Position numbers and translations under genes: made by a program. From contig JACAAZ010000011.1 of NCBI GenBank assembly GCA_013376995.1, positions 7,332 through 71,331 on the forward strand: a DNA stretch of 64,000 nt. The letters run 5' to 3'. This DNA comes from Bacteroidota bacterium. GTDB lineage: Bacteria; Bacteroidota; Bacteroidia; Bacteroidales; UBA4417. Positions within the stretch are counted from its first letter, which is position 1. Each line of letters opens with the position of its first letter. A model generated the notes under the pieces. The model was given only the letters and a program-made list of their open reading frames with translations. It was not told the origin of the DNA and did no database searches. Below, piece by piece: positions 1 through 64,000 of this stretch.

Positions 1-48
1 GACTTCAATCCCCCAATCTCCCAGTCCCCCCATCTCCTTGTCCCACAA
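1..48. repeat. C-rich low-complexity tract beyond the recR 3' end
   Basis: A run of short C-rich words with no coding potential ends at the recR stop codon. A word of the form CCCCATCnCCTTGTCC found here recurs at about 58375-58395, just beyond the 3' end of radC. It looks like a dispersed low-complexity intergenic element rather than a regulatory site. It starts outside the window, so its full extent is unknown. Confidence 0.5.
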
Positions 49-669
49 TCACTTCCCCATCCCCTGGTACACCTGCCTGTTGAGAATCGACCTGCCAAGT
101 GTTATCTCATCGGTATAATCCAGTTCGTCGCCAACAGGGATTCCCCTTGCTATGGTAGTTATTGTCACCGGGGTTTCCTTTAACGTTTTATAAAGGTAAA
201 AGTTTGTGGTATCACCTTCCACTGTTGAAGGCAAGGCAAGAATGATCTCTGTCACGGTCCCTTCCAGCACCTTTTCAAAGAGGGAGGCAATTTCAAGATC
301 AGCCGGGCCAATGCCTTCCATGGGAGAAATGATTCCTCCCAATACATGATAAACCCCATTGTATTGAGAAGTGTTTTCGATAGCCATCAGATCCCGTATA
401 TCCTCAACTACGCATACTATGGATTGCTCCCGCTTCGGATTTGAGCAGATCATGCACTTCTCACCATCAGAAATAGTGTGGCACCTCTTACAATATTGTA
501 CCTCGTTGCGCAGTTTAATGATAGATTCCCCGAGGGCGGTTCCTACTTCAGCCGGTTGCCGAAGCAGGTGCAAGGCGAGTCTCAGGGCAGACTTCCTGCC
601 AATACCGGGCAGTCTCGTGAGTTCCTGGACCACATTTTGTAATAAGGCTGAGGAGTATGTTGCTTCCAT
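49..669 (-). CDS. recR: Recombination mediator protein RecR
   Basis: RecR works with RecO (and RecF) to load RecA on gapped single-stranded DNA in the cytoplasm. The protein shows the family order: a helix-hairpin-helix with LPGIGRKSA near residue 20, a four-cysteine zinc finger (C60, C63, C72, C75) and a Toprim domain starting near VVED at about residue 87. I chose the internal ATG at 669, giving 206 residues, because [14 protein letters not shown] aligns with the usual RecR N-terminus; an upstream ATG at 699 would add ten residues. The gene is alone on this strand and divergent from the MORN-repeat gene. The end runs into C-rich low-complexity DNA. Confidence 0.95.
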
Positions 670-771
670 TGATGGTCTAATCTTCTGTATTTTTGTCAAT
701 CAAAAGTACGTAAATTCGGGTGCTTCCAGAAGCAGAACAAAAGTTCAATCCATTGTAACATCAAATCGCTG

Positions 772-1545
772 ATGAAATTGTACAGACCCTTATCGTTATT
801 CATTGCTGCCACAGCACTCTTTTTATGCACCTTGTCAGTTTATTCGCAGCAGGATCCGGCATCTGTTAATCAATTGGATTCAAAAGGCAGGAAGCAAGGA
901 TTTTGGTCAAAAAGAAACCCTGAGGGCCAATTGCTTTACCAGGGCCAGTTCAGGGACGATCAGCCCTTTGGAGAATTCAAGTATTATTACCCTGATGGGA
1001 AACTGAGATCGACTCTGAAGTATTCGGAGGATGGAAAAACTGCTTTTTCCGTCAGTTTTCATCCCAATGCTATGAAAATGGCTGAAGGGATGTACAATGA
1101 TAAGCAAAAAGACGGGAAATGGATCTATTACAATGATGCCGGTGAACACGCATCAGAAGAGTATTATTCTAAAGGTGTGCCAATTGGTACATGGAAAGTT
1201 TTCACAGAAGATAAAAAGGTAATCGAGGAGTACTCATATATAAATGGCATGAAAGATGGCCCCTGGAAACAATATTTTTCTGATGGGAATATTAAGCTGG
1301 ACGCATCTTATTCTAGTGGAATGCTGCAGGGCCCGGCTGTATATTATTTCCCCGGAGGTAATGTTATGTCAAAAGGAGTTTATGACAACGGCCTGAAGGA
1401 CGGCAAATGGACCAATTACAAGGAGAATGGCAGTATTGAAAGTGTTTTTGAGTACTTCAAAGGTGAGATTGTTAAGGAAACCTACCTGGATAAGGCAAAA
1501 GAAAAAGAGATGCAGGAAGCTGAACCTGAATTGAAAACAAACTAG
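772..1545 (+). CDS. Secreted MORN-repeat (YwqK-like) protein
   Basis: A 257-residue protein with an N-terminal signal peptide (hydrophobic to about residue 24, then YSQQDP). The rest is built of about seven to eight MORN_2-type repeats with the pattern G.W..Y...G.....YY.nG, for example DGKWIYYNDAGEH and DGPWKQYFSDGN. Automated annotation often names this family 'toxin-antitoxin YwqK family antitoxin', but no toxin is adjacent. The role is unknown; a periplasmic or surface location is inferred from the signal peptide. It is divergent from recR and convergent with the next gene, with 20 bases between the stops. Confidence 0.85.
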   Translation: MKLYRPLSLFIAATALFLCTLSVYSQQDPASVNQLDSKGRKQGFWSKRNPEGQLLYQGQFRDDQPFGEFKYYYPDGKLRSTLKYSEDGKTAFSVSFHPNAMKMAEGMYNDKQKDGKWIYYNDAGEHASEEYYSKGVPIGTWKVFTEDKKVIEEYSYINGMKDGPWKQYFSDGNIKLDASYSSGMLQGPAVYYFPGGNVMSKGVYDNGLKDGKWTNYKENGSIESVFEYFKGEIVKETYLDKAKEKEMQEAEPELKTN

Positions 1546-1565
1546 AAACCTGGATTGATTAACTT

Positions 1566-2051
1566 TTATTTGACGGTAGAATCCGCCTTCATTAACCCTT
1601 CAGTCCCTACATCTGCCACAGCTTTCCAATCGTTTCCTACCCGCTTCCATATTGTGAGATAAGTCCCGTCCCCATTTTTCTTCCCATCTCTTTTATTCCG
1701 GACCAGGTAGGTGCCATAGGTGTAACCCATATCACCTGATTTTGACATAAATGCTTTTATGGGTTCCCAGGTAAGGACAAATGAAGTGTCAGGGCTCTTC
1801 AGCAGGGAAGCGCTTATCTGTTTGTATCCTTCGATAGGCATCTCATTGTTGTTAAACTTGACCCCACTGCTATCGAACATTGCAAGGAAGGCAGCATTCA
1901 TCCCTTTTTCAGCTGACATTTCAGAATAATGCCTGTCGGTTGCCTTGAGTTCGTCGGAATTATACCTGCCATCAGCCTTTCTGCAGCATGAGTAAACGAT
2001 GAATAGGATCAGGACAGATAACAGGATTGTTAAATATGAGTGTTTTTTCAT
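1566..2051 (-). CDS. Lipoprotein with a DUF4440/SnoaL-like fold
   Basis: A 161-residue protein with a lipoprotein signal: a hydrophobic stretch ending in VYSC with the lipidated cysteine near residue 22. The mature part (DRHYSEMSAEKGMNAAFLA near the start, YLTIWKRVGNDWKAVADVG near the end) has the pattern of the DUF4440 branch of the NTF2/SnoaL-like fold. No substrate can be assigned. It lies 12 bases downstream of the HAD phosphatase on the same strand, so the two may be cotranscribed. Membership in DUF4440 is recognised by pattern and would need a profile search. Confidence 0.75.
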   Translation of the reverse strand: MKKHSYLTILLSVLILFIVYSCCRKADGRYNSDELKATDRHYSEMSAEKGMNAAFLAMFDSSGVKFNNNEMPIEGYKQISASLLKSPDTSFVLTWEPIKAFMSKSGDMGYTYGTYLVRNKRDGKKNGDGTYLTIWKRVGNDWKAVADVGTEGLMKADSTVK

Positions 2052-2063
2052 TATTTGATGGAG

Positions 2064-2708
2064 TTAGGCTTTAAAGATACTATTGATCTCGTTTAAATTG
2101 GAAATTACCGGGTGACCGGAAGACAATAATCTTGAAGCAGATTGATGGCCGCAGGCAACCAGCAGGCACTTGCAGCCCAGTTCATTTGCAACTTCCGAAT
2201 CATGCAGGGAGTCTCCTATTAGAGTCACCTGCCCCGGCGTAAGATTGAACTCCTTAAAGAATTGTAAGGCGTTTTCAATTTTTCCCCCGGCAAAATGATC
2301 ACCAATACCGCCAATATAGTCGATGAAGTCACTGATGCCAAGTGATTCAACTGAGCGGATCAATGCATTATGTTGCATTGCAGATATAATGGCCTGGTTA
2401 TACTCCCTGGATTTGAAAAATGTCAGAGCTTCCCTTGCCCCTGAACTCAGCTCGCATTTGGGTAACTCCTGCAGGTATAATTCGATAAATTCAAGGGCGG
2501 CTTCATCCCATGGTTCCCTTGTAAAATCGAAACCTATGGCAGTGTAATAATCCATCACAGGAAAGGTAAATACTTTTCGGTATCCATCGAGGTTCAATAA
2601 TGGCAGATGCCTGTTCTTCAGCATTTTGTTCATTGCCTGGATACTAACCTCAACATCATCCAGCAAGGTCCCGTTCCAATCCCATATGATCGTTTCTTTC
2701 TTGTCCAT
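2064..2708 (-). CDS. HAD family hydrolase, phosphoglycolate-phosphatase-like
   Basis: A 214-residue HAD superfamily IA protein, presumably a cytoplasmic phosphatase acting on a small phosphorylated metabolite. Motif I is DWNGTLLDD (D10 to D18), motif II is around IISAM, and the C-terminal motif is VTLIGDSLHDSEVANELG. In motif I the usual second aspartate (DxDGT) is asparagine. This variant is seen in a subfamily often labelled phosphoglycolate phosphatase, but the missing general acid makes the reaction uncertain. It is the first gene of a likely two-gene unit with the lipoprotein downstream. Confidence 0.85.
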   Translation of the reverse strand: MDKKETIIWDWNGTLLDDVEVSIQAMNKMLKNRHLPLLNLDGYRKVFTFPVMDYYTAIGFDFTREPWDEAALEFIELYLQELPKCELSSGAREALTFFKSREYNQAIISAMQHNALIRSVESLGISDFIDYIGGIGDHFAGGKIENALQFFKEFNLTPGQVTLIGDSLHDSEVANELGCKCLLVACGHQSASRLLSSGHPVISNLNEINSIFKA

Positions 2709-2839
2709 TCCTAATTCTTTCTTTCGTAATAAATAACGGTTGTAAAGATGCTAAGAGTTCAAAGTAATCTGAATTCAGGATTTTGCTCTGTGGAATAATC
2801 TCAACGACACTGCGCGTCTGTTCCACAAACTGAATTATG

Positions 2840-2847
2840 TATATTTG
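2840..2847 (+). promoter_or_regulatory. Putative -7 box (TATATTTG) for the DUF4293 gene
   Basis: TATATTTG matches the Bacteroidota -7 consensus TAnnTTTG and sits 20 bases before the ATG at 2868. At the expected position 19 bases upstream there is CTG rather than TTG, so the -33 element is imperfect. This would give a very short leader. Confidence 0.4.
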
Positions 2848-2867
2848 CATCTCTCAAATTTACAACC

Positions 2868-3341
2868 ATGATCCAGCGTATCCAAACAATTTATCTTTCA
2901 CTTGCAATCATAGCTCTGGGAATCTTATTCTTTTTCCCCTTGGCATCCTTCCTCTCTGATTTGTCGTACCTGAAGTTTTACATTACAGGTGTTAAAAATA
3001 TGGCGCCTGGTGGGGATGTTCCTCTGAGTATGATGTATGTCCTGCCGCTTGTTCTCCTCGTTATAGCTGTGCTCTTTATCTCGGTTATGAGCCTTCTGCA
3101 GTATAAAAATCGTCCGCGCCAGATAAAGTTTACCAGCATTGCCGTTATGCTGAATATCCTGGCCATACTTGCTATTTTGTTTGTGTATGTGCCAATTATT
3201 GAAAGGAAAACAGGCGTAAAGCCAGATTATGGATATTTAGGGATTTACCTTCCTGTAATATCTCTGCTTTTCCTGGTTCTGGCAAATATGGCTATTAAGC
3301 GGGATGAAAAACTTGTCCGTTCCAGCGACAGGCTCCGGTAA
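2868..3341 (+). CDS. DUF4293 family integral membrane protein
   Basis: A 157-residue protein with four predicted transmembrane helices (about residues 8-28, 52-75, 91-110 and 124-143). It begins MIQRIQTIYLSLA, the typical start of the DUF4293 family, which is common in Bacteroidota and has no known function. Its C-terminus is short and basic. The stop codon is only 2 bases from the stop of the convergent phosphoesterase gene, so no shared terminator is possible between them. Confidence 0.85.
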   Translation: MIQRIQTIYLSLAIIALGILFFFPLASFLSDLSYLKFYITGVKNMAPGGDVPLSMMYVLPLVLLVIAVLFISVMSLLQYKNRPRQIKFTSIAVMLNILAILAILFVYVPIIERKTGVKPDYGYLGIYLPVISLLFLVLANMAIKRDEKLVRSSDRLR

Positions 3342-3343
3342 AT

Positions 3344-3856
3344 TTAGTACCCCATTTCTTTATTGAGTCTCTCCGCCTCGAATACTTCGAGATCCCGGAT
3401 GTTTTGCCCGTCAATAACAAACCTGACGAAAGTAATAACTTTGTGAAGTCCTGACTTCCCGGCAGCTCCGGGGTTCATGTGCAATAGCCCGAGTTTCTGA
3501 TCATAAATGACTTTAAGGATATGCGAATGGCCGGCAATGAATAATTTCGGTTTTTCAGCCTGCAGTAAAGGCTTGATATCTTTCTCATACCGGCCTGGGT
3601 ATCCTCCGATATGGGTCATCATAACCGATACTTCTTCACAATAAAATCGTTGAATCCGGGGATGAGTTGCCCTTATTTCCGTTCCATCGATGTTGCCATA
3701 AACAGCCCTTAGGATTTTGAATTCTGAAAGCTTAGCAGATGTTTCAAAATTGCCAATATCGCCGGCATGCCAGATCTCATCACATTCAGAAAAGAAATTA
3801 AAAATCTTTGGATGCAGGTATCCATGTGTATCACTTAAAAGCCCAATTCTCTTCAT
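3344..3856 (-). CDS. YfcE/MJ0936-type metallophosphoesterase
   Basis: A 170-residue calcineurin-like phosphoesterase. It has the metal-binding motifs in order: LLSDTHG (D8, H10), HAGDIGN (D37), a GNID block (N60 region), MTHIGGYPGRY and AGHSH (about residue 108). This family hydrolyses phosphodiesters such as bis-p-nitrophenyl phosphate with Mn or Ni; the natural substrate is unknown. The length is typical. It is 22 bases downstream of corA on the same strand, so it may be part of the same transcript. Confidence 0.88.
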   Translation of the reverse strand: MKRIGLLSDTHGYLHPKIFNFFSECDEIWHAGDIGNFETSAKLSEFKILRAVYGNIDGTEIRATHPRIQRFYCEEVSVMMTHIGGYPGRYEKDIKPLLQAEKPKLFIAGHSHILKVIYDQKLGLLHMNPGAAGKSGLHKVITFVRFVIDGQNIRDLEVFEAERLNKEMGY

Positions 3857-3878
3857 CTCCTGGTATAGATAAATTTCA

Positions 3879-4970
3879 CTAAAACCATTTCTTTCGTTTC
3901 ATGTAAAAGTACATCCCAAAACCTATTACAGCCATGATTCCGACAAGTGCAAAGTACCCGAATCTCCATTCCAATTCAGGCATGAATTTGAAATTCATTC
4001 CATAAACTCCTACCAAAAAAGTAAGTGGGATAAAGATGGTTGAAACCAGTGTCAGGGTTTTCATGATACTGTTCATCCTGTTTGAATTATTGGCTAGGAG
4101 CAGATCCATCATCGACGAAATGGTTTCCCTGTAGTTGTCCAACGATTGGATGATGTGATTGAGATGATCGTGAATATCGCTTAAATACTGCCGGGTGGAT
4201 TCGTTGATTATTTCTGATTCTTCCCTGGAAATGTATCGGATTTCATCTTTTAACGGATATATGGTCCTTCTCATCACCACAAGGCTTTTCTTGAAATTCA
4301 GGAAATCAAAGGCCAGGTTGTCCGACGGACTGGACAGAAGGTCTTTTTCCATAATTTCAATCTGGTCCTCACAGTAATCGAGCAGCAGGTAATAATTGTC
4401 GACAATATGGTCAATCAGTAGGTAAGCCAGGTAATCTTCCTGTTTCTGCCTGCCTTTCCCTTTACCAGATTTTAACCGATCCTTGATAGGCTCGAACAGG
4501 TCGCTGGGCTGTTCCTGGAATGTTATCAGGATATTAGGCCCAAGGAACATGCTGATCTGCTCGGTTTCAATAGATTGGCCCGGTTTGCTGAAAACCAGGC
4601 TTTTCAATGTAATAAATAAAGAACTACCGGTGTCTTCCACTTTTGGCATATGCTGTACATTCAGGATATCCTCCAGTATTAATGGATTTATTCCAAAATG
4701 TTCACCCAATAGTTCCAGCCCGGGAATATCCCCGAATCCTGAAATTACAAGCCAATTGCAGGTACTGTCTCCAATGGATTTAATCGCTTTCTGAACTGAC
4801 ACATCTTCGGTTACAGAATACGTTTCGTTGTCATACCTGATCAGGTCGATCTGTGTCGCGAAAGTCTTAGTTCCTGTGTATACCAGGCTTTCAGGAGGCA
4901 TTCCTGCCTTTCGGCTAAGCCTTGGTGATGGATGCGTTTTCATTCCTTTTATAAGTGAAGTTCCTTTCAT
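3879..4970 (-). CDS. corA: CorA-type magnesium/cobalt transporter
   Basis: An inner-membrane divalent cation channel of the CorA/MIT family. The end of the protein carries the two transmembrane helices and the selectivity signature YGMNF between them, followed by a basic tail (MKRKKWF). The cytoplasmic domain precedes it. The open frame continues upstream to 5084, but that extension would run through the mscL terminator hairpin and into the end of mscL. The ATG at 4970 (MKGTSLIKGMKTH), giving 363 residues, fits the family length. The MscL and CorA genes are in tandem, both acting in osmotic or ion balance. Confidence 0.92.
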   Translation of the reverse strand: MKGTSLIKGMKTHPSPRLSRKAGMPPESLVYTGTKTFATQIDLIRYDNETYSVTEDVSVQKAIKSIGDSTCNWLVISGFGDIPGLELLGEHFGINPLILEDILNVQHMPKVEDTGSSLFITLKSLVFSKPGQSIETEQISMFLGPNILITFQEQPSDLFEPIKDRLKSGKGKGRQKQEDYLAYLLIDHIVDNYYLLLDYCEDQIEIMEKDLLSSPSDNLAFDFLNFKKSLVVMRRTIYPLKDEIRYISREESEIINESTRQYLSDIHDHLNHIIQSLDNYRETISSMMDLLLANNSNRMNSIMKTLTLVSTIFIPLTFLVGVYGMNFKFMPELEWRFGYFALVGIMAVIGFGMYFYMKRKKWF

Positions 4971-4989
4971 AAGGTGAAAATACAAAAAG

Positions 4990-5012
4990 AAACCAGCCGT
5001 TTGGGCTGGTTT
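4990..5012 (-). terminator. Rho-independent terminator of mscL
   Basis: A perfect 9-bp stem (AAACCAGCC / GGCTGGTTT) with a 5-base loop lies 20 bases after the mscL stop. On the minus strand it is followed by the T-rich run CTTTTTG. It separates mscL from corA and supports the shorter corA start. Confidence 0.85.
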
Positions 5013-5031
5013 ACTAAGAATAGAAGATCGA

Positions 5032-5436
5032 TTATTTCTTTTCTTTAAGCAGATCCCTGATCTGGGTAAGCAGTACCTCTTCATTCGATGGAACAGGAGG
5101 AGCTGATGGTGCCTCTTCTTCCTTTTTCTTTGTTGAATTAATAGCCTTTATAAACATAAAAATGACTGCAGCAATGATGACAAAATCAATTACATTTTGA
5201 AGGAACATGCCATAGTTGAGTGTTACTGCAGCTTTATTTCCGGCAGCAGCAACCAGTGTGGCCTTAAATTCCTTAAAATCCAACCCGCCGAGCAGTACGC
5301 CAATTGGTGGCATGAGAACATCATTTACAAAGGATGACACTATTTTACCAAAAGCTCCGCCAATGATCACCCCGACTGCCAGATCGACTACGTTGCCTTT
5401 CATGGCAAAATCCTTGAATTCTTTAACTAGTCCCAT
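5032..5436 (-). CDS. mscL: Large-conductance mechanosensitive channel MscL
   Basis: A 134-residue protein that forms the homopentameric MscL channel, which opens under high membrane tension to release solutes during hypo-osmotic shock. It starts with the amphipathic helix [22 protein letters not shown]1 contains the small-residue pore constriction [18 protein letters not shown]2 lies at about residues 78-100 ([18 protein letters not shown]), and the charged C-terminal helix is [12 protein letters not shown]. The length is normal. It is followed directly by its own terminator. Confidence 0.97.
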
Positions 5437-5484
5437 AATTTTAGATTTTATTGGTTAATTGAATGGATTGAAATGTGAAAATAA

Positions 5485-6378
5485 TTAACGGCTCAATGTA
5501 TAGGTAAATCCAACAGATAAGGTTTCCATAAACTGTGTTTTTGGTGAACCTTTGTCTGTAGAGGTATCTTTCGGATCCTTGTAAAGAATATTGTCATCAT
5601 ATATCAACATCGTTGCAAGGTTCACTGAAATATACTTGGTGAACTTCAGGAGAAGGTTATTTTCCCAGCTGACAATAATATTCTGGGGGTTTTTGAGGTA
5701 ATTGTTAAAGAGATCAAGTTTTGAAAGCAAACTAACGTTCTTGAATAGATCCTTTTTAATAATGGCATTCACAGATGCTCCCGCTTGAAGCAGGCTTTTT
5801 TCACCCTTTTTTACACCATATGCTTCCTGGTCACTTAAGGTTTGATCATTCACCACTGTAAGCCTGGCTCCTATCGGTGAGAGCAAAACTGAGAAATAAT
5901 CTACAGGCTTATAGCTTAGACCTATAGATAGCTGGAAGTAACCCGGAGCCATGAATTTTGAGGTGTAAACGGAATCGTTCGGATAATTATATCCATTGGA
6001 AAACTGTGATTTGAATTCCAATAATCCAGTATAATCCCAATGTTTCCAGGCATATATGCCTGCCTTGGTGAATAGATTCAGTTTGTCGTCTGCTTTACGC
6101 CAGTTGGTGCTTTGTTGTTTCTGGATCATGTAGGCAGCACCCAGGTAATTATTCCAGGTGAATTTCCCCTTGGAGTAATCCTCAAAGATGTTAATCATGG
6201 CCTTAACGGAAACAGAATTTTCACCTCCTTTTGTCCAGTTGGTGAGAGAAGTTTGCGAAAAGCCAATAGCGGATTCATACTTTGATTTCCAATACTTAAC
6301 CGTATCGGTTCCTGTTTCAAATGCAAAAGATGAAAGTGTGAGAATTGTAGCAATAAATAGTAAGCTAAGCTGTTTCAT
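5485..6378 (-). CDS. DUF3078 family exported protein
   Basis: A 297-residue protein with a signal peptide (to about residue 20, SSFAFETG). The pattern FSQTSLTNWTKGGENSVS followed by many alternating aromatic beta-strand segments is typical of DUF3078, a Bacteroidota family predicted to form an outer-membrane barrel. The C-terminus ends in a strand with LSVGFTYTLSR, like many barrel proteins. The function is unknown. It follows the TonB-like gene by 40 bases on the same strand. Confidence 0.85.
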   Translation of the reverse strand: MKQLSLLFIATILTLSSFAFETGTDTVKYWKSKYESAIGFSQTSLTNWTKGGENSVSVKAMINIFEDYSKGKFTWNNYLGAAYMIQKQQSTNWRKADDKLNLFTKAGIYAWKHWDYTGLLEFKSQFSNGYNYPNDSVYTSKFMAPGYFQLSIGLSYKPVDYFSVLLSPIGARLTVVNDQTLSDQEAYGVKKGEKSLLQAGASVNAIIKKDLFKNVSLLSKLDLFNNYLKNPQNIIVSWENNLLLKFTKYISVNLATMLIYDDNILYKDPKDTSTDKGSPKTQFMETLSVGFTYTLSR

Positions 6379-6418
6379 TGGTTTAAATTTAATGTTTATT
6401 GGTTGGATTTGTGATTCT

Positions 6419-7237
6419 TTATTGAAATGTAGTGCCTCCCAAAGCAGGCGTCACCTTGTAATTTCCATCATCTGACAAGCCAAACTTTATCGGAATATTT
6501 ATGCTTACCCTTACAGCAAAGCCATCTTTAATGCCAGGTTTCCATTTTATTAGCCTCACCAGCCGGATAGCTTCTTCCGTGCAGCCTGCTCCCAGGTGTT
6601 CAACAACCATGAGGTTGGATATATGTCCGTGAGGCTCTACTATTAGGTTTAACCTGACAACGCCGGAAATGTTCGTTCTCAATGCCTGCTCGGGGTACCT
6701 GAAATTTTCAGCCAGGAATTGCTGCATGTTCATTTCTTTCGATTCAAAAAGAGGGCTGGGCGGCAGATCAGCATATTTATACTGGTATACAATTCCGCTT
6801 GTATCCAAAGGAATATTGGGAAAATCAATGGTCTGATATCCTCTTTCGCGACAGGCTCTTTTGTAATGCTTTATGGTAAACGGGATCTCAAAGTTTACCT
6901 TGCTTTCAACGGCTTTTCCCCTGTATTGTGCAGGTTGCCAGATCATCATCCTGAATATCCGCATTGCTTCTGTGTTCAGAATGGGATCAGTTTTTGAAAT
7001 TTGATTGAGATCCTTTACTACTCCCTGATCAGTTACTATAAAACTAAATACTACAGTTCCTTCAATAGAATTCTTCAGGGCTCCAGCCGGGTATAACATT
7101 TCATCGTCAATAAATTGCCTTGCCCACCATTCTCCACCTCTGGGTTGTGCCGGGATCATTTCCTGGGCCCATGATGTAACAGGGTAAAGGAAACTGCTTA
7201 AAATGAGAAATATTCCAAAGTTACATCGCTTCATCAT
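6419..7237 (-). CDS. Exported protein with two TonB C-terminal domains
   Basis: A 272-residue protein with a signal peptide (cleavage near SWAQE) and two TonB_C-like domains, about residues 45-125 and 170-255. Each has the G.V...F.V...G.v....v.......l..EA.r......W.P pattern, with cores MIWQPAQYRGK and IKWKPGIKDG. It lacks the membrane anchor plus proline-rich linker of a working TonB energy transducer, so it is probably not a canonical TonB. A periplasmic binding or scaffolding role is possible, but this is inference. Confidence 0.8.
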   Translation of the reverse strand: MMKRCNFGIFLILSSFLYPVTSWAQEMIPAQPRGGEWWARQFIDDEMLYPAGALKNSIEGTVVFSFIVTDQGVVKDLNQISKTDPILNTEAMRIFRMMIWQPAQYRGKAVESKVNFEIPFTIKHYKRACRERGYQTIDFPNIPLDTSGIVYQYKYADLPPSPLFESKEMNMQQFLAENFRYPEQALRTNISGVVRLNLIVEPHGHISNLMVVEHLGAGCTEEAIRLVRLIKWKPGIKDGFAVRVSINIPIKFGLSDDGNYKVTPALGGTTFQ

Positions 7238-7395
7238 ACAGATTTCGTCTGATTCAGGAGAAGAAGTCCAGCTAAGTTATGAAAGAAATTAAGGAAATGC
7301 AAAAAAGGTATCCAAACACTTAATTACTTGTTTAGTAAAGTATCACTCAAAACCTAAAGCATTCTTCATTGGAGATACTGTTGCAGAATGAAATA

Positions 7396-8154
7396 TCAAA
7401 TAAGCCGTATATCCGAGTTTTTAAGCCATCCAACACTTCCGTTGGCGATGCGGATTTCTTGCCAGTCGCCAATCTGATCCAGTAACACCACTTTGATGCC
7501 TTCATGAATGACGAATAAGTCAGCGCTGGAAACATCCGGCGAACTCTTAACAGTAACTGTCGGCGTGAAAACAATGGCTTCGTGGTGAAACTTGAGGTGA
7601 TGTTCTTTCTGTCGGGCTGCAAGAAACGAAATCAGCAAAAATGAATACAGGAAAACTCCACACCAGAATGCAATTTTTCTAACAGGAAGTGATTTTGAAA
7701 ACAGGTAGATGGATGTGGATAATAAAGCAAGAGTAACCAGGAGTATTAGCACAATCCCGATAGTGTCAATACTCAGGGTATCCATAAATGCTTTCCACCA
7801 CCGTTTGTAAAATAACTCCGGGACAACCTCAACCTTATCTGTGATCCTGCTGTTGGCCACATTCAGGTTATGCCTTATGTCTTCCTGGTTAGGCTCTAGT
7901 TTAAGAGCCTTTTCATAATAAAGGATAGAAGATGGTATCTCGTTATTCCTGAAATATGCATTACCCAGGTTATAATAGAGAACTGCAGATTCATTATCAC
8001 TCTTTAATATCTTTTCATAAAGTTGGATGGCCTCAGGATAATGCCCGGCAGTGTAGGCTTTTCTTGCCTGGCCAGCCAATTCATCATTGCTTTGACTCAT
8101 GCCCTGCAGACCAGCACAGATGATGATGAGAAGGATAAATGCCGTTTTCATCAT
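7396..8154 (-). CDS. batE: BatE, TPR and SH3-like domain aerotolerance protein
   Basis: The last gene of the Bat operon. After a signal peptide (MMKTAFILLIII) come TPR repeats (GHYPEAIQLYEKIL, YYNLGNAYFRNNEIPSSILYYEKALKL split over two repeats), two transmembrane helices at about residues 130-175, and a C-terminal bacterial SH3-like domain with DWQEIRIANGSVGWL. BatE is membrane-bound and faces the periplasm. I chose the ATG at 8154, directly before the signal peptide; upstream ATGs at 8175 and 8193 are possible, the latter 18 bases after the batD stop. The Bat system is linked to oxygen and stress tolerance in Bacteroides and Leptospira. Confidence 0.88.
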   Translation of the reverse strand: MMKTAFILLIIICAGLQGMSQSNDELAGQARKAYTAGHYPEAIQLYEKILKSDNESAVLYYNLGNAYFRNNEIPSSILYYEKALKLEPNQEDIRHNLNVANSRITDKVEVVPELFYKRWWKAFMDTLSIDTIGIVLILLVTLALLSTSIYLFSKSLPVRKIAFWCGVFLYSFLLISFLAARQKEHHLKFHHEAIVFTPTVTVKSSPDVSSADLFVIHEGIKVVLLDQIGDWQEIRIANGSVGWLKNSDIRLI

Positions 8155-8211
8155 GGGGTTTCTTCGGGTATTCATTTCTGACAACATGATCAATTGAATA
8201 ATTGCCTGGTT

Positions 8212-10077
8212 TTATTTTAACTGCTCTTCAGTATGTGTTATAACTTCAATAGCTTCATTGTAAAGTAGCTCCATATTCCTGGTCTTATCACCCGGAGCAA
8301 ATCGGGCAAATTCTGAATGTTGAAGTGTGTCTATGAACCTCTGGATGAGATCCGCATCGACATTTCTGTCGTTAAGTCTCTCAAATGCAGTGTCCATGGA
8401 TAACTCAGACAATGGGATATTGAATTTGTCACTAATATAACCCCATAAAGCCTGTGATATTTCAATGTGAAATGCTTCCTGGCTCTCTGCTGCCAATAGC
8501 GATTTAGCCTTTTTAAGCCTTAGCGTCGCAATCCTGGTAGCTTTCCGGCGTCTTACATTTCCAATATCCGAATTTGAGCGGATGTGATTCCTCCATATAA
8601 TAACGAATGCAAGAAATACCAGGACCGGAAGGCTCAACAACAGCCAAAAAAGCCAGCTCCCGTAAAAGTGTTTTCCAATAGGATGCAATGCAATTGGGGC
8701 ATCCATGAGGTAGCGAATGTCATTGCCAATATACTTAACATCTTCCCTGTCAACAGGAGTCATGGCTGCTGCAGTCCCATCACCTTTTAAAACTTTGATA
8801 TTATACTCAGGCGAAGAGAGATTAACATATTCTTTTTTTGCCAGGTCAAAATAGGAAAACTGAACGGGTGCTATCTTAAAATCTCCTGCTGTCCTGGGTA
8901 TTACCAGATATTCAAAGGTCCGTGAGCCTGATATGCCCGAATTTGAAGAGTGAATATTGTCTGTGATCTTAGGGTCGTAAACTTCAAAATCAGGAGGGAA
9001 AACAACGGAAGGTTTTTCTATCAGGTTCAGGTTCCCGGAACCGGCTACTGTTAACTTCAAGGTGACAGCTTCATTAGCTTTCAACTGACTTTTATCAAGT
9101 GAGGGCTTAAAATTGAATTGCCCTATTGCACCTGTGAAATCAATGGGCCGGTTTTGAGCAGGCAAGGGCTTTACCTGCACTGTTACAGAGTTGGATTTGA
9201 GTGATTTTTCAACATTTTGATAATCAAAACCTAAATTTGAATCATCAAAGAAATTTTTGAAAAATGGATCATTTGAGAAAAAAGGATCATCAGCAAAAGG
9301 ACTTTTGCTTTTTACCTTGACGCTGTACACAACATCCTGTTCAAGTGGAGCAATTGTTAAAGCCCCGGTTTTTTGCGGGAACAAAGCTACTTTTCGAACT
9401 TCTGCAACTATATATTTCTTACCGTTAACAGTTTCGTTATACTGCGGGTATTGCTGCAGGTCTTTCATCAGGTCCTGTGACCAGAAACCCGGGTAAGCAG
9501 GTGCCTGTCCGGATGGATTTATTCGCAGCCTGTTGGTAGGTGTATACAATTTATAAGTGACGATGATCTGCTCACCTAAATATGGGTCCGATTTCGATGG
9601 GACAGCTTTCAGAAAAATATCATTCCCCAGGTTGGAGACATCTGCCTTTTGTTGAGATGGGTGTTGCCCTTGTGCGCGAGACTGTGGAGAAATGGCCTGG
9701 CCAATGACATTGATGGTGACCGTATTTGAAAAGTACTTTTTTCCTTTGACCGCAATACTTGCAGAAGGAATTGTAAAAACTCCAGGTTCTGTCGCAAGCA
9801 GCACAAAGGTGTAAGAGTAAGAAATCGATTGTGAAACTTTACCGTTGATGAATTGAATTTGTGAACTGGATTGTGAACTTGGGCCGGATTGTACCTCAAA
9901 GTGCTCAATTCCCGGGCTGATAAAGCCAGTTCCTTCCTGGTTAATGCTGAAGGTAAGGTAAAATCGTTGACCGACACTCACTTGTCTTGGAGCCTGCGCA
10001 TTGAACGATACATCCTGAGCTGACAAAACTCCTGACAGTGTAAAGAAAAGTAGAACTACTGATAGAATGTGCTTCAT
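8212..10077 (-). CDS. batD: BatD aerotolerance protein
   Basis: A 621-residue protein with a signal peptide (SGVLSAQDVSF), several Ig/beta-sandwich segments making up the periplasmic part, a transmembrane helix at about residues 473-492 and a cytoplasmic C-terminal helical domain. This matches the BatD (oxygen tolerance) family. It contains the typical QVSVGQRFYLTF and PYLGEQIIVTYKLYTPT segments. In the Bat model it is a periplasmic partner of BatA and BatB. It follows batC after 96 bases and precedes batE by a few tens of bases. Confidence 0.92.
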   Translation of the reverse strand: MKHILSVVLLFFTLSGVLSAQDVSFNAQAPRQVSVGQRFYLTFSINQEGTGFISPGIEHFEVQSGPSSQSSSQIQFINGKVSQSISYSYTFVLLATEPGVFTIPSASIAVKGKKYFSNTVTINVIGQAISPQSRAQGQHPSQQKADVSNLGNDIFLKAVPSKSDPYLGEQIIVTYKLYTPTNRLRINPSGQAPAYPGFWSQDLMKDLQQYPQYNETVNGKKYIVAEVRKVALFPQKTGALTIAPLEQDVVYSVKVKSKSPFADDPFFSNDPFFKNFFDDSNLGFDYQNVEKSLKSNSVTVQVKPLPAQNRPIDFTGAIGQFNFKPSLDKSQLKANEAVTLKLTVAGSGNLNLIEKPSVVFPPDFEVYDPKITDNIHSSNSGISGSRTFEYLVIPRTAGDFKIAPVQFSYFDLAKKEYVNLSSPEYNIKVLKGDGTAAAMTPVDREDVKYIGNDIRYLMDAPIALHPIGKHFYGSWLFWLLLSLPVLVFLAFVIIWRNHIRSNSDIGNVRRRKATRIATLRLKKAKSLLAAESQEAFHIEISQALWGYISDKFNIPLSELSMDTAFERLNDRNVDADLIQRFIDTLQHSEFARFAPGDKTRNMELLYNEAIEVITHTEEQLK

Positions 10078-10173
10078 TTTCTTAACTGGTTTCTGCTTGC
10101 GTTCAGGGGATATGGTTAAAAATTTCTTTTTAATGATTCTTGAGGAAAAAGGAATGCAATTTTACTGTCTTTT

Positions 10174-10827
10174 TTACCAGTCTTTCTCAGGCTGGTTACT
10201 AACAGGCTTTGCTTGTTGTTTCTTAACCTTGTCCAATGTTCGTTTCTCGTTATTATTCAAAGCCTCCAGCATTCGCTCTGCTTCATTCTTTGACATTTTC
10301 TGGTTTTGCTTTTGCTGTTGTTGCTGTTGTTGCTGCTGTTGCTGTTGTTGCTGCTGCTTATTCTGCTGCTTATCCTTGTTTTTTTGGTTGTTCTTATTCT
10401 GTTGCTGTTGCATTTTAGCTAAAGCATAAGCGAGGTTGTATCGGGTATCTTCATCTTTTGGATTGATTTTTAAAGCATGCTTATATGCTTCAACACTCTC
10501 CTGGTATTTTTGCGATTGAAGATAGGAATTTCCAAGGTTGTGGAATACCTGTGATTGGGAAGCGTTTTTAGGATCAGATGCAAGTTTGAGATAAGAACTT
10601 GAAGCCTCATTGAAATTCTGCTGCCTGTAAAGTGAATTTCCCAGGTTATATATAGCCTTGGCTGAATTTGGGGATTTATTGAGTGCCTTCCGGTAATCAA
10701 TTTCTGCTTCCTTAAACTTACCATCCTGGTATTGTGAATTGCCCTCCCGGATATATTTCTGGGATGACTGGGCTTTTAAAACAAATCCAGATAATGACAA
10801 AAACAGTATTGTTATTACTACTCTCAT
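10174..10827 (-). CDS. batC: BatC, TPR protein with polyglutamine linker
   Basis: A 217-residue exported TPR protein. A signal peptide (LSGFVLKAQSSQ) is followed by about three to four TPRs (residues 25-140), the third ending YKHALKINPKDEDTRYNLAYAL. Then comes a linker rich in Q, N and K, including 15 consecutive glutamines, and a short charged tail that ends in PEKDW. Bacteroidota BatC proteins usually have a charged low-complexity tail, but the long pure glutamine run is unusual. The start codon is one base from the batB stop, so translation is probably coupled. Confidence 0.9.
   Translation of the reverse strand: MRVVITILFLSLSGFVLKAQSSQKYIREGNSQYQDGKFKEAEIDYRKALNKSPNSAKAIYNLGNSLYRQQNFNEASSSYLKLASDPKNASQSQVFHNLGNSYLQSQKYQESVEAYKHALKINPKDEDTRYNLAYALAKMQQQQNKNNQKNKDKQQNKQQQQQQQQQQQQQQQKQNQKMSKNEAERMLEALNNNEKRTLDKVKKQQAKPVSNQPEKDW
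10312..10356. repeat. CAG/CAA triplet tract encoding 15 glutamines
   Basis: Fifteen consecutive glutamine codons on the minus strand of batC, a mixture of CAG and CAA. Further short Q runs flank it. The triplet tract could change length in frame by replication slippage. Confidence 0.9.
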
Positions 10828-10828
10828 A

Positions 10829-11869
10829 TCAAACCTTATCGTTAGGTTGGAATAAGTTCAGTTTCCCTGCAAGCTTGCTTTTCTTTTCAGAAATCAGAAG
10901 TTCGACAATAAGCAACAACAGTCCGCCTAGAAGGAAAAATTGATACCGGTCTTCATAATCGGAAAAGATACGCGAATCATATTCTACTTTCTCAAGATTG
11001 TTGATCTGGTCGAAAACTTCTTTCACACCTGCCTGTGAATTGTTAGCCCTGATATAAACTCCCTTTCCGGCATCAGCAATTTCTTTCAACAGGTTGTCAT
11101 CAAGTCTCGATATGATCGTATTTCCCTGCCTGTCTTTTTTATAGCCGATCTGCATGCCGCTGTTATAAATAGGAATTGGGGCACCATCAGGCAATCCCAT
11201 GCCAATGGTGTATACCCTGATTCCGGATGAAGCAGCTGAATGTGCGGCAGCAACAGCATCGTCTTCATGATTTTCACCATCTGTAATCAGGATAATTGCC
11301 TTACTCTGCTTGGTTTTACCGAAGCAACTTACTGAAGTTTCGATGGCATCTCCAATAGCAGTACCCTGCGTAGGTAGCATGCCAGGATTGATATTTGCAA
11401 GGAATAATTTTGCTGCAGAATAATCAGTGGTTATTGGCATCTGCACATAGGAATTCCCCGCAAAAACGACCAATCCTATGCGGTCGTTTTCTAGGTTATC
11501 CAATAGCCTGGCAATAGCTTGCTTTGCCCTTTCAAGCCGGGAAGGGGCTATGTCCTGAGCTAGCATACTATTGGAAACATCAAGAGCGAAAACCAGGTCG
11601 ATCCCTTTTCTCTTTATCTTCTCCAGTTTGGAGCCTGTTTGAGGATCTGCAACACCTAAAATTAAAAGTGTCCAGGCAACAAGTAAAAGGATCATTTTGA
11701 GTAATCCCCGGCTACCGGAATAATCAGGCATAAGCCTCAACAGAAGCGGCCATTCGCCAAAAGTGGCAAATGCCTTTTTCTTCATGCGTTGAGCCAGCAG
11801 GTAAAGAAGAATGAATACCGGTATGGCAAGCAGAAGGTAAAGGGCAAATGGATGGGCCAGTCGAAACAT
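10829..11869 (-). CDS. batB: BatB, membrane-anchored von Willebrand A protein
   Basis: A 346-residue protein with two N-terminal transmembrane helices (about residues 8-25 and 57-76), a vWA domain with a metal-dependent adhesion motif DVSNSML and TDGENHEDD, and a C-terminal transmembrane helix (about residues 308-326). The vWA domain faces the periplasm. BatA and BatB form part of the Bat complex, which in Leptospira and Bacteroides influences oxidative stress resistance. It starts 34 bases after batA and its stop is next to the batC start. Confidence 0.92.
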   Translation of the reverse strand: MFRLAHPFALYLLLAIPVFILLYLLAQRMKKKAFATFGEWPLLLRLMPDYSGSRGLLKMILLLVAWTLLILGVADPQTGSKLEKIKRKGIDLVFALDVSNSMLAQDIAPSRLERAKQAIARLLDNLENDRIGLVVFAGNSYVQMPITTDYSAAKLFLANINPGMLPTQGTAIGDAIETSVSCFGKTKQSKAIILITDGENHEDDAVAAAHSAASSGIRVYTIGMGLPDGAPIPIYNSGMQIGYKKDRQGNTIISRLDDNLLKEIADAGKGVYIRANNSQAGVKEVFDQINNLEKVEYDSRIFSDYEDRYQFFLLGGLLLLIVELLISEKKSKLAGKLNLFQPNDKV

Positions 11870-11903
11870 GCTAAATGGTTACTCAGTTAATTAGGTTATT
11901 ATT

Positions 11904-12893
11904 TTATGGAAGCGTTTTCAAAAGTGTATATCTAAGGAGTATTTCAGCACCAAACAGTATCAGCCCAATTAGGGCAAATAGCATGAACTCCTCCTTTTTA
12001 CGCTTGAACTCTGTAACATCAATCTTTGATTTTTCCATCCGGTCGATTTCCTTATAGATCTCTTCCAGTTTTTTCTTATTGGTTGCCCTGAAGTATTTCC
12101 CATTGGTCATAGCTGAAATCTTCTTTAGCAAAGGTTCATCGATTTTTACTTCCATCTGCACATACTGCATTCCATAGGGTGTTCTCACCGGAGCCGGTGC
12201 ATATCCAATAGTTCCTGCCCCGATCGTATAAATTCTGATACCGTATATGGAAGCAATTTCTGCAGCCGATTGCGGGTCGATGGCCCCCATATTATTCACT
12301 CCATCTGTTAGAAGGATAATGACCTTCGAACGGGCTTTGCTTTCTTTGAGCCTGTTAACAGCTGTTGCGAGGCCGTCACCTATAGCGGTTCCATCGTCAA
12401 TTAACCCGAATTTGATATCATTGTATAAATTGATCAGTTTGGCATGATCGGTTGTGAGCGGACATTGAGTAAAACTCTCCCCGCTAAAAATCACCAATCC
12501 TATACGGTCATCTGGGCGGCTGTTAATAAACTCAACAGCTACATCCTTGGCAGCCTCCAGGCGGTTGGGCTTTAAGTCCTCAGCCAGCATGGTACTTGAG
12601 ATATCAGTTGCCATCATTATATCAATTCCTTCCACGCTGATATCCTGCCTGCTCATATTCGTCTGAGGTCGGGCGAGAGCAATAATAATGAAAATGGAAG
12701 CTGCCAGTCGCAATCCGAATAATATATGCCTGCTGTACAATCTCCAGCCTGGGCTAAGGTTGATAAAGGCCTTAATGGATGATATCTGCAGAGTGGGATG
12801 ATGATGTCGAAGCCTATAGATATACCAGGCTATTGCTGCAGGAATCAGCAACAGTAACCAGAAATAGGCTGGGTCTGCAAAAATGATTTTCAT
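11904..12893 (-). CDS. batA: BatA, membrane-anchored von Willebrand A protein
   Basis: A 329-residue paralogue of BatB. It has N-terminal hydrophobic helices (residues 9-25 and 55-75), a vWA domain with MIDAS residues in DISSTMLAEDL and LTDGVNNMG, and a C-terminal helix near residues 300-325. Its ATG overlaps the stop codon of the preceding gene (TAATG), which points to translational coupling. Function follows the Bat family: a periplasmic-facing scaffold acting with the MoxR ATPase. Confidence 0.93.
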   Translation of the reverse strand: MKIIFADPAYFWLLLLIPAAIAWYIYRLRHHHPTLQISSIKAFINLSPGWRLYSRHILFGLRLAASIFIIIALARPQTNMSRQDISVEGIDIMMATDISSTMLAEDLKPNRLEAAKDVAVEFINSRPDDRIGLVIFSGESFTQCPLTTDHAKLINLYNDIKFGLIDDGTAIGDGLATAVNRLKESKARSKVIILLTDGVNNMGAIDPQSAAEIASIYGIRIYTIGAGTIGYAPAPVRTPYGMQYVQMEVKIDEPLLKKISAMTNGKYFRATNKKKLEEIYKEIDRMEKSKIDVTEFKRKKEEFMLFALIGLILFGAEILLRYTLLKTLP

Positions 12894-13903
12894 TATCCGT
12901 TTTGTGCAATTGGTTTATCAGGAAGTACTTCTGCTTTTTCTGTGGTTTCAACAGGTTTGGTTTCCATCACTATAATTCTGGTATTTTTAATGCTGGAATC
13001 ATGTTCTGAAGGTAAAGGTATTTCTTTTGCAAACTTAACCAGGTCAGCTAATTGCAGAACCTGTAACATTTTTTCTTTGACCGGTTTTAGCCTTTCGTGG
13101 CCTTCAACGGCTTCAATAATATCATAGGATATCATTTCCATGGCAGGAATTTTAAATTCACTTTCCAGGTATTGACGAAGGATATCAGTAAGTTCCGTAT
13201 AAAATTCCTTGATTTTTCCAGCCTGCCATAGTTTCTTTTTCTCCAAATCATTGAGGGATTCCAATGCAATTTGCCATGCCGGAAGCTGTTGCTTTCTGAT
13301 AACGGGGAACAGTGGCTTGCGCATCCTGCGACGCCACAGGTAATACCAGATAAAACCTGCAATCAATCCCAGGCCGGCTACTCCGGCAAATATGGGCCAA
13401 AGTTCTTCCAGGGTCAGAGGAGCTGACATGGGCGCTTTAATATCCTTGATGGCACGGGTAGTGTCAACTTCAACAGTTCGGACCTGGAGTAACAGGGAAT
13501 CAGTTACGGCTCTTAACTTTGAAGTATCCCCAGGGACAATGTATTCAAACGTGATAGGAGGAATTGTTTTATACCCGGAATCAAAAGCTGTGATAGTAAG
13601 TAATTGCCTGTATTGAAGATAAGAATTGCGGCTTGTCTCGATAGTATCTACATGTCCTGTTTTTACAATTTCGATAGGGGATAAGGTAGAGTCATTAAAT
13701 ACCGGCCAGATAACTTTTGCCCCTTTGGGGAGAGTAACATCCAGTTTCAAAAGTATTTGTTCGCCAAGCCTGATGGACGTTGTATCGATACTGGCAACAG
13801 CTTTCTGAGCTTGCGCATGGAATGACACCTGGAATGTCAGGAGCATAACCAAACTTAGTTTGGAAGCAGATAACCAATGCCGTTTAATTTCAATCATGTA
13901 CAC
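12893..13903 (-). CDS. Bat-operon membrane protein, DUF4381-like
   Basis: A 336-residue protein with an N-terminal signal segment (LVMLLTFQVSFHAQAQ), a BatD-like beta-sandwich domain (residues 35-150, starting SIDTTSIRLGEQILLKLDV), a single transmembrane helix at about residues 172-190, and a cytoplasmic helical domain with FYTELTDILRQYLESEF. It is found between the DUF58 gene and batA in many Bacteroidota Bat operons and probably serves in the same membrane complex. Its gene starts 4 bases after the DUF58 stop and overlaps the batA start. Confidence 0.85.
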   Translation of the reverse strand: MYMIEIKRHWLSASKLSLVMLLTFQVSFHAQAQKAVASIDTTSIRLGEQILLKLDVTLPKGAKVIWPVFNDSTLSPIEIVKTGHVDTIETSRNSYLQYRQLLTITAFDSGYKTIPPITFEYIVPGDTSKLRAVTDSLLLQVRTVEVDTTRAIKDIKAPMSAPLTLEELWPIFAGVAGLGLIAGFIWYYLWRRRMRKPLFPVIRKQQLPAWQIALESLNDLEKKKLWQAGKIKEFYTELTDILRQYLESEFKIPAMEMISYDIIEAVEGHERLKPVKEKMLQVLQLADLVKFAKEIPLPSEHDSSIKNTRIIVMETKPVETTEKAEVLPDKPIAQNG

Positions 13904-13907
13904 TCTG

Positions 13908-14783
13908 TTAATAGCGAAGTTCGCGCTGAGAAAAGATTTTCAGAAGCGGTTTAACATAATCCTGGTCTGTTCGGATTGCAGTAGTATCTACACCACAGCG
14001 TGTAAAGATAGCTTCTACATTCCTTGAATGATTTATCCACCAATCACGGTAACTGTTCCTGACCCTGTTCTCAGAGGAATCAATCCAGCGGGTTTCGCCT
14101 GATTCCCTGTCAAATATTTCTATTATGCCCACAGCTGGCAGTTCCGTTTCCCTGGGATCATAAACACGTAAAGCAACTATGTCATGCTTCCCGGATGCAA
14201 TCTGAAGTGATTTCTCAAAGGGAGAGTCAATAAAATCGGAAATGATAAATGCTGTGCATCTTTTTTTGATAGCGTTCGTCAAAAATCTCAAAGCTTCCGA
14301 GAGATTTGTTTTCCGGCTTTCAGCTTTGAAATCTACAAGTTCCCTTATGATCCTGAGAATGTGTGAAGTGCCTTTCTTTGGAGGGATAAACTTTTCAACC
14401 TTATCGCTGAAAAATATCACCCCAACCTTATCATTGTTATTGATGGCTGAAAATGCGAGAACAGCTGCAATCTCAGTCATCTGTTCCTCTTTGAACTGCT
14501 TTCTTGTGCCGAATTCATTGGATCCACTTACATCAATCATAAGCATTACAGTAAGTTCACGTTCCTCTTCAAACACTTTCACATATGGATGATTGAACCT
14601 GGCTGTAACATTCCAGTCAATACTCCTGATTTCGTCACCGTACTGATATTCGCGTACTTCACTGAAAGCCATGCCTCTTCCTTTAAACGCAGAATGATAA
14701 TGCCCCGAGAATATCTGTTGTGACAGCCCTCGCGACTTTATCTCTATTTTTCTGACCTTTTTAAGAATTTCAGCAGCTTCCAC
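13908..14783 (-). CDS. DUF58 family protein of the Bat operon
   Basis: A 291-residue cytoplasmic protein with the DUF58 core (YGDEIRSIDWNVTARF, residues 48-63) followed by a vWA-like region with DVSGSNEFG and a DKVGVIFFSDKVE strand. DUF58 proteins pair with MoxR ATPases and are thought to be their substrates or adaptors. It lies between moxR (96 bases upstream) and the DUF4381-like gene (4 bases downstream). The C-terminus has a conserved arginine-rich segment. Confidence 0.92.
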   Translation of the reverse strand: MEAAEILKKVRKIEIKSRGLSQQIFSGHYHSAFKGRGMAFSEVREYQYGDEIRSIDWNVTARFNHPYVKVFEEERELTVMLMIDVSGSNEFGTRKQFKEEQMTEIAAVLAFSAINNNDKVGVIFFSDKVEKFIPPKKGTSHILRIIRELVDFKAESRKTNLSEALRFLTNAIKKRCTAFIISDFIDSPFEKSLQIASGKHDIVALRVYDPRETELPAVGIIEIFDRESGETRWIDSSENRVRNSYRDWWINHSRNVEAIFTRCGVDTTAIRTDQDYVKPLLKIFSQRELRY

Positions 14784-14879
14784 TTTTGAAAAGGAATTTT
14801 GACAGATGAATCTGGTTTATCGAATTGTTCCGGGGAGAAACTATGCAGCCTGATTTAGGCTGGGATTTGGCAATGATGT

Positions 14880-15872
14880 TTAGGGAACTACTACTGAGTT
14901 GAGTATCTCATTTATGATATCCTCACTGCTGATGTTTTCAGCTTCAGCTTCATAGGTGAGCCCAATACGGTGACGCAGAACATCATGTGCTATAGCACGC
15001 ACATCTTCAGGGATAACATAACCACGCCTTTTGATGAAGGCAAAAGCTTTAGCGGCCATTGCCAGGTATATGCTGGCCCTTGGTGACGCACCATAGCGGA
15101 TCAGGTTCTGGAATTTCTTGAGGTTATATTCTGAAGGATATCGCGATGCAAATACGATATCTGTGATATAGTTTTCTATTTTTTCATCCAGGTAGACTTG
15201 CTTAACAACATCCCTGGCTTTCATAATATCTTCAGGCTTAAGTATCTTATGCGTTGAATATGTTTCCTGTGAAATATTTTGCCTGAGGATAAGCTTCTCT
15301 TCCTGCTTCTGCGGATAATCAATAATCACCTTAAGCATGAAACGGTCAACCTGTGCTTCGGGAAGAGGGTAGGTTCCTTCCTGTTCAATCGGGTTTTGAG
15401 TAGCCATAACCAGGAATGGCTCAGGTAAGATGTAAGTTGTATCACCAATGGTAACCTGCCGTTCCTGCATAGCTTCCAGCAATGCGCTCTGTACTTTTGC
15501 AGGTGACCTGTTAATTTCATCAGCAAGTACAAAATTTGCGAAAACGGGTCCTTTTCTTACAATAAAATCTTCCTTCTTTTGGCTGTAAATCATTGTTCCA
15601 AGCAGGTCGGCGGGAAGCAGGTCAGGAGTGAACTGAATACGACTGAATTTGAGATCAATAGTAGTTGCCAGTGACTTGATTGCCAGGGTCTTTGCCAGAC
15701 CCGGAACACCTTCAAGAAGAATATGTCCATTGGATAAAAGACCAATAATAAGTCTTTCAATCATGTGCTTTTGTCCAACAATAACCCTGTGCATCTCCAT
15801 GGTAAGCATATCAACAAATGCACTTTCCTGTTGGATTTTTTCGTTTAATTCCTTAATGTTGGTTTCTAACAT
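14880..15872 (-). CDS. moxR: MoxR family AAA+ ATPase
   Basis: A 330-residue AAA+ ATPase with Walker A GVPGLAKT (about residues 55-62), Walker B LADEINRSP, sensor-like ATQNPIEQEGTYPLPEAQ and the C-terminal lid domain with RYGASPRASIYLA. MoxR proteins act as chaperones that help assemble or activate metal-containing or vWA-containing complexes. It is the first gene of the Bat operon; a strong hairpin separates it from the peptidase gene upstream. No clear TAnnTTTG promoter was found in the short gap. Confidence 0.93.
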   Translation of the reverse strand: MLETNIKELNEKIQQESAFVDMLTMEMHRVIVGQKHMIERLIIGLLSNGHILLEGVPGLAKTLAIKSLATTIDLKFSRIQFTPDLLPADLLGTMIYSQKKEDFIVRKGPVFANFVLADEINRSPAKVQSALLEAMQERQVTIGDTTYILPEPFLVMATQNPIEQEGTYPLPEAQVDRFMLKVIIDYPQKQEEKLILRQNISQETYSTHKILKPEDIMKARDVVKQVYLDEKIENYITDIVFASRYPSEYNLKKFQNLIRYGASPRASIYLAMAAKAFAFIKRRGYVIPEDVRAIAHDVLRHRIGLTYEAEAENISSEDIINEILNSVVVP

Positions 15873-15903
15873 ACCTCTCTAAATTTAGAACCACAAAAAT
15901 AGA

Positions 15904-15937
15904 AACAGGCATTGCACCAACTGCCCCAATGCCTGTT
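15904..15937 (-). terminator. Hairpin terminator between peptidase and moxR
   Basis: A perfect 11-bp inverted repeat (AACAGGCATTG / CAATGCCTGTT) with a 12-base loop lies downstream of the peptidase gene. On the minus strand it is followed by TTCTATTTTTG. It probably ends the peptidase transcript. Confidence 0.7.
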
Positions 15938-16020
15938 AAAAATTGTTAAAGCCTCTGTTAAAGCGTGTTAATTCTCTAAGGATACAGAAGATTCACTAGT
16001 TAAAATGCTTGATAATCGGA

Positions 16021-17238
16021 TTATTCAAGATTTAGTTTTTTTCTGATATCTTTAGGCAGGCTGTCCTTGTTAACCAAAATGGCTATGGTATTCATTCGAA
16101 CGTAGGAATCCGATAAATACATGAATCCTCCGTAGTCGTTGCTTTCAGCAGACCATGAGTTCTTGGTAAGGAAATAGCGTTTCCCGGATTGATCAGTACC
16201 GGTACCTGTTATATGCATGAGGTGATCATCTGTTGCTGAGTAATTATCAAATGCTGCCTGACGAATCTCCTGGGTAACGAGTTTTTCCGGTACAACATTT
16301 TCAAAGCTGAAGAATTGCTTTTTTCGCTCTTTTTCGGTAAGTTTTCCCCATTTTTGCTGTTCCTCAGCCGTTGCATTCTTCAATGTAATATCTGGGACAA
16401 TTGCAAGCTGGTTTTTGAATGAAAATCCACGGTCACTTACATCACCATCCCATTCAATGGTAAAACCCTTCTCCAGCGAATTATCCATAACCTGTATAAG
16501 CTCATCCAGGGGGACGTTATAATAGCTGGCCATCCTCCAGTTATCAGGGATTTCCAGCATAAAACTGCTGTAGAATGGCTGCTGGGTATATGAGGTCAAT
16601 TCAATGTAATTGTCAGGGACAATACCTAATTTATCCCGAAGCTGCACAGGAGTGAGGGATTGGCCCTTATAGGCGGTTGTCACAGGCTTTGGCCCCAGGT
16701 AAACATCTAAAACTGCTTCAATGGTTTTCATCCAGTTTGGTGATAGTTTTCCGGAAGGGTTCTTGACAATTGTCCTGACAATCGCTTCGAGCACAGCTTC
16801 CATCTCTGCGTGGTCAGGCTTTTCCTGCCCGTTAGCCAACCCGGTATAGTCGCTATTAAGCAACAGGCCGGAGTTTGCAACAACATCCATCACATCATGT
16901 GCTTGACCACCTTCCCCGAAATTTGATGTACCATGAAGCCTTACAAAACGTTTTGCTTTTTCAGCATAATTCATCCTGACGAAGTACATCTCAGAAATAT
17001 CCAGGGTATCATGGGTCATTCTGAGTATTTCAGACTCAAGGAAAGAACAGCTGGCGTAACTCCAGCAAGTACCTGATGATGCCTGGTCTTTTACTGGACT
17101 GGATGGCAATTCTATTCGCTTTGTAAATGAATACTTTTCATTTGTGCTATCCTTTTCAATCTGTCCGAAAATTGATTTTGAACTTAGAACGGATAAGGCT
17201 ATAAGCAACGAGATTACAGGTGAAGATTTAAGTATCAT
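16021..17238 (-). CDS. Exported C1 family cysteine peptidase (bleomycin hydrolase/PepC-like)
   Basis: A C1-type papain-fold peptidase of about 405 residues. In the numbering from 17262 the oxyanion glutamine and catalytic cysteine are in VKDQASSGTCWSYAS (Q60, C66), the histidine is in DDHLMHITGTG and the asparagine in FLTKNSWS. A signal peptide (MILKSSPVISLLIALSVLSS) points to export, unlike cytoplasmic PepC. I chose the ATG at 17238, directly before the signal peptide; 17262 is an alternative. Such exported forms are common in Bacteroidota. The target is unknown. Confidence 0.88.
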   Translation of the reverse strand: MILKSSPVISLLIALSVLSSKSIFGQIEKDSTNEKYSFTKRIELPSSPVKDQASSGTCWSYASCSFLESEILRMTHDTLDISEMYFVRMNYAEKAKRFVRLHGTSNFGEGGQAHDVMDVVANSGLLLNSDYTGLANGQEKPDHAEMEAVLEAIVRTIVKNPSGKLSPNWMKTIEAVLDVYLGPKPVTTAYKGQSLTPVQLRDKLGIVPDNYIELTSYTQQPFYSSFMLEIPDNWRMASYYNVPLDELIQVMDNSLEKGFTIEWDGDVSDRGFSFKNQLAIVPDITLKNATAEEQQKWGKLTEKERKKQFFSFENVVPEKLVTQEIRQAAFDNYSATDDHLMHITGTGTDQSGKRYFLTKNSWSAESNDYGGFMYLSDSYVRMNTIAILVNKDSLPKDIRKKLNLE

Positions 17239-17282
17239 AGGTTGAAAATTACGGAGCATCAAAAGTAAACTTATTTATAAAA

Positions 17283-17314
17283 AAAACCTCCGGAGAATAT
17301 TTTCCGGAGGTTTT
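17283..17314 (-). terminator. Rho-independent terminator of the cytochrome cluster
   Basis: A 12-bp stem (AAAACCTCCGGA / TCCGGAGGTTTT) with a short A/T-rich loop lies about 50 bases after the stop of the multihaem lipoprotein gene. On the minus strand it is followed by a run of T residues. It marks the end of the respiratory cluster. Confidence 0.85.
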
Positions 17315-17366
17315 CAATTTTCCCAGAATCAGCTAAAATGTGATTCAGAAAAGTCCTGTGAACTTA

Positions 17367-18746
17367 TCAGGGGAATAAAGCGATTGAGTTTGTTAAAAGG
17401 CCGAAGGAATAATCGTGGTTGTGAATACCAAGACTGAATTCCCTTAAGCACAATTGGAAGTTGATGATAGCTCCCATCTGGGCATTGGTCAGATAAAGCT
17501 TAGGATAAGTAAGGTTCTGAGCTTTCTGAGCTGGAGTCCATGAACTAGCAGGGCTAGGATTCTGGAAGAGACCGTTAGGATTGTTAGCTGGGCCTGTTGG
17601 GTTGCTTGCTGGATCGTAAACATTCAGGTAACCATCATAATTATTGGCAGTTAAGCCAGCCCAAAGATTGGTTGTAGCATCAGGGTTACGGTTGAGGATA
17701 TCCCTTCCGCTTTCCTGCAGTTTGCCAGCCAAAGTGTTGAGTAAGGTCTTGATCTCAGTGCGGGTTCCTGTCCAAAGAACATCGGAAGAACTGATTCCAC
17801 TGTGGCAACCAGTTGCATTACATCCATTGAAATTACCTGCAGCGCTGAAGGAGTGTCCACCGGCCTTGCCATTGATGGCGCCCATATGACAATCCTGGCA
17901 GGTAGCCTGGGTTGCGTGTGCTGAACTTGCATAAGAAGCTGTTCCTGCAAATTCAATACCGCCCATACCGGCAACAATAGCTCCAACAGTTCCATAATGG
18001 GTGTGAGTCCTGTAACCTGGTTTCAGTTTGTTGGTGGTAACGCCAGCGGTTGTATCATAGAATACAGCAGTTGGGTTTGCGGCAATTGCAGCATAGTCAA
18101 GAACATTACCGTCACCGGCAGAAGCGGTGAAAGGACGTGGCTGATGACATTTGAGACAAAGGTTGCTTTGTCCATCTTTCTGGGCAAGGTTGATGGTTTT
18201 TGTACCGCCCCACATGGTCATGGCAACTGGAGCTACATTGGTGAACGGCTGAAGGTCAGCTACGGTATATGTGCTATGCAGGCTGCTGTGGCAGGTTGAG
18301 CAGGTGATATCACCATAAGCTTTATCCGGCACAGTTGCATAATCATTCACATATTTACCTGTTGCAGCGTTCAGCGTAAAGGTTGAAGGAATGTTGTTTG
18401 CACAAACATATTTGAAAGCTTCTGAACAATGGCATGGAGTACAACCGGTGTTTCCAGCTTCTGAAAATGCAGTTTCGCCATAGGAGTGCTTTGACAGTTC
18501 ATACTGAACTGAAACAAGGTCTACTACGTCTTTTGCATGACAAGTGGTACAGGTAGCATTGGCATCAACACCATTTGTTCCGTTTGTTCCGTTAATTCCA
18601 TTGGTTCCATCTTTCCCGTTGGCTCCATTGGTACCGTTTGTACCGTTGGCACCAGCAGGTCCGGTTTTACCAATTGGCCCTTCCTTGGTACAGGATGTGA
18701 TCAGCAAACCTGCACCGATTGCCAGAATGAATAATAATTTTTTCAT
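17367..18746 (-). CDS. Multihaem cytochrome c lipoprotein with collagen-like stalk
   Basis: A 459-residue lipoprotein. The lipobox ends LITSC (C19). Residues 23-59 are about twelve uninterrupted Gly-X-Y triplets (GPAGANGTNGTNGANGKDG and onward). Five CXXCH haem motifs follow, at residues 66, 102, 149, 197 and 283, plus one CX4CH motif (CNATGCH, residue 309). The C-terminal 130 residues lack haem motifs. It is probably anchored in the outer membrane with the stalk raising the haem domain; periplasmic orientation cannot be excluded. It is the last gene of the cluster, 272 bases from its upstream neighbour, and may have its own promoter with an FNR-type site. Its role as terminal electron carrier is inferred. 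Confidence 0.88.
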   Translation of the reverse strand: MKKLLFILAIGAGLLITSCTKEGPIGKTGPAGANGTNGTNGANGKDGTNGINGTNGTNGVDANATCTTCHAKDVVDLVSVQYELSKHSYGETAFSEAGNTGCTPCHCSEAFKYVCANNIPSTFTLNAATGKYVNDYATVPDKAYGDITCSTCHSSLHSTYTVADLQPFTNVAPVAMTMWGGTKTINLAQKDGQSNLCLKCHQPRPFTASAGDGNVLDYAAIAANPTAVFYDTTAGVTTNKLKPGYRTHTHYGTVGAIVAGMGGIEFAGTASYASSAHATQATCQDCHMGAINGKAGGHSFSAAGNFNGCNATGCHSGISSSDVLWTGTRTEIKTLLNTLAGKLQESGRDILNRNPDATTNLWAGLTANNYDGYLNVYDPASNPTGPANNPNGLFQNPSPASSWTPAQKAQNLTYPKLYLTNAQMGAIINFQLCLREFSLGIHNHDYSFGLLTNSIALFP

Positions 18747-18930
18747 AAGTAATTGGTTTAGTTAGTTGTTAGGGTTTGTATTAAAGGTTCTTGCACTAAA
18801 GATTTTTATGCTTCTTACAGGCCTTAAATACCTGCCTGATTGAATGCAAATATGTAATTATATATGTTCGATTTCATGTATGTTGTGTTGATATTTTCAC
18901 TTGTAAGCGATGTTATATTCCCGATTCCCA

Positions 18931-18944
18931 TTGATAAAAATCAA
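18931..18944. promoter_or_regulatory. Perfect FNR-type box TTGAT-N4-ATCAA
   Basis: TTGATAAAAATCAA is an exact match to the FNR consensus TTGAT-N4-ATCAA, and the symmetry extends one base on each side. It lies about 185 bases upstream of the multihaem lipoprotein start. An FNR-like regulator with the four cluster cysteines is encoded 7.6 kb away. I did not find a clear -7 box at the right distance, so the promoter itself is unresolved. Confidence 0.6.
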
Positions 18945-19018
18945 TCATTAATTGACATATGAAGATTAATCAATACATATAAGTATATAACATATCAACG
19001 TGTGTCTTATACCTGGGT

Positions 19019-19927
19019 TCAGCTGGTTGCCTCTTCTTTTTCTACTTTGACTTTACTTGATTTCTTGATCATGATCAGCTGAATTACTGCAAACAAATAA
19101 TGTCCCCATACCCCGGCTAACATGATGATTAGTGTTATGATCATCCAGAGCGGCGCAACGGGAGTCCAAAGCTCACGACTTGGCCTGTCAGGGCTTATCA
19201 GATGTTTCGGTAATCCCCATTTGATGTCAGCTTTGGCCATAACGTTACCATAGGTGTCATTTTCATCAATGGTTGCAACTACATTCAGATTCCCAAGTGA
19301 ATCACCAATAATATCCCTGGGGAATTCAGCTGTGCCGGTCCCCGTAGAATCTACCGAAATAGAAGCAACCTTAAGCATGCTAAGCATTTTAGGCACAGAA
19401 ATGGTAACATCGGTTGCTCCGATTGGAGATTCTGTCCCATCTGAATTAAGCTGGCTTGCTGTTACTTTAACATGCCGAACAGAGTCCTCTTCATAAAAGG
19501 TGACTACCATTTTGGATGGTTTTATTGCAAATTCACCATTAGCAGAGGCAAACTTTTCATTACCGGTAAACGCTGCCTTAAATTCTATCAGTTGCTGGGC
19601 ATTCCGGCTGAACTTATTATGTGCTGGAACTTTGAGGACTGCTGAGCCCCTGAAGTCTGTTTTTGCTATTCCAACTTCTGATTCACTATCACCGGCCTTA
19701 GCAGTGAATTTTACAGGCGCATTGGCAAGAAAGGTTGGACCTTTATCGTGTTTGACGCTTATAACAGCTTTCAACTGAATACTATCATCAGAAGTGCTGG
19801 TACAAATAAAGCTCATACTCGTTTCAGCCGGGCCCTGGGCGGTTTTTTCCTTGTTATCCTGTGCCGAACTCATCCTTGGAAGGACTAGCAGTATGATCGT
19901 TGCGAGTATTATCCCTATTCTTTTCAT
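19019..19927 (-). CDS. Ig-like membrane-anchored protein of the cytochrome cluster
   Basis: A 302-residue protein that I do not recognise as a named family. It has a signal peptide (to about residue 22), two beta-sandwich segments (about 30-135 and 140-235; one reads APVKFTAKAGDSESEVGIA) and one C-terminal transmembrane helix (about 262-285) with a basic cytoplasmic tail (KKSSKVKVEKEE). It would sit on the periplasmic face of the inner membrane. It begins 33 bases after the nrfD-like gene. It could be a scaffold for the electron-transfer complex; this is inferred from position alone. Confidence 0.8.
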   Translation of the reverse strand: MKRIGIILATIILLVLPRMSSAQDNKEKTAQGPAETSMSFICTSTSDDSIQLKAVISVKHDKGPTFLANAPVKFTAKAGDSESEVGIAKTDFRGSAVLKVPAHNKFSRNAQQLIEFKAAFTGNEKFASANGEFAIKPSKMVVTFYEEDSVRHVKVTASQLNSDGTESPIGATDVTISVPKMLSMLKVASISVDSTGTGTAEFPRDIIGDSLGNLNVVATIDENDTYGNVMAKADIKWGLPKHLISPDRPSRELWTPVAPLWMIITLIIMLAGVWGHYLFAVIQLIMIKKSSKVKVEKEEATS

Positions 19928-19960
19928 GTCTTGCTTTATAAATATGGTTAACAGGATAGA

Positions 19961-21283
19961 TTAGCGAAGGTAAATATCACCCGATTCCTTAGGCTCTTCC
20001 TTGAGTTCAGCAACCTGTACGATGGGAATAAGCTTGGAGGCTATAGTAAAGAAGAGGCAGAATGATGCAACACCTCCGGCAGTTAATACCATTTCTACCC
20101 AGGTGGGAGAATAATGCAACCACGCGGCTCTTGCATCTTGTATCGGCAGGTAAGGTGATTCGAGGGTGGGTACAACGATCAGGTAACGGTTCATCCATAG
20201 TGCGATAATTACAACCACAGCAGTGATGGTAATATTGTTGATGGTCCTCAGCTTCTTGAATCCTACAACGATCAAGGGAAGCAGCACGCCTACATAGTTA
20301 GAGAAAATGAAGAAGAAATAGTAATCTTTGAAAAGTATCTTGATCAGTATTTCATCGTTTTTTTCTGAACCATACCATTTTGTAAGATATTCACTAAATG
20401 TAAAATAACCGAAAAAGGCTGCCAGTACAAGCATAATTACACCAACATTTACGAAGTGTTTTTGTGTTATATGTTTTTCGAGGTGGTAAACCTTGCGGAA
20501 TATAAACATTGCGAGTATGAGAACTCCTGTTCCGGAGTAAACAGCTGCTATGACAAAATAAGGTCCGAAAATCGTGCTGTGCCAACCGGGTTGTAATGTA
20601 ACGCTGAAGATCCAGGCTAAAACTGAATACACAATAATTGCGATGGCGATTACCATACCAGCCATAATATCAGTTGCTCTTTTCAGGCGGATCTGCTGTT
20701 CCGGAGTACCTGTGTACCCCAGGGCAAGCATCTTATAGAGTTTCTTCTGCCAGGCCGGGACTTTAAGGGCTTCATAATCTCTTAATTTACTGAGGTCACG
20801 GAGAATTGCCAGGTAAAGGAAGATAAAGCATCCGATAATATCCGTAGAAATCGCAATTACGTCCCAGGTAATGGGTGACTGAATACGTCCGAACAGGATA
20901 AGGTTAGGTAAACGGTCGAGCCTGCCAATACAGAGCATAATGTATAAAGGACCAATTAACAGCGAGATAACTGTGATAAACTCGGCCATACGAATGACAG
21001 GTTTTCTCCATTCGGCATGAAAGAGATGAAGAGTCCCTGAAATTAAGGCTCCTGCGTAGCTTATTCCCATAAAGAAAATGAAGTTTACGATATAAACGCC
21101 CCATACTACATTATCGCGCATGCCAGTAACAATATGCCCCCGTGAAACCTGCCAGTATAATGCGAATAACCCCATACAAACCATGAAGATCAGGAAACCA
21201 ATCCAGATCTTACCTTTTAGGCCGGTATGCTCCAGTTGAGGCGCAAATTCCTTTAGTAATTCATCTGTTTGAGTCTGGCTCAT
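19961..21283 (-). CDS. NrfD/PsrC-type quinol-interacting membrane subunit
   Basis: A 440-residue integral membrane protein with about ten hydrophobic segments. It belongs to the NrfD/PsrC/HybB superfamily, which exchanges electrons between quinones and a partner iron-sulfur protein. The segment FTFSEYLTKWYG resembles the conserved SE....WY region of the 10-helix members such as HybB and ActC of alternative complex III. It overlaps the iron-sulfur gene by 4 bases (ATGA), the usual order for such pairs. Direction of electron flow cannot be read from sequence. Confidence 0.9.
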   Translation of the reverse strand: MSQTQTDELLKEFAPQLEHTGLKGKIWIGFLIFMVCMGLFALYWQVSRGHIVTGMRDNVVWGVYIVNFIFFMGISYAGALISGTLHLFHAEWRKPVIRMAEFITVISLLIGPLYIMLCIGRLDRLPNLILFGRIQSPITWDVIAISTDIIGCFIFLYLAILRDLSKLRDYEALKVPAWQKKLYKMLALGYTGTPEQQIRLKRATDIMAGMVIAIAIIVYSVLAWIFSVTLQPGWHSTIFGPYFVIAAVYSGTGVLILAMFIFRKVYHLEKHITQKHFVNVGVIMLVLAAFFGYFTFSEYLTKWYGSEKNDEILIKILFKDYYFFFIFSNYVGVLLPLIVVGFKKLRTINNITITAVVVIIALWMNRYLIVVPTLESPYLPIQDARAAWLHYSPTWVEMVLTAGGVASFCLFFTIASKLIPIVQVAELKEEPKESGDIYLR

Positions 21284-22248
21284 GATTTTTTCTCCTTATC
21301 CTTAAGTTTCTTAACAAATGGGGTGTTGTCGTATCTCGCCTTGATTTCCGGATCCAGGCTTTCATAACCACGCTCAACCGGGAACTGCCGGTCGACTGGT
21401 GGCAGGTAATAGACATTAGGCCGGGTACCCAGGTTTTCCAGGTACTGATAACCGGCGCGGTCGCGGATCAATTCACTGAATTTGTAAGTATCAACTCCAT
21501 TGGTCACTACATCTTCATCAATATCCCCGAAAAGGATAGTTCCCATTGGACAGGCTGAAGCACAATATGGCAATTTGCCTTCCCTGGCCATATCCGGGCA
21601 GAAATCGCATTTTGAAACGGTTCCTTCAACACCCGGAACACCTTTTTCAGGTGAATAGCTTTGAGGGGAATCGTATACATCTTCATGTTTCCATGCAAAA
21701 ATCCGGGTGGAATATGGACAACCGGTCATGCAGAATTTACAACCAATACATCTTTCATTATCAATAAGCACTATCCCGTCACTCCTTTTAAATGTTGCAC
21801 CTACAGGGCAAACACTTACACATTGTGGATTGTCACAATGATAGCATGGTTTCGGGAACCAATAAGGTGCTGATTTTAATGAATCCTGCAGCAGGTAAAC
21901 TTTCATAAACTCCTCACCATGAGGCAGATTATGGCCTTTCTGGCAGGATTCAACACATGCCCTGGCGTTTTTACACTTTGCCAGATCAATCACCATAACG
22001 AATTTACGGCCGGGGATTCCCTGGTGTGAATCCTTTCGATCTACCGGGGGAAGTGTGAGGAAGTTCTTGTCAACCTCCATCATTTCTCCTGAAGTAGTAA
22101 GAACCTTGACTTTATCTCCGGATTCTACTGCAAGGCTTTTCCCTGTTGCAAGGATTGCTCCGGTAGCAACTGTCCCTGCGCCAGCTATCAGGCCCAGTTT
22201 CAGAAATCTGCGACGTGAATTTCCGTCTTTGTTCTTTTCGTCGTTCAT
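21280..22248 (-). CDS. Tat-exported four-cluster ferredoxin subunit
   Basis: A 322-residue protein with a twin-arginine signal (SRRRFLKLGL, residues 11-20) and four cysteine groups. Groups two to four are complete: C135/138/143/147, C167/170/173/177 and C214/217/229/233. The first group, CKNARACVESC, has C92, C98 and C102, but the position where the second cysteine is expected is alanine (A95). The first cluster could be a [3Fe-4S] or be degenerate. The protein matches the NrfC/PsrB/HybA type that partners NrfD. Tat export places it in the periplasm. It lies between the cytochrome b and NrfD genes. Confidence 0.92.
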   Translation of the reverse strand: MNDEKNKDGNSRRRFLKLGLIAGAGTVATGAILATGKSLAVESGDKVKVLTTSGEMMEVDKNFLTLPPVDRKDSHQGIPGRKFVMVIDLAKCKNARACVESCQKGHNLPHGEEFMKVYLLQDSLKSAPYWFPKPCYHCDNPQCVSVCPVGATFKRSDGIVLIDNERCIGCKFCMTGCPYSTRIFAWKHEDVYDSPQSYSPEKGVPGVEGTVSKCDFCPDMAREGKLPYCASACPMGTILFGDIDEDVVTNGVDTYKFSELIRDRAGYQYLENLGTRPNVYYLPPVDRQFPVERGYESLDPEIKARYDNTPFVKKLKDKEKKS

Positions 22249-22309
22249 TGATTTATGTTTAGTCAGAATGATGTCGGATTGTTGAGCGGATCAGTTGGTT
22301 CCAGGCAGG

Positions 22310-22927
22310 TCAATGGGATTCATGATAGCCATTGATCATGCTTTTGAAATTGCTTATGAATGTGGCACCGATTGTACAGAAATATATATGTACAAACATG
22401 AAGAAGGAAAGCAGGAATCCAATGATAACATGCAGGAAGTCGTTGATCTTCAAGCCACTTCCTCCAAGGAATTTAACGAAAACAAATTCGGGGTACAAAA
22501 GTGCCCAGCCAGTCAGAAATACAATAGGTACCATCACATACATGGCAACAACGTATGTAAATTGCTGAAGAGGGTTGAACTTCTTTTCTACTGTTACAGG
22601 GAAAGGCGCTTTCTCCCTTTTGAAAATACCAAAAGTGTAGTAAAGGAATTGCTTTTTCAACCTGTCAAACATTCCACTGAAAGTTAACTTATAATACTTA
22701 CCATTGGGAGTAAAAAAGTTGCCAAGGAAGAAAAAAAGATAATTGGCTGTGAGCAGCATCCCTGAGATATTATGGATAGAAACAGCCCTGTCGAACCGGA
22801 TAAATTCAACTTTCATCCCCGAAAACTGCATATTGACTCCGGTAATGATAAGCATGAGGATCAGGATAGCATTGATTGCATGCCAAAGACGGACCCATTT
22901 AGGATATAGATAGAGTTTCTCAGCCAT
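22310..22927 (-). CDS. Cytochrome b561/PhsC-like membrane subunit
   Basis: A 205-residue protein with four transmembrane helices and four well-placed histidines: H16 (LWHAIN), H52 (SIHNISG), H166 (FLHVIIG) and H180 (FVHIYFC). This is the pattern of di-haem cytochrome b subunits such as PhsC and FdnI, which pass electrons between quinone and periplasmic redox partners. It overlaps the heptahaem cytochrome gene by 8 bases, which points to coupled translation and a common complex. Confidence 0.87.
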   Translation of the reverse strand: MAEKLYLYPKWVRLWHAINAILILMLIITGVNMQFSGMKVEFIRFDRAVSIHNISGMLLTANYLFFFLGNFFTPNGKYYKLTFSGMFDRLKKQFLYYTFGIFKREKAPFPVTVEKKFNPLQQFTYVVAMYVMVPIVFLTGWALLYPEFVFVKFLGGSGLKINDFLHVIIGFLLSFFMFVHIYFCTIGATFISNFKSMINGYHESH

Positions 22928-23909
22928 TGTTTTTTCTTTTTATAATTCTTAGAGTAGCATGAACAGCAATCCCGGCAATTACACAGCCAAACATTACGAG
23001 GCTAAGGATTCCAAGGTAGTAATTCCGGTTAGCTCCTATTACATAGGCTTCGTTCATAATAACACCATTAAAAAAGCCGGATTTGCTGCGTCCTTCCTTT
23101 ACCTTGTATTTGTATAAGGAAGCCATAAGAATGGAATTGGTTGAATGACATTCAACACAGCGCTTTACAGCTTTAGCTTTGGGTTGTATATTATGGGATA
23201 CTAGAAGCGAATCATTGACACGGGCATGGCATTCGATACACCTGATATTCCTGAAGTGCAGGGCCTGGTTTGGAAGCCATTCATGTTTTTTGATGATATT
23301 TGGATTTACTTTATCAGTAAGGAGTTGATATTTCGTGATATCTCCGTGGCAGTTCAGGCAAATGGCATTGTCGTATGCAACAATGTCTTTAATTTTATCA
23401 TCAGTGCGTGCACTGATCTTGTATTCATGAGGATTATGGCACATCCAGCAGGTGAAATCCTCACTATGCTTGGTTGAATGCACAGATTCCTGGAACTCTG
23501 ATTCAATTTTTTCAAACTTGAATTTGGCATACTTGGGGTCATCCCCATGGCAATCAATGCAGAGGTATTTTGATTCCATCCTCAAACGGCCGGGGTGGGG
23601 AAATGAATCGTAATCCTCCGAATGGCAATCGGTACATTTGAATTGTTTATGATTGGATTCATAGAACATATCCCGGCTGATAATTATCTCCGAGTACATC
23701 CTTTTGAAGACTTCTTTGTCGGATTCAGTATTTTTATAAGAGTACTTTGATTGCCCGTGACATTTAAAGCATGTCTCGTTGCTTTCCGCATTCTTATATT
23801 GTTTCTTCGTTTTATCATCCAGCCGGAAGGCTGTAATGGCACAGAACACCAGGCATAATAGCAGCCCTTTGAAAAGGATGTTCGACAAGGAAAGAGAGAT
23901 GTTACGCAT
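22920..23909 (-). CDS. Heptahaem cytochrome c with C-terminal membrane anchor
   Basis: A 329-residue cytochrome c with seven CXXCH motifs at residues 47, 92, 117, 154, 184, 224 and 251, an N-terminal signal segment and a C-terminal transmembrane helix (about residues 298-318) with a basic tail. The pattern suggests a periplasmic electron carrier attached to the inner membrane, related to tetrahaem/multihaem NapC/NrfB-like proteins. No catalytic CXXCK motif is present. It lies directly before the cytochrome b gene with an 8-base overlap. No named family is assigned. Confidence 0.88.
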   Translation of the reverse strand: MRNISLSLSNILFKGLLLCLVFCAITAFRLDDKTKKQYKNAESNETCFKCHGQSKYSYKNTESDKEVFKRMYSEIIISRDMFYESNHKQFKCTDCHSEDYDSFPHPGRLRMESKYLCIDCHGDDPKYAKFKFEKIESEFQESVHSTKHSEDFTCWMCHNPHEYKISARTDDKIKDIVAYDNAICLNCHGDITKYQLLTDKVNPNIIKKHEWLPNQALHFRNIRCIECHARVNDSLLVSHNIQPKAKAVKRCVECHSTNSILMASLYKYKVKEGRSKSGFFNGVIMNEAYVIGANRNYYLGILSLVMFGCVIAGIAVHATLRIIKRKNNG

Positions 23910-23953
23910 AATTCTTATTTAGACTAAAATTCAATTAGCACCTTGATAAAATA

Positions 23954-23991
23954 GAATTGGGTGTTTGCCTTGTTGGCGAAACACCCAATTC
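23954..23991 (-). terminator. Hairpin between the monohaem and heptahaem cytochrome genes
   Basis: A 13-bp inverted repeat (GAATTGGGTGTTT / AAACACCCAATTC) lies in the 98-base gap between the two cytochrome genes. On the minus strand it is followed by CTATTTTATC, only partly T-rich. It may be a terminator, attenuator or mRNA-stabilising hairpin that sets the ratio of the upstream and downstream parts of the cluster. Confidence 0.6.
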
Positions 23992-24007
23992 ATCAGGTTG
24001 GATCATG

Positions 24008-24412
24008 CTATTTTTTAAGCGTCCGCATGAAGGCTACCAATGCCCAACGGTCTGCATCATCCGCAATTTTCTTTTCGTAGGATGGCATCTCATCACGTCC
24101 TTTAGTGGTCTTGTAATAAAGTTCACCATCGGTGAAAGCCTGGAATTCCTTGCTGCTGAAATCTCCGCAAGTGGTTTTCAGACCTGAAGCCTTTGGACCA
24201 TCACCTAAACCTTTTGCACCATGGCATGATTTGCAATGTTTGGCAAATAATTCCTTACCGGCAGCAACATCACCCTTGCCCTTCATGGTCTTGAAGTTGG
24301 CTGGGGTTTCCCATGGACCGGGTTTCTTCTGTGCCATTACATTGTTGGCAAATACAAAAAGAACGGTGGCGAGCATAATTGCTGCAAGCCTGATCATCTG
24401 TTTAGTTTTCAT
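24008..24412 (-). CDS. Exported monohaem cytochrome c
   Basis: A 134-residue class I cytochrome c. It has a signal peptide (to about residue 27, NNVMAQ), one CKSCH haem site (residues 60-64) and a likely methionine axial ligand in GRDEMPSYEKK (about residue 110). This family serves as a soluble periplasmic electron shuttle. It lies between the barrel protein and the heptahaem cytochrome, so it could connect the two. Confidence 0.92.
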   Translation of the reverse strand: MKTKQMIRLAAIMLATVLFVFANNVMAQKKPGPWETPANFKTMKGKGDVAAGKELFAKHCKSCHGAKGLGDGPKASGLKTTCGDFSSKEFQAFTDGELYYKTTKGRDEMPSYEKKIADDADRWALVAFMRTLKK

Positions 24413-24468
24413 ATTGGATTGGTTTTAAAATTGAATTGGTAATTTAACAATAATTATTCCACTTTGGT

Positions 24469-25428
24469 TTAAAAGTTCCAGAGGCGGGTAATATTAAGAC
24501 CGAGAAGGAATTGCTTGTTGAAGAAATCATTCTGGTTGTTCATCATAGTTTCCTGTGGTAATATACTCTGCGATGTGCCAAAGAAGATATGGAAAGCATG
24601 CGTGCTTGTCGATATCTCTGCACCAATGGTGAAGTTCGGTTTAGGAGGATTTATAAACTCCTTGTACTCAGCAATGCCTTTAATTTTCAATGGCCAGTCA
24701 ACACCAAACATGAAGGATGTCTGTGGGCTGATTTTATACCTTACTGCATAAGAGATCCCGATTTTATCATGTTCCCAGGCACTGACATCGGTTGTGCTGA
24801 AAGGGAGCCAGTACGCATCTGCACTCTTGATATTGACAGTGTCAACCTTGTACCAGTTATAATGGGTAAAACTTGGGGCAAGCTGCATGGAAAGGTGATT
24901 GTTAAACCTGCGGGAAATGATCAACTCAGTAAAATACGAGAACCTGTTACTGAATTTGAAATTTGTTCCAACTGCTAGAGTATCATCTTTAGGTAATGCA
25001 CAGTCAATCTGCATATCAGTATATAGGGTTAATGTAACCGGGATGCTGTTTGAACGTGTTTGCTCAACAATGTTGTATTTTAACTGGAAATCCTGGGCCT
25101 TTTTAATTTTAGTGGCACCCCAGCCAACCATCAAATTCTTGAGTATGGTATAATTCAAGCCAATCCTGATATTTGAGCTGCCCCAAAGACCATATAAATC
25201 TTTCTTGAGGCCGTATTCTACGGAACCAAACCGATGCTGGATTACAAATTCCAGGGCGTTTTTTTGCTGCACATTGGATGTTTGCTGGTCGAATAGCAAG
25301 CCGCTTTCAAAAGCAGGTTTTGCCGGCCTGTTATCCGGGCCTGTTGGTTCTTCAGTGGCATCCTGTGCAAAGGCGCTTAACCTGACAAGCATGGCTGCTG
25401 TAATAAGAATGCTGTAAACTAATTTCAT
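24469..25428 (-). CDS. DUF5777-like predicted outer-membrane beta-barrel
   Basis: A 319-residue protein with a signal peptide (SAFAQD). The remaining sequence is made of alternating beta-strand stretches, and it ends LLGLNITRLWNF with a C-terminal phenylalanine. It matches the DUF5777 pattern of Bacteroidota beta-barrel proteins often found next to cytochromes (SGLLFDQQTSNVQQKNALEF region). It could be the outer-membrane pore through which electrons pass, but no direct evidence is visible. It starts 52 bases after the Ig-domain lipoprotein. Confidence 0.82.
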   Translation of the reverse strand: MKLVYSILITAAMLVRLSAFAQDATEEPTGPDNRPAKPAFESGLLFDQQTSNVQQKNALEFVIQHRFGSVEYGLKKDLYGLWGSSNIRIGLNYTILKNLMVGWGATKIKKAQDFQLKYNIVEQTRSNSIPVTLTLYTDMQIDCALPKDDTLAVGTNFKFSNRFSYFTELIISRRFNNHLSMQLAPSFTHYNWYKVDTVNIKSADAYWLPFSTTDVSAWEHDKIGISYAVRYKISPQTSFMFGVDWPLKIKGIAEYKEFINPPKPNFTIGAEISTSTHAFHIFFGTSQSILPQETMMNNQNDFFNKQFLLGLNITRLWNF

Positions 25429-25480
25429 GGGTATGATATTTCGTTTCGTTTGATACTAAGTTATTTACTGCCTTGCAGGA

Positions 25481-26185
25481 CTAATTGTTTTTCGCTCCGG
25501 CAAGTATCCACCGTTTGATAAGATTGAGATCAGCGGTTGATATATATTTCTTCATGCTGCCTCCTGAATTGCATTTGTTATAGAGAAGACTGCTTTGAGG
25601 TTCGTTGGCTACAACATAATTTCCATTGGTCAATGAAGAAAATGCCATGGAGGCCCTTAAGTCAGGTGGCTGCGAACCTTTGTGACAGGCAACGCAACTT
25701 TTAGTAAATACAGGAACAACATCATCCTTGAAACTTATAGTATCCGTAACAACTATAGTGGTGTCAGTTCCGGTAGTTGTATCACTTCCGGTTCTGAAAG
25801 ACAGGATCAATCCTTTTGTAATTGGAGTTCCTGATTTGTTGACAATCCCATTAGTAATAGTGAAAGTATAAAGTGTGTTGGCAGTGAGAGGGGATGCAGG
25901 AGTAAAGGAAGCAGTTGTGCCGGATAATGCAATGGTTCCGGTTACGGGAGTTGAGTTCTGACTTAGAGTAAATGTATTGGAATTCAAGGAATTTTCCTCC
26001 ATTACCATGTCGAAGGTAGCAGTGATCTTTTTATTCAAGGATACCCCTGTATCATTGTTGACAGGATCAGTGGATACCAGGTTGGGCACTGGGGGAGGAG
26101 TTACTAGGTAATCATACTCGCAGGATGCAAGTAATAAGAGACCGGCGGAAAAAAACACGATCAATTTTAATGTCAGGTGTTTCAT
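25481..26185 (-). CDS. Lipoprotein with a Big_5 Ig-like domain and one haem motif
   Basis: A 234-residue lipoprotein (lipobox LLASC, C22). A Big_5-type Ig-like domain covers about residues 35-132 (PVNNDTGVSLNKKITATFD). A threonine-rich linker follows, then a cytochrome-like domain with SCVACHKGSQPPDLR and the pattern L.LIKRWILAGA near the end. The second half resembles Planctomycete-type cytochrome c modules. It is the first gene of the cluster. It may sit on the cell surface or the inner face of the outer membrane. Confidence 0.83.
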   Translation of the reverse strand: MKHLTLKLIVFFSAGLLLLASCEYDYLVTPPPVPNLVSTDPVNNDTGVSLNKKITATFDMVMEENSLNSNTFTLSQNSTPVTGTIALSGTTASFTPASPLTANTLYTFTITNGIVNKSGTPITKGLILSFRTGSDTTTGTDTTIVVTDTISFKDDVVPVFTKSCVACHKGSQPPDLRASMAFSSLTNGNYVVANEPQSSLLYNKCNSGGSMKKYISTADLNLIKRWILAGAKNN

Positions 26186-26344
26186 TTTAATGAGTTCTGG
26201 TTTATTTATAGGAGCTTTAACTCAATGATTTATTCAGACTTGGAAATATGTAGCTATATATATATTGCCGAAACAAAAAAACATCTTTTATTTAAACGAC
26301 TTACACACTCAAGCATGATTTATTAATTCAAAAATTCTATAATT

Positions 26345-26364
26345 TATCAATCTACATATTGATA
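26345..26364. promoter_or_regulatory. Palindrome TATCAAT-N6-ATTGATA in the divergent region
   Basis: A perfect 7-6-7 inverted repeat lies in the 316-base gap between the cytochrome cluster and the FNR-like gene. It covers the place where a -33 element for the rightward gene would lie. Its half sites contain TTGAT/ATCAA in everted orientation relative to the FNR box at 18931. It could be an operator of the adjacent regulator or of another factor. Confidence 0.5.
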
Positions 26365-26372
26365 TTTGTCAT

Positions 26373-26380
26373 TATATTTG
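26373..26380 (+). promoter_or_regulatory. Putative -7 box (TATATTTG) of the FNR-like gene
   Basis: TATATTTG matches TAnnTTTG and lies 121 bases before the ATG at 26502. No TTG is found 17-21 bases upstream; the palindrome at 26345-26364 occupies that place. The promoter may therefore need an activator. Confidence 0.4.
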
Positions 26381-26501
26381 CAGGGGTATATTAGATAAAT
26401 ATAGGATTTCTGTTCTTTATATGCTCATGTTTTACCGCTTAGAGATGTGTAAGATAGTGATTTTTTCTTTAGTAAGTTAACCTTTTCTCATTCCCATAAG
26501 T

Positions 26502-27200
26502 ATGAGTTACAAATCTGGAGTGCAAACGGGATGTCATTATTGTGGAACAAGGGCTGATATTTTTGATTGCCTTTGTGAAGCTGAAATGGAGAGTATCGAT
26601 ACCCAGCGCATCGAAGTGCATTTCAAAGCCGGTGAATTGATCTTTAAACAAGGGACTCCTCATCTTCATTTCTTATGCCTTACCTCGGGTATGGTGAAGT
26701 TGTACATTGAAGGATTTGATGATAAAAACCTGATAATTGGAATTGTAAAACCAGTTGAATATATTCTGGGTCCAGGCATTTACGTTGATAATAAACATCA
26801 TTATTCAGCTATGGCCATTGAAGATTCAACCGCATGCCTGATAGAGGCCGGGATATTTAAATCCCTCATCCGCACCAATCCTGATTTTGCAGAAGCATTC
26901 ATTAAGAAAGTCAGCATGCTTTCTATACTTAACTTTGAGCAGGTCATCAGCCTTACCCAAAAGCAAATGCCAGGCCGAATTGCTGATGTGTTGATATACC
27001 TGAGGCAGAAAATCTATTCCATCAATCCTTTCCAAACTACGCTAAGCAGGCAGGATCTTGCTGATATGTCAGGAATGTCAAAAGAAAGCGCCATCAGGAT
27101 CCTGAAAGATTTTAAGGATGAAGGGATTATAAAAGTAGAGGGAAATCACTTTGAGATTCTTAATGAGGAACAGTTGCAAAATATTAGTCAAACCGGTTAA
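26502..27200 (+). CDS. FNR-like transcription regulator with four cluster cysteines
   Basis: A 232-residue Crp/Fnr family protein. The N-terminus carries C11, C14, C23 and C25 (in CHYCGTRADIFDCLC), and C112 lies in STACLIEAG, aligned with C122 of E. coli FNR (SMVCEIP). This is the arrangement expected for an oxygen-sensitive [4Fe-4S] regulator. The C-terminal helix-turn-helix is LSRQDLADMSGMSKESAIRILK; E195 and R199 match the base-contacting Glu and Arg of FNR, but the Ser of FNR is replaced by Ile. It is divergent from the cytochrome cluster, which is its likely target. Confidence 0.88.
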   Translation: MSYKSGVQTGCHYCGTRADIFDCLCEAEMESIDTQRIEVHFKAGELIFKQGTPHLHFLCLTSGMVKLYIEGFDDKNLIIGIVKPVEYILGPGIYVDNKHHYSAMAIEDSTACLIEAGIFKSLIRTNPDFAEAFIKKVSMLSILNFEQVISLTQKQMPGRIADVLIYLRQKIYSINPFQTTLSRQDLADMSGMSKESAIRILKDFKDEGIIKVEGNHFEILNEEQLQNISQTG

Positions 27201-27244
27201 TATTTACCTTATCATTGCTTGCATATTACATTAATTGCTTAGGA

Positions 27245-28432
27245 ATGAAATCTTTCCTTACCAGGACCATTCTTCTGGTTTCTTTTGTAAGCCTGTTTAC
27301 AGATATAGCAAGTGAGATGTTGTATCCGGTTATGCCGGTCTACCTGCGCTCGATTGGTTTTTCTGTAATTCTCATTGGTATTCTTGAAGGTTTGGCTGAA
27401 GCAACAGCTGGATTCAGTAAAGGATATTTTGGTAAATTCTCTGATGTGCTTACTAAAAGGGTACCGTTTGTCAGGTGGGGATATACACTATCCGCACTGT
27501 CAAAACCCATGATGGCTGCGTTTACATTTCCGTGGTGGATATTTCTTGCCAGGACGATGGACAGGCTTGGAAAGGGTGTACGAACTGCTGCTCGTGATGC
27601 CATGCTTTCTGATGAATCCACACCCGAAAACAAGGGTAAAGTGTTCGGCTTTCATAGGGCACTTGATACTGTAGGAGCGGCTTTAGGACCTTTTAGTGCC
27701 TTGATCTATCTCCATTATTATCCTGCTCATTACCGCACTATGTTCATCATTGCAGTAATTCCAGGGATAATTGCAATTATGCTGACATTATTATTACACG
27801 AGAAACCTGCTGTAAAGCGAAGCACAGGATCACCAGGTTTTTTTTCACATCTTTCTTATTGGAAAACTTCTAACAGTTATTATAAATTCCTGGTAGCAGG
27901 TTTGCTTGCTTTTACACTCTTTAATAGTTCGGATGCATTTTTGCTGCTGGCAATTAAAAACAAAGGCTTTTCAGATGAAGCCATGATCGGCTTCTATATA
28001 TTTTATAACCTTCTATATGCCTTATTCGCTTTTCCGATCGGTATTCTTGCAGATAGGATAGGATTGCATAAGATATTGATTGCAGGACTTTCAGTTTTTT
28101 CTATTGTATACTTTTTCATGGGTTTCGCCTTGGCCTTCTGGCAGTTCGCTTTTCTTTTTGGTTTTTATGCCCTTTATGCAGCCTCTTCAGAAGGTATATC
28201 CAAAGCCTTGATAAGTAATGTTGTTGAGAAAAAGGATACAGCAACCGCCATAGGTTTTTTTTCCGGGTTTGCCAGCATTTTTGCTCTTCTGGCCAGCAGT
28301 TTAGCCGGACTACTCTGGTATTCTCTAGGCCCGCAATGGATGTTCATTATCTCTGCCTCCGGTGTTGCTCTGACAACCATTTATATGTCACTTGTATTGA
28401 AGGGAAGGAGCATTGTGAAACAAACTTCCTGA
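27245..28432 (+). CDS. MFS transporter
   Basis: A 395-residue major facilitator superfamily protein with about twelve transmembrane helices. The conserved loop after TM2 reads GKFSDVLTKR, and the N-terminus has SLFTDIASEMLYPVMPVYL, a pattern of drug/solute-type MFS members. The substrate cannot be predicted; it lacks clear nitrate/nitrite signatures. It starts 44 bases after the regulator stop and is probably cotranscribed with it. I chose the ATG at 27245; an alternative start at 27215 adds ten residues. Confidence 0.88.
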   Translation: MKSFLTRTILLVSFVSLFTDIASEMLYPVMPVYLRSIGFSVILIGILEGLAEATAGFSKGYFGKFSDVLTKRVPFVRWGYTLSALSKPMMAAFTFPWWIFLARTMDRLGKGVRTAARDAMLSDESTPENKGKVFGFHRALDTVGAALGPFSALIYLHYYPAHYRTMFIIAVIPGIIAIMLTLLLHEKPAVKRSTGSPGFFSHLSYWKTSNSYYKFLVAGLLAFTLFNSSDAFLLLAIKNKGFSDEAMIGFYIFYNLLYALFAFPIGILADRIGLHKILIAGLSVFSIVYFFMGFALAFWQFAFLFGFYALYAASSEGISKALISNVVEKKDTATAIGFFSGFASIFALLASSLAGLLWYSLGPQWMFIISASGVALTTIYMSLVLKGRSIVKQTS

Positions 28433-28706
28433 GGGGCGGACAGGAGGATAAGTAATCTTCAGAAAATGAGGAATTCTTAAATTTTTAAATGTGAAGGGTA
28501 AATTGCAAAATTCAAATTGTAAAATTCAAATTGGAAATAGCAACTTGCCTTTAGCTGAACCTGTAGCCAAAAATCGGTGGTTCGAAAGGTATCGTATTGA
28601 CTATGAAATTTGAAGTTTAATATTTGATATTTGATATTTGATATTTGAAACAACCTTCAGATGCGAATAACCAATAACTAATAACAAACAACCAATAACT
28701 CACCTA
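28433..28706. repeat. Low-complexity intergenic block with a 7-bp tandem repeat
   Basis: This gap between two convergent genes holds no gene. It contains repeated words of the type AAATTCAAATTG, four perfect tandem copies of TATTTGA (28621-28648) and then AATAACCAATAACT-like words. The style resembles other low-complexity blocks at 57952-58399. Confidence 0.7.
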
Positions 28707-31700
28707 TCAACGGTTCAGTGCTTCCGAAAGCCGCTCCAATGACACAGGCTTGGTAATGTAATCGTCGCATCCTGCATCAATTGCAGACTGTTTCTCACCC
28801 AGGAAAGCGTAGGCTGTTTGAGCAATAACGGGCAATTTTGGCCTTAATGACTTGATCTTTTTAGTAGCTTCAACACCATTCATTTCAGGCATTTTAATAT
28901 CCATTAGTACGAGGTCAATATCTTCCCTGCGGGTGCATACCTCAACAGCCTGAACACCTGTTCGTGCCCTGATGATTTCAACCATTTCATTTTCCAGCAC
29001 CGTTTCAAGGAATGTGAAGCTAAAATCATCATCTTCAGCGATCAGGATTTTCTTATACTTATTTTGAAAGGATGCAGTTACAATCTTTTTTGTTTCTTGT
29101 GGTTCTTTGCCGGTTTCGCAAGGAATACTGAAATAGAAAGTAGTGCCAACATTTTCTGTGGATTCAAACCATATCTTGCCTCTGAGCATCTCAACCAATC
29201 CTTTGCAGATTGCCAATCCAAGGCCAGATCCTTCGAAATTTCTTGACATTGACATATCTGCCTGGTAGAAACGGTCGAAAATCCTGGATTGTAGTTTCAA
29301 CGGAATTCCACATCCGGTATCGCGTACACTGAATATTAATTCATTCTCGACTGCAACGTATCCAATCTCAATACGGCCCTCCTTAGTAAATTTCATCGCA
29401 TTGTCGAGAAGATTAGTCAGGATTTGGTGGAGTTTGAGTTCATCCGTTTTGATAATCAATTCCTGGCTCAGGTATTCGAAGGGGCTGATAATGGAAATAC
29501 CCTTGGTATCGGCACTGTGTGTAAACTGGTTGCATACCTCGTTCAATAATTTGTGCAAGGGGAATTCCGAAATTGTTAATTCGAATGAGCCTGACTCCAG
29601 TTTTGAAAGATCTATAATATTGTTGATCAGTTCTAATAAGCGTTTGCCGCTAATCAGCATGCTTTCTGTCAGTTTTTTATGGGTAGATTCATCAACATTG
29701 TCTTTATTCAGCATATAGGCAAATCCCAAAATTCCGTTTAACGGAGTTCGGATCTCATGCGATATATTTTGTAAAAAGGCCGTCTTTAATCTTTCGCTCT
29801 CCTCAGCATGCTCTTTGGCAATAATCAGTTCATCATGAAGTTTTTTGCTTTCGGTGATGTCCTCTTTCATAGCCATGAAATGAGTGAAAGTGCCATCTAC
29901 ATTTGTTATTGGTGAAATTATTGCTTTCTCCCAGTATTCCTCCCCATTCTTTTTCCTGTTATGAAATTCTCCTTGCCATTCATTCCCTGACAGAATAGTA
30001 TTCCATAGATTCTCATAAAATGCTTTATCCTGTTTACCAGTTTTGAGAATCCTTGGATTCTGTCCTTTTGCTTCTGACAGTGTAAAGCCTGTAACTTCTG
30101 TGAATTTAGGATTTACAAATTCTATATTTCCTTGAATATCAGTAATTACTATTGAAACAGGACTTTGTATGATAGCTTTAGAAAGCTTGTTTCCTTCGAT
30201 TTCTGAGCGTTTTTTCTCGATATAAATGCTAATCTGGCTGGCAATCATTTCAAGCAATTCAGCATTTTCAAGGTTATAGGCATCCGGGTCATTATAACTT
30301 TGGACCACAATCGCTCCTATACACCTATCGCCGGCCATCATCGGAGCTCCTAACCAACATTCTGCCGGGCTTCCTATATATTGGATTGTGCCTTTATTAG
30401 CTAATTCTGCTATTTTCAATCTATCCAGGAGAACTGTCTTTTTATTCCGAACTACATAACCACTGAGTGATTTGCTGGCCGGCCAGGTTGGTAAGACTTC
30501 ATCCTTTTCATCTACTTTGAAAGGAGAGTGCATTGTACCGTCCTGTTCATCATACATCGCTATCATGAAATTCGATGTGTCAACAAGAACGGATAATTCT
30601 GTCTTGATGGAATTAAATAATTCATTCAAGTTTTGGCAGTTTACCATTGCATTGGCAATTGCATACTGCACTTTGCGGATTTTATCTGAATGTTCCTGCT
30701 TTGTTATATTTAGTATAGAGGCAAGAAAATATCGTTTATCCCGGATATGGATTATGTTCGCAGACATCAGGCAATGAAGAATAACCCCATTTCTGGTCTT
30801 TGCATTGAAAGGAACTCCATATATTTTCCCGGTCTTAAGCACACTGAAAATCATTTCATTCCTGAAAACAGGATCTGCAAAAAAATCAACTTGCTTGAAA
30901 CTTCTGCCAATCAACTCTTCCCTGATATGACCTGTTTCTCTAAGGAATACGGAATTCACATCTGTGATAGTCCCGTTCTCAACCTCGCATAGTATCATCG
31001 GGACAGGGCTGTTCTCAAATGTAGTATTGAACATAAGAGTGGTTTCCAAAAGCATTTTAATTGTAGCACGCTCTTCAGCCTGTTCCCTGAAAATAAGAAC
31101 TACCCCTATGATATTTCCTTTATCATCTTGAATAGGTGATGCACTTTCACCTACTGGGATCGGAAACAAGTTCCTGGAAGTCTGTATATTCTTGTTGGTC
31201 TCGATTACTACCTTTCCGGTTCGCAATACCCTGGTAACCGGGTCTTCTGAATTCCTGCCTGTTTCGTCATCCACTAGCTGGTATACTTCGGAGAGGGTCT
31301 TACCAGATGCTTCAATTTCACTCCAACCTGTCAAATCCTCAGCTGCACGGTTCATTTTCCTGATAATACCATGATTATCAGTAGTGATAACTGCATCCCC
31401 TATACTGTAGAGCGTTGCTTTCAGCAAGGATTCATCTTGTTTGATTTTGATTATCAAATTTTTATGGACCTTTTGGTAATCCAACATTTTGCCGATAACC
31501 AATGTCATAAGGGGATACACTATAATTATTGTGAGAGTTACCTTATTATAAGTCTCTTTAAGCATTGACGAAGGTAAAGCCAATATCATAATCAGCATGG
31601 AAAGATGTACCAGGATGCCAAAAGTGTACAGGCTTGTGTATGAAGTTCTTAACTTGCCCTTTGACTGTGCATAGTGAAAGCCCAGTCCGAACAGTAGGGA

Positions 31701-32027
31701 ACTTAATATAATAAGACTACCCATAAGCAAACCTGATCCACCAAGAGACACCCGGTATGCCAAGGCTATTACGGCTGTTATAATTCCTGATACAGGTCCG
31801 AAGAATAATGAGCAAAGACTGATCACGATTGATCTGCCGTCAAATATTACCCCTTTTTGGAATTCATAGGGATACATCATTGCGGCCACTACTAACAGGC
31901 CAAAAAGAGTGCCCTGAAGAAGTTTGCCGCGCAAAGTTGACCTGTCGAACCTTGAATCAATCATTCCTGATAGCACTGATAGTGCCACCAAGCCGAGAAG
32001 ATTATGCACAAGGTCGATTATAATCAT
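28707..32027 (-). CDS. Hybrid sensor histidine kinase (5TM, PAS, GAF, receiver)
   Basis: A 1106-residue membrane kinase. Residues 1-185 form a 5TM-5TMR_LYT-like membrane sensor. Then come PAS 1 (about 200-315), PAS 2 (325-445), GAF (455-605), PAS 3 (610-730), HisKA with FLQNISHEIRTPLNG (phosphorylated H757), HATPase (N876, DTGCGIP at 903, GSGLGLAI at 933) and a C-terminal receiver with acidic residues at 999-1000, phosphoacceptor D1043 and K1093. All catalytic residues are present. No DNA-binding partner is adjacent, so it is an orphan. It is divergent from the M23 peptidase gene. Confidence 0.92.
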   Translation of the reverse strand: MIIIDLVHNLLGLVALSVLSGMIDSRFDRSTLRGKLLQGTLFGLLVVAAMMYPYEFQKGVIFDGRSIVISLCSLFFGPVSGIITAVIALAYRVSLGGSGLLMGSLIILSSLLFGLGFHYAQSKGKLRTSYTSLYTFGILVHLSMLIMILALPSSMLKETYNKVTLTIIIVYPLMTLVIGKMLDYQKVHKNLIIKIKQDESLLKATLYSIGDAVITTDNHGIIRKMNRAAEDLTGWSEIEASGKTLSEVYQLVDDETGRNSEDPVTRVLRTGKVVIETNKNIQTSRNLFPIPVGESASPIQDDKGNIIGVVLIFREQAEERATIKMLLETTLMFNTTFENSPVPMILCEVENGTITDVNSVFLRETGHIREELIGRSFKQVDFFADPVFRNEMIFSVLKTGKIYGVPFNAKTRNGVILHCLMSANIIHIRDKRYFLASILNITKQEHSDKIRKVQYAIANAMVNCQNLNELFNSIKTELSVLVDTSNFMIAMYDEQDGTMHSPFKVDEKDEVLPTWPASKSLSGYVVRNKKTVLLDRLKIAELANKGTIQYIGSPAECWLGAPMMAGDRCIGAIVVQSYNDPDAYNLENAELLEMIASQISIYIEKKRSEIEGNKLSKAIIQSPVSIVITDIQGNIEFVNPKFTEVTGFTLSEAKGQNPRILKTGKQDKAFYENLWNTILSGNEWQGEFHNRKKNGEEYWEKAIISPITNVDGTFTHFMAMKEDITESKKLHDELIIAKEHAEESERLKTAFLQNISHEIRTPLNGILGFAYMLNKDNVDESTHKKLTESMLISGKRLLELINNIIDLSKLESGSFELTISEFPLHKLLNEVCNQFTHSADTKGISIISPFEYLSQELIIKTDELKLHQILTNLLDNAMKFTKEGRIEIGYVAVENELIFSVRDTGCGIPLKLQSRIFDRFYQADMSMSRNFEGSGLGLAICKGLVEMLRGKIWFESTENVGTTFYFSIPCETGKEPQETKKIVTASFQNKYKKILIAEDDDFSFTFLETVLENEMVEIIRARTGVQAVEVCTRREDIDLVLMDIKMPEMNGVEATKKIKSLRPKLPVIAQTAYAFLGEKQSAIDAGCDDYITKPVSLERLSEALNR

Positions 32028-32137
32028 CAGATAAGTAAATTGACTGATACCAATATGCTGGTTTATATGAATAACTTATTTATATATAGGTAATATAATA
32101 TTTGACCGGAACCTTGAATTATTCAGTTCAGGATAGT

Positions 32138-33874
32138 ATGTTTGCAAGAATGAAAAGAACTTGTTGTCTTCTTGGTTATCTGCTTTGCATGACTTTTTCA
32201 GCCAATGCCCAGAAGTTAATTCCCACTAATTATTTTAGTTCCCCGTTGGGAATTGACCTTTCAGTTACTGGCGCATTCGGCGAAATTCGTCCAAACCACC
32301 TGCATTCAGGCGCTGATTTCCAGGTCCAGAAAAAGGAGGGCCTCCCGGTTTACGCGGTTGCGGATGGGTTTGTTTCGAGGATCAAGATTTCACCTGTTGG
32401 ATTTGGCAATGCCTTGTATATTGATCATCCCAATGGGTTTACATCTGTGTATGGGCATCTTTACAACTACAATGATTCCATAGCTTCCTATGCCCGCATT
32501 AAGCAATACGAAAAAAAATCATTTGAAGTAGATCTTTTTCCTGCTCATGACCATGATACGATATGGGTGCGACAAGGGGAACCTATAGCTTTCGCAGGGA
32601 ATTCAGGGTCATCCTTTGGAGCCCATCTTCACTTTGAATTGCGAAACACAGAAACTGAAAGGATTATCAATCCGCTACTTTTTGGCTTGAAAACAAAAGA
32701 CAATTATTCGCCTTATATAGATTTTATAACTGTTTATCCTGAGAGTGCGGAGAGCTTTGCGGATGGTAGCAACAAGCCGCTCAAATTCAATGTTTCCAAA
32801 GTACTGGGTGGAGAATATCGGCTGAAAGGGAATGATACAATTGATGTATTTGGAGAATTCGGGATTGGTGTGCAGGCTTTTGATTATCTCTATAATGATT
32901 CTGACCGAAATGGATGGTATTCTCTGAAAATGCTGCTTGATAAAGCGCCATTCTTTTCTATGCAGTTGGATAGCTTTGCTTTCAGTGAAACCCGTTTTAT
33001 CAATGCAAGCCTCGATTATTCTGACAGTTATTGGAACGGAACACGTATCGTGCAATCAGTCAAATTACCTGGTGACGAGTTGAGTTTGCACAATTCCGGT
33101 TCGGGGAATGGAAAAATTTCCATCAAGGACGACCATTACCATGAATTGGTCGTTATCGTTGGTGACCTATCGGGTAAACAAGCTGTTTTGAGATGCACAC
33201 TTCATGGACGGAAGCCGGTTTCGAAGGTTGAAGTTCCTGATCCGGAATCACCTGATACTGTTGTTGTGTTTAGTTATCTGAAGGATAATAATTTCAATAC
33301 TTCCGATCTGGCTCTTCAATTTCCAAAAGGTACTTTATTTGATGATCTGGGGTTTCAGTATTCCAGAATGCCAATCCGCAAAGGATACTATTCAGCCAGA
33401 CATTGTCTTCATGTGCCCTATGTTCCATTAAAAGGAAAAATGCTTGTTTCGATAAAGGCTGATAAGTTGCCACCGAGATTGCGATCAATGGCTCTGCTGG
33501 CACGGATAGATCAGCAGGGACATCTCAGCACCGCTGGAGGGAGTTATTCAGATGGTTATGTTAAGGCTGAAACCAACCTTTTCGATTCCTATGCTATTGT
33601 AGTTGATTCAGTCCCGCCGAAGATAAAACCAATCAGAGACAGGAATAAACACCACAGGAACATCAAGTTTAATGTTTCGGATAATCTTTCAGGGATTGAT
33701 AAATATTATGCTGAGATAAATCACAAATGGGCTTTGGTTGAATGGGATCCAAAAAATGACTTAATGGTTTACAATTATGATCAGTTGGTCAGAAAAGGCA
33801 AAAACACCTTCAAGCTTACACTTATCGATAAAAAAGGGAACAAGTCTTCCTATTCAACCCTGATCAGGCAGTAA
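32138..33874 (+). CDS. M23 family metallopeptidase, secreted
   Basis: A LysM-less M23 (LytM-like) endopeptidase of about 578 residues. It has a signal peptide (MKRTCCLLGYLLCMTFSANA), a peptidase domain with zinc motif HSGADF near the start and HLHFEL about 110 residues later, then beta-rich accessory segments to the end. Such proteins cut or bind peptidoglycan cross-bridges. I chose the ATG at 32138; the next ATG at 32150 is equally likely, and an upstream TTG at 32102 is less likely. It is divergent from the hybrid kinase. Confidence 0.87.
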   Translation: MFARMKRTCCLLGYLLCMTFSANAQKLIPTNYFSSPLGIDLSVTGAFGEIRPNHLHSGADFQVQKKEGLPVYAVADGFVSRIKISPVGFGNALYIDHPNGFTSVYGHLYNYNDSIASYARIKQYEKKSFEVDLFPAHDHDTIWVRQGEPIAFAGNSGSSFGAHLHFELRNTETERIINPLLFGLKTKDNYSPYIDFITVYPESAESFADGSNKPLKFNVSKVLGGEYRLKGNDTIDVFGEFGIGVQAFDYLYNDSDRNGWYSLKMLLDKAPFFSMQLDSFAFSETRFINASLDYSDSYWNGTRIVQSVKLPGDELSLHNSGSGNGKISIKDDHYHELVVIVGDLSGKQAVLRCTLHGRKPVSKVEVPDPESPDTVVVFSYLKDNNFNTSDLALQFPKGTLFDDLGFQYSRMPIRKGYYSARHCLHVPYVPLKGKMLVSIKADKLPPRLRSMALLARIDQQGHLSTAGGSYSDGYVKAETNLFDSYAIVVDSVPPKIKPIRDRNKHHRNIKFNVSDNLSGIDKYYAEINHKWALVEWDPKNDLMVYNYDQLVRKGKNTFKLTLIDKKGNKSSYSTLIRQ

Positions 33875-33956
33875 ATACCTCATTCATAATAGGTTTGTAG
33901 AGATCTTTTTTAATCCAAAGCATGGCAGGGATAGTGCATTTTTGAGAAGGATGCAG

Positions 33957-33964
33957 TATATTTG
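33957..33964 (+). promoter_or_regulatory. Putative -7 box (TATATTTG) of sodB
   Basis: TATATTTG matches TAnnTTTG and lies 61 bases before the sodB ATG. No TTG element is seen at the expected spacing, so only half of the promoter is supported. Confidence 0.35.
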
Positions 33965-34025
33965 TCCAAAACCTATTATTTTTACAGCGTCCAATTAGCA
34001 GTGTTTAACCTTAATATTCTAACTT

Positions 34026-34604
34026 ATGTCATTTGAACTTCCTAAACTACCATATTCTCCTGATGCACTGGAACCATTTATCAGTGCTAAAACCATTGAG
34101 TTTCACTACGGTAAACACCATCAAACCTATGTGACCAAACTTAATGGAATGATCCAGGGAACACAGTTTGAAAATGCTGCCCTGGAAGATATTGTTTGTC
34201 AGGCTACTGGTGGGGTTTTTAACAATGGTGCACAGGTTTGGAATCATACTTTTTTCTGGGAAAGTTTTTCTGCCAGGAGGAATACAGCTCCAACAGGAGA
34301 TTTGTTGGGTTTGATCGAAAGAGATTTTGGCTCATTCGATGAATTCAAAGCAAAGTTTGCAGATGCTGCAATTAACCTTTTTGGGTCTGGCTGGGCATGG
34401 TTTACAATGAAACCCGATAATTCCCTCGCAATTGTTCAAACCGGAAATGCCGGAAATCCATTGCGTGAAGGACAGGTGCCCCTTCTTACCTGCGATGTAT
34501 GGGAACATGCATATTACCTGGATTACCAGAACAGGCGTCCTGATTACCTTGCTGCTTTCTGGAACCTGGTTGACTGGGACTTAGTAGCATCACGCCTTCC
34601 ATAA
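34026..34604 (+). CDS. sodB: Iron superoxide dismutase
   Basis: A 192-residue cytoplasmic superoxide dismutase that converts superoxide to peroxide and oxygen. Metal ligands are H27, H75 (QVWNHTFFW), D158 and H162 (DVWEHAYYLDYQNRRPDYL). The glutamine in NNGAQVWNH and the TGNAGNPL segment fit the iron-type rather than the manganese-type enzyme. It is a lone gene followed by its own terminator, which lies inside the 3' end of the convergent HMA gene. Confidence 0.96.
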   Translation: MSFELPKLPYSPDALEPFISAKTIEFHYGKHHQTYVTKLNGMIQGTQFENAALEDIVCQATGGVFNNGAQVWNHTFFWESFSARRNTAPTGDLLGLIERDFGSFDEFKAKFADAAINLFGSGWAWFTMKPDNSLAIVQTGNAGNPLREGQVPLLTCDVWEHAYYLDYQNRRPDYLAAFWNLVDWDLVASRLP

Positions 34605-34621
34605 GATATTGATACTATTGA

Positions 34622-34831
34622 TCAGAGCCGGCTAATTTCATAGCCGGCTTTTTTTACGTTTTCCAATACCTGGTTGCTTACATCTTTTTCTGAATCTACT
34701 TCTAAAATCCTGTCGGGAGATTCAAGATTAACATTCCACTCTGTAATGCCTGGTATTGATTCCATTCCGGGGCGGATAGCATTTATACAACCTCCGCACT
34801 TGAGACTTGTCTTGAAAAGTTGCTTACTCAT
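34622..34831 (-). CDS. Small HMA (heavy-metal-associated) domain protein
   Basis: A 69-residue HMA protein with KCGGC as its CXXC metal site near residue 12, and the C-terminal KKAGYEISRL typical of the fold. This is like CopZ metallochaperones, although the usual MxCxxC becomes LKCGGC. I chose the ATG at 34831 because MSKQLFKTSLKCGGC gives the standard length; an upstream ATG at 34894 would overlap the CDF gene. It is the last gene of a likely copA-CDF-HMA operon and its end is overlapped by the sodB terminator. Confidence 0.85.
   Translation of the reverse strand: MSKQLFKTSLKCGGCINAIRPGMESIPGITEWNVNLESPDRILEVDSEKDVSNQVLENVKKAGYEISRL
34626..34656 (+). terminator. sodB terminator embedded in the HMA gene
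   Basis: An 8-bp perfect stem (AGCCGGCT twice, self-complementary) with an 8-base loop and a run of seven T on the plus strand lies 21 bases after the sodB stop. It overlaps the last codons of the convergent HMA gene. Confidence 0.85.
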
Positions 34832-34887
34832 ATATCCTGAGTTTTTTGATTTTATTTTTAAGTTCTTACTTATTACTTTTCCGCTAT

Positions 34888-35778
34888 TCAACAATCATTC
34901 AGATCACACGTTTGTCCCTGTAATTCAATTTCGAGGGTGGCATGAGCAATCCCAAGATGATGGAGTTCATGCCTTACCTTTTCTTTAATTACTTCAGTTT
35001 CCTGAAGGTTCATTTCGTTAGCAACTTCCAGGTGTAAGGTGGCAACATGAAAACTCCCGTCCATGGTCCATATGTGAAGATCATGAATAGCCAGGATTTC
35101 CGGGATTTCACGAATGTGTTTCTCGATCTCTTCAGCCTGCATTTGTTTTGGGGTGCCCTGCAGGAGTATCCGGAATGTTTTTCTCAGGCTCCCGTAAAGC
35201 CTGTAAAGAATAAACAAAGTGATTGCAATGGAAAGCAGGGGGTCAAGAATTGGCACGTCGTAAAAGCGCAGAACAATTGAAACAACAAGAACAGACATCC
35301 AACCCATGAGATCTTCAAGCAGGTGGAGTGAAATGACTTTTTCATTCTGCGTTTCACCCTTTCTCACCCTGAATGCAGCAAATCCATTAACAAAGATCCC
35401 AAGAAATGCCAGGTACATCATACCCTGAGCATTAACATGCTGAGGCGAGAATATACGCGGAATTGCTTCTACAAGGATGATGGCTGAACCAGACAGCAGT
35501 ATTAGGGAGTTCACCAAAGCTCCAAGCACAGAAAAACGCTTGTATCCGAAAGTAAAAGTCTTATCGCGTTTCCTCGAAGAGATCCTGTGGAAATACCAGG
35601 CGATGCCCAAAGCTACACTATCACCGGCATCATGCACCGCATCAGACAGGACAGCTATGCTGTTGGTTGCAATACCTCCAAACACTTCCACAACTGCAAA
35701 AACAGTATTCAGCCAAAAAGCGAGTTTGAGGTTGCCTTCGGTCTGTTCATGTTGATTATGTTGAGAATGACTGTGCAT
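34888..35778 (-). CDS. Cation diffusion facilitator (CDF) family exporter
   Basis: A 296-residue membrane protein with six transmembrane helices and a C-terminal cytoplasmic domain. The N-terminus is histidine-rich (MHSHSQHNQHEQ). The metal site motifs are HDAGD (H49, D53) in TM2 and HLLED in TM5, both of the HxxxD form found in zinc-transporting members. Proton/zinc antiport is likely. It lies between copA and the HMA gene in one direction, so it may share their control. Confidence 0.9.
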   Translation of the reverse strand: MHSHSQHNQHEQTEGNLKLAFWLNTVFAVVEVFGGIATNSIAVLSDAVHDAGDSVALGIAWYFHRISSRKRDKTFTFGYKRFSVLGALVNSLILLSGSAIILVEAIPRIFSPQHVNAQGMMYLAFLGIFVNGFAAFRVRKGETQNEKVISLHLLEDLMGWMSVLVVSIVLRFYDVPILDPLLSIAITLFILYRLYGSLRKTFRILLQGTPKQMQAEEIEKHIREIPEILAIHDLHIWTMDGSFHVATLHLEVANEMNLQETEVIKEKVRHELHHLGIAHATLEIELQGQTCDLNDC

Positions 35779-35826
35779 TTGTAATTTATGATAGGAATAA
35801 ACTTGATTTCCTGTTCCCGTTTTTAG

Positions 35827-38037
35827 TTATGAAAGTTTCATTTTATGAAGGCGCAGGCTGTTAACCACGACAGTTACAGAACTCATTGCCATGGCAGCAC
35901 CAGCTAACATTGGGTTTAAAAGAAAACCGGTAAAGGGATAAAGAAGTCCTGCAGCAACAGGGACAGCAATAAGGTTGTAAAAGAATGCCCAGAATAAGTT
36001 TTGTTTGATGATCTGCACAACAGCCCTGGACAGGCGCAAGGCTCTTACAGAATGTTCAAGGTCTGATTGCAGAAGCACTATGCCTGCACTTTCTATTGCT
36101 ATATCTGTTCCATTTCCCATTGCAATGCCAAGATCGGACTGTGCGAGAGCATACGCGTCATTGATGCCATCACCGATCATCCCTACTTTTTTCCCTTCTG
36201 ATTGCAAAGATTTCACCAGGTTTCCTTTTCCTTCAGGCATCACCCTGCCGAAAATCCTGGAGATACCTGCTGCTTCTCCCATCTGAATTGCAGCATCTTC
36301 AGAATCACCACTTACCATGACGGGTTCAATTCCCATTTTTCGGAATTCAAGAACAGTTGACCTGGCATTGGATTTCAATTCATCTAGAAGTTCAAAGCTA
36401 GCCGTCAATTCATTGTTGACAGCAAAATAAACCCTCGACATTCCTGCAACTTGTTTATTTGGCAAAGGGTTTAGTGTTAAACCAGAGTCGCGAAGGAATT
36501 CTTCATTTCCAACCCTCCATTCAGATAGATCTTTCTTGGCAATAATACCTTTTCCGGCAATCTCTTCAAAACTGTCAAATGGTTTCTTTTGATCCTCGCT
36601 GATATTTAATAGGTTTCCTAGGAAATCCCTGATAGCTTTGGCTAAAGGATGATTTGACCGGGCTTCCATCCAATAAAGGATCATTAAAGATTCTGCCGTC
36701 GCATTGGCTTCTCGATCCCATTTGCTCACAATTGGTTTTCCAACAGTCAGTGTGCCGGTTTTATCAAAAAGTACGGTATCTATCTTGCTGGCTGACTCCA
36801 ACGCCGATGCATTTCTTATTAATATCCCCTCAGTTGCACCTCTGCCAATCCCGGCAATAAGAGCCATGGGTGTAGCAAGCCCAAGTGCACAAGGACAGGC
36901 AATAATCAGCACACTTATGGTTGTTACAACAGCATGGCTAAAGGAATGGCCTATGAAAAGCCAGGATAGAAAAGTGAGTAGGGCCATCAGGAAAATGACA
37001 GGAACAAAAATGGATGCAATCTTGTCGACCAATTTCTGAATGGGAGGTTTTGAAGACTGTGCCTCATCTACAAGCCTGATGATCTGTGAAAGGGTAGTAT
37101 CATTCCCGGCTTTGGTTGCTTCAACCTTTAGAAATCCTTGTTGATTGATTGTACCCGCGAATACTGGATCAGAAACAGATTTAAGAACGGGAACCGGTTC
37201 ACCGGTTATACTGCTTTCATCCAGCAGGGAACTGCCGTTGAGTATCTTACCATCGATCGGTACTCGGTCACCCGCTTTAATATCTGCAATGTCGCCAGGG
37301 AGAACGAGTAGAGGCGGAAGGTCAAAATATTCTTCATCCCGTTCAATATGAACTGTTTTCGGTTGCAAGCCTGTGAGCTTTCTTATTGCTGAGGAAGCAG
37401 ACTTTTTTGCTTTCTCTTCGAGGTATCTTCCTAACAGGATAAATGCTATTATAATGACAGCTGATTCATAGTAAACATGTGCTTCAAGCCCCTGTTGTTC
37501 AAGAACCCATGGGAACAACGTGTTGAATATGCTGAAAAGGAATGCTGCTCCGGTGCCTGTCGATACAAGCGCATCCATGGCAAACACCTTGTGGATTACC
37601 TGCCGGTATGCCGGTAGTGTGAACTCAGAACCTGAATACAATACAACAGGCAGGGATAGTGCCATCAAGATGTAGTTCTGAAAGGCAAAAGCGTGGTGAA
37701 AGAACATTGAAATTACAAATACTGGTATTCCAAAGATTACCGCAGTCAATAGCTTCAATGATAATTGCCTGAATCTCTTATGTTCGAGTATCTCTATCTT
37801 CTCAGCACGATCTTCTTCATCGAGAAATAAATCATAGCCAATGCCCTGAATAAGTTTTTTCAGATCTGGTAATGATACCAGCATATCATTGTATTCCAGA
37901 CGGACTGTTTTATTCCCATAATTGACACTTGCGGATTCAACTCCGGCCTGGGATTGCAACATCGATTGGACACTTACTGCGCATGCAGCGCAAGCCATTC
38001 CGGTTACCGGTATTGATATTTTCCTAATTTCCGCCAT
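35827..38037 (-). CDS. copA: Copper-exporting P1B-type ATPase
   Basis: A 736-residue P1B-1 ATPase. It has one N-terminal HMA domain (GMACAAC, C16 and C19), the transmembrane CPC (381-383), phosphorylated D425 (DKTGT), the HP motif (H463) and GDGIND (622-627). TM7 and TM8 carry YN (687-688) and MSS (718-720), the signature of Cu(I) pumps. It exports copper from the cytoplasm using ATP. It is first in the likely copA-CDF-HMA operon. Confidence 0.95.
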   Translation of the reverse strand: MAEIRKISIPVTGMACAACAVSVQSMLQSQAGVESASVNYGNKTVRLEYNDMLVSLPDLKKLIQGIGYDLFLDEEDRAEKIEILEHKRFRQLSLKLLTAVIFGIPVFVISMFFHHAFAFQNYILMALSLPVVLYSGSEFTLPAYRQVIHKVFAMDALVSTGTGAAFLFSIFNTLFPWVLEQQGLEAHVYYESAVIIIAFILLGRYLEEKAKKSASSAIRKLTGLQPKTVHIERDEEYFDLPPLLVLPGDIADIKAGDRVPIDGKILNGSSLLDESSITGEPVPVLKSVSDPVFAGTINQQGFLKVEATKAGNDTTLSQIIRLVDEAQSSKPPIQKLVDKIASIFVPVIFLMALLTFLSWLFIGHSFSHAVVTTISVLIIACPCALGLATPMALIAGIGRGATEGILIRNASALESASKIDTVLFDKTGTLTVGKPIVSKWDREANATAESLMILYWMEARSNHPLAKAIRDFLGNLLNISEDQKKPFDSFEEIAGKGIIAKKDLSEWRVGNEEFLRDSGLTLNPLPNKQVAGMSRVYFAVNNELTASFELLDELKSNARSTVLEFRKMGIEPVMVSGDSEDAAIQMGEAAGISRIFGRVMPEGKGNLVKSLQSEGKKVGMIGDGINDAYALAQSDLGIAMGNGTDIAIESAGIVLLQSDLEHSVRALRLSRAVVQIIKQNLFWAFFYNLIAVPVAAGLLYPFTGFLLNPMLAGAAMAMSSVTVVVNSLRLHKMKLS

Positions 38038-38168
38038 GTATAAAGGCCATTTCCGCCTGCTAATCTCTTTACATTTTCATCCCGGAAAATTCCAAAGTTG
38101 GGTTAAAATATGGGCTTGATATCCCCCTTTACCGCAATTTACCTGAATTGTTACAAAGATAGTTGAGT

Positions 38169-39005
38169 TTACCATGTCCATGCCTTGATATCCAGCTGAC
38201 CTTCAACCTTGTTTTCAATGTCATCGGGAAGCAAAGGGAAGAAATCAATACCTGTCATCTTTTCAACATTATCGATACTTACGGCAAAGGACTGGAGAGG
38301 CATTTTTGAACTTTCATTTTTCATTACAAGACCGATTCCTTCGATTCTATTAGGCTGATAGTCAAGGATGACTTTGTAAAAGTAGACGGGAATTGCAACA
38401 TGGTCGTGACCAATTGTTGGCAGTCCCTTGCTGAGTATGGGCCCAGTAACAATGTAAATGGATCCGTATTCCTTTGCCCAATTTCTTACTAGTTCTTCAC
38501 CTTGTTTCCATATGCCCCTGTTAAATCCAGGGCGCTGAGGAGACATATTGCTGTAATAGAAACATTCCTTCATAGCTATTGGTGACCAACTCATATCAGC
38601 AGCCGGGGCCAGGTGCCCGGTGTCAAAACCGGATCTGGCGTAATCGGCCTTATCCGCTGTACCAGTGCTTACAAGGGGGTCTACTGCGAATTTATTCGTT
38701 CGTTTAACATTGCCTTGTGTTTCTTCACTGGTTAATTCATAAGCTACCCAGTTTGGCTGTTCAAACGCTTCATTGTATGAAAGTGAATATGCCATGTGGT
38801 GAACAATGTTTTCGTTCGGTTTAATTCCAGGTATCTCCAAACCTGCAATTTTGCCGTGTTCTGGGTCAGTCCGAGTTTGAAAAGAATACTTGGTTTGTGT
38901 AGAAGTACTAACAGCTTTTCGGTGATAATCAGACCCGGTCAATTTTCCTGTAGGGCCAATCAACCCGAGAACAATGAATATAAGTATAATCTGGAGAGTC
39001 CTCAT
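38169..39005 (-). CDS. DNA/RNA non-specific endonuclease, exported
   Basis: A 278-residue NUC1/Serratia-type nuclease (beta-beta-alpha metal fold) with an N-terminal signal segment (IILIFIVLGLIGPTG). The active-site block FDTGHLAPAADM (catalytic histidine in the centre) is followed by YYSNMSPQRPGFNRGIW with the metal-binding asparagine. The canonical DRGH is here DTGH. The enzyme probably acts in the periplasm or outside the cell on nucleic acid. It stands alone between copA and a methyltransferase. Confidence 0.88.
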   Translation of the reverse strand: MRTLQIILIFIVLGLIGPTGKLTGSDYHRKAVSTSTQTKYSFQTRTDPEHGKIAGLEIPGIKPNENIVHHMAYSLSYNEAFEQPNWVAYELTSEETQGNVKRTNKFAVDPLVSTGTADKADYARSGFDTGHLAPAADMSWSPIAMKECFYYSNMSPQRPGFNRGIWKQGEELVRNWAKEYGSIYIVTGPILSKGLPTIGHDHVAIPVYFYKVILDYQPNRIEGIGLVMKNESSKMPLQSFAVSIDNVEKMTGIDFFPLLPDDIENKVEGQLDIKAWTW

Positions 39006-39103
39006 ATATTAGGTCCTGAATTCTTAATTTCGATTAATTTACCCGAAAATTTTCATCGACTTACAATGCATACCAACAAAGGAAAAGAGAACAAGTTCGC
39101 AAA

Positions 39104-39982
39104 TTATAGCGTAAATCTTACGAATGTGCCTAAGGGAAGACGTTTGGCAAAGGAATCCCGGATGTACAATTCGCCTAGTTCCTTGCTTTTGAAATCAGAA
39201 AAGTAAGAGTTGATAAGGTTTTCACCAACCAGTGCTGAAAACCCTATTGAATACATGTTCAGGATAAGGAATGCATTTTTAGGTTCCAGCAATTGGCTGC
39301 ATAACTGAATCAATTCGTTGATGCTGTCATCCAGGATCCATTTTTCGCCATCAGCTCCGCGTCCGTAGGCAGGGGGATCCAGGATGATTCCCTGGTAACG
39401 GCTACCTCGACGAACTTCCCGATGCACATACTTTAAGGCATCTTCTACGACCCATCGTATATCCTTGAGATCGCTGCCTTCCATATTCTCCCTTGCCCAT
39501 GTAATGACTGGTTTAACAGAGTCGACATGTGAAACATCAGCTCCTGCTGATCTTGCAGCAAGTGAAGCACCTCCCGTATAGGCAAAGAGGTTTAACACCC
39601 TTTTATTTGCAGCTTGCGAGCTTTTCAGGTTGTTATAGATAAAGTCCCAGTTCTCAGCTTGCTCAGGGAATATGCCAATATGCCGGAAAGAAGTTAACCC
39701 AAGCCTGAATTTCAGATTGAGGCCTTTAAAATCATATTGAATCCACCATTGTTCAGGCATTCCTTTCTTCAATATCCACCTTCCTTTTTCCGGATCGCTC
39801 TTCTCGATCTTGAAAATGGCGTTTGAACGTCTATCCCATTCTTCATCGCTTAATGAACGGTTCCAGACAGCCTGTGGTTCGGGACGTATCAGGATATACT
39901 TTCCAAATCGTTCAAGTTTCTCCTTCCCGCCTGAATCTATTAATTCATACTCTTTCCAATGGTCTGAAGTGAGGAGCTGCAT
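39104..39982 (-). CDS. Class I SAM-dependent methyltransferase, RlmI/RlmL-like
   Basis: A 292-residue cytoplasmic enzyme. The SAM-binding motif is LNLFAYTGGASLAARSAGA (about residues 127-145). It continues to the catalytic region ILDPPAYGRG near residue 200. This is the pattern of the C-terminal domain of 23S rRNA cytosine/guanine methyltransferases (COG1092), but the PUA domain is absent. The target RNA is unknown. A candidate promoter lies about 120 bases upstream. Confidence 0.85.
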   Translation of the reverse strand: MQLLTSDHWKEYELIDSGGKEKLERFGKYILIRPEPQAVWNRSLSDEEWDRRSNAIFKIEKSDPEKGRWILKKGMPEQWWIQYDFKGLNLKFRLGLTSFRHIGIFPEQAENWDFIYNNLKSSQAANKRVLNLFAYTGGASLAARSAGADVSHVDSVKPVITWARENMEGSDLKDIRWVVEDALKYVHREVRRGSRYQGIILDPPAYGRGADGEKWILDDSINELIQLCSQLLEPKNAFLILNMYSIGFSALVGENLINSYFSDFKSKELGELYIRDSFAKRLPLGTFVRFTL

Positions 39983-40107
39983 ATTGTTCCAGCTTGAATG
40001 AGGTTAAGAAAAGGTTAAGGTAACTTAATGACGGCTAAAAGGGATTATTCTCCTTGGATGTTTTTGGCAGCCTAAATAGTACATTCCCAATCGCAATAAG
40101 TATTGTA

Positions 40108-40139
40108 CAAATATAGGAAAAGGTACAGGGCGGAGTCAA
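40108..40139 (-). promoter_or_regulatory. Putative promoter of the methyltransferase gene
   Basis: On the minus strand a TATATTTG -7 box (40108-40115) is preceded by TTG at 40137-40139 with a 21-base spacer. This lies about 125 bases before the methyltransferase start. It overlaps an imperfect inverted repeat (about 40118-40176) beyond the end of the dehydrogenase gene, which could act as that gene's terminator. Confidence 0.4.
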
Positions 40140-40257
40140 TTGAAATGAACTCTTCCTATACCTTTTGAAATTTCATTATAAAACATTCGATAAAGCAGAA
40201 GCGATGAGGCAATCGGATACGATGAGATTTTTGTTTTCCGAAATATATCTGTCAGGT

Positions 40258-41520
40258 CTATAGCCTTCCGTCGACCAGGTTTTTATCAACCACTCCCTTT
40301 ATGTCAAAAAGTACTGTATTCGTTTTTTTAAGCTGGTTGAATGACATTTCCCTGAATTCATTATGCGAAACGGCGAATACGATTGCATCATATTCAACCT
40401 TTCCATCGAGGGAAGGAATCATATCCACACCATACTCATGTTTAACTTCAGAAGCATCTGCCCATGGATCATAAACATCCACACTGCATCCAAAATCCTG
40501 CAATTCAGAAATTACATCAATTACCCTGGAATTCCTGATATCAGGACAGTTTTCCTTGAAAGTAATCCCCAGGACCAGTATCTTGCTTCCTGCAACCGTA
40601 TGCCCTTTATGGATCATCAGTTTGATGACCCTGTTTGCTGCATAGATTCCCATGTTGTCGTTCAAACGACGGCCAGCAAGGATAATTTCAGGATTATATC
40701 CAACCTCCTGGGCTTTATGAGTGAGGTAGTAAGGGTCAACACCTATGCAGTGGCCGCCAACAAGTCCCGGAGTAAATGGAAGGAAATTCCATTTGGTGCC
40801 TGCAGCTTCCAGAACCTCATGAGTGTCAATCCCTAATTTATTGAAAATGAGAGCTAATTCATTAATAAATGCTATGTTGATGTCGCGCTGGGAGTTCTCA
40901 ATAACCTTTGCGGCTTCAGCAACCTTAATGCTGGATGCCATATGTGTTCCTGCAGTAATAATCATTTTGTAAAGATCATCAACCTTTTTCGAAACTTCAG
41001 GTGTTGAGCCGGATGTTACTTTTTTGATTTTTGTTACAGTATGAACCTTATCTCCTGGATTTATGCGTTCAGGAGAATATCCGCAGTAGAAATCTACATT
41101 GAACTTCAGGTTGCTGAATTTTTCAAGTACAGGTACACATTCTTCTTCTGTAGCACCAGGATAAACGGTTGATTCGTAAATAACGATGCCGCCCTTGGTC
41201 AGAACCTTTCCAACAGTTTCAGAAGCTTTTATTAATGGGGTGAGATCAGGACGCTTAAACCTGTCGATAGGAGTGGGTACAGTAACAATGAAATAATTGC
41301 ATTCCCTGAGATCTTCCAGTTTGGAGGTATATTTAAGATCTTTCGCAGCTTTCAGATCTTCTGAAGATGTTTCGAGTGTGTGATCTATTCCGCTTTGAAG
41401 TTCCCTGATTCGTTTTTCATTAATGTCAAAGCCTACTACCTTGAGTTTCTTTCCAAATTCAACTGCAAGTGGAAGTCCAACATAACCAAGCCCAATTATG
41501 GCAACATTCAGTTCGTTCAT
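40258..41520 (-). CDS. UDP-sugar dehydrogenase, WbpO/TviB-like
   Basis: A 420-residue enzyme with three domains: an NAD-binding domain ([15 protein letters not shown], residues 9-23), a central domain ending at the catalytic cysteine in [12 protein letters not shown] (about residue 258) and a C-terminal UDP-binding domain. It probably oxidises UDP-N-acetylhexosamine or UDP-hexose to the uronic acid for surface polysaccharides. It stands apart from any glycan cluster here; the nearest nucleotide-sugar gene is wecB at 56.8 kb. Confidence 0.9.
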
Positions 41521-41635
41521 AAATAGTTATTTGATGGATTATATAATGAGGCAAATTGCCTGATAACCTTTTAGCAAGTTAATTTCGCAATCTTACAAAG
41601 GTAATAAGATGATCCGGGATAACAAGGATATGGGT

Positions 41636-42202
41636 TTAACGCTTACTGAGGTTCTCGGGGCTGAGATTGAAATTCTTGGGATGCTTTGCGGTTTTGTCCT
41701 TATAAAAGCTTTCAATGACCTGCAGATCCTCTTCATAATTCCCACTAATATTTATCAAGGGGCCCAGGCCTCCGCATTTTCTTTTATAGTCAAGGAATCC
41801 TAATACCAGGGGTACATTTGCATTCTGTGCTATCAGGTAGAAGCCTTTTTTCCATTTATGATTAAGAGAACGGGTTCCTTCGGGAGTTACCGTTATGATG
41901 AGTTTTTCACTCCTCTTGAAAAGTTCCCCGACCTGGAGAGCAACACTATTCTTTCCCCTGTTTACAGGTATACCTCCTACCTTTTTAATAAGATATCCGA
42001 AAGGAAAAAAGAAGGCTTCTTTTTTAATCAGGTATTTTGATCTCAACCCCAAAGCACTGAAGCCTATCCAACCCATCAGGAAATCCCAGTTGCTTGTATG
42101 TGGCGCCATTACAACGATAACCTTCCTTATATTTCCAGGAAGGGTCCCTTCAATTCGCCAACCCATCAGTTTGAGGATAAAAAGAGCCAGTGACTTGTTC
42201 AT
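41636..42202 (-). CDS. 1-acyl-glycerol-3-phosphate acyltransferase family protein
   Basis: A 188-residue PlsC-type acyltransferase with the HX4D catalytic motif APHTSNWD (about residue 34), the VNRGKNS block and the EGTRSLN substrate-binding block. The small size places it with short PlsC-like members that act on glycerolipids or related acceptors. It is 10 bases after the PfkB kinase on the same strand. Confidence 0.85.
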   Translation of the reverse strand: MNKSLALFILKLMGWRIEGTLPGNIRKVIVVMAPHTSNWDFLMGWIGFSALGLRSKYLIKKEAFFFPFGYLIKKVGGIPVNRGKNSVALQVGELFKRSEKLIITVTPEGTRSLNHKWKKGFYLIAQNANVPLVLGFLDYKRKCGGLGPLINISGNYEEDLQVIESFYKDKTAKHPKNFNLSPENLSKR

Positions 42203-42212
42203 GTATTAAAAA

Positions 42213-43142
42213 TTAAGCCTGTCGGGCAATTTCAGGATTGAATCCGAGCGGAATGTAATTCTCTTCAGAAAGACACGTTGCCTTGGCAAATTCGATACCA
42301 TAATTTGATATCCTTTCCCAGGAACTGGCTGAAATTGAATCAATATTTTTCCTTGTCACACCCAATAACAGCATCCCATATATCAAACCTGCATTTAGGT
42401 TATCGCCGGCCCCTATTGTAGAAACCGGTTCAATGGACGGAACTGCAAAAGAAGCTTTATAGCTTGGCGTCATCAGAATAAGGTTTTTACTTCCCCGGGA
42501 GATCAGCAGGTTTTTACAATATGGTTGTACCTTTTCATAAGTGTCATCCGGATTATCAGTTCCGAAAATATTAAAAAAATCTTCATCAGATCCTTTAACA
42601 ATAGACGCTGAACTAAAGTTTTCAACAATGAGATGCATATAATTTCCAAGCGAGCTCAAATGATTCAGCCTGATATTCGGATCATATACGATCAGCGACC
42701 CCGATCTTTTGGCAGAATCTACGATCTCCTTTACCATAGCCCTGCGCTGCTCCTTGAGTGAGTAGAAAGACCCAAAAAGAAGAATGTCATCCGGCATAAG
42801 CTCAGGTTTTGAATTTATATGAAGCGTTTCAGGTATGTCGTGATAAAATGAATAGGAGGCATTTTTGTTTTCATTCAAAAATGCAAGGGCAAGAGATGTT
42901 TTGTTCTCTGGATAGTTATATGTCCAGTCGACTGAAACCCGGTTTTCGAGAAGGAAAGACCTGATGAGCATCCCGGCCTGATCAGATCCGAATTCACTTA
43001 ACAATTGGACATCAATCCCCATTCTTCCAAGTGAAACTGCTGTATTCAACACTGAGCCACCAGGCACAGCTTGCATGACCTGACCTTGTTTAAAGAGAAT
43101 GTCAAGTAATGCTTCGCCTAATGCATAGACGGTTCGTTTCAT
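42213..43142 (-). CDS. PfkB family carbohydrate kinase
   Basis: A 309-residue ribokinase/fructokinase-fold enzyme. The first PfkB signature is GGSVLNTAVSLGRMG (about residues 28-42), and the second (catalytic) one is STIGAGDNLNAGLIYG with the catalytic aspartate. The sugar cannot be fixed; fructokinase is the most common annotation of such sequences. It lies between dnaX and the acyltransferase, in the same direction with small gaps. Confidence 0.9.
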   Translation of the reverse strand: MKRTVYALGEALLDILFKQGQVMQAVPGGSVLNTAVSLGRMGIDVQLLSEFGSDQAGMLIRSFLLENRVSVDWTYNYPENKTSLALAFLNENKNASYSFYHDIPETLHINSKPELMPDDILLFGSFYSLKEQRRAMVKEIVDSAKRSGSLIVYDPNIRLNHLSSLGNYMHLIVENFSSASIVKGSDEDFFNIFGTDNPDDTYEKVQPYCKNLLISRGSKNLILMTPSYKASFAVPSIEPVSTIGAGDNLNAGLIYGMLLLGVTRKNIDSISASSWERISNYGIEFAKATCLSEENYIPLGFNPEIARQA

Positions 43143-43174
43143 CGTGGTAAATCGATTATTGGTCTGTGTAAGGA

Positions 43175-45019
43175 TCAGGAAATATCTAATTCCAAATTCA
43201 ATTGATCAGTAAGAGAACCTACTTCAGGATTCTTTTGCTTCATGGCTTCCAACTTGTCTGAATCACTCAGGAACTTTTTATTCTCCGTTGGATTCTTGGT
43301 AATCTCAACTTCCATCCTGATAAGGTCATTCCTGAGTTCATTTTTTAAGAAACCCTGCAGTTCAATCCATGCCTCGTTAATTTCTTTTTGGAGGATCAGG
43401 TTATCAAGTGTGATCAGAATACCAAAGTTGTCGCGAAGTTGTGGCTTGTGTTTAGTAAGTGCTGAATAGAGCATGGCAGAATTTTCCCTGATACTTTCAG
43501 CATATTTTCCAAATGCAGTAATCAATTGATCCTCGCTAAATGCTTCATTCCGATCAGAAGCCTGTTTGCCTTCTTCTACTTTCGGAGCAACCTTGGCACC
43601 CTGCGACATTAAGTCTTTAATGGAGTGCATGGAAGCAGACTGGTATTTCTGAAGGGGCTCGGTATGGATTTCACTTTCCTTGCTGACTTCTTTTGGCATT
43701 TCAGGTAATGCTGCTGCAATTTCCGGTTTTTTCTCCGGAATTTCATCCTGCTTAACTGCTTCAACAAAAGGTTCTGGTGTAGGATGGATAACAGGTTGGG
43801 AAGGTTGAACCGATTGAATTTGCTGAGGCGTGGATATAGGCACAGTTTGAGCCTGCTGAGCAGAAATAACTGATGCTGCAGGAGATGGTTGAATTATCGC
43901 GGGTGGCACAGAGGATTGCTGTAATGGATTCACTATCTGGCACATCTGGATAAGTGCTACCTCGAGCGTAAGCCTTTTATTATTGACCGTCCTGTAGGTT
44001 ACATCACATTTATTTATAATATCGAGTGTATTTATTAGGAAAAGTACAGGTGATGATTTTGCCTGCAATAGGTATTTTGTCCTTACACTTTCACTGGTTT
44101 CGATCAACATTACGGTTGCGGCATCCTGGCACATGAGCAGGTTTCGAAGGTGATCACCGAGGCCGCTTATGAAATGCTGGCCTTCAAACCCTTTCTCGTA
44201 TATCTCATTGAGTATCAGAAGCACATCCCTGTAATTCCCTGATAGCATATAATCAATGATCCTGAAATAGTAATCGTAGTCCAGGACATTAAGGTTCTCA
44301 ATTACAAGTTCACGGCTTATGTTCCTGTTTCCGAGGTTAACCATTTGATCAAAGATTGACAATGCATCTCTTAATGCACCATCAGCTTTTTGTGCAATTA
44401 TATGTAATGCTTCAGGATCAGCGATTACATTCTCTTTCCCGGAAACATAGACAAGATGAGATGAAATGTCCTGGATGGTTATTCGTTTGAAGTCGAAGAT
44501 CTGGCATCTTGAAAGTATGGTGGGAATGATCTTGTGTTTCTCAGTAGTTGCAAGAATAAATTTAGCATATGCGGGTGGTTCTTCCAGTGTCTTGAGAAAC
44601 GCATTGAAAGCTTGTGTTGACAACATATGAACCTCATCGATTATATATACCTTGTACCTTCCCATTTGCGGCGGGATCCGGACCTGGTCAACCAGGTTCC
44701 TTATATCATCAACCGAGTTGTTCGATGCGGCATCAAGTTCATGAATATTGAATGAGGATGATTCATTGAAGGTTACACATGAGGTACATTCATTACAGGG
44801 CTCTATATTGGCGGTGGGATGCTCGCAGTTAATGGTTTTCGCAAGAATACGAGCACATGTGGTTTTCCCAACACCTCTTGGACCGCAAAAAAGAAACGCT
44901 TGCGCCAACTGGTTGTTCCGGATTGCATTCTTCAAGGTATTGGTGATGGATTGCTGCCCCACAACCGTATCAAAAGTAGCTGGCCTGTACTTCCTGGCAG
45001 AAACAATGAAATTATCCAT
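43175..45019 (-). CDS. dnaX: DNA polymerase III subunit gamma/tau
   Basis: A 614-residue clamp-loader subunit. The ATPase domain has Walker A GPRGVGKTT (46-54), zinc-binding C65, C75, C78 and C81, Walker B DEVH (128-131) and the SRC motif at about residue 170. A proline- and glutamine-rich linker covers about residues 370-480 and the tau-type C-terminal domain follows. It loads the sliding clamp and couples the polymerases. I saw no convincing frameshift signal for a shorter gamma form. It is divergent from the deacetylase gene. Confidence 0.95.
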   Translation of the reverse strand: MDNFIVSARKYRPATFDTVVGQQSITNTLKNAIRNNQLAQAFLFCGPRGVGKTTCARILAKTINCEHPTANIEPCNECTSCVTFNESSSFNIHELDAASNNSVDDIRNLVDQVRIPPQMGRYKVYIIDEVHMLSTQAFNAFLKTLEEPPAYAKFILATTEKHKIIPTILSRCQIFDFKRITIQDISSHLVYVSGKENVIADPEALHIIAQKADGALRDALSIFDQMVNLGNRNISRELVIENLNVLDYDYYFRIIDYMLSGNYRDVLLILNEIYEKGFEGQHFISGLGDHLRNLLMCQDAATVMLIETSESVRTKYLLQAKSSPVLFLINTLDIINKCDVTYRTVNNKRLTLEVALIQMCQIVNPLQQSSVPPAIIQPSPAASVISAQQAQTVPISTPQQIQSVQPSQPVIHPTPEPFVEAVKQDEIPEKKPEIAAALPEMPKEVSKESEIHTEPLQKYQSASMHSIKDLMSQGAKVAPKVEEGKQASDRNEAFSEDQLITAFGKYAESIRENSAMLYSALTKHKPQLRDNFGILITLDNLILQKEINEAWIELQGFLKNELRNDLIRMEVEITKNPTENKKFLSDSDKLEAMKQKNPEVGSLTDQLNLELDIS

Positions 45020-45104
45020 AAGTTGTTCTAATGTTCAGAATATCAATTCACCGGCATTCAAAAACTCAGCTGTAACAAGGAACTTCCGACCGGAGAAATA
45101 TTTC

Positions 45105-45133
45105 CAAAAATAAGACAATTCTTCTTCAGTCAA
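45105..45133 (-). promoter_or_regulatory. Putative promoter of dnaX
   Basis: On the minus strand TTG (45131-45133) is followed after 18 bases by TATTTTTG (45105-45112), a good TTG-N18-TAnnTTTG match, about 85 bases before the dnaX start. The rest of the 415-base gap between dnaX and the deacetylase (45020-45434) shows no gene and no clear promoter for the rightward gene. Confidence 0.5.
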
Positions 45134-45434
45134 TCCCATTACAGAAAGACATCAGCAGATTTTATATCCGTTTTAGGATATCTTGTATAAAACACTTAAT
45201 CCTGGAGAGTAATGAACGAAAATAGTGTAAAATATTTCCAGGTATTTCGCCAGCGGATCAGAGAGTAAACAAATGGAATATCATAGTTATTCTTGAAAAG
45301 GTAAATTCTGTTCTTCCTGACTTTGGTGCAGTTTACTGCCTTAATTTATTTCAAATCTATAAAATTTTAATATCTTCGTATGGTGGCAGGCCTGGGATCT
45401 TTCGCAGGAAGTTGCAATATTCTTCATTTGGCGT

Positions 45435-46745
45435 ATGCTCCTGATTTACACTAAAAAGACCACCAACAGGGTAAAGTACATCTTTCACCTCTTGATAAAC
45501 GATTTGCTGGGAATAGAAACAAGATTTACTTCTAGTCTTGAAGAATTTCTCGGTTATACGGGTCCGCGTTTTTCGTACGGAGAATTGGTGCCGGATGATG
45601 AACTTTATTTTGCCGCTCACCCATTGTTGTTTGAAACAGGGATCTCGCTCAAGACACTCAATTATATCGAGTTTAAAGGTAACCCGGCTTTCTTCAGCGT
45701 ATTTGAGAAAAGGTCATGTTTCCCGTTTGATATCTTTGCGGCATCTTTCTACTTGGTTTCAAGGTATGAGGAATACCTCCCTCACATACGCGATGAACAT
45801 GGACGGTTCATGGCATCAGGCAGTGAGGCTTTCAAACATGGGTTTCTGCGCAAGCCACTCGTGAATATTTGGGCGATACAGCTGGGCGATATCTTATCGT
45901 TTCGTTTCCCGAGCCTTAAACAGAAACGGTCTGAATATAAGTTTGAACTTACTATTGATATAGATGCTGCTTATGCATTTAAACATAAAGGAATGACCCG
46001 TGCGGTAGGAGGAATCCTGAAAGCACTTCAGAAAGGGAATTATAGCGAGATCCGGGAACGTCTGAGGGTTTTGTTGCACAAACAAAACGATCCGTTTGAT
46101 ACATTTGAGTACCTGTTCCAACTGCAATCAAAATTTAAGCTGAAGCTCATTTACTTTGTATTAATGGCTGACTATGGGCCGCGCGATAAAAATATTCCTG
46201 TCAATAACCGCCAGTTTCACAGGTTGATCAAACTCCTTTCTGATTATGCAGATGTCGGTATTCATCCATCCTATGCCTCTTTTGTTGATGTTGATAAGTT
46301 GAAAATTGAGATTTCAAGATTGTCACGGCTGCTTCATCAGGATGTTAGTCGCAGCCGGCAACATTTCCTGAGACTTGAATTTCCTAGGACCTATCGTACC
46401 CTCATTAATCATGATATTACGGATGATTATACCATGGGTTACTCTGAAGAGCCCGGTTTCAGGGCTTCCATATGTAATCCGTTCTATTTCTATGACCTGG
46501 ATATGGACATGGAAACCCATCTTAAATTGCATCCTTTTGCTATCATGGATGGAACTTTGAATGATTATCTACGCCTGACTCCCGCTCAATCCGTCGAAAT
46601 AGTTGAATCGTTAATAAAGGAAACCAAATCGGTAGGAGGAACTTTCATCCCCCTCTGGCATAACCACTCGCTGAATGATCATGATGAGTGGAAAGGTTGG
46701 CTTGCCTTATTTGAGAAGATGGTAGAGAATGCTACCCGTTGCTGA
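45435..46745 (+). CDS. Polysaccharide deacetylase family protein
   Basis: A 436-residue protein recognised by the TIDIDAAYAF and VGIHPSYASF motifs of NodB-like deacetylases. It has a long N-terminal domain (residues 1-175, DUF7033-like) that resembles other Bacteroidota members. The metal site is less complete than in canonical NodB (the HxxxH pair reads HPSYAS), so the activity is uncertain. It lacks a signal peptide. It is followed after 39 bases by a FemAB-like gene, and the pair may modify surface glycans. Confidence 0.82.
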   Translation: MLLIYTKKTTNRVKYIFHLLINDLLGIETRFTSSLEEFLGYTGPRFSYGELVPDDELYFAAHPLLFETGISLKTLNYIEFKGNPAFFSVFEKRSCFPFDIFAASFYLVSRYEEYLPHIRDEHGRFMASGSEAFKHGFLRKPLVNIWAIQLGDILSFRFPSLKQKRSEYKFELTIDIDAAYAFKHKGMTRAVGGILKALQKGNYSEIRERLRVLLHKQNDPFDTFEYLFQLQSKFKLKLIYFVLMADYGPRDKNIPVNNRQFHRLIKLLSDYADVGIHPSYASFVDVDKLKIEISRLSRLLHQDVSRSRQHFLRLEFPRTYRTLINHDITDDYTMGYSEEPGFRASICNPFYFYDLDMDMETHLKLHPFAIMDGTLNDYLRLTPAQSVEIVESLIKETKSVGGTFIPLWHNHSLNDHDEWKGWLALFEKMVENATRC

Positions 46746-46784
46746 ATTTCACCTTTCTTTGTATTACCACTGAATCACTCGTAA

Positions 46785-47735
46785 ATGATACGTTTTCTGA
46801 CAAACGATCAAATTAATCTGGAAAGCTGGGATAGCTGTATCTTCCGTTCTATAAACGGGAATATATATGGTTACTCATGGTATTTGAATATGGTTTGCCC
46901 TGGATGGTGTGCCCTGGTAGAGGATGACTATATCCGGATCATGCCGCTTCCTGCCTGGAAAAAATTTGGGATAAACTATCTTGTTCAACCGCTTTTTACG
47001 CAACAGCTCGGGATTTATTCATCTGAACAGATTAGTAGCCGTGACGTCAGGGACTTCTTGTACAAGATCCCATCCAAATTTAAATATGTTGACATGAATC
47101 TTAATTCTGCCAACAAAATTGAAATTACCGGACTATCGCATGGTTATAACATCAACTATGAACTCTTGCTTAACCTTCCTTACAAGGAGATTTCAGCACT
47201 GTATTCCGATAATTTAAAAAGGAACCTGAAAAGGGCAAATAAGTATGTTCAGTCTATCAGCAGAAATGTTGAACCTCTGGAAATTATCACTTTGTTCAGG
47301 AAGAACAGAGGTGATGGAATTAAAGCGTTATCAGATTCTCAATATGATGTTCTGCGTAAAGTATTTTCCGAATTACTTCAACGAGGCCATTGCGAAATTT
47401 GGGGTGTATATCATCCTGAAAAGCAAAAATTAATGGGTGCTGTTGCCTGGGTTTACAGTAACAACAGGATAATCTTCCTGTTTTCTGCTGTATCAGATTC
47501 AGGTAAGCAGAAAGGTGCTATGCCTTTCCTGATTGATTCATTGATAAGGGAGAAAGCAGGCAGTGAACTTATCCTTGATTTTGAAGGGTCAAATGACCCC
47601 AATCTGGGTCGGTTTTATGCCGGATTTGGTTCGTCCAAAGTATTTTATCCCCGGATTCGAATGAATAAATTATCTATCCTTCTTCATTTTGGAACAAATA
47701 TTTACAGGAATCTTCGCATCTACTTCCGAAAATAA
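46785..47735 (+). CDS. GNAT/FemAB-like acetyltransferase-fold protein
   Basis: A 316-residue protein with an acetyltransferase-like pattern similar to FemAB/Acetyltransf_6: SDNLKRNLKRANKYVQSI near residue 145, a beta-strand MGAVAWVYSNNRIIFLFSA near 225 and the DFEGSNDPNLGRFYAGFG block near 270. Such proteins transfer amino acids or acyl groups in cell-envelope biosynthesis. The donor is not known. It forms a probable two-gene unit with the deacetylase. Confidence 0.75.
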   Translation: MIRFLTNDQINLESWDSCIFRSINGNIYGYSWYLNMVCPGWCALVEDDYIRIMPLPAWKKFGINYLVQPLFTQQLGIYSSEQISSRDVRDFLYKIPSKFKYVDMNLNSANKIEITGLSHGYNINYELLLNLPYKEISALYSDNLKRNLKRANKYVQSISRNVEPLEIITLFRKNRGDGIKALSDSQYDVLRKVFSELLQRGHCEIWGVYHPEKQKLMGAVAWVYSNNRIIFLFSAVSDSGKQKGAMPFLIDSLIREKAGSELILDFEGSNDPNLGRFYAGFGSSKVFYPRIRMNKLSILLHFGTNIYRNLRIYFRK

Positions 47736-47769
47736 ATATTCTGAGTTTCATTTTTCCATTGCGAATGAA

Positions 47770-47777
47770 TATATTTG
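47770..47777 (+). promoter_or_regulatory. Putative -7 box (TATATTTG) of upp
   Basis: TATATTTG is 48 bases before the upp ATG. The expected TTG upstream is not visible. Confidence 0.35.
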
Positions 47778-47825
47778 CCTTATAGTCGAAAAAGTGATTG
47801 CCATCCGGTATTAAAATCCTTTATT

Positions 47826-48476
47826 ATGGTTATAAACCTTGGAACTCAAAACTCGATAGTTAACCAGTTCATTTCTGAGCTGCGTGATGCAAGCGTTCAG
47901 GCTGATAGCTTACGTTTTCGCAGGAATATGGAAAGGTTGGGCGAAATCTTTGCCTATGAGATCAGCAAGAAACTTGAGTATGAGGAAAGGGAGTTTGTTA
48001 CCAGCCTTGGGACTGCCGTAGTCCCTGTTCTCAAGCAATTCCCTATTATTGGTACTATTTTACGGGCGGGTTTGCCGCTTCACCAGGGTATGCTCAACTT
48101 TTTTGACCATTCTGATAATGCATTTGTTACCGCCTACAGGGAACACCGGAAGGATGATGAATTTGCAGTCCAGGTTGAATATGCTTCCTGCCCGGAACTT
48201 GAATCCAAGGTGCTTATCTTATGCGATCCCATGCTTGCAACTGGGCACTCTATGTTCTCCTCCTATAAGGAACTCCTGATTCAAGGAAAGCCGGCTCATA
48301 CCCACCTTGTTTCTGTTCTTGCAAGTATCCAGGGAATTGAATACCTGAAAAGGGTAATGCCTAAAAAAGGAGTTACGATCTGGGTTGGTGCAATAGATGA
48401 CGAATTGACTGCACAAGGCTACATTGTTCCCGGGCTTGGAGATGCAGGTGACCTTGCCTTTGGTAAAAAAGCCTGA
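47826..48476 (+). CDS. upp: Uracil phosphoribosyltransferase
   Basis: A 216-residue enzyme that makes UMP from uracil and PRPP in pyrimidine salvage. The PRPP-binding loop is LILCDPMLATGHS (about residues 132-144), and GTILRAGLPLHQG and the C-terminal GLGDAGDLAFG are family features. I chose the ATG at 47826; the open frame extends upstream to 47775, but this would include the promoter-like region. It is a single gene. Confidence 0.95.
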   Translation: MVINLGTQNSIVNQFISELRDASVQADSLRFRRNMERLGEIFAYEISKKLEYEEREFVTSLGTAVVPVLKQFPIIGTILRAGLPLHQGMLNFFDHSDNAFVTAYREHRKDDEFAVQVEYASCPELESKVLILCDPMLATGHSMFSSYKELLIQGKPAHTHLVSVLASIQGIEYLKRVMPKKGVTIWVGAIDDELTAQGYIVPGLGDAGDLAFGKKA

Positions 48477-48574
48477 CAAAAATGTAACATTTTCTACTTT
48501 TGTCTGTTACTTAAGTTGGAAACAGCAATAAATTCATACTGATCTCGTTATACTGCAACGATCTGCCTGGTACT

Positions 48575-49081
48575 ATGTCTGCCCTCCTCAAATTACTCAT
48601 TGTCTTTGCCCTTAGCAGCGTTAAATTCCTGCTGGCACCTCCTTTGTCTTTCGGCCTGGGTTTGAACTTTCTTCAGACCATAGCATCTACCTCTGCCGGC
48701 GGGATTATGGGTGTGCTGGTATTTTTCTACATCAGCAAGTGGCTGATAAAGTTTTACAACATTTATCTGAGTGTTTACCAGCATAAAATACTCCATTGGA
48801 TTGCCGTAAAACTCGAAATGAAAAAACTGCTGGCACATTTGCATCATACCAGGAACAGGAAGAAGAAAGTCTTTACTTTCAGTAACAAACTTTATGTGAG
48901 AATCAAGCGTAAGTACGGCTTGCTTGGAATCATTATCTTAACTCCCATACTTCTGTCTATCCCGGTCGGGGCTTTTTTGGCAGCTCGTTTTTATCCCCGC
49001 CAGCGTCACCTTGTTCTCTACCTTTCAGGATCCGTAATTATGTGGTCATTAATTATGTCCACAGCAATAGCGATCTTTTGA
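48575..49081 (+). CDS. Polytopic membrane protein, small multidrug-export-like
   Basis: A 168-residue protein with about four hydrophobic stretches (3-27, 31-58, 115-136 and 146-167) and a central basic loop (HHTRNRKKKV). The C-terminal part (KYGLLGIIILTPILLSIPVG) resembles the Sm_multidrug_ex family, but the match is loose. The function is unknown. It lies between upp and the ABC permease on the same strand. Confidence 0.6.
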   Translation: MSALLKLLIVFALSSVKFLLAPPLSFGLGLNFLQTIASTSAGGIMGVLVFFYISKWLIKFYNIYLSVYQHKILHWIAVKLEMKKLLAHLHHTRNRKKKVFTFSNKLYVRIKRKYGLLGIIILTPILLSIPVGAFLAARFYPRQRHLVLYLSGSVIMWSLIMSTAIAIF

Positions 49082-49272
49082 TCTGACTTTCCAGCCTTTG
49101 CTCTTCGTAAATTCCAGCCTGCCTTAGAGTCTGTTAATATTCTTTAATTTTCGGGATAAAATATAGAAGTGATCGCCATATAGAGGATATTTTCAGGTAT
49201 TTTTGTTATGTATAAGATGGAGATCTCCATTTTTCCCCAGTTTATTAATGCCTGGAACCAAGATACCGCTCG

Positions 49273-50526
49273 ATGAAAATCCTTAAGCCCGGAGTTGCTA
49301 CTGAAAACCTGAAAATTTCTATGTTGTCCATCCGCAGTCATATGACGCGGACCATACTCACCGTATTGATCATCTCTTTCGGTATCATGGCTCTGGTTGG
49401 TATTCTAACATCAATTGATGCAATTAAGTATTTCCTCAATCAGAATTTCCAGATGATGGGTGCTAATACATTCACCATCCGGAACCGATCCCTGAGGATT
49501 CACATTGGGAATAAAAGCAGCCGTGCCACAAATTTCCGCGAAATTAGCTATGACGAGGCCCTTCGATTTAAAAATGAATATAATTTCCCGTCCAGTGTTT
49601 CCATATATATCTATGCAACTGGAAATGCGACTGTAAAATACGGTTCAAAAAAAACGAACCCAAACGTAGGAGCAATTGGCACAGATGCTGAATACCTTAC
49701 TACCTCGGGATTTGAGCTGTCAGGAGGGAGAAATTTCACAGCTGCTGAAACCTTTTATGGGAGCGGTGTTGTAATTGTTGGCAGTGCCATCATTGATAAA
49801 CTGTTCCAGGCTAAGGATGACCCGGTAGGAAAAAGTATTACTATCGGATCAGGAAAGTATTTAATTGTTGGAGTGCTGAAATCAAAAGGTTCAAGTTTGG
49901 GTTTTAACCCCGACAATATTTGCCTGATGCCCATCAACAATGTGCGGGAGCGATTCCCTAGGCCCAATGCAAGCTATTCCATTAATGTATGTGTAAAAAG
50001 TGGTGAAATGCTTGAAGCCGGAATAGGGGAGGCAACAGGGCTTTTGCGTGTCATACGTCAGACCGGACTTGGGGACGAAGATAATTTTGATATTACCAAA
50101 AGCGATAATATTTCCGCTATGTTGTTCGATAGCCTTAAATATCTTCGGATGGCAGCAACAATCATTGGATTGATTACACTGGTTGGTGCAGCCATCGGGT
50201 TGATGAACATCATGCTGGTTTCTGTAACCGAAAGGACTAGGGAAATAGGCATCCGGAAAGCAATTGGTGCCCGTCGCAAGACCATCCGTAACCAGTTCTT
50301 AGTTGAAGCGATTGTTATTGCACAGATAGGTGGATTTTTAGGCATTATTCTGGGTATTGCAATAGGAAATGCATTAGCCTTGGCTATAGGGAGCAGTTTT
50401 ATTATTCCTTGGGCATGGATTGCTCTTGGTGTAACATTATGTTTCCTGGTTGCTTTGTTATCCGGGATTGTTCCTGCGTCGAAAGCAGCCAACCTCGATC
50501 CTATCGAGTCCTTGCGCTACGAGTAA
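49273..50526 (+). CDS. MacB/FtsX-type ABC transporter permease
   Basis: A 417-residue permease with an N-terminal transmembrane helix (residues 23-48), a MacB_PCD-like periplasmic domain (60-250) and three C-terminal helices typical of FtsX/MacB. The cytoplasmic signature [18 protein letters not shown] and the terminal [10 protein letters not shown] are clear. No ATPase or membrane-fusion gene is adjacent, so it must rely on a partner elsewhere. Confidence 0.9.
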
Positions 50527-50530
50527 ATCC

Positions 50531-51874
50531 TTATTTGCGGGAGTCGAAATTGCCCACTCCAATCAGTTGATCATACAGGGTTCCACGATCGTGGTGATAT
50601 ACCAGGATGCAATAATTGTTTTCTGTTTCAAAGTGGCTGCCTTCAATATATGTAATGTCTCCCTTACTTGAGTTGTTTGGCAGCAAGGTGTACAGGTAAT
50701 TATAATAGCCTTGTTTCAGAAAGATGTCAGCCTCATATCCATGTTTAATATAGTTGAATTTCATCTTATTCTCTGGTAAGTATTGCCAGCAATTATACCC
50801 TCCTGCTATGTAAAGGCTCCCTTCAACGATAGGCGCCGTGTAAGGTAGGAAAAAATGAACCCTGGCATATTCTCCCATTGTTTCAACAGTTGTTTCATCA
50901 TCTGTTTTAAGAAGGAACCTGCCGTTTATATCATCATCATGCGAATATACCTTGAAGGTGCGTCTCTCGCTGTTCCATAAGGTGACTTTGTACTCTCCGC
51001 TATCATAAATGATCTCTCTGACCTTATCTGTTAAATATTTAAGGCTCTTGAGATCGAAATGGCGGAATTCATTTCCCCCTGGAAATTGATTTGTGCCGTT
51101 ATCAAAGGAATAGTCCAGGACATCTCCTTTTACCATGTATGGTTTCAAGGTAGTAAGGGCATTGTCCCAACGCCCGTTTTGCAAAATAGTGACCTGCACA
51201 TCCTGGTATGGTGCATCAATCCTATAGCCATTGGTCTGAATTGAGAAATCGATCTCCTGGTTCGTTTCATTTTCTTCCACGGTTGTGGCCCTGATAACTG
51301 AAGCATCAATTGAAACCTGGGGATCAAAAACAAGGATTCGCCTGGTAAAGGATAGTATCTCTGTCCCCTCAGAAGATTTTAAATATACTTTCAATAAGTA
51401 ATTTCCCGAGAGTTTCACTTTCATCTGATCGTTGGGGATCATCACCTGGTAGTGTGTGTAGGACTGCCTGGTGTTAAAAGAAAAGTCATACTGTTCAATC
51501 TGGCTTTCAAGGTTCCCTTCCAGGTATTCGTTTTGCCAGATCTGGGTTGGCTGCCAGTTTGCATCGCAATGCACCAGCGTGTAATAATACTGTTTAATGT
51601 TTCCTTCAAGATCATCAAATCTCAACTGGAGTTTTTCATCAGTATTTAGTTGAATGACTGGATCAGAAAGCTCAAAACCAACCCGGAACAGTTCTATGGA
51701 TTTGATGTAATTTACATATGTGTGATCAGTGTATTGAAGTCTATTTTCATTGAAATAGGCATTTGTATCCGTTATTTCTGACTGGGCAAACACAACAGGC
51801 GTAATGGCAAGTTGAATCAACACAAGCGAGCAGAAGTGAAGCATGCGATAGGGCCGGGCGATATGAATTTTCAT
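50531..51874 (-). CDS. Type IX secretion system plug protein (DUF5103)
   Basis: A 447-residue exported protein with a signal peptide (LVLIQLAITPVVFAQ). It matches the DUF5103 family, now the T9SS plug. In Flavobacterium it occupies the SprA translocon at the outer membrane in place of PorV. Typical segments include FYTLVHCDANWQPT-like (here YYYTLVHCDANWQPTQIW) near residue 100 and FLPYTAPIVEGSLYIAGGYN near 340. I chose the ATG at 51874, before the signal peptide; the frame continues upstream to 52012 through the terminator of the small gene. Its stop is 4 bases from the ABC permease stop. Confidence 0.88.
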   Translation of the reverse strand: MKIHIARPYRMLHFCSLVLIQLAITPVVFAQSEITDTNAYFNENRLQYTDHTYVNYIKSIELFRVGFELSDPVIQLNTDEKLQLRFDDLEGNIKQYYYTLVHCDANWQPTQIWQNEYLEGNLESQIEQYDFSFNTRQSYTHYQVMIPNDQMKVKLSGNYLLKVYLKSSEGTEILSFTRRILVFDPQVSIDASVIRATTVEENETNQEIDFSIQTNGYRIDAPYQDVQVTILQNGRWDNALTTLKPYMVKGDVLDYSFDNGTNQFPGGNEFRHFDLKSLKYLTDKVREIIYDSGEYKVTLWNSERRTFKVYSHDDDINGRFLLKTDDETTVETMGEYARVHFFLPYTAPIVEGSLYIAGGYNCWQYLPENKMKFNYIKHGYEADIFLKQGYYNYLYTLLPNNSSKGDITYIEGSHFETENNYCILVYHHDRGTLYDQLIGVGNFDSRK

Positions 51875-51966
51875 TATAGTTAAGCTTATAGCAAAGATAG
51901 TCTTAAAAAGTAGAATCGTCCTTGCTGTTCCATATAGTATGCAATACGGAATCTGATGAAATAAAA

Positions 51967-51994
51967 AACTCCGCTCAGTAAGGTGAACGGAGTT
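51967..51994 (-). terminator. Rho-independent terminator after the small membrane protein
   Basis: An 11-bp stem (AACTCCGTTCA / TGAGCGGAGTT, one G-T pair) with a 6-base loop is followed by T residues on the minus strand. It ends the transcript of the genes at 52042-53750 and supports the shorter start of the plug gene. Confidence 0.85.
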
Positions 51995-52041
51995 ATATTT
52001 ATTATTCGACAAAACAACAGGTCAAAATTGCTTAGACAATA

Positions 52042-52227
52042 TTAAAGGTTCCTGCACCTAATATCATCATGCCTTTCACAGGTACAGACAAGTTTTTGAC
52101 CTGTTTCAATATCTACGTTATCACAGAACTGGCGGCTGCTTGCTCCTCTGGTGAGTAAAAGCAGAACGCCTAACCCGATGGCGGCCAGTAACAATAAGGC
52201 AAAAGGTAACAGGAACTGGTTAAGCAT
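52042..52227 (-). CDS. Small membrane protein with cysteine-rich tail
   Basis: A 61-residue protein with one transmembrane helix (residues 5-26) and a tail with four cysteines (FCDNVDIETGQKLVCTCERH and a final CRNL). It resembles short 'membrane or secreted proteins' of Bacteroidota. It is 32 bases after the sigma-4-like gene and is followed by a strong terminator, which supports it being a real gene. The function is unknown. Confidence 0.65.
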   Translation of the reverse strand: MLNQFLLPFALLLLAAIGLGVLLLLTRGASSRQFCDNVDIETGQKLVCTCERHDDIRCRNL

Positions 52228-52259
52228 TTCTTGTTTATTTGTTTTGAGATAACTGCTTA

Positions 52260-53750
52260 TTATTCAACCCTGGGTTTTCTTCCCCGGTTGGACTTATCTC
52301 CTGATCCGGGAATAGACTTGTATTGCTTGTACTTCAGGCCAATATAGCTCTTTTTGAAGAAAACAAAAGTGTTGGTTTTATCCAGTTTAAGGTTTGATAG
52401 TATGTTCTTATCGGAGGTATTTCTGAACTGATTAACATAAACAGTAATGTCAACAATATGTTTGGGCTCATCAGAACTTTCCAGGAATTCTCTTACCAAT
52501 TGCTTAATAGTACCGGTTTTAACGGTTTGCCACTTTTGAAGTGCATAAGTACTCGTTTTGCCGATGGCCACAACCTCTTCAATGCTCAGAATGGAAGAGC
52601 GCAAGGACTCAATGTTTGGCGGGATGCGCGTTGTCCTGGCTTTTAACTCTTTGCATATCTCTGTCAATTTCATTGGTCTTCCGGCATCCTGCAAGATGCT
52701 CAGGATGTGTTCCGAGAGTTTCACAAGCGTATTCCTGTGGAAGGTTATGTGAACCTTGTCAAATCCCAGGCTGAATTCATCGGTAAGCATCCTTCTGCAG
52801 ATTTGCTTGAGGCGATCATTCAAAACCTGGCCTGGCATGGTAAATTTACCCAGGTATTCCATAGCATTGATCTCATAGTCATTTTCGACCCTGTCTTCAA
52901 GCCTTGCTTCAACATCGGCAAAGAATGATTTGAAGTTAAATACTTCCCGGTATTTTCTGCTGATCAGGTAATAGTTTTTGTAGTTGTTTTCCAGGTCCTG
53001 AAAGGCAATGAAATAACGTTGAAGAGTACCTGCCAGGATCAGGGAATAGAACTTCCCGGTATAATTTAATTTCTCCTTAGCATTAATTTTTTTAACCAGT
53101 TCATCGTTGATAATCAGGAATTCTTTCTTTAGATCCAGGTCGTAATTAAACTGCTTGTCAATATTGAAGAAACGTTGCGAAATTTTGTTGACAGCCATAG
53201 ATACTTTTTCGGGAACTTTCTGTGCAATCTGCCTGACTCGTTCCCGGGTTATTCCATAATGATCACCTATCGACTGCAATGTTCTTTTCTGTGAATCGGC
53301 CAGGAATCCAAAGTTGTTTTTAAAGATGTAGAGTTCTCGTTCATTAAGAATATACTGAACAACTGTCTGCATGTATTTAAAATACGGGAAGGTCTTGGCA
53401 ATAAAGGTATCCTTGTAGCTTTCAGTCACTTCCGAAGGCACTTTGAAGTTGACATAACAGAATAGCTTGAAGTCTTCGAACCCAAGAAGCGGTTCATTCA
53501 TTCGAAGATCATCGAGCGTAAGGCCTGAAAGGGCCAGGTATTTCTGAGAAAGGTGGATGAGTTCAAGATCAGTTTTGAGTCCGCAATTGCGGATATCACG
53601 AAAGGTGCCTCTTTCAAGGAAATAATAGAGGATTTTGTAGAGGGTATCTAGAGAGCCTTCGAGGCAGACATTCTTCGTCCTTTCCGAGAGGTTGTTGATG
53701 TTCTTCAACTCCTCTATGTGGTAGTTAATAAGGTTAGATAAAGGTGCCAC
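52260..53750 (-). CDS. Protein with alpha-CTD-like, sigma-4-like and winged-helix segments
   Basis: A 496-residue cytoplasmic protein that I do not recognise as a named family. Residues 20-66 resemble the helix-hairpin-helix of the RNA polymerase alpha C-terminal domain (LSERTKNVC to GLKTDLELI). Residues 135-182 resemble sigma-70 region 4 (LNERELYIF, then TLQSIGDHYGITRERVRQIA). Two winged-helix-like segments follow, about 341-408 (HARE-HTH-like: RPMKLTEICKELK) and 411-472. The end, NRGRKPRVE, is AT-hook-like. This suggests a DNA-binding protein that may contact RNA polymerase or promoters. It is cotranscribed with the small membrane protein. Confidence 0.8.
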   Translation of the reverse strand: MAPLSNLINYHIEELKNINNLSERTKNVCLEGSLDTLYKILYYFLERGTFRDIRNCGLKTDLELIHLSQKYLALSGLTLDDLRMNEPLLGFEDFKLFCYVNFKVPSEVTESYKDTFIAKTFPYFKYMQTVVQYILNERELYIFKNNFGFLADSQKRTLQSIGDHYGITRERVRQIAQKVPEKVSMAVNKISQRFFNIDKQFNYDLDLKKEFLIINDELVKKINAKEKLNYTGKFYSLILAGTLQRYFIAFQDLENNYKNYYLISRKYREVFNFKSFFADVEARLEDRVENDYEINAMEYLGKFTMPGQVLNDRLKQICRRMLTDEFSLGFDKVHITFHRNTLVKLSEHILSILQDAGRPMKLTEICKELKARTTRIPPNIESLRSSILSIEEVVAIGKTSTYALQKWQTVKTGTIKQLVREFLESSDEPKHIVDITVYVNQFRNTSDKNILSNLKLDKTNTFVFFKKSYIGLKYKQYKSIPGSGDKSNRGRKPRVE

Positions 53751-53782
53751 GGCTATTATTTATTAAGTTTGACATTAAAGTA

Positions 53783-53790
53783 CAAATTTA
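53783..53790 (-). promoter_or_regulatory. Putative -7 box (TAAATTTG) of the sigma-4-like gene
   Basis: On the minus strand TAAATTTG lies 32 bases before the ATG at 53750. No TTG element is seen at the expected spacing. Confidence 0.35.
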
Positions 53791-53830
53791 ACGAATAATT
53801 TACCGAATTCTACATTTAGAAGCCTGATTC

Positions 53831-54619
53831 TCAAAATTTATTTTCCGAAAGCTGTTTGCTGATTTCGTAACAGATAATTGCATTTGCAATGGAAGCATTC
53901 AAGGATTCAGCATGATACGATTTGGAGACCGAGGGGGTGAATGAAGGAATAAAAATCGGGTCGGTGATAAGTGAAATCAATTCGGGAGAAATGCCTTTTG
54001 ATTCATTTCCTATCATTAAAATTCCCGCTTTCTGAAATTTTTTGTCAGTTAGAGAAGGTCCGTTCAATAATGCACCATAAATGGGGGTATTTGGGCCTGC
54101 AATCTCAATTAGGCTTTTTAAGTCGATATAAACGACGTTCACCCTGGTAAACGATCCCATTGTCGACTGGATCACTTTCGTGTTGTATACATCAACGCAA
54201 TCGATCGAGCAGGCCACATTGCGAATACCGAACCAGTCTGCAGTACGCAGGATGGTTCCCATATTACCAGGATCCCGGATCCCGTCAAGTGCAAGCATCA
54301 TTTCTGAGAAGTCATCCTGCTGCAGTTCAGGTTGATCGGGTAAATGAACAAGTGCAAGTACTTTATTGGGGGTTGACAAGTCGCTTATTTTCTCCAGTTC
54401 TTCTTCGGTGACGACTGATACTTCGGCTGTTATACCTGAAAGGCCGGGTTGGTTTTCCCGAATCCATGCTTCGGTTGCATAGATAGCGATAAGTTGAGAC
54501 GTGCCAGATAAAAGTTCAGCAACAATTTTTTCACCTTCGGCTATGAAGACGTTGTGTAGCTGGCGATACTTCTTGATCTTCAGCGAATTGATGTACTTTA
54601 TGGAGTTCTTTGAGAGCAT
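53831..54619 (-). CDS. SpoU/TrmH family RNA methyltransferase
   Basis: A 262-residue SPOUT RNA 2'-O-methyltransferase. The N-terminal substrate-binding domain (residues 1-95; FIAEGEKIVAELL) is followed by the knotted catalytic domain with ALDGIRDPGNMGTILRTADW (about 108-127), IGNESKGISPEL and the C-terminal SLNASIANAI motif. Likely substrates are rRNA or tRNA riboses, as for RlmB/TsnR-like enzymes. It starts directly at the terminator of the ribosomal operon, so it needs its own promoter or read-through. Confidence 0.9.
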   Translation of the reverse strand: MLSKNSIKYINSLKIKKYRQLHNVFIAEGEKIVAELLSGTSQLIAIYATEAWIRENQPGLSGITAEVSVVTEEELEKISDLSTPNKVLALVHLPDQPELQQDDFSEMMLALDGIRDPGNMGTILRTADWFGIRNVACSIDCVDVYNTKVIQSTMGSFTRVNVVYIDLKSLIEIAGPNTPIYGALLNGPSLTDKKFQKAGILMIGNESKGISPELISLITDPIFIPSFTPSVSKSYHAESLNASIANAIICYEISKQLSENKF

Positions 54620-54624
54620 AAAAA

Positions 54625-54645
54625 AATCCCGGAATATCCGGGATT
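54625..54645 (-). terminator. Terminator of the rpsF-rpsR-rplI operon
   Basis: A perfect 9-bp stem (AATCCCGGA / TCCGGGATT) with a 3-base loop and a T run on the minus strand lies about 30 bases after rplI. It ends at the start codon of the SpoU methyltransferase. Confidence 0.9.
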
Positions 54646-54676
54646 AAATTAATACTTTTTAGGTTGACAGCGTGTT

Positions 54677-55126
54677 TTATTCAGCTACAACTTCAAAGTT
54701 GATAACCGCATGGACTTCTTTATGAAGCTTGATGGTAGCTTTATAGGCGCCCAGTTCCTTAATAGATTCACCGTCGAGGTGGATCTTCTTGCGGTCAATG
54801 TCATAATTGAACTGTTCCTTGATGGCTTCAGCAATCTGGATAGCATTGACAGACCCGTAGATCTTACCGGTAGCACCGGCTTTTGCGCCGATCTTAACAG
54901 TAATATTTTCGAGGGATTTCAGGAGCTTTTCAGCTTCGGTGCGGTTTTTCTGTTCCTTATATGATTTCTGCCTGAGTGATTCGGCATTCATTTTCTTATT
55001 CGGTTCAGTGGCAAGGATTGCAAATCCCTGGGGAATCAAATAGTTGCGGCCAAAGCCGTCTTTTACGGTTACAACATCGTGGGCATCTCCCAGGTTGGTA
55101 ACATCTTTTTTCAGTATAATTTCCAT
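54677..55126 (-). CDS. rplI: 50S ribosomal protein L9
   Basis: A 149-residue L9 protein that binds 23S rRNA domain V. The N-terminal signature is GDAHDVVTVKDGFGRNYLIP, then a long linker helix (PNKKMNAESLRQKSYKEQKN) and the C-terminal domain ending ELGAYKATIKLHKEVHA. It is last in the conserved rpsF-rpsR-rplI operon. Confidence 0.98.
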   Translation of the reverse strand: MEIILKKDVTNLGDAHDVVTVKDGFGRNYLIPQGFAILATEPNKKMNAESLRQKSYKEQKNRTEAEKLLKSLENITVKIGAKAGATGKIYGSVNAIQIAEAIKEQFNYDIDRKKIHLDGESIKELGAYKATIKLHKEVHAVINFEVVAE

Positions 55127-55136
55127 ATCTTCCTCC

Positions 55137-55409
55137 CTATTTTAATAAGTCAGCAACGTAGGGTAATAAAGCCAGGTGGCGGGCACGCTTGATAGCCTGG
55201 GCCACCTTGCGCTGGTATTTGGTACTGGTACCGGTAATGCGGCGTGGCAGTATCTTGCCTTGTTCGTTGATAAATTTCAACAGGAAGTCTGCGTCTTTGT
55301 AATCGATATACTTAATACCGCTCTTTTTGAAACGGCAGTATTTCTTCTTTTTGACATCAACCGTGATCGGGGTCAAATATTTAATTTCTGAATTTCCTTG
55401 ATTGGCCAT
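55137..55409 (-). CDS. rpsR: 30S ribosomal protein S18
   Basis: A 90-residue S18 protein that binds S6 on the small subunit platform. It has the conserved [19 protein letters not shown] and the [20 protein letters not shown] motifs. It lies between rpsF and rplI. Confidence 0.98.
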
Positions 55410-55435
55410 TTGTTTAAATCGTTAAAGGTTCTGAA

Positions 55436-55795
55436 TTAAGCTTCTGCTTTTACTTCGGCGCTGGCTGCTTTATTGGCGCGGCGTTTTTCACTGTAAGCAA
55501 CAGCATGCTTGTCGAGTACAAAAGTGAGGAAGCGAAGAATGCGCTCATCCCTCTTGAAAGCAACTTCCAGGTCAGCGATTACTGTGCCTTCGGCTTTGAA
55601 AGCCAGCAGGCAGTAAAACCCGGTAGTTTTTTTCTGAATGGGATAGGCCAGCTTCTTGAGGCCCCAGTTATCCTCGAACAGGATTTCAGCTCCTTTGTCA
55701 ACAAGGAACTTTGTGAATTTGCTTACCGTTTCCTTCATCTGTTCTTCAGATAAAACGGGAGTCATAATGAAAACGGCTTCGTACTGTCTAATCAT
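55436..55795 (-). CDS. rpsF: 30S ribosomal protein S6
   Basis: A 119-residue S6 protein that binds S18 and 16S rRNA. It starts [20 protein letters not shown] and includes [19 protein letters not shown]. It is the first gene of the operon, with a clear promoter upstream. The short leader could host S6:S18 autoregulation, but I did not verify a known fold. Confidence 0.98.
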
Positions 55796-55857
55796 TTGTT
55801 TTCCTTTGTTTTAATTATACAAAAAGTCCTTGATCGGACGGATTTGAAAATGGAGTG

Positions 55858-55887
55858 CAAAGATAAGATTTCTTTTTTAATTACCAA
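55858..55887 (-). promoter_or_regulatory. Promoter of the rpsF operon
   Basis: On the minus strand TTG (55885-55887) is followed after 19 bases by TATCTTTG (55858-55865), a canonical Bacteroidota promoter. It lies 63 bases before the rpsF start. The tRNA-Glu promoter has the same spacing. Confidence 0.65.
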
Positions 55888-55970
55888 CTTGTGCTCTGAT
55901 TCTAAGTGAAATATTTGTAAAAATGTTGATGGAATCTTATTGTATAATCAAATCTTTTGCTGCCAGATTT

Positions 55971-56279
55971 ATTAACACCAAAGCACAAAGGGGTATAATA
56001 AGAACATAATGGAATTTAGTGTCTTTGTGTTTTTGTGTAAAGAAGAGCTGTCGTAATGTTTCTTTAATAAAGGCTTCCAGCTTCAACGTTTTTTAACACT
56101 AAAGCTCTAAAGCACAAAGGGCCACAAAAGGATTTAATGGAATTTAGTGTCTTTGTGTTTTTGTGTAAATAAAAGTTGTCTGAATGTTTTTTTAATAAAG
56201 GCTTCCAGCTTCAACGTTTTTTAACACTAAAGCACTAAAGCACAAAGGGCCACAAAAGTAGCTTTGTGGAATTAGAGTT
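55971..56279. repeat. Array of about three 125-bp direct repeats
   Basis: Two full copies (about 55971-56091 and 56092-56220) and one partial copy (56221-56279) of a unit that begins TTAACACTAAAGC, contains ACAAAGGGCCACAAAAG, TTTAGTGTCTTTGTGTTTTT and ends GGCTTCCAGCTTCAACG. Inside each unit, the left ACACTAAAGCACAAAG words are partly complementary to the right CTTTGTGTTTTTGTGT words, so the unit can form imperfect hairpins. It fills most of the 525-base gap between rpsF and the GxxExxY gene; the rest of the gap shows no gene. Confidence 0.8.
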
Positions 56280-56320
56280 TGGGCAGATTTTAGGTGTTTA
56301 CTTACCTGGAGATGGGTGGG

Positions 56321-56728
56321 TTATCTTACAAATCTTCGGATTCCTTTTCCAATATTAGACACGTTAAAATTGATGAGAAACCCTAATCGTTTGTTTGTGA
56401 GTTTGAGGTAGTTTATGACCTGTGCCTCCCAAACCGGGTGGACATTTTCAAGAGCTTTTAGTTCACAAATGACTAAATCCTCAATAATCACATCCAATCG
56501 CAATCCATCTTCAAATACCATATTGTCATACCTGATCAATACCTGCTGTTGCCGCTTATACTTCAGGTTTCTATTGTCCAATTCATGACAAAAGCATATT
56601 TCATATACTTTCTCCAATAAACCAGGTCCAAGATTTTTGTGCACAGTGTAAGCTGCATCAACTGCTAATCTTCCAATTCTCTCTGTCTCATCGGAAATTG
56701 GTAATAGGTCATTAAAAGGTTTAACCAT
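56321..56728 (-). CDS. GxxExxY family protein (PDDEXK_3)
   Basis: A 135-residue protein with the family's name motif GLLEKVY (residues 39-45) and a PDDEXK-like core: RLDVIIEDLVICELKALENV, where D and E-x-K can bind metal. The family is widespread in Bacteroidota and its nuclease activity is untested. It is a single gene just beyond the repeat array. It ends near the repeat, and the next gene upstream is wecB. Confidence 0.88.
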   Translation of the reverse strand: MVKPFNDLLPISDETERIGRLAVDAAYTVHKNLGPGLLEKVYEICFCHELDNRNLKYKRQQQVLIRYDNMVFEDGLRLDVIIEDLVICELKALENVHPVWEAQVINYLKLTNKRLGFLINFNVSNIGKGIRRFVR

Positions 56729-56802
56729 AATCTGAAAAATTAGATATTAAAATAATAAAGTTGAATAGTAATAATATTCAAAAAAAGCAATAAAGACTTC
56801 TT

Positions 56803-57951
56803 TCAATAGCGTTCGGAGTTGTTCAATAGCTGACTGCATATAAAATGAGCCGCATTTCCATCACCGAAAATTGAAGGGAATTCTAACCCTATTCTACTAA
56901 AATGCTCAAATGCTGAACAGATCTTGTCTTCATAAGCATTAGCAATAATACCGGCACCGTTGTGAATAATTTCAATCCATTCGGTTTCCGGGCGGGCAAC
57001 AATTAATGGCTTTTGGAAAAAGTAAGCTTCCTTTTGCACTCCTCCTGAATCCGTTAGTACCTGGCTGCAATGCTTCTCAAGCAGTATCATTTCCAGGTAG
57101 GAAACAGGCGGAATAATGCGGATGGAAGTATGATTCATGAGTTTTTCATAAAGCTTGCCAGGCAGCATCTCAGGTAATAGTTTTGATGTCCTGGGATGGA
57201 GTGGGATTACGATTTGTTGCCCATAAGTATCTGCAATCCGGATCATCGCGCTAAAGATCGCTGAAAGGCGTTCCGGTATATCCGTATTATTATCCCGGTG
57301 GATGGTACACAGAACGAAATTACCATCCGTCAATCCCAGTCGTGAAATTATATCAGACCTTTTTTCTGCCAGTTCTGAAAAATAGACCAGGTTGTCGAAC
57401 ATAATATCTCCGCAATGGAAAACACCCGGATTATCGGAAGTGAATGGAGCCGTGGCATGCAGGTTAAATCCTTCTTTCGAAAGGTTGTTCATGCCTGCAG
57501 GCGTGGGTACAAAGAGCAGGGTAGAGGCGTGATCGCACATAATACGGTTGACTTCTTCGGGCATGCTTTTGTTGAAGGAGCGTAATCCGGCTTCAATATG
57601 AACGATTGGAATCCGCATTTTGGCTGCTGATATTGCCCCGGCCAGTGTGCTATTGGTGTCACCGTAAAGCACAAGGTAATCAGGCCTGAGTTTTTCAAGT
57701 TCCGCCTCAATACCTTGTATCATTTGGGCTGTCTGTTTTCCGTGGCTTGCAGATCCAATATTGAGATTTATATCCGGTGCCGGGATTTCCAGTTCATCAA
57801 AGAACACCTGCGACATATTGGCATCGTAATGCTGGCCGGTATGCAGTATGGTTTCCTTTATCTGTCCTGAAAAATGAGTCCTTATAGCCCTGCTTAATGC
57901 TGCTGCCTTGATGATCTGTGGCCTTGCCCCGACGATGGTGAGTATTTTCAT
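56803..57951 (-). CDS. wecB: UDP-N-acetylglucosamine 2-epimerase (non-hydrolysing)
   Basis: A 382-residue epimerase that interconverts UDP-GlcNAc and UDP-ManNAc for surface glycan synthesis. Family features include GARPQIIKAAAL near the start, HTGQHYDANMS, GDTNSTLAGA, HIEAGLRSFN and the C-terminal TDSGGVQKEAYF. It stands alone next to the GxxExxY gene, with no glycan operon around it. Confidence 0.93.
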   Translation of the reverse strand: MKILTIVGARPQIIKAAALSRAIRTHFSGQIKETILHTGQHYDANMSQVFFDELEIPAPDINLNIGSASHGKQTAQMIQGIEAELEKLRPDYLVLYGDTNSTLAGAISAAKMRIPIVHIEAGLRSFNKSMPEEVNRIMCDHASTLLFVPTPAGMNNLSKEGFNLHATAPFTSDNPGVFHCGDIMFDNLVYFSELAEKRSDIISRLGLTDGNFVLCTIHRDNNTDIPERLSAIFSAMIRIADTYGQQIVIPLHPRTSKLLPEMLPGKLYEKLMNHTSIRIIPPVSYLEMILLEKHCSQVLTDSGGVQKEAYFFQKPLIVARPETEWIEIIHNGAGIIANAYEDKICSAFEHFSRIGLEFPSIFGDGNAAHFICSQLLNNSERY

Positions 57952-58070
57952 GTTGGATAATTGTGATCAGTTATTGATTAATGGCTGTTGGTTATTGTTT
58001 CTGGTTTTTGGTTTTAAGTTGATTGCTTAACGTTTGCTGAATGCTGCACACTGCTTACAGATTCCTCCTT

Positions 58071-58300
<230 letters not shown>

Positions 58301-58302
58301 CC

Positions 58303-58366
58303 CTCTCACGCCCTCACGCCCTCACGCCCTCACTTCCTCACGCCCTGACGCCCTCACACCCTCCCC
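58303..58366. repeat. 8-bp tandem repeat CCCTCACG
   Basis: About eight units of CCCTCACG with minor changes follow the heptamer array directly. Beyond it, C-rich words (CCCCATCCCCTTGTCC) run to the end of radC and resemble the window's first bases. Confidence 0.85.
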
Positions 58367-58399
58367 TTGTCTCCCCATCCCCCCATCCCCTTGTCCTAA

Positions 58400-59095
58400 T
58401 CAAATCCTTCCGTCATCTGCAAAGCTGTAGTACTTTTCGTCGCCAATAATTATATGATCAAGGATAGCTATTTCAAGAATATCACCAGCCTGTTTCATCT
58501 TGCGTGTGAGCGAAATGTCAGCTTCCGAGGGCTGAACCTGTCCTGAGGGATGGTTATGGCCCAGGATCATGGAGGTGGCATTATTTTCAAGCGCTAATTT
58601 AAAGACCTTTTTTGGATCGACAACCGTTCCGGTAATTCCACCACTGCTGATCATGATGGTCCGGATGACGCGGTTGGCCCTGTTAAGGAGTACTGCGGCG
58701 AATTGCTCGAATGAAGAAGCGCCCAGCTGTTCCTGAAGGATTTCGAAGGCCTGTTCACTTTTGGTGATCTGGACCTTATCGTGAATATCGGCCCTTCGTC
58801 TGCGTTTTCCTAGTTCCAGGGCCGCAACGATGCTGATGGCCTTAACTTCGCCTATTCCCTTGAATTGTGTAAGGTCATGGATGCTTAGCTTGGATAATTC
58901 GATCAGGTTGCCGAAAGAATGTTTCAATACCCGTTGGGATAATTCTACAGCGGTCTCTTCCCGGTTTCCTGATCCGATAAGGATGGCGATTAACTCTGCA
59001 TCACTCAGGGCAGAGGCGCCTTTCAATAAAAGTTTTTCACGCGGACGGTCATCTTCCGCCCAGCATTTGATGCCGGATTTTCCGATTTCGCTCAT
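58400..59095 (-). CDS. radC: RadC family JAB-domain protein
   Basis: A 231-residue protein with an N-terminal helix-hairpin-helix ([14 protein letters not shown] to [12 protein letters not shown]) and a JAB/MPN domain with the metal motif [14 protein letters not shown]. Despite its name, the role of RadC in DNA repair is unclear, and the JAB domain suggests a metalloprotease-like fold. The gene ends in C-rich low-complexity DNA. Confidence 0.93.
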
Positions 59096-59179
59096 AATTG
59101 TAAAGATTAAATTGAATAATAGAAATTGTATAATTGGTTGAAATGTAGCTATATAACAAAATGAATGAGTTACTGTAGG

Positions 59180-60061
59180 TCAGATTTTCACTACCTTCCT
59201 CATCGTGAAGTGATCACCTCTCCACAGCTTTAATAGATACATGCCTTTCGGAAATGGCCGGATGTCAAGTTGGTGATTAATTCCCCCGGGTTGACTGGTA
59301 TAGAGGATTTCTCCATTCATGTCAAGGAATTGCAACTTGCTGAAATCGCCTTCCAGGTATATCATTCCCGTTGTTGGATTTGGGAAGGGAGGGTTTAATG
59401 CAATCAGCTCGTTCAATGAATCAATTTCAGGATCATTAGACCAGACTGAAAGAATATGCAGATGATATTTAGATCCTGTAACAAGCAAATAGTAGATATA
59501 GGTTTTATTATCCTTTTGCTTGTAAAGTGCGAGTGCACACGGGGTTTCATTTACAATACTAAGGTTGCTGAAAATGCATAAACCATAATAAGATTCCGAA
59601 CCGGCATCGGCAATGGTAAGTGTGTTTTGCGTAGATGCCGAAAGCAAATCAATGGTGTCATTGTATTCAAATCTCCTCACCAGATCGAACTGGAAGATAA
59701 CAGGGTCACAGTTGCCGGTTTCATAATTAAAAGTATTTCCGGCATATTGAAAATCAGGAATATCGAGCATTTGGAAAGTCCCCAAAGCAGTTGCGGTAAT
59801 ATTGGCGGAACTCACGTATCCATTCTGAGTGCAGCTAAGGCTAAAATGAATATCAGGGATAGTATCCTTATCCAGGTCAAAATCGTAATTCATTGGCTGG
59901 AAGTAGCAGGAGCCTGTCAGCGGATTGCTGGAAGAGATCAGAGTATCCGGGAAGTAAACCTGGTATCCTCCATATTCCGGATTATTGACAATTAAATAGT
60001 TCTGAGCCGCCAACCGAATAAAGGAAAGAGTCAGGAATGCAAGCAGGATTATAGGTTTCAT
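59180..60061 (-). CDS. T9SS cargo protein with type A sorting domain, copy 1
   Basis: A 293-residue secreted protein with a signal peptide (SFIRLAAQNY), a central domain without known family and a C-terminal T9SS type A sorting domain from about residue 224 (FPNPTTGMIYLEGDF to RKVVKI). It is paralogous to the gene at 60209-61075. Its location would be the cell surface or the medium via the T9SS. The function is unknown. Confidence 0.87.
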   Translation of the reverse strand: MKPIILLAFLTLSFIRLAAQNYLIVNNPEYGGYQVYFPDTLISSSNPLTGSCYFQPMNYDFDLDKDTIPDIHFSLSCTQNGYVSSANITATALGTFQMLDIPDFQYAGNTFNYETGNCDPVIFQFDLVRRFEYNDTIDLLSASTQNTLTIADAGSESYYGLCIFSNLSIVNETPCALALYKQKDNKTYIYYLLVTGSKYHLHILSVWSNDPEIDSLNELIALNPPFPNPTTGMIYLEGDFSKLQFLDMNGEILYTSQPGGINHQLDIRPFPKGMYLLKLWRGDHFTMRKVVKI

Positions 60062-60141
60062 AGTTGTTTCAGTTGATATTTAATATTGAGAATTTCTCTT
60101 TTACTGTGGATATAGACTCTTAAAAATGCGGGTCAGGATCG

Positions 60142-60166
60142 TTAATTATTAATTATTAATTATTAA
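60142..60166. repeat. Short TTAATTA tandem repeat
   Basis: Three full and one partial copy of the heptamer TTAATTA lie between the two T9SS cargo genes. Confidence 0.85.
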
Positions 60167-60208
60167 ACAGAGTTTCGGTATTCCTTTGTCCTGATTTCTT
60201 GTCACTGA

Positions 60209-61075
60209 TTAGATCTTTATTATTTTCCGTGCCTGCCAATTGTTGCCTTTTCTCAGCTTCATAAAGTAAATCCCTCTTGGGAATTTGGAAATATCAATTT
60301 GCCGGCTGTTTCCGCTGAGTTCCTGTGAGAGTACTATTTCTCCTGTGGAAGTGAGAAACTGCACCTGGTCAAAGTCTCCTTCAAAATGCAGTGACCCTGA
60401 GGTAGGGTTTGGAAATTCAACCTTAGCAGTGTTCAACATGTTGATAGAATTTACTCTTGGATCATTCGACCAGACAGAATGAATATCCACAGTGTACTTG
60501 TCACCCGTTATGATGGCATAATACAGGTATGTCTTATTTCCTTCTTCCTTATAAAATGCAAGAGCACAGGGTGTGTCATTGATCATAGCGGCATATTCCC
60601 CCGGGCAGAAAACCATGTGCTCCATCGATTGCCAGACCATATAAATAGTTTCCTTCGTGGATTCCAATTGTAAGTTGATAGTATCACCATTTTCAAATCT
60701 TTTAGCCAATGCATAATGCTTAACTACTGTATCGCATTTATAGGTTTCATAATTCAGAACTACAGATGGAATTTCAAAGTCGGGTATAAATAGTGTTTTA
60801 AATGAACCCATTGATGTGACCTTGATTTCAGCATAATCGCCTTGCCCGCCATAGTAACACGTAAGATAGAACCTGACATCCATGCTGCTATCCCGGTCAA
60901 GGTCAAAATCCCGGGTTATTGATGAACAGTAGAATTCATGATCCGTAAAAGAAGTGTCGCTGAAGTTCATCTGGTATCCGCCGAGAGCGGGATCGCTGAC
61001 AATCAGGTAGTCCTGGGCAGAAAGCTTACTGGTAAACAGGAAAAATGCTAAAAGCAGTACAATAGCTGATTTCAT
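60209..61075 (-). CDS. T9SS cargo protein with type A sorting domain, copy 2
   Basis: A 288-residue protein paralogous to the downstream gene. Both start with DYLIV/NYLIV-type segments (AQDYLIVSDPALGGYQMNFS here) after the signal peptide and share the central pattern DFDLDRD, YALAKRFENGDTINL and CALAFYKEEGNKTYLYY. The C-terminal sorting domain begins FPNPTSGSLHFEGDF. Tandem duplication is likely. Confidence 0.87.
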   Translation of the reverse strand: MKSAIVLLLAFFLFTSKLSAQDYLIVSDPALGGYQMNFSDTSFTDHEFYCSSITRDFDLDRDSSMDVRFYLTCYYGGQGDYAEIKVTSMGSFKTLFIPDFEIPSVVLNYETYKCDTVVKHYALAKRFENGDTINLQLESTKETIYMVWQSMEHMVFCPGEYAAMINDTPCALAFYKEEGNKTYLYYAIITGDKYTVDIHSVWSNDPRVNSINMLNTAKVEFPNPTSGSLHFEGDFDQVQFLTSTGEIVLSQELSGNSRQIDISKFPRGIYFMKLRKGNNWQARKIIKI

Positions 61076-61262
61076 TATACAAGTACTTATTAATGAATAA
61101 TATATATTGTTTCGATCAAAAAAATGTCCAATAATCGCAATTACGTATTCGCACTGAATCTTTAAAACTTGGTTAAAAGGGGATATTGGATAACTGATGG
61201 TTGCATTACTGCCTTAAAGGTAGTGCAAAGTAGAGCAACCGGGTGGACTTGTTCAAAAAAAA

Positions 61263-61283
61263 AGCCCCGGAATATCCGGGGCT
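61263..61283 (-). terminator. Terminator of the tRNA-Glu-rpsT unit
   Basis: A 9-bp stem (AGCCCCGGA / TCCGGGGCT) with a 3-base loop and a long T run on the minus strand lies 22 bases after rpsT. Confidence 0.92.
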
Positions 61284-61305
61284 CAATTGTATCAAATCGT
61301 TCTTT

Positions 61306-61557
61306 TTACAGAGCGTTCACTTTCCTGGTGAGCTTTGATTTCAGGTTGGCAGCCTTATTCTTATGAATAATTGACTTCTTAGCCAACTTGTCAATCAATG
61401 AAATGATTGAAGGAAGCTTTTCAGCGGCTACACTTTTATCAGCGAGTTCACGGAATTGCTTAACTGCGTTACGCATTGTACGGGCGTAATAACGGTTATG
61501 GAGCCTTTTTTTCTCGTTACTTCTGATTCTCTTGAGTGATGATTTGTGATTTGCCAT
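61306..61557 (-). CDS. rpsT: 30S ribosomal protein S20
   Basis: An 83-residue S20 protein that binds 16S rRNA early in 30S assembly. It has the typical MANHKSSLKRIRSNEKKRLHN start and the IHKNKAANLKSKLTRKVNAL end. It lies directly downstream of tRNA-Glu. Confidence 0.97.
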   Translation of the reverse strand: MANHKSSLKRIRSNEKKRLHNRYYARTMRNAVKQFRELADKSVAAEKLPSIISLIDKLAKKSIIHKNKAANLKSKLTRKVNAL

Positions 61558-61581
61558 TGTAGCTGTATTGTGGTGGGTTTG

Positions 61582-61653
61582 TAGCCGGTAGGGGAATCGA
61601 ACCCCTATTACCAGGATGAAAACCTGACGTCCTAACCGTTAGACGAACCGGCC
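61582..61653 (-). tRNA. tRNA-Glu (anticodon UUC)
   Basis: A full cloverleaf on the minus strand. Acceptor stem GGCCGGT pairs with ACCGGCT (G1-U72 wobble), the D-arm GTCTAACGGTTAGGAC, anticodon loop TTTTCAT with anticodon TTC, and the T-arm AGGGGTTCGATTCCCCT. Discriminator base A73; CCA is not encoded. It precedes rpsT by 24 bases and may be on the same transcript. Confidence 0.95.
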
Positions 61654-61671
61654 GGTTATTTTTTGAGGCTG

Positions 61672-61701
61672 CAAAGGTAAAACTATTTTTTAAATCAGCA
61701 A
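61672..61701 (-). promoter_or_regulatory. Promoter of tRNA-Glu
   Basis: On the minus strand TTG (61699-61701) is followed after 19 bases by TACCTTTG (61672-61679). The transcription start would fall just upstream of the tRNA. The spacing matches that of the rpsF promoter. Confidence 0.6.
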
Positions 61702-61841
61702 GAGGGCAAACAAAAATCCTGTAATATTTTTAAACAGGGTATTTTTCTTCTATGCCAGACGGTTCGTTGCCATGGTATTCCTTATGAAACCAGCATCACT
61801 CAAAAGCCAGGAAGACTATGGGGTGCATAGTTTGATGCCGC

Positions 61842-62456
61842 TTATTGGTGACCAGCTAATCGATTCCTGATATCAGATATTGCAATAGGGGGATGATCCA
61901 TTGGGCCGAGCATGGCATTCATGATCCTGGCTTCTGAAAAATGAGGGAGATCAATCACTCTGATTGATTTATCGGTTATCACTCCTTTATCAATAAGTTC
62001 CTGCCTCTTGGTTCCTCTCAACAATGGAGTATCTGGTGTTACCCAAAGGTTTCCATCCCGAAAGATGATGTTTGCAAAGGAAGTGTCGGTAATATAACCA
62101 TCTTTGACAATTAGAATATCATCTTCGGTCACACCTTCGAGAAGTTTTGTGAAGCCTCTCCTGTCTAAGTACTTATGTGAATAATCAATAGAATTGTCTT
62201 CTGTTATCCGAAGGGTCCTGATCGTCCTTGGTTTGTATGGTTCCCAGGTAATTGAACGGATTGAAGTATCGTAAATGACCCTACATTTGACAATGCCTGA
62301 GTGCAAACCTTCCGGACACTTCAATAAGTTTTCAAGGGGCGTATTTAGTATTGTTTTATGAATTTCCATTATTGAGCATTCCATGCGCTGCTTGTGCAGA
62401 TGCAGGTTACATGGGATGCCATCCCTGAATTTTATGGTCTCAAGTAAAAGGGACAT
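61842..62456 (-). CDS. pabC: Aminotransferase class IV (aminodeoxychorismate lyase-like)
   Basis: A 204-residue PLP enzyme. The probable catalytic lysine is in YSHKYLDRRGF, and the cofactor block is ITDTSFANIIFRDG. It probably releases p-aminobenzoate from aminodeoxychorismate for folate synthesis. It overlaps the pabB gene by 17 bases on the same strand. Confidence 0.85.
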   Translation of the reverse strand: MSLLLETIKFRDGIPCNLHLHKQRMECSIMEIHKTILNTPLENLLKCPEGLHSGIVKCRVIYDTSIRSITWEPYKPRTIRTLRITEDNSIDYSHKYLDRRGFTKLLEGVTEDDILIVKDGYITDTSFANIIFRDGNLWVTPDTPLLRGTKRQELIDKGVITDKSIRVIDLPHFSEARIMNAMLGPMDHPPIAISDIRNRLAGHQ

Positions 62457-63435
62457 ACACTTTAGCTATCATTTCCCGGTATTCCTTTTCTGCTTCACTG
62501 AAGGAGGTGATTCCGCCACCACTTTTAAATATCATGCCTTCCGGTGTGGACTCAATGAACCGTATCATTACCCCGCTATCCAGGTTATTGCCATCAAAAT
62601 AACCGAAAACTCCTGTGTAGAATCCTCGATCATACGTTTCAGTTTCCCGGATGATCTGTAATGTCCTTTCTTTTGGAGCCCCGCTGATTGATCCTGCAGG
62701 CAGGATCCTGAAGAGTATGCTGCCTAGATTTTCCCGGTAATTATCCGGCAGAATGCCGGTTATTCTTGAACTGGCTTGCAATAAAGCCCCATAATTGGTT
62801 TCAATCCTGCCGATATACCTGAATTCTTCTACCTTCACCTGTGATGCAACGCCTCCAAGGTCATTCCTTATCAGGTCCACAATGGTGTAATGTTCAGCAA
62901 GTTCTTTTGGATCGGAGAGAAGCTTTTGCTCAGCATCTGGCAATGAGGCATCAATCGTCCCTTTCATGGGGAAGGAGGAGATTTTGCCATTTTCGATCCT
63001 AATAAAAGTTTCAGGAGAAAAAACCACGAAGCGGTTATTGAACCATAGTTTGTAAGGGGCATCGCTTCTGTCGAAAATTTCATGCAGGTCAAGGTTGACC
63101 GCAATAGGAGTAGGGCAGGTAAGATTAAGCAGGTAACTGTTTCCATATTCAATTTCCCTGGCAACCTTGTCATATTGAAAGGCATAGGATTCAAAAGTGA
63201 CTGGAAATTTACTGAAGGTCATCTTTTTGCCAGTTCCTGCATCAAAAGGCTGTCCATTCCCAAATCCATGAATACAAAACTGGAGCATTTCCGGGTCCAG
63301 GTCTATAAGCGGCTGGATAATGGAATGTTCCGCCATGAAATCAACGATGAACAGGAAAGGTTTCTTTTGGGAACCATAGCTGTTCATAAGCCTGATGGCT
63401 GTATTTTTGTCAGACAAGGAATGTGCCTTCATCAT
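62440..63435 (-). CDS. pabB: Aminodeoxychorismate synthase component I
   Basis: A 331-residue chorismate-binding enzyme that converts chorismate and ammonia to aminodeoxychorismate in folate synthesis. It contains the chorismate-binding motifs SSRITGILPDN and GSISGAPKERTLQIIR, and ends in a typical FKSGGGITSFSEAEKEYREM region. Its N-terminus is short, as in many Bacteroidota forms. I kept the ATG at 63435; 63432 and 63387 are alternatives. It is divergent from pabA by 21 bases. Confidence 0.9.
   Translation of the reverse strand: MMKAHSLSDKNTAIRLMNSYGSQKKPFLFIVDFMAEHSIIQPLIDLDPEMLQFCIHGFGNGQPFDAGTGKKMTFSKFPVTFESYAFQYDKVAREIEYGNSYLLNLTCPTPIAVNLDLHEIFDRSDAPYKLWFNNRFVVFSPETFIRIENGKISSFPMKGTIDASLPDAEQKLLSDPKELAEHYTIVDLIRNDLGGVASQVKVEEFRYIGRIETNYGALLQASSRITGILPDNYRENLGSILFRILPAGSISGAPKERTLQIIRETETYDRGFYTGVFGYFDGNNLDSGVMIRFIESTPEGMIFKSGGGITSFSEAEKEYREMIAKVYVPFT
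63402..63409 (+). promoter_or_regulatory. Putative -7 box (TATTTTTG) of pabA
   Basis: TATTTTTG on the plus strand lies 47 bases before the pabA ATG, inside the pabB coding region. The expected upstream TTG is imperfect (CTG). Confidence 0.35.
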
Positions 63436-63456
63436 GCAAACATACTGATTTCTGTT

Positions 63457-64000
63457 ATGAAACCCTCGGTATTACTGGTCGACAACCATGATTCATTTAC
63501 TTACAATCTGGCAGGAATACTGGAAGAATCGGGTTTGTGCAAGTTGAAGGTTTGTTTCAACGATCAACTGCGAATGGGCATGATGAAGTCCTGTGATAAG
63601 ATCCTGTTTTCACCTGGTCCGGGTATTCCCAAAGAGTACCCCCAAATGAGGGAAATTATTGAGAGATTTGGTGCAAGTAAAAGCATTCTTGGAATTTGCC
63701 TTGGGCATCAGGCTATTGTTGAATCATTAGGAGGTTCATTATTTCGGCTTAACAAGGTAATGCATGGTTCACGTCAGCAGATTCAACTGTCAGAACCGCT
63801 TGATCCATTGTTTCTGGGTCTGCCAAAACGGTTTCATGTAGGATTATATCATTCATGGGCAGCAAATCCCTCTAACCTGCCGTCAAGTCTGCATGTTACA
63901 GTAACTGGCAGAGATGGAATAATTATGGGTATTTCCCATGATTCAATGGACCTGAAAGGTCTTCAATTTCATCCGGAGTCCTATATGACCGAATATGGGC
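63457..64000 (+). CDS. pabA: Aminodeoxychorismate/anthranilate synthase glutamine amidotransferase (partial)
   Basis: The gene runs off the window's right end; 181 codons are present. It is a class I glutamine amidotransferase with the catalytic triad visible: Cys in ILGICLGHQ, and His and Glu in QFHPESY. The oxyanion strand is FSPGPGIP. It supplies ammonia to PabB. The start reads MKPSVLLVDNHDSFTYNLAG. With no trp gene nearby and pabB next door, PabA is the better name, though TrpG-like dual use is possible. Confidence 0.9.
   Translation, partial: MKPSVLLVDNHDSFTYNLAGILEESGLCKLKVCFNDQLRMGMMKSCDKILFSPGPGIPKEYPQMREIIERFGASKSILGICLGHQAIVESLGGSLFRLNKVMHGSRQQIQLSEPLDPLFLGLPKRFHVGLYHSWAANPSNLPSSLHVTVTGRDGIIMGISHDSMDLKGLQFHPESYMTEYG

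Follow-up and report, generated by a model that had tools for sequence, protein, structure and literature searches.

Members of the Bacteroidales are often regarded as fermenters of polymers, and a cluster of nine respiratory-type genes in an uncultured member of the order raises the question of where electrons drawn from its quinol pool would go. The cluster lies on the minus strand, from position 26185 down to 17367 of a 64,000-nucleotide stretch of DNA (the window), and an earlier note, made from the sequence alone, had read it as a set that passes electrons across both membranes without a terminal reductase. We consider it likely that the cluster is the menaquinol-oxidising module of extracellular respiration. 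Its parts are of known kinds, resembling the inner-membrane electron exit of metal-breathing bacteria such as Geobacter, and their combination is new. In our model, g5/g4 and g7/g6 would oxidise menaquinol; g3, as periplasmic carrier, and other cytochromes of the multihaem type would receive the electrons, whose likeliest way over the outer membrane would be a separate porin/multihaem candidate of this genome, and surface cytochromes, g9 among them, would be the end of the route. The acceptor would be extracellular: a mineral of Fe(III) or Mn(IV), humic substances or a partner cell. The g1/g2 pair would have an outer-membrane role in the same electron route, and a regulator of the FNR kind probably induces the set when oxygen is absent. 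For uncultured Bacteroidales this amounts to a conserved set of genes whose probable role is extracellular respiration, of relevance to iron, manganese and interspecies electron flow.

Nine minus-strand open reading frames are present, their families assigned by profile scan, and the gene overlaps that the earlier note reported, 8 bp between g4 and g5 and 4 bp between g6 and g7, are confirmed. So is its single terminator: after g9, at 17279..17315 on the minus strand, there is a 13-pair hairpin (17282-17315; -20 kcal/mol, z -5.5) with a U-run, which is absent from the list produced by a simple consensus scan. Promoter-like sites show no excess (26, versus 24.8 in shuffled sequences). A gap of 272 bp separates g8 from g9, given which g9 may be a separate unit from g1-g8. 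The divergent regulator gene (26502..27200, plus strand) encodes cysteines at positions 11, 14, 23, 25, 59 and 112; its best NCBIfam matches are Fnr and CRP models, every one below its own cut-off. We take the cluster to be beyond chance because the set is seen again in the 80 best of 455 related loci; these carry Bacteroidota names, with one labelled Alphaproteobacteria. The barrel, g1 and the FNR-type regulator accompany g4/g5 in most of these 80, and 57 of 65 relatives have a regulator homologue at some point of the locus. Co-occurrence of all nine families, which had been proposed as a check, holds for g4/g5, adjoining or fused in 80/80 of these best loci, and not for every other part: the FeS-NrfD pair is present in 39 of the 64 loci with enough downstream sequence (from the same best 80 of 455), and a g9-like ORF in 56/65.

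The product of g4 (22920..23909) is a heptahaem cytochrome c with seven CxxCH motifs, a C-terminal membrane helix and a Pfam family of the cytochrome c3/c7 type; g5 (22310..22927) encodes a cytochrome b (PF01292). Seven haem histidines and eight further histidines of g4 are invariant in 17/17 aligned rows, while g5 has four invariant histidines in 15/15 aligned rows and therefore enough for two b haems. Single-chain g4-g5 forms occur at L140, L056 and L186, the family scan covering L186 only. Geobacter CbcABCDE (Cbc5) is described as containing a 7-haem cytochrome c, CbcA, a b-type cytochrome, CbcB, and a monohaem cytochrome, CbcD (PMC10470525), and in g4 and g5 a heptahaem cytochrome c is likewise encoded beside an inner-membrane cytochrome b; the likeness to CbcA and CbcB is one of layout, not of sequence comparison. 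As in Cbc5, a monohaem cytochrome c is also present, the small protein g3 (24008..24412; PF00034, E 7.7e-15; one CxxCH haem), a likely periplasmic carrier, but the window cluster is without the 11-haem CbcC and adds the barrel, the haem lipoproteins, the FeS-NrfD pair and g8. Deletion of cbcBA in G. sulfurreducens is reported to lessen Fe(III) reduction (PMC11434368), and the genetics described for G. metallireducens found CbcABCDE dispensable for DIET and for growth on Fe(III) oxide (PMC10470525). A sampled search of the phylum gave 62 of 395 genomes, only nine of them at 150 bits or more, and the remaining matches look like cross-matches of multihaem proteins. A search of a plasmid collection for g4 returned seven Rhizobium records, as weak matches.

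Judged by sequence, g6 (21280..22248) and g7 (19961..21283) are a second, optional FeS-NrfD pair beside g4/g5, with the layout of CbcTU, SirCD and DsrOP. A Tat-exported 4Fe-4S protein of the DsrO/CbcT/SirC kind (4Fe-4S dicluster family) is predicted for g6, and for g7 an NrfD-family membrane subunit with ten hydrophobic stretches (PF03916, E 5e-31). The domain families seen in the earlier note are confirmed, but its cluster and haem motifs need amending: g9 is hexahaem, and g6 has only 15 cysteines, so that one of its four clusters is without the fourth cysteine. Among 48 g6 homologues, 25 have 15 cysteines, 22 have 16 and one has 17. CbcSTU (Cbc4, Geobacter), SirCD (Shewanella) and DsrOP likewise combine a 4Fe-4S protein with a membrane partner as quinol dehydrogenase; unlike CbcSTU, g6/g7 are accompanied by g8 and g4-g5 and are without the CbcS tetrahaem. 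CbcT is described as homologous to DsrO, and SirCD as able to substitute for CymA with ferric citrate (PMC11434368). A DsrMKJOP complex was rejected: the best NCBIfam matches, g6 to DsrO at 170.8 bits and g7 to DsrP at 80.3 bits, fall below cut-offs of 200 and 350, and PF02665 (NarI/DsrM-type) has no match in the genome, whose assembly is 96.66% complete. Alternative complex III was rejected as well, the cluster having no ActB-type molybdopterin-like/FeS fusion gene and an ACIII-like locus lying elsewhere. The exported protein g8 (19019..19927), which has a conserved C-terminal membrane helix and 23 invariant columns over 26 rows, has no match in Pfam, NCBIfam or PHROGs. The quinol-linked inner-membrane part of the earlier reading is supported.

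ImcH is a second Geobacter-type quinol oxidase. An ImcH homologue lies in 23 of the 64 loci with enough downstream sequence, and nine of the 64 have neither g7 nor ImcH; in this genome, by contrast with the relatives whose clusters adjoin ImcH homologues, the homologue sits outside the cluster, on contig C14. The distinct homologues (470-540 aa) have six CX2CH motifs and one CX3CH in 28/28 cases and three transmembrane stretches in 6/6 checked, that on C14 included. The relatives' proteins and that on C14 have the motif pattern published for ImcH, namely about 495-519 aa, three N-terminal transmembrane stretches, one CX3CH and six CX2CH (PMC6295460). Across 99 genomes, 21 of the 23 with ImcH also have g4 (Fisher p 5e-13; 7 of 30 matching genomes were left out as weak, at <30 bits), and outside the genus, with one genome per family, g4 occurs in 8/10 with ImcH against 7/73 (p 6e-6). 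A testable set would consist of g9, g1, g2, g3, g4 and g5 together with exchangeable FeS-NrfD, ImcH or 19-haem modules.

More than one kind of quinol oxidase is here paired with a surface-type hexahaem protein, g9 (17367..18746); among solved structures its nearest relative is a terminal reductase from a Gram-positive bacterium. The translation of g9 opens with a lipoprotein-type start (a crude lipobox pattern is present in 53/61 complete g9-like ORFs), carries a collagen-like stalk (28 bits, cut-off 27.2) and is the only match to PF02335 in this genome (36 bits, cut-off 24.1). Profile similarity places g9 in the OcwA/NrfA superfamily, with OcwA as best solved relative (E 3e-14), NrfA at E 4e-13 and further matches to eight-haem nitrite reductases; the match to OcwA is concentrated on the final pair of haem motifs and on the helices of the C-terminus, and the fold search is weak (best E 0.19). 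OcwA of Thermincola potens is reported to work at the cell surface as a terminal reductase, with soluble as well as insoluble acceptors (PMC6703420), so the claim that the cluster is without a terminal reductase is doubtful. Unlike OcwA, which has nine haems, g9 has six, a lipoprotein start, the collagen-like stalk and no candidate open haem. Its motifs are five CxxCH and one CX4CH; six further histidines, one for each haem, are invariant in 47/47 rows, and a CxxCK haem is absent from all 47, a pattern that would point to bis-His ligation of all six haems, with none left open.

If g9 were instead the terminal reductase of a soluble compound, such as a nitrogen or sulfur oxyanion, an ordinary respiratory chain would end there. 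That would accord with its PF02335 score, its profile matches, the soluble acceptors of OcwA (PMC6703420) and two invariant residues, Gln202 and Arg204, next to a haem motif, but the lack of CxxCK, the extra invariant histidine for each haem, the weak fold match and the fact that a g9-like ORF is not universal among the loci make it unlikely. NrfABCD nitrite respiration was rejected, there being no CxxCK NrfA and no PF02335 protein other than g9. In the window cluster the family scan detected neither a molybdoenzyme nor a true nitrite reductase, as had been stated, and none was recognised in the relatives' clusters, where it covered part of the ORFs. Inside the clusters of the 80 best loci (of 455) lie 36 ORFs without an assignment, on either strand; the scan covered some of them or close counterparts of some, and there may be a rare reductase among them.

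Extracellular respiration through this cluster is not the genome's only respiratory option, because an ACIII-like locus (L063) lies on another contig and a PhsA-like molybdoenzyme (L064) outside the cluster. Behind the ACIII-like locus comes an ORF of 538 aa that has 12 hydrophobic stretches and is, by its position, a candidate oxidase subunit, and both would suit a module running inwards, in which the quinone pool would be reduced with electrons taken from Fe(II), from a mineral or from a partner cell. CbcL, MtrH and MtoC homologues are reported both from organisms that reduce Fe(III) and from ones that oxidise Fe(II) (PMC6295460), and a reversal of CbcBA has been proposed for Seep-SRB2 (PMC10553843); nevertheless, ImcH homologues were described in Fe(III) reducers only in the survey (PMC6295460) and the regulator beside the cluster is of the FNR/CRP kind, and we consider the inward direction less likely still than a soluble acceptor. 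Within the literature searched, no named system has the whole set, as the earlier note had supposed, but its sub-complexes do have named analogues in CbcAB, CbcTU/SirCD and, in relatives, ImcH. For the Prolixibacteraceae MAG HCC_PROLIX_006, a legend names NrfD, 4Fe-4S and a multihaem cytochrome and the text mentions several possible EET pathways; that text gives no gene order, barrel or lipoproteins (PMC10504345). A combined literature query for Prolixibacteraceae, extracellular electron transfer and multiheme cytochrome gave no match.

The crossing of both membranes is upheld in part. The Cbc-like layout and the ImcH homologues, beside the relatives' clusters and on contig C14, favour the extracellular link, but not a crossing by this set alone: g2 is a 12-strand barrel in the model, no multihaem/large-barrel pair exists in the window cluster, and candidates lie elsewhere. 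Other contigs encode an 8-haem protein paired with a 654-aa protein, and a 23-/37-haem set with a 540-aa protein. The 654-aa and 540-aa proteins have no Pfam match and are candidate barrels by length, signal and terminal Phe. The latter occurs in 16/99 genomes, 13 of these with g4; the former gave a single chance-level match to solved structures and is found outside the genus in two genomes, neither with g4. Neither ImcH nor the 540-/654-aa proteins are matched in 7 of the 29 genomes with g4.

The barrel itself, g2 (24469..25428), belongs to DUF5777 (PF19089, E 4e-66), for which a literature search found no paper and PHROGs gave nothing informative. Its AlphaFold2 model has 12 strands (pLDDT 86.1, pTM 0.85), with NanC, FapF and OmpG among the top Foldseek matches. 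Its partner g1 (25481..26185) has a lipoprotein-type start, an Ig-like domain of the Big_5 family and, at the C-terminal end, a single CxxCH haem; the crude lipobox pattern is present in 59/67 complete g1-like ORFs. As in MtrAB/Pcc, an outer-membrane barrel stands beside cytochromes, but the neighbours g1 and g3 are monohaem, and a barrel of the modelled size would be too narrow for an MtrAB-type conduit, a role for g2 that we rejected on these grounds. In 60/65 loci a g1-like and a g2-like ORF both share the strand of g4 and lie no more than 6.5 kb from it, and such ORFs are near g4 across families of the order as well. DUF5777 occurs in 23/23 genomes with g4 and also in 10/37 without it, which shows that the barrel is not confined to the electron route; at L035, L038 and L041 a second DUF5777 barrel and a monohaem protein lie 4-6 kb off on the opposite strand. 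That g3-g8 are a quinol oxidase with a periplasmic acceptor and g1, g2 and g9 chance neighbours serving outer-membrane uptake or stress would fit these additional barrels and the g8-g9 gap, but the same-strand proximity of g1 and g2 to g4 in so many loci and families speaks against it, and we rate it the least probable reading.

Within the reading of extracellular respiration, g1 and g2 might form a split conduit, in which the monohaem lipoprotein would plug or cap the DUF5777 barrel and pass electrons to the hexahaem stalk of g9. We regard this as doubtful; if true, it would make the cluster a complete wire from quinol to surface whose outer-membrane part is of a new type. Three of five loci from a distantly related family of the same phylum (L188, L189, L191) have, near Cbc-like genes, a lone protein some 400-430 aa long whose haem motif is close to its start and which could be both the g1 and g2 pieces as a single chain.

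The nine genes lie on the minus strand of the window between 26185 and 17367, where the ORF map confirms the placement claimed in the earlier note, and its account of domains, haem motifs and gene overlaps was borne out by family profile searches and by a recount on the sequence. The 4Fe-4S protein g6 contains 15 cysteines against an expected 16, the hexahaem lipoprotein g9 has five CxxCH motifs and one CX4CH motif, and 272 bp separate g9 from the exported protein g8. The terminator assigned to the cluster end is a strong hairpin after g9, though it is not in the consensus scan output. Upstream lies a divergent regulator gene, whose top NCBIfam matches are the Fnr and CRP models, under their cut-offs.

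Searching with the heptahaem cytochrome c g4, we obtained matches in 29 of 99 related genomes, and ORF maps of the fetched regions reveal largely the same gene set as in the window. A scan of named genomes gave 455 relatives, and all locus counts rest on the best 80 of these 455, of which 79 carry Bacteroidota names and one an Alphaproteobacteria label; many of the isolate names appear to denote lakes. The cytochrome b gene g5 adjoins g4 or is fused with it in all 80 loci. Among the 65 of these best 80 with at least 3.5 kb upstream, 64 have an ORF resembling the DUF5777 barrel g2 no more than 6.5 kb from g4 and on its strand, 60 have ORFs resembling both g2 and the monohaem Big_5 lipoprotein g1 there, and 49 have one resembling the monohaem cytochrome c g3; anywhere in the locus, a g9-like ORF occurs in 56 and a regulator homologue in 57. 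In the 64 of the best 80 that extend 4.5 kb or more downstream, g6 and the NrfD-family subunit g7 are present in 39 and g8 about as often (37), ImcH, a quinol-oxidising inner-membrane system of Geobacter, in 23, and a protein with at least 14 haems in 7, while 9 are without both g7 and ImcH. From these counts, g4-g5, the barrel and the lipoproteins are the more constant part of the set, and the FeS-NrfD, ImcH and 19-haem proteins are exchangeable.

Within the constant part, four histidines of g5 are invariant in 15 of 15 alignment rows, as are the seven haem histidines and eight additional histidines of g4 in 17 of 17. Single-chain forms of the two (L140, L056, L186) argue that g4 and g5 act together. 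Their arrangement is comparable to that of Geobacter CbcA and CbcB, a likeness of gene layout. Work on G. metallireducens describes CbcA as a 7-haem and CbcB as a b-type cytochrome, accompanied by monohaem CbcD, 11-haem CbcC and the membrane protein CbcE, with CbcABCDE dispensable for DIET and for growth on Fe(III) oxide (PMC10470525). For G. sulfurreducens, CbcBA is reported to have a part in transferring electrons at around -0.2 V (PMC12307469), and cbcBA deletion to lessen Fe(III) reduction (PMC11434368).

For the exchangeable part, the NCBIfam models nearest to g6-g7 are DsrO and DsrP, with scores under the cut-offs; PMC11434368 gives CbcT as homologous to DsrO and SirCD as able to substitute for CymA. 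The motif pattern published for ImcH (PMC6295460) is present in 28 of 28 ImcH-like proteins, one of which lies on contig C14 of the window's own genome. The presence of g4 and that of ImcH are correlated even at one genome per family: with 7 weak ImcH matches excluded, g4 occurs in 8 of 10 ImcH genomes versus 7 of 73 others (p = 6e-6). The product of g8 (19019-19927, minus strand) belongs to no recognised family; across 26 alignment rows, the stretch around its C-terminal membrane helix hardly varies.

At the other end of the route, the top solved relative of g9 in a profile search is OcwA, the surface terminal reductase of Thermincola potens, followed by NrfA; a fold search also ranked OcwA first, weakly (E 0.19, query model mean pLDDT 76). 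For each of the six haems there is a further histidine, unchanged in all 47 rows, that could serve as the second ligand; CxxCK occurs in none of these rows. These features suggest an electron-transfer or mineral-facing role; the rival explanation is that g9 acts on a soluble substrate instead.

For the outer-membrane step, two other loci of the same genome are better candidates than g2. Among 60 genomes, DUF5777 occurs in all 23 that have g4 and in 10 of the 37 that lack it. The structural model of g2 is a barrel of 12 strands resembling NanC, FapF and OmpG; judging from the model, such a barrel would leave too little room for a multihaem cytochrome inside. On contig C41 (L204:6741-13148), adjoining 23- and 37-CxxCH cytochromes are followed by a 540-aa protein without a Pfam family; on contig C39 (L203:5417-16935) are 8-, 5-, 4- and 11-haem cytochromes, a 654-aa protein and NHL-repeat proteins. 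Both the 540-aa and the 654-aa protein are candidate barrels. Of 99 genomes, 16 encode the former, and g4 is present in 13 of these (4 of 6 outside the genus, p 0.009); 7 encode the latter, of which 5 also have g4 (0 of 2 outside the genus). The gene content on C39 is reminiscent of a porin-cytochrome locus.

We consider it unlikely that g1 and g2 would themselves form a split outer-membrane conduit. The idea follows from a protein of about 400-430 aa near Cbc-like genes in three of the five loci examined in a distant family (L188, L189 and L191; not L187 or L190), which has a haem motif close to its N-terminal start and could be a putative barrel and haem in one chain; Pfam scans of the L188 and L189 copies returned nothing, and NCBIfam nothing informative. 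This putative plan is that of Cyc2 of iron oxidisers. The barrel/monohaem pairing recurs, since in L035, L038 and L041 another DUF5777 barrel and a g1-like monohaem protein stand together 4-6 kb off on the opposite strand. Contig C39 of the window's own genome carries an additional full-length DUF5777.

We found no published description of this gene set in the open-licence literature searched, in agreement with the claim that no named system has exactly these parts. Earlier papers report five CbcL-type and one ImcH-type homologue counted in Bacteroidetes in 2018 (PMC6295460) and NrfD, 4Fe-4S and multihaem cytochrome proteins in the reconstruction of a 2023 Prolixibacteraceae MAG (PMC10504345); known NrfD complexes have been reviewed (PMC8076601), and this set is not named in the abstract of that review. 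As far as the literature found extends, the parts are of known kinds and their combination is new.

We also observed that in 28 of the best 80 of 455 loci the cluster is followed, on its own strand, by a stand-alone riboflavin kinase (PF01687; L090:14751-15203; L090 by Pfam, the other 27 by BLAST). The kinase follows whether the last cluster gene is g8, ImcH or g5, in 24 of the 28 it is no more than 300 bp from a recognised gene of the cluster, and it has no match within the window; the linkage may reflect flavins in the route or mere shared descent. In seven loci (L106, L111, L114, L132, L135, L147, L152) the product encoded after g5 is about 930 aa long and has 19 CxxCH motifs, with a tetrahaem protein next in line in five, and L058 encodes a similar protein with a cytochrome b domain. 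Cytochrome b and ImcH-like parts share one chain of 735-737 aa in L189 (10338-12545; family scan) and L191 (10348-12561), adjoining a 13-haem CbcA-like protein. On contig C13 of the window's own genome (L064:1-2561), a protein of about 850 aa has 10 CxxCH motifs and weak cytochrome b-type matches under the cut-off, with a PhsA-like molybdoenzyme and its FeS and NrfD-family neighbours nearby.
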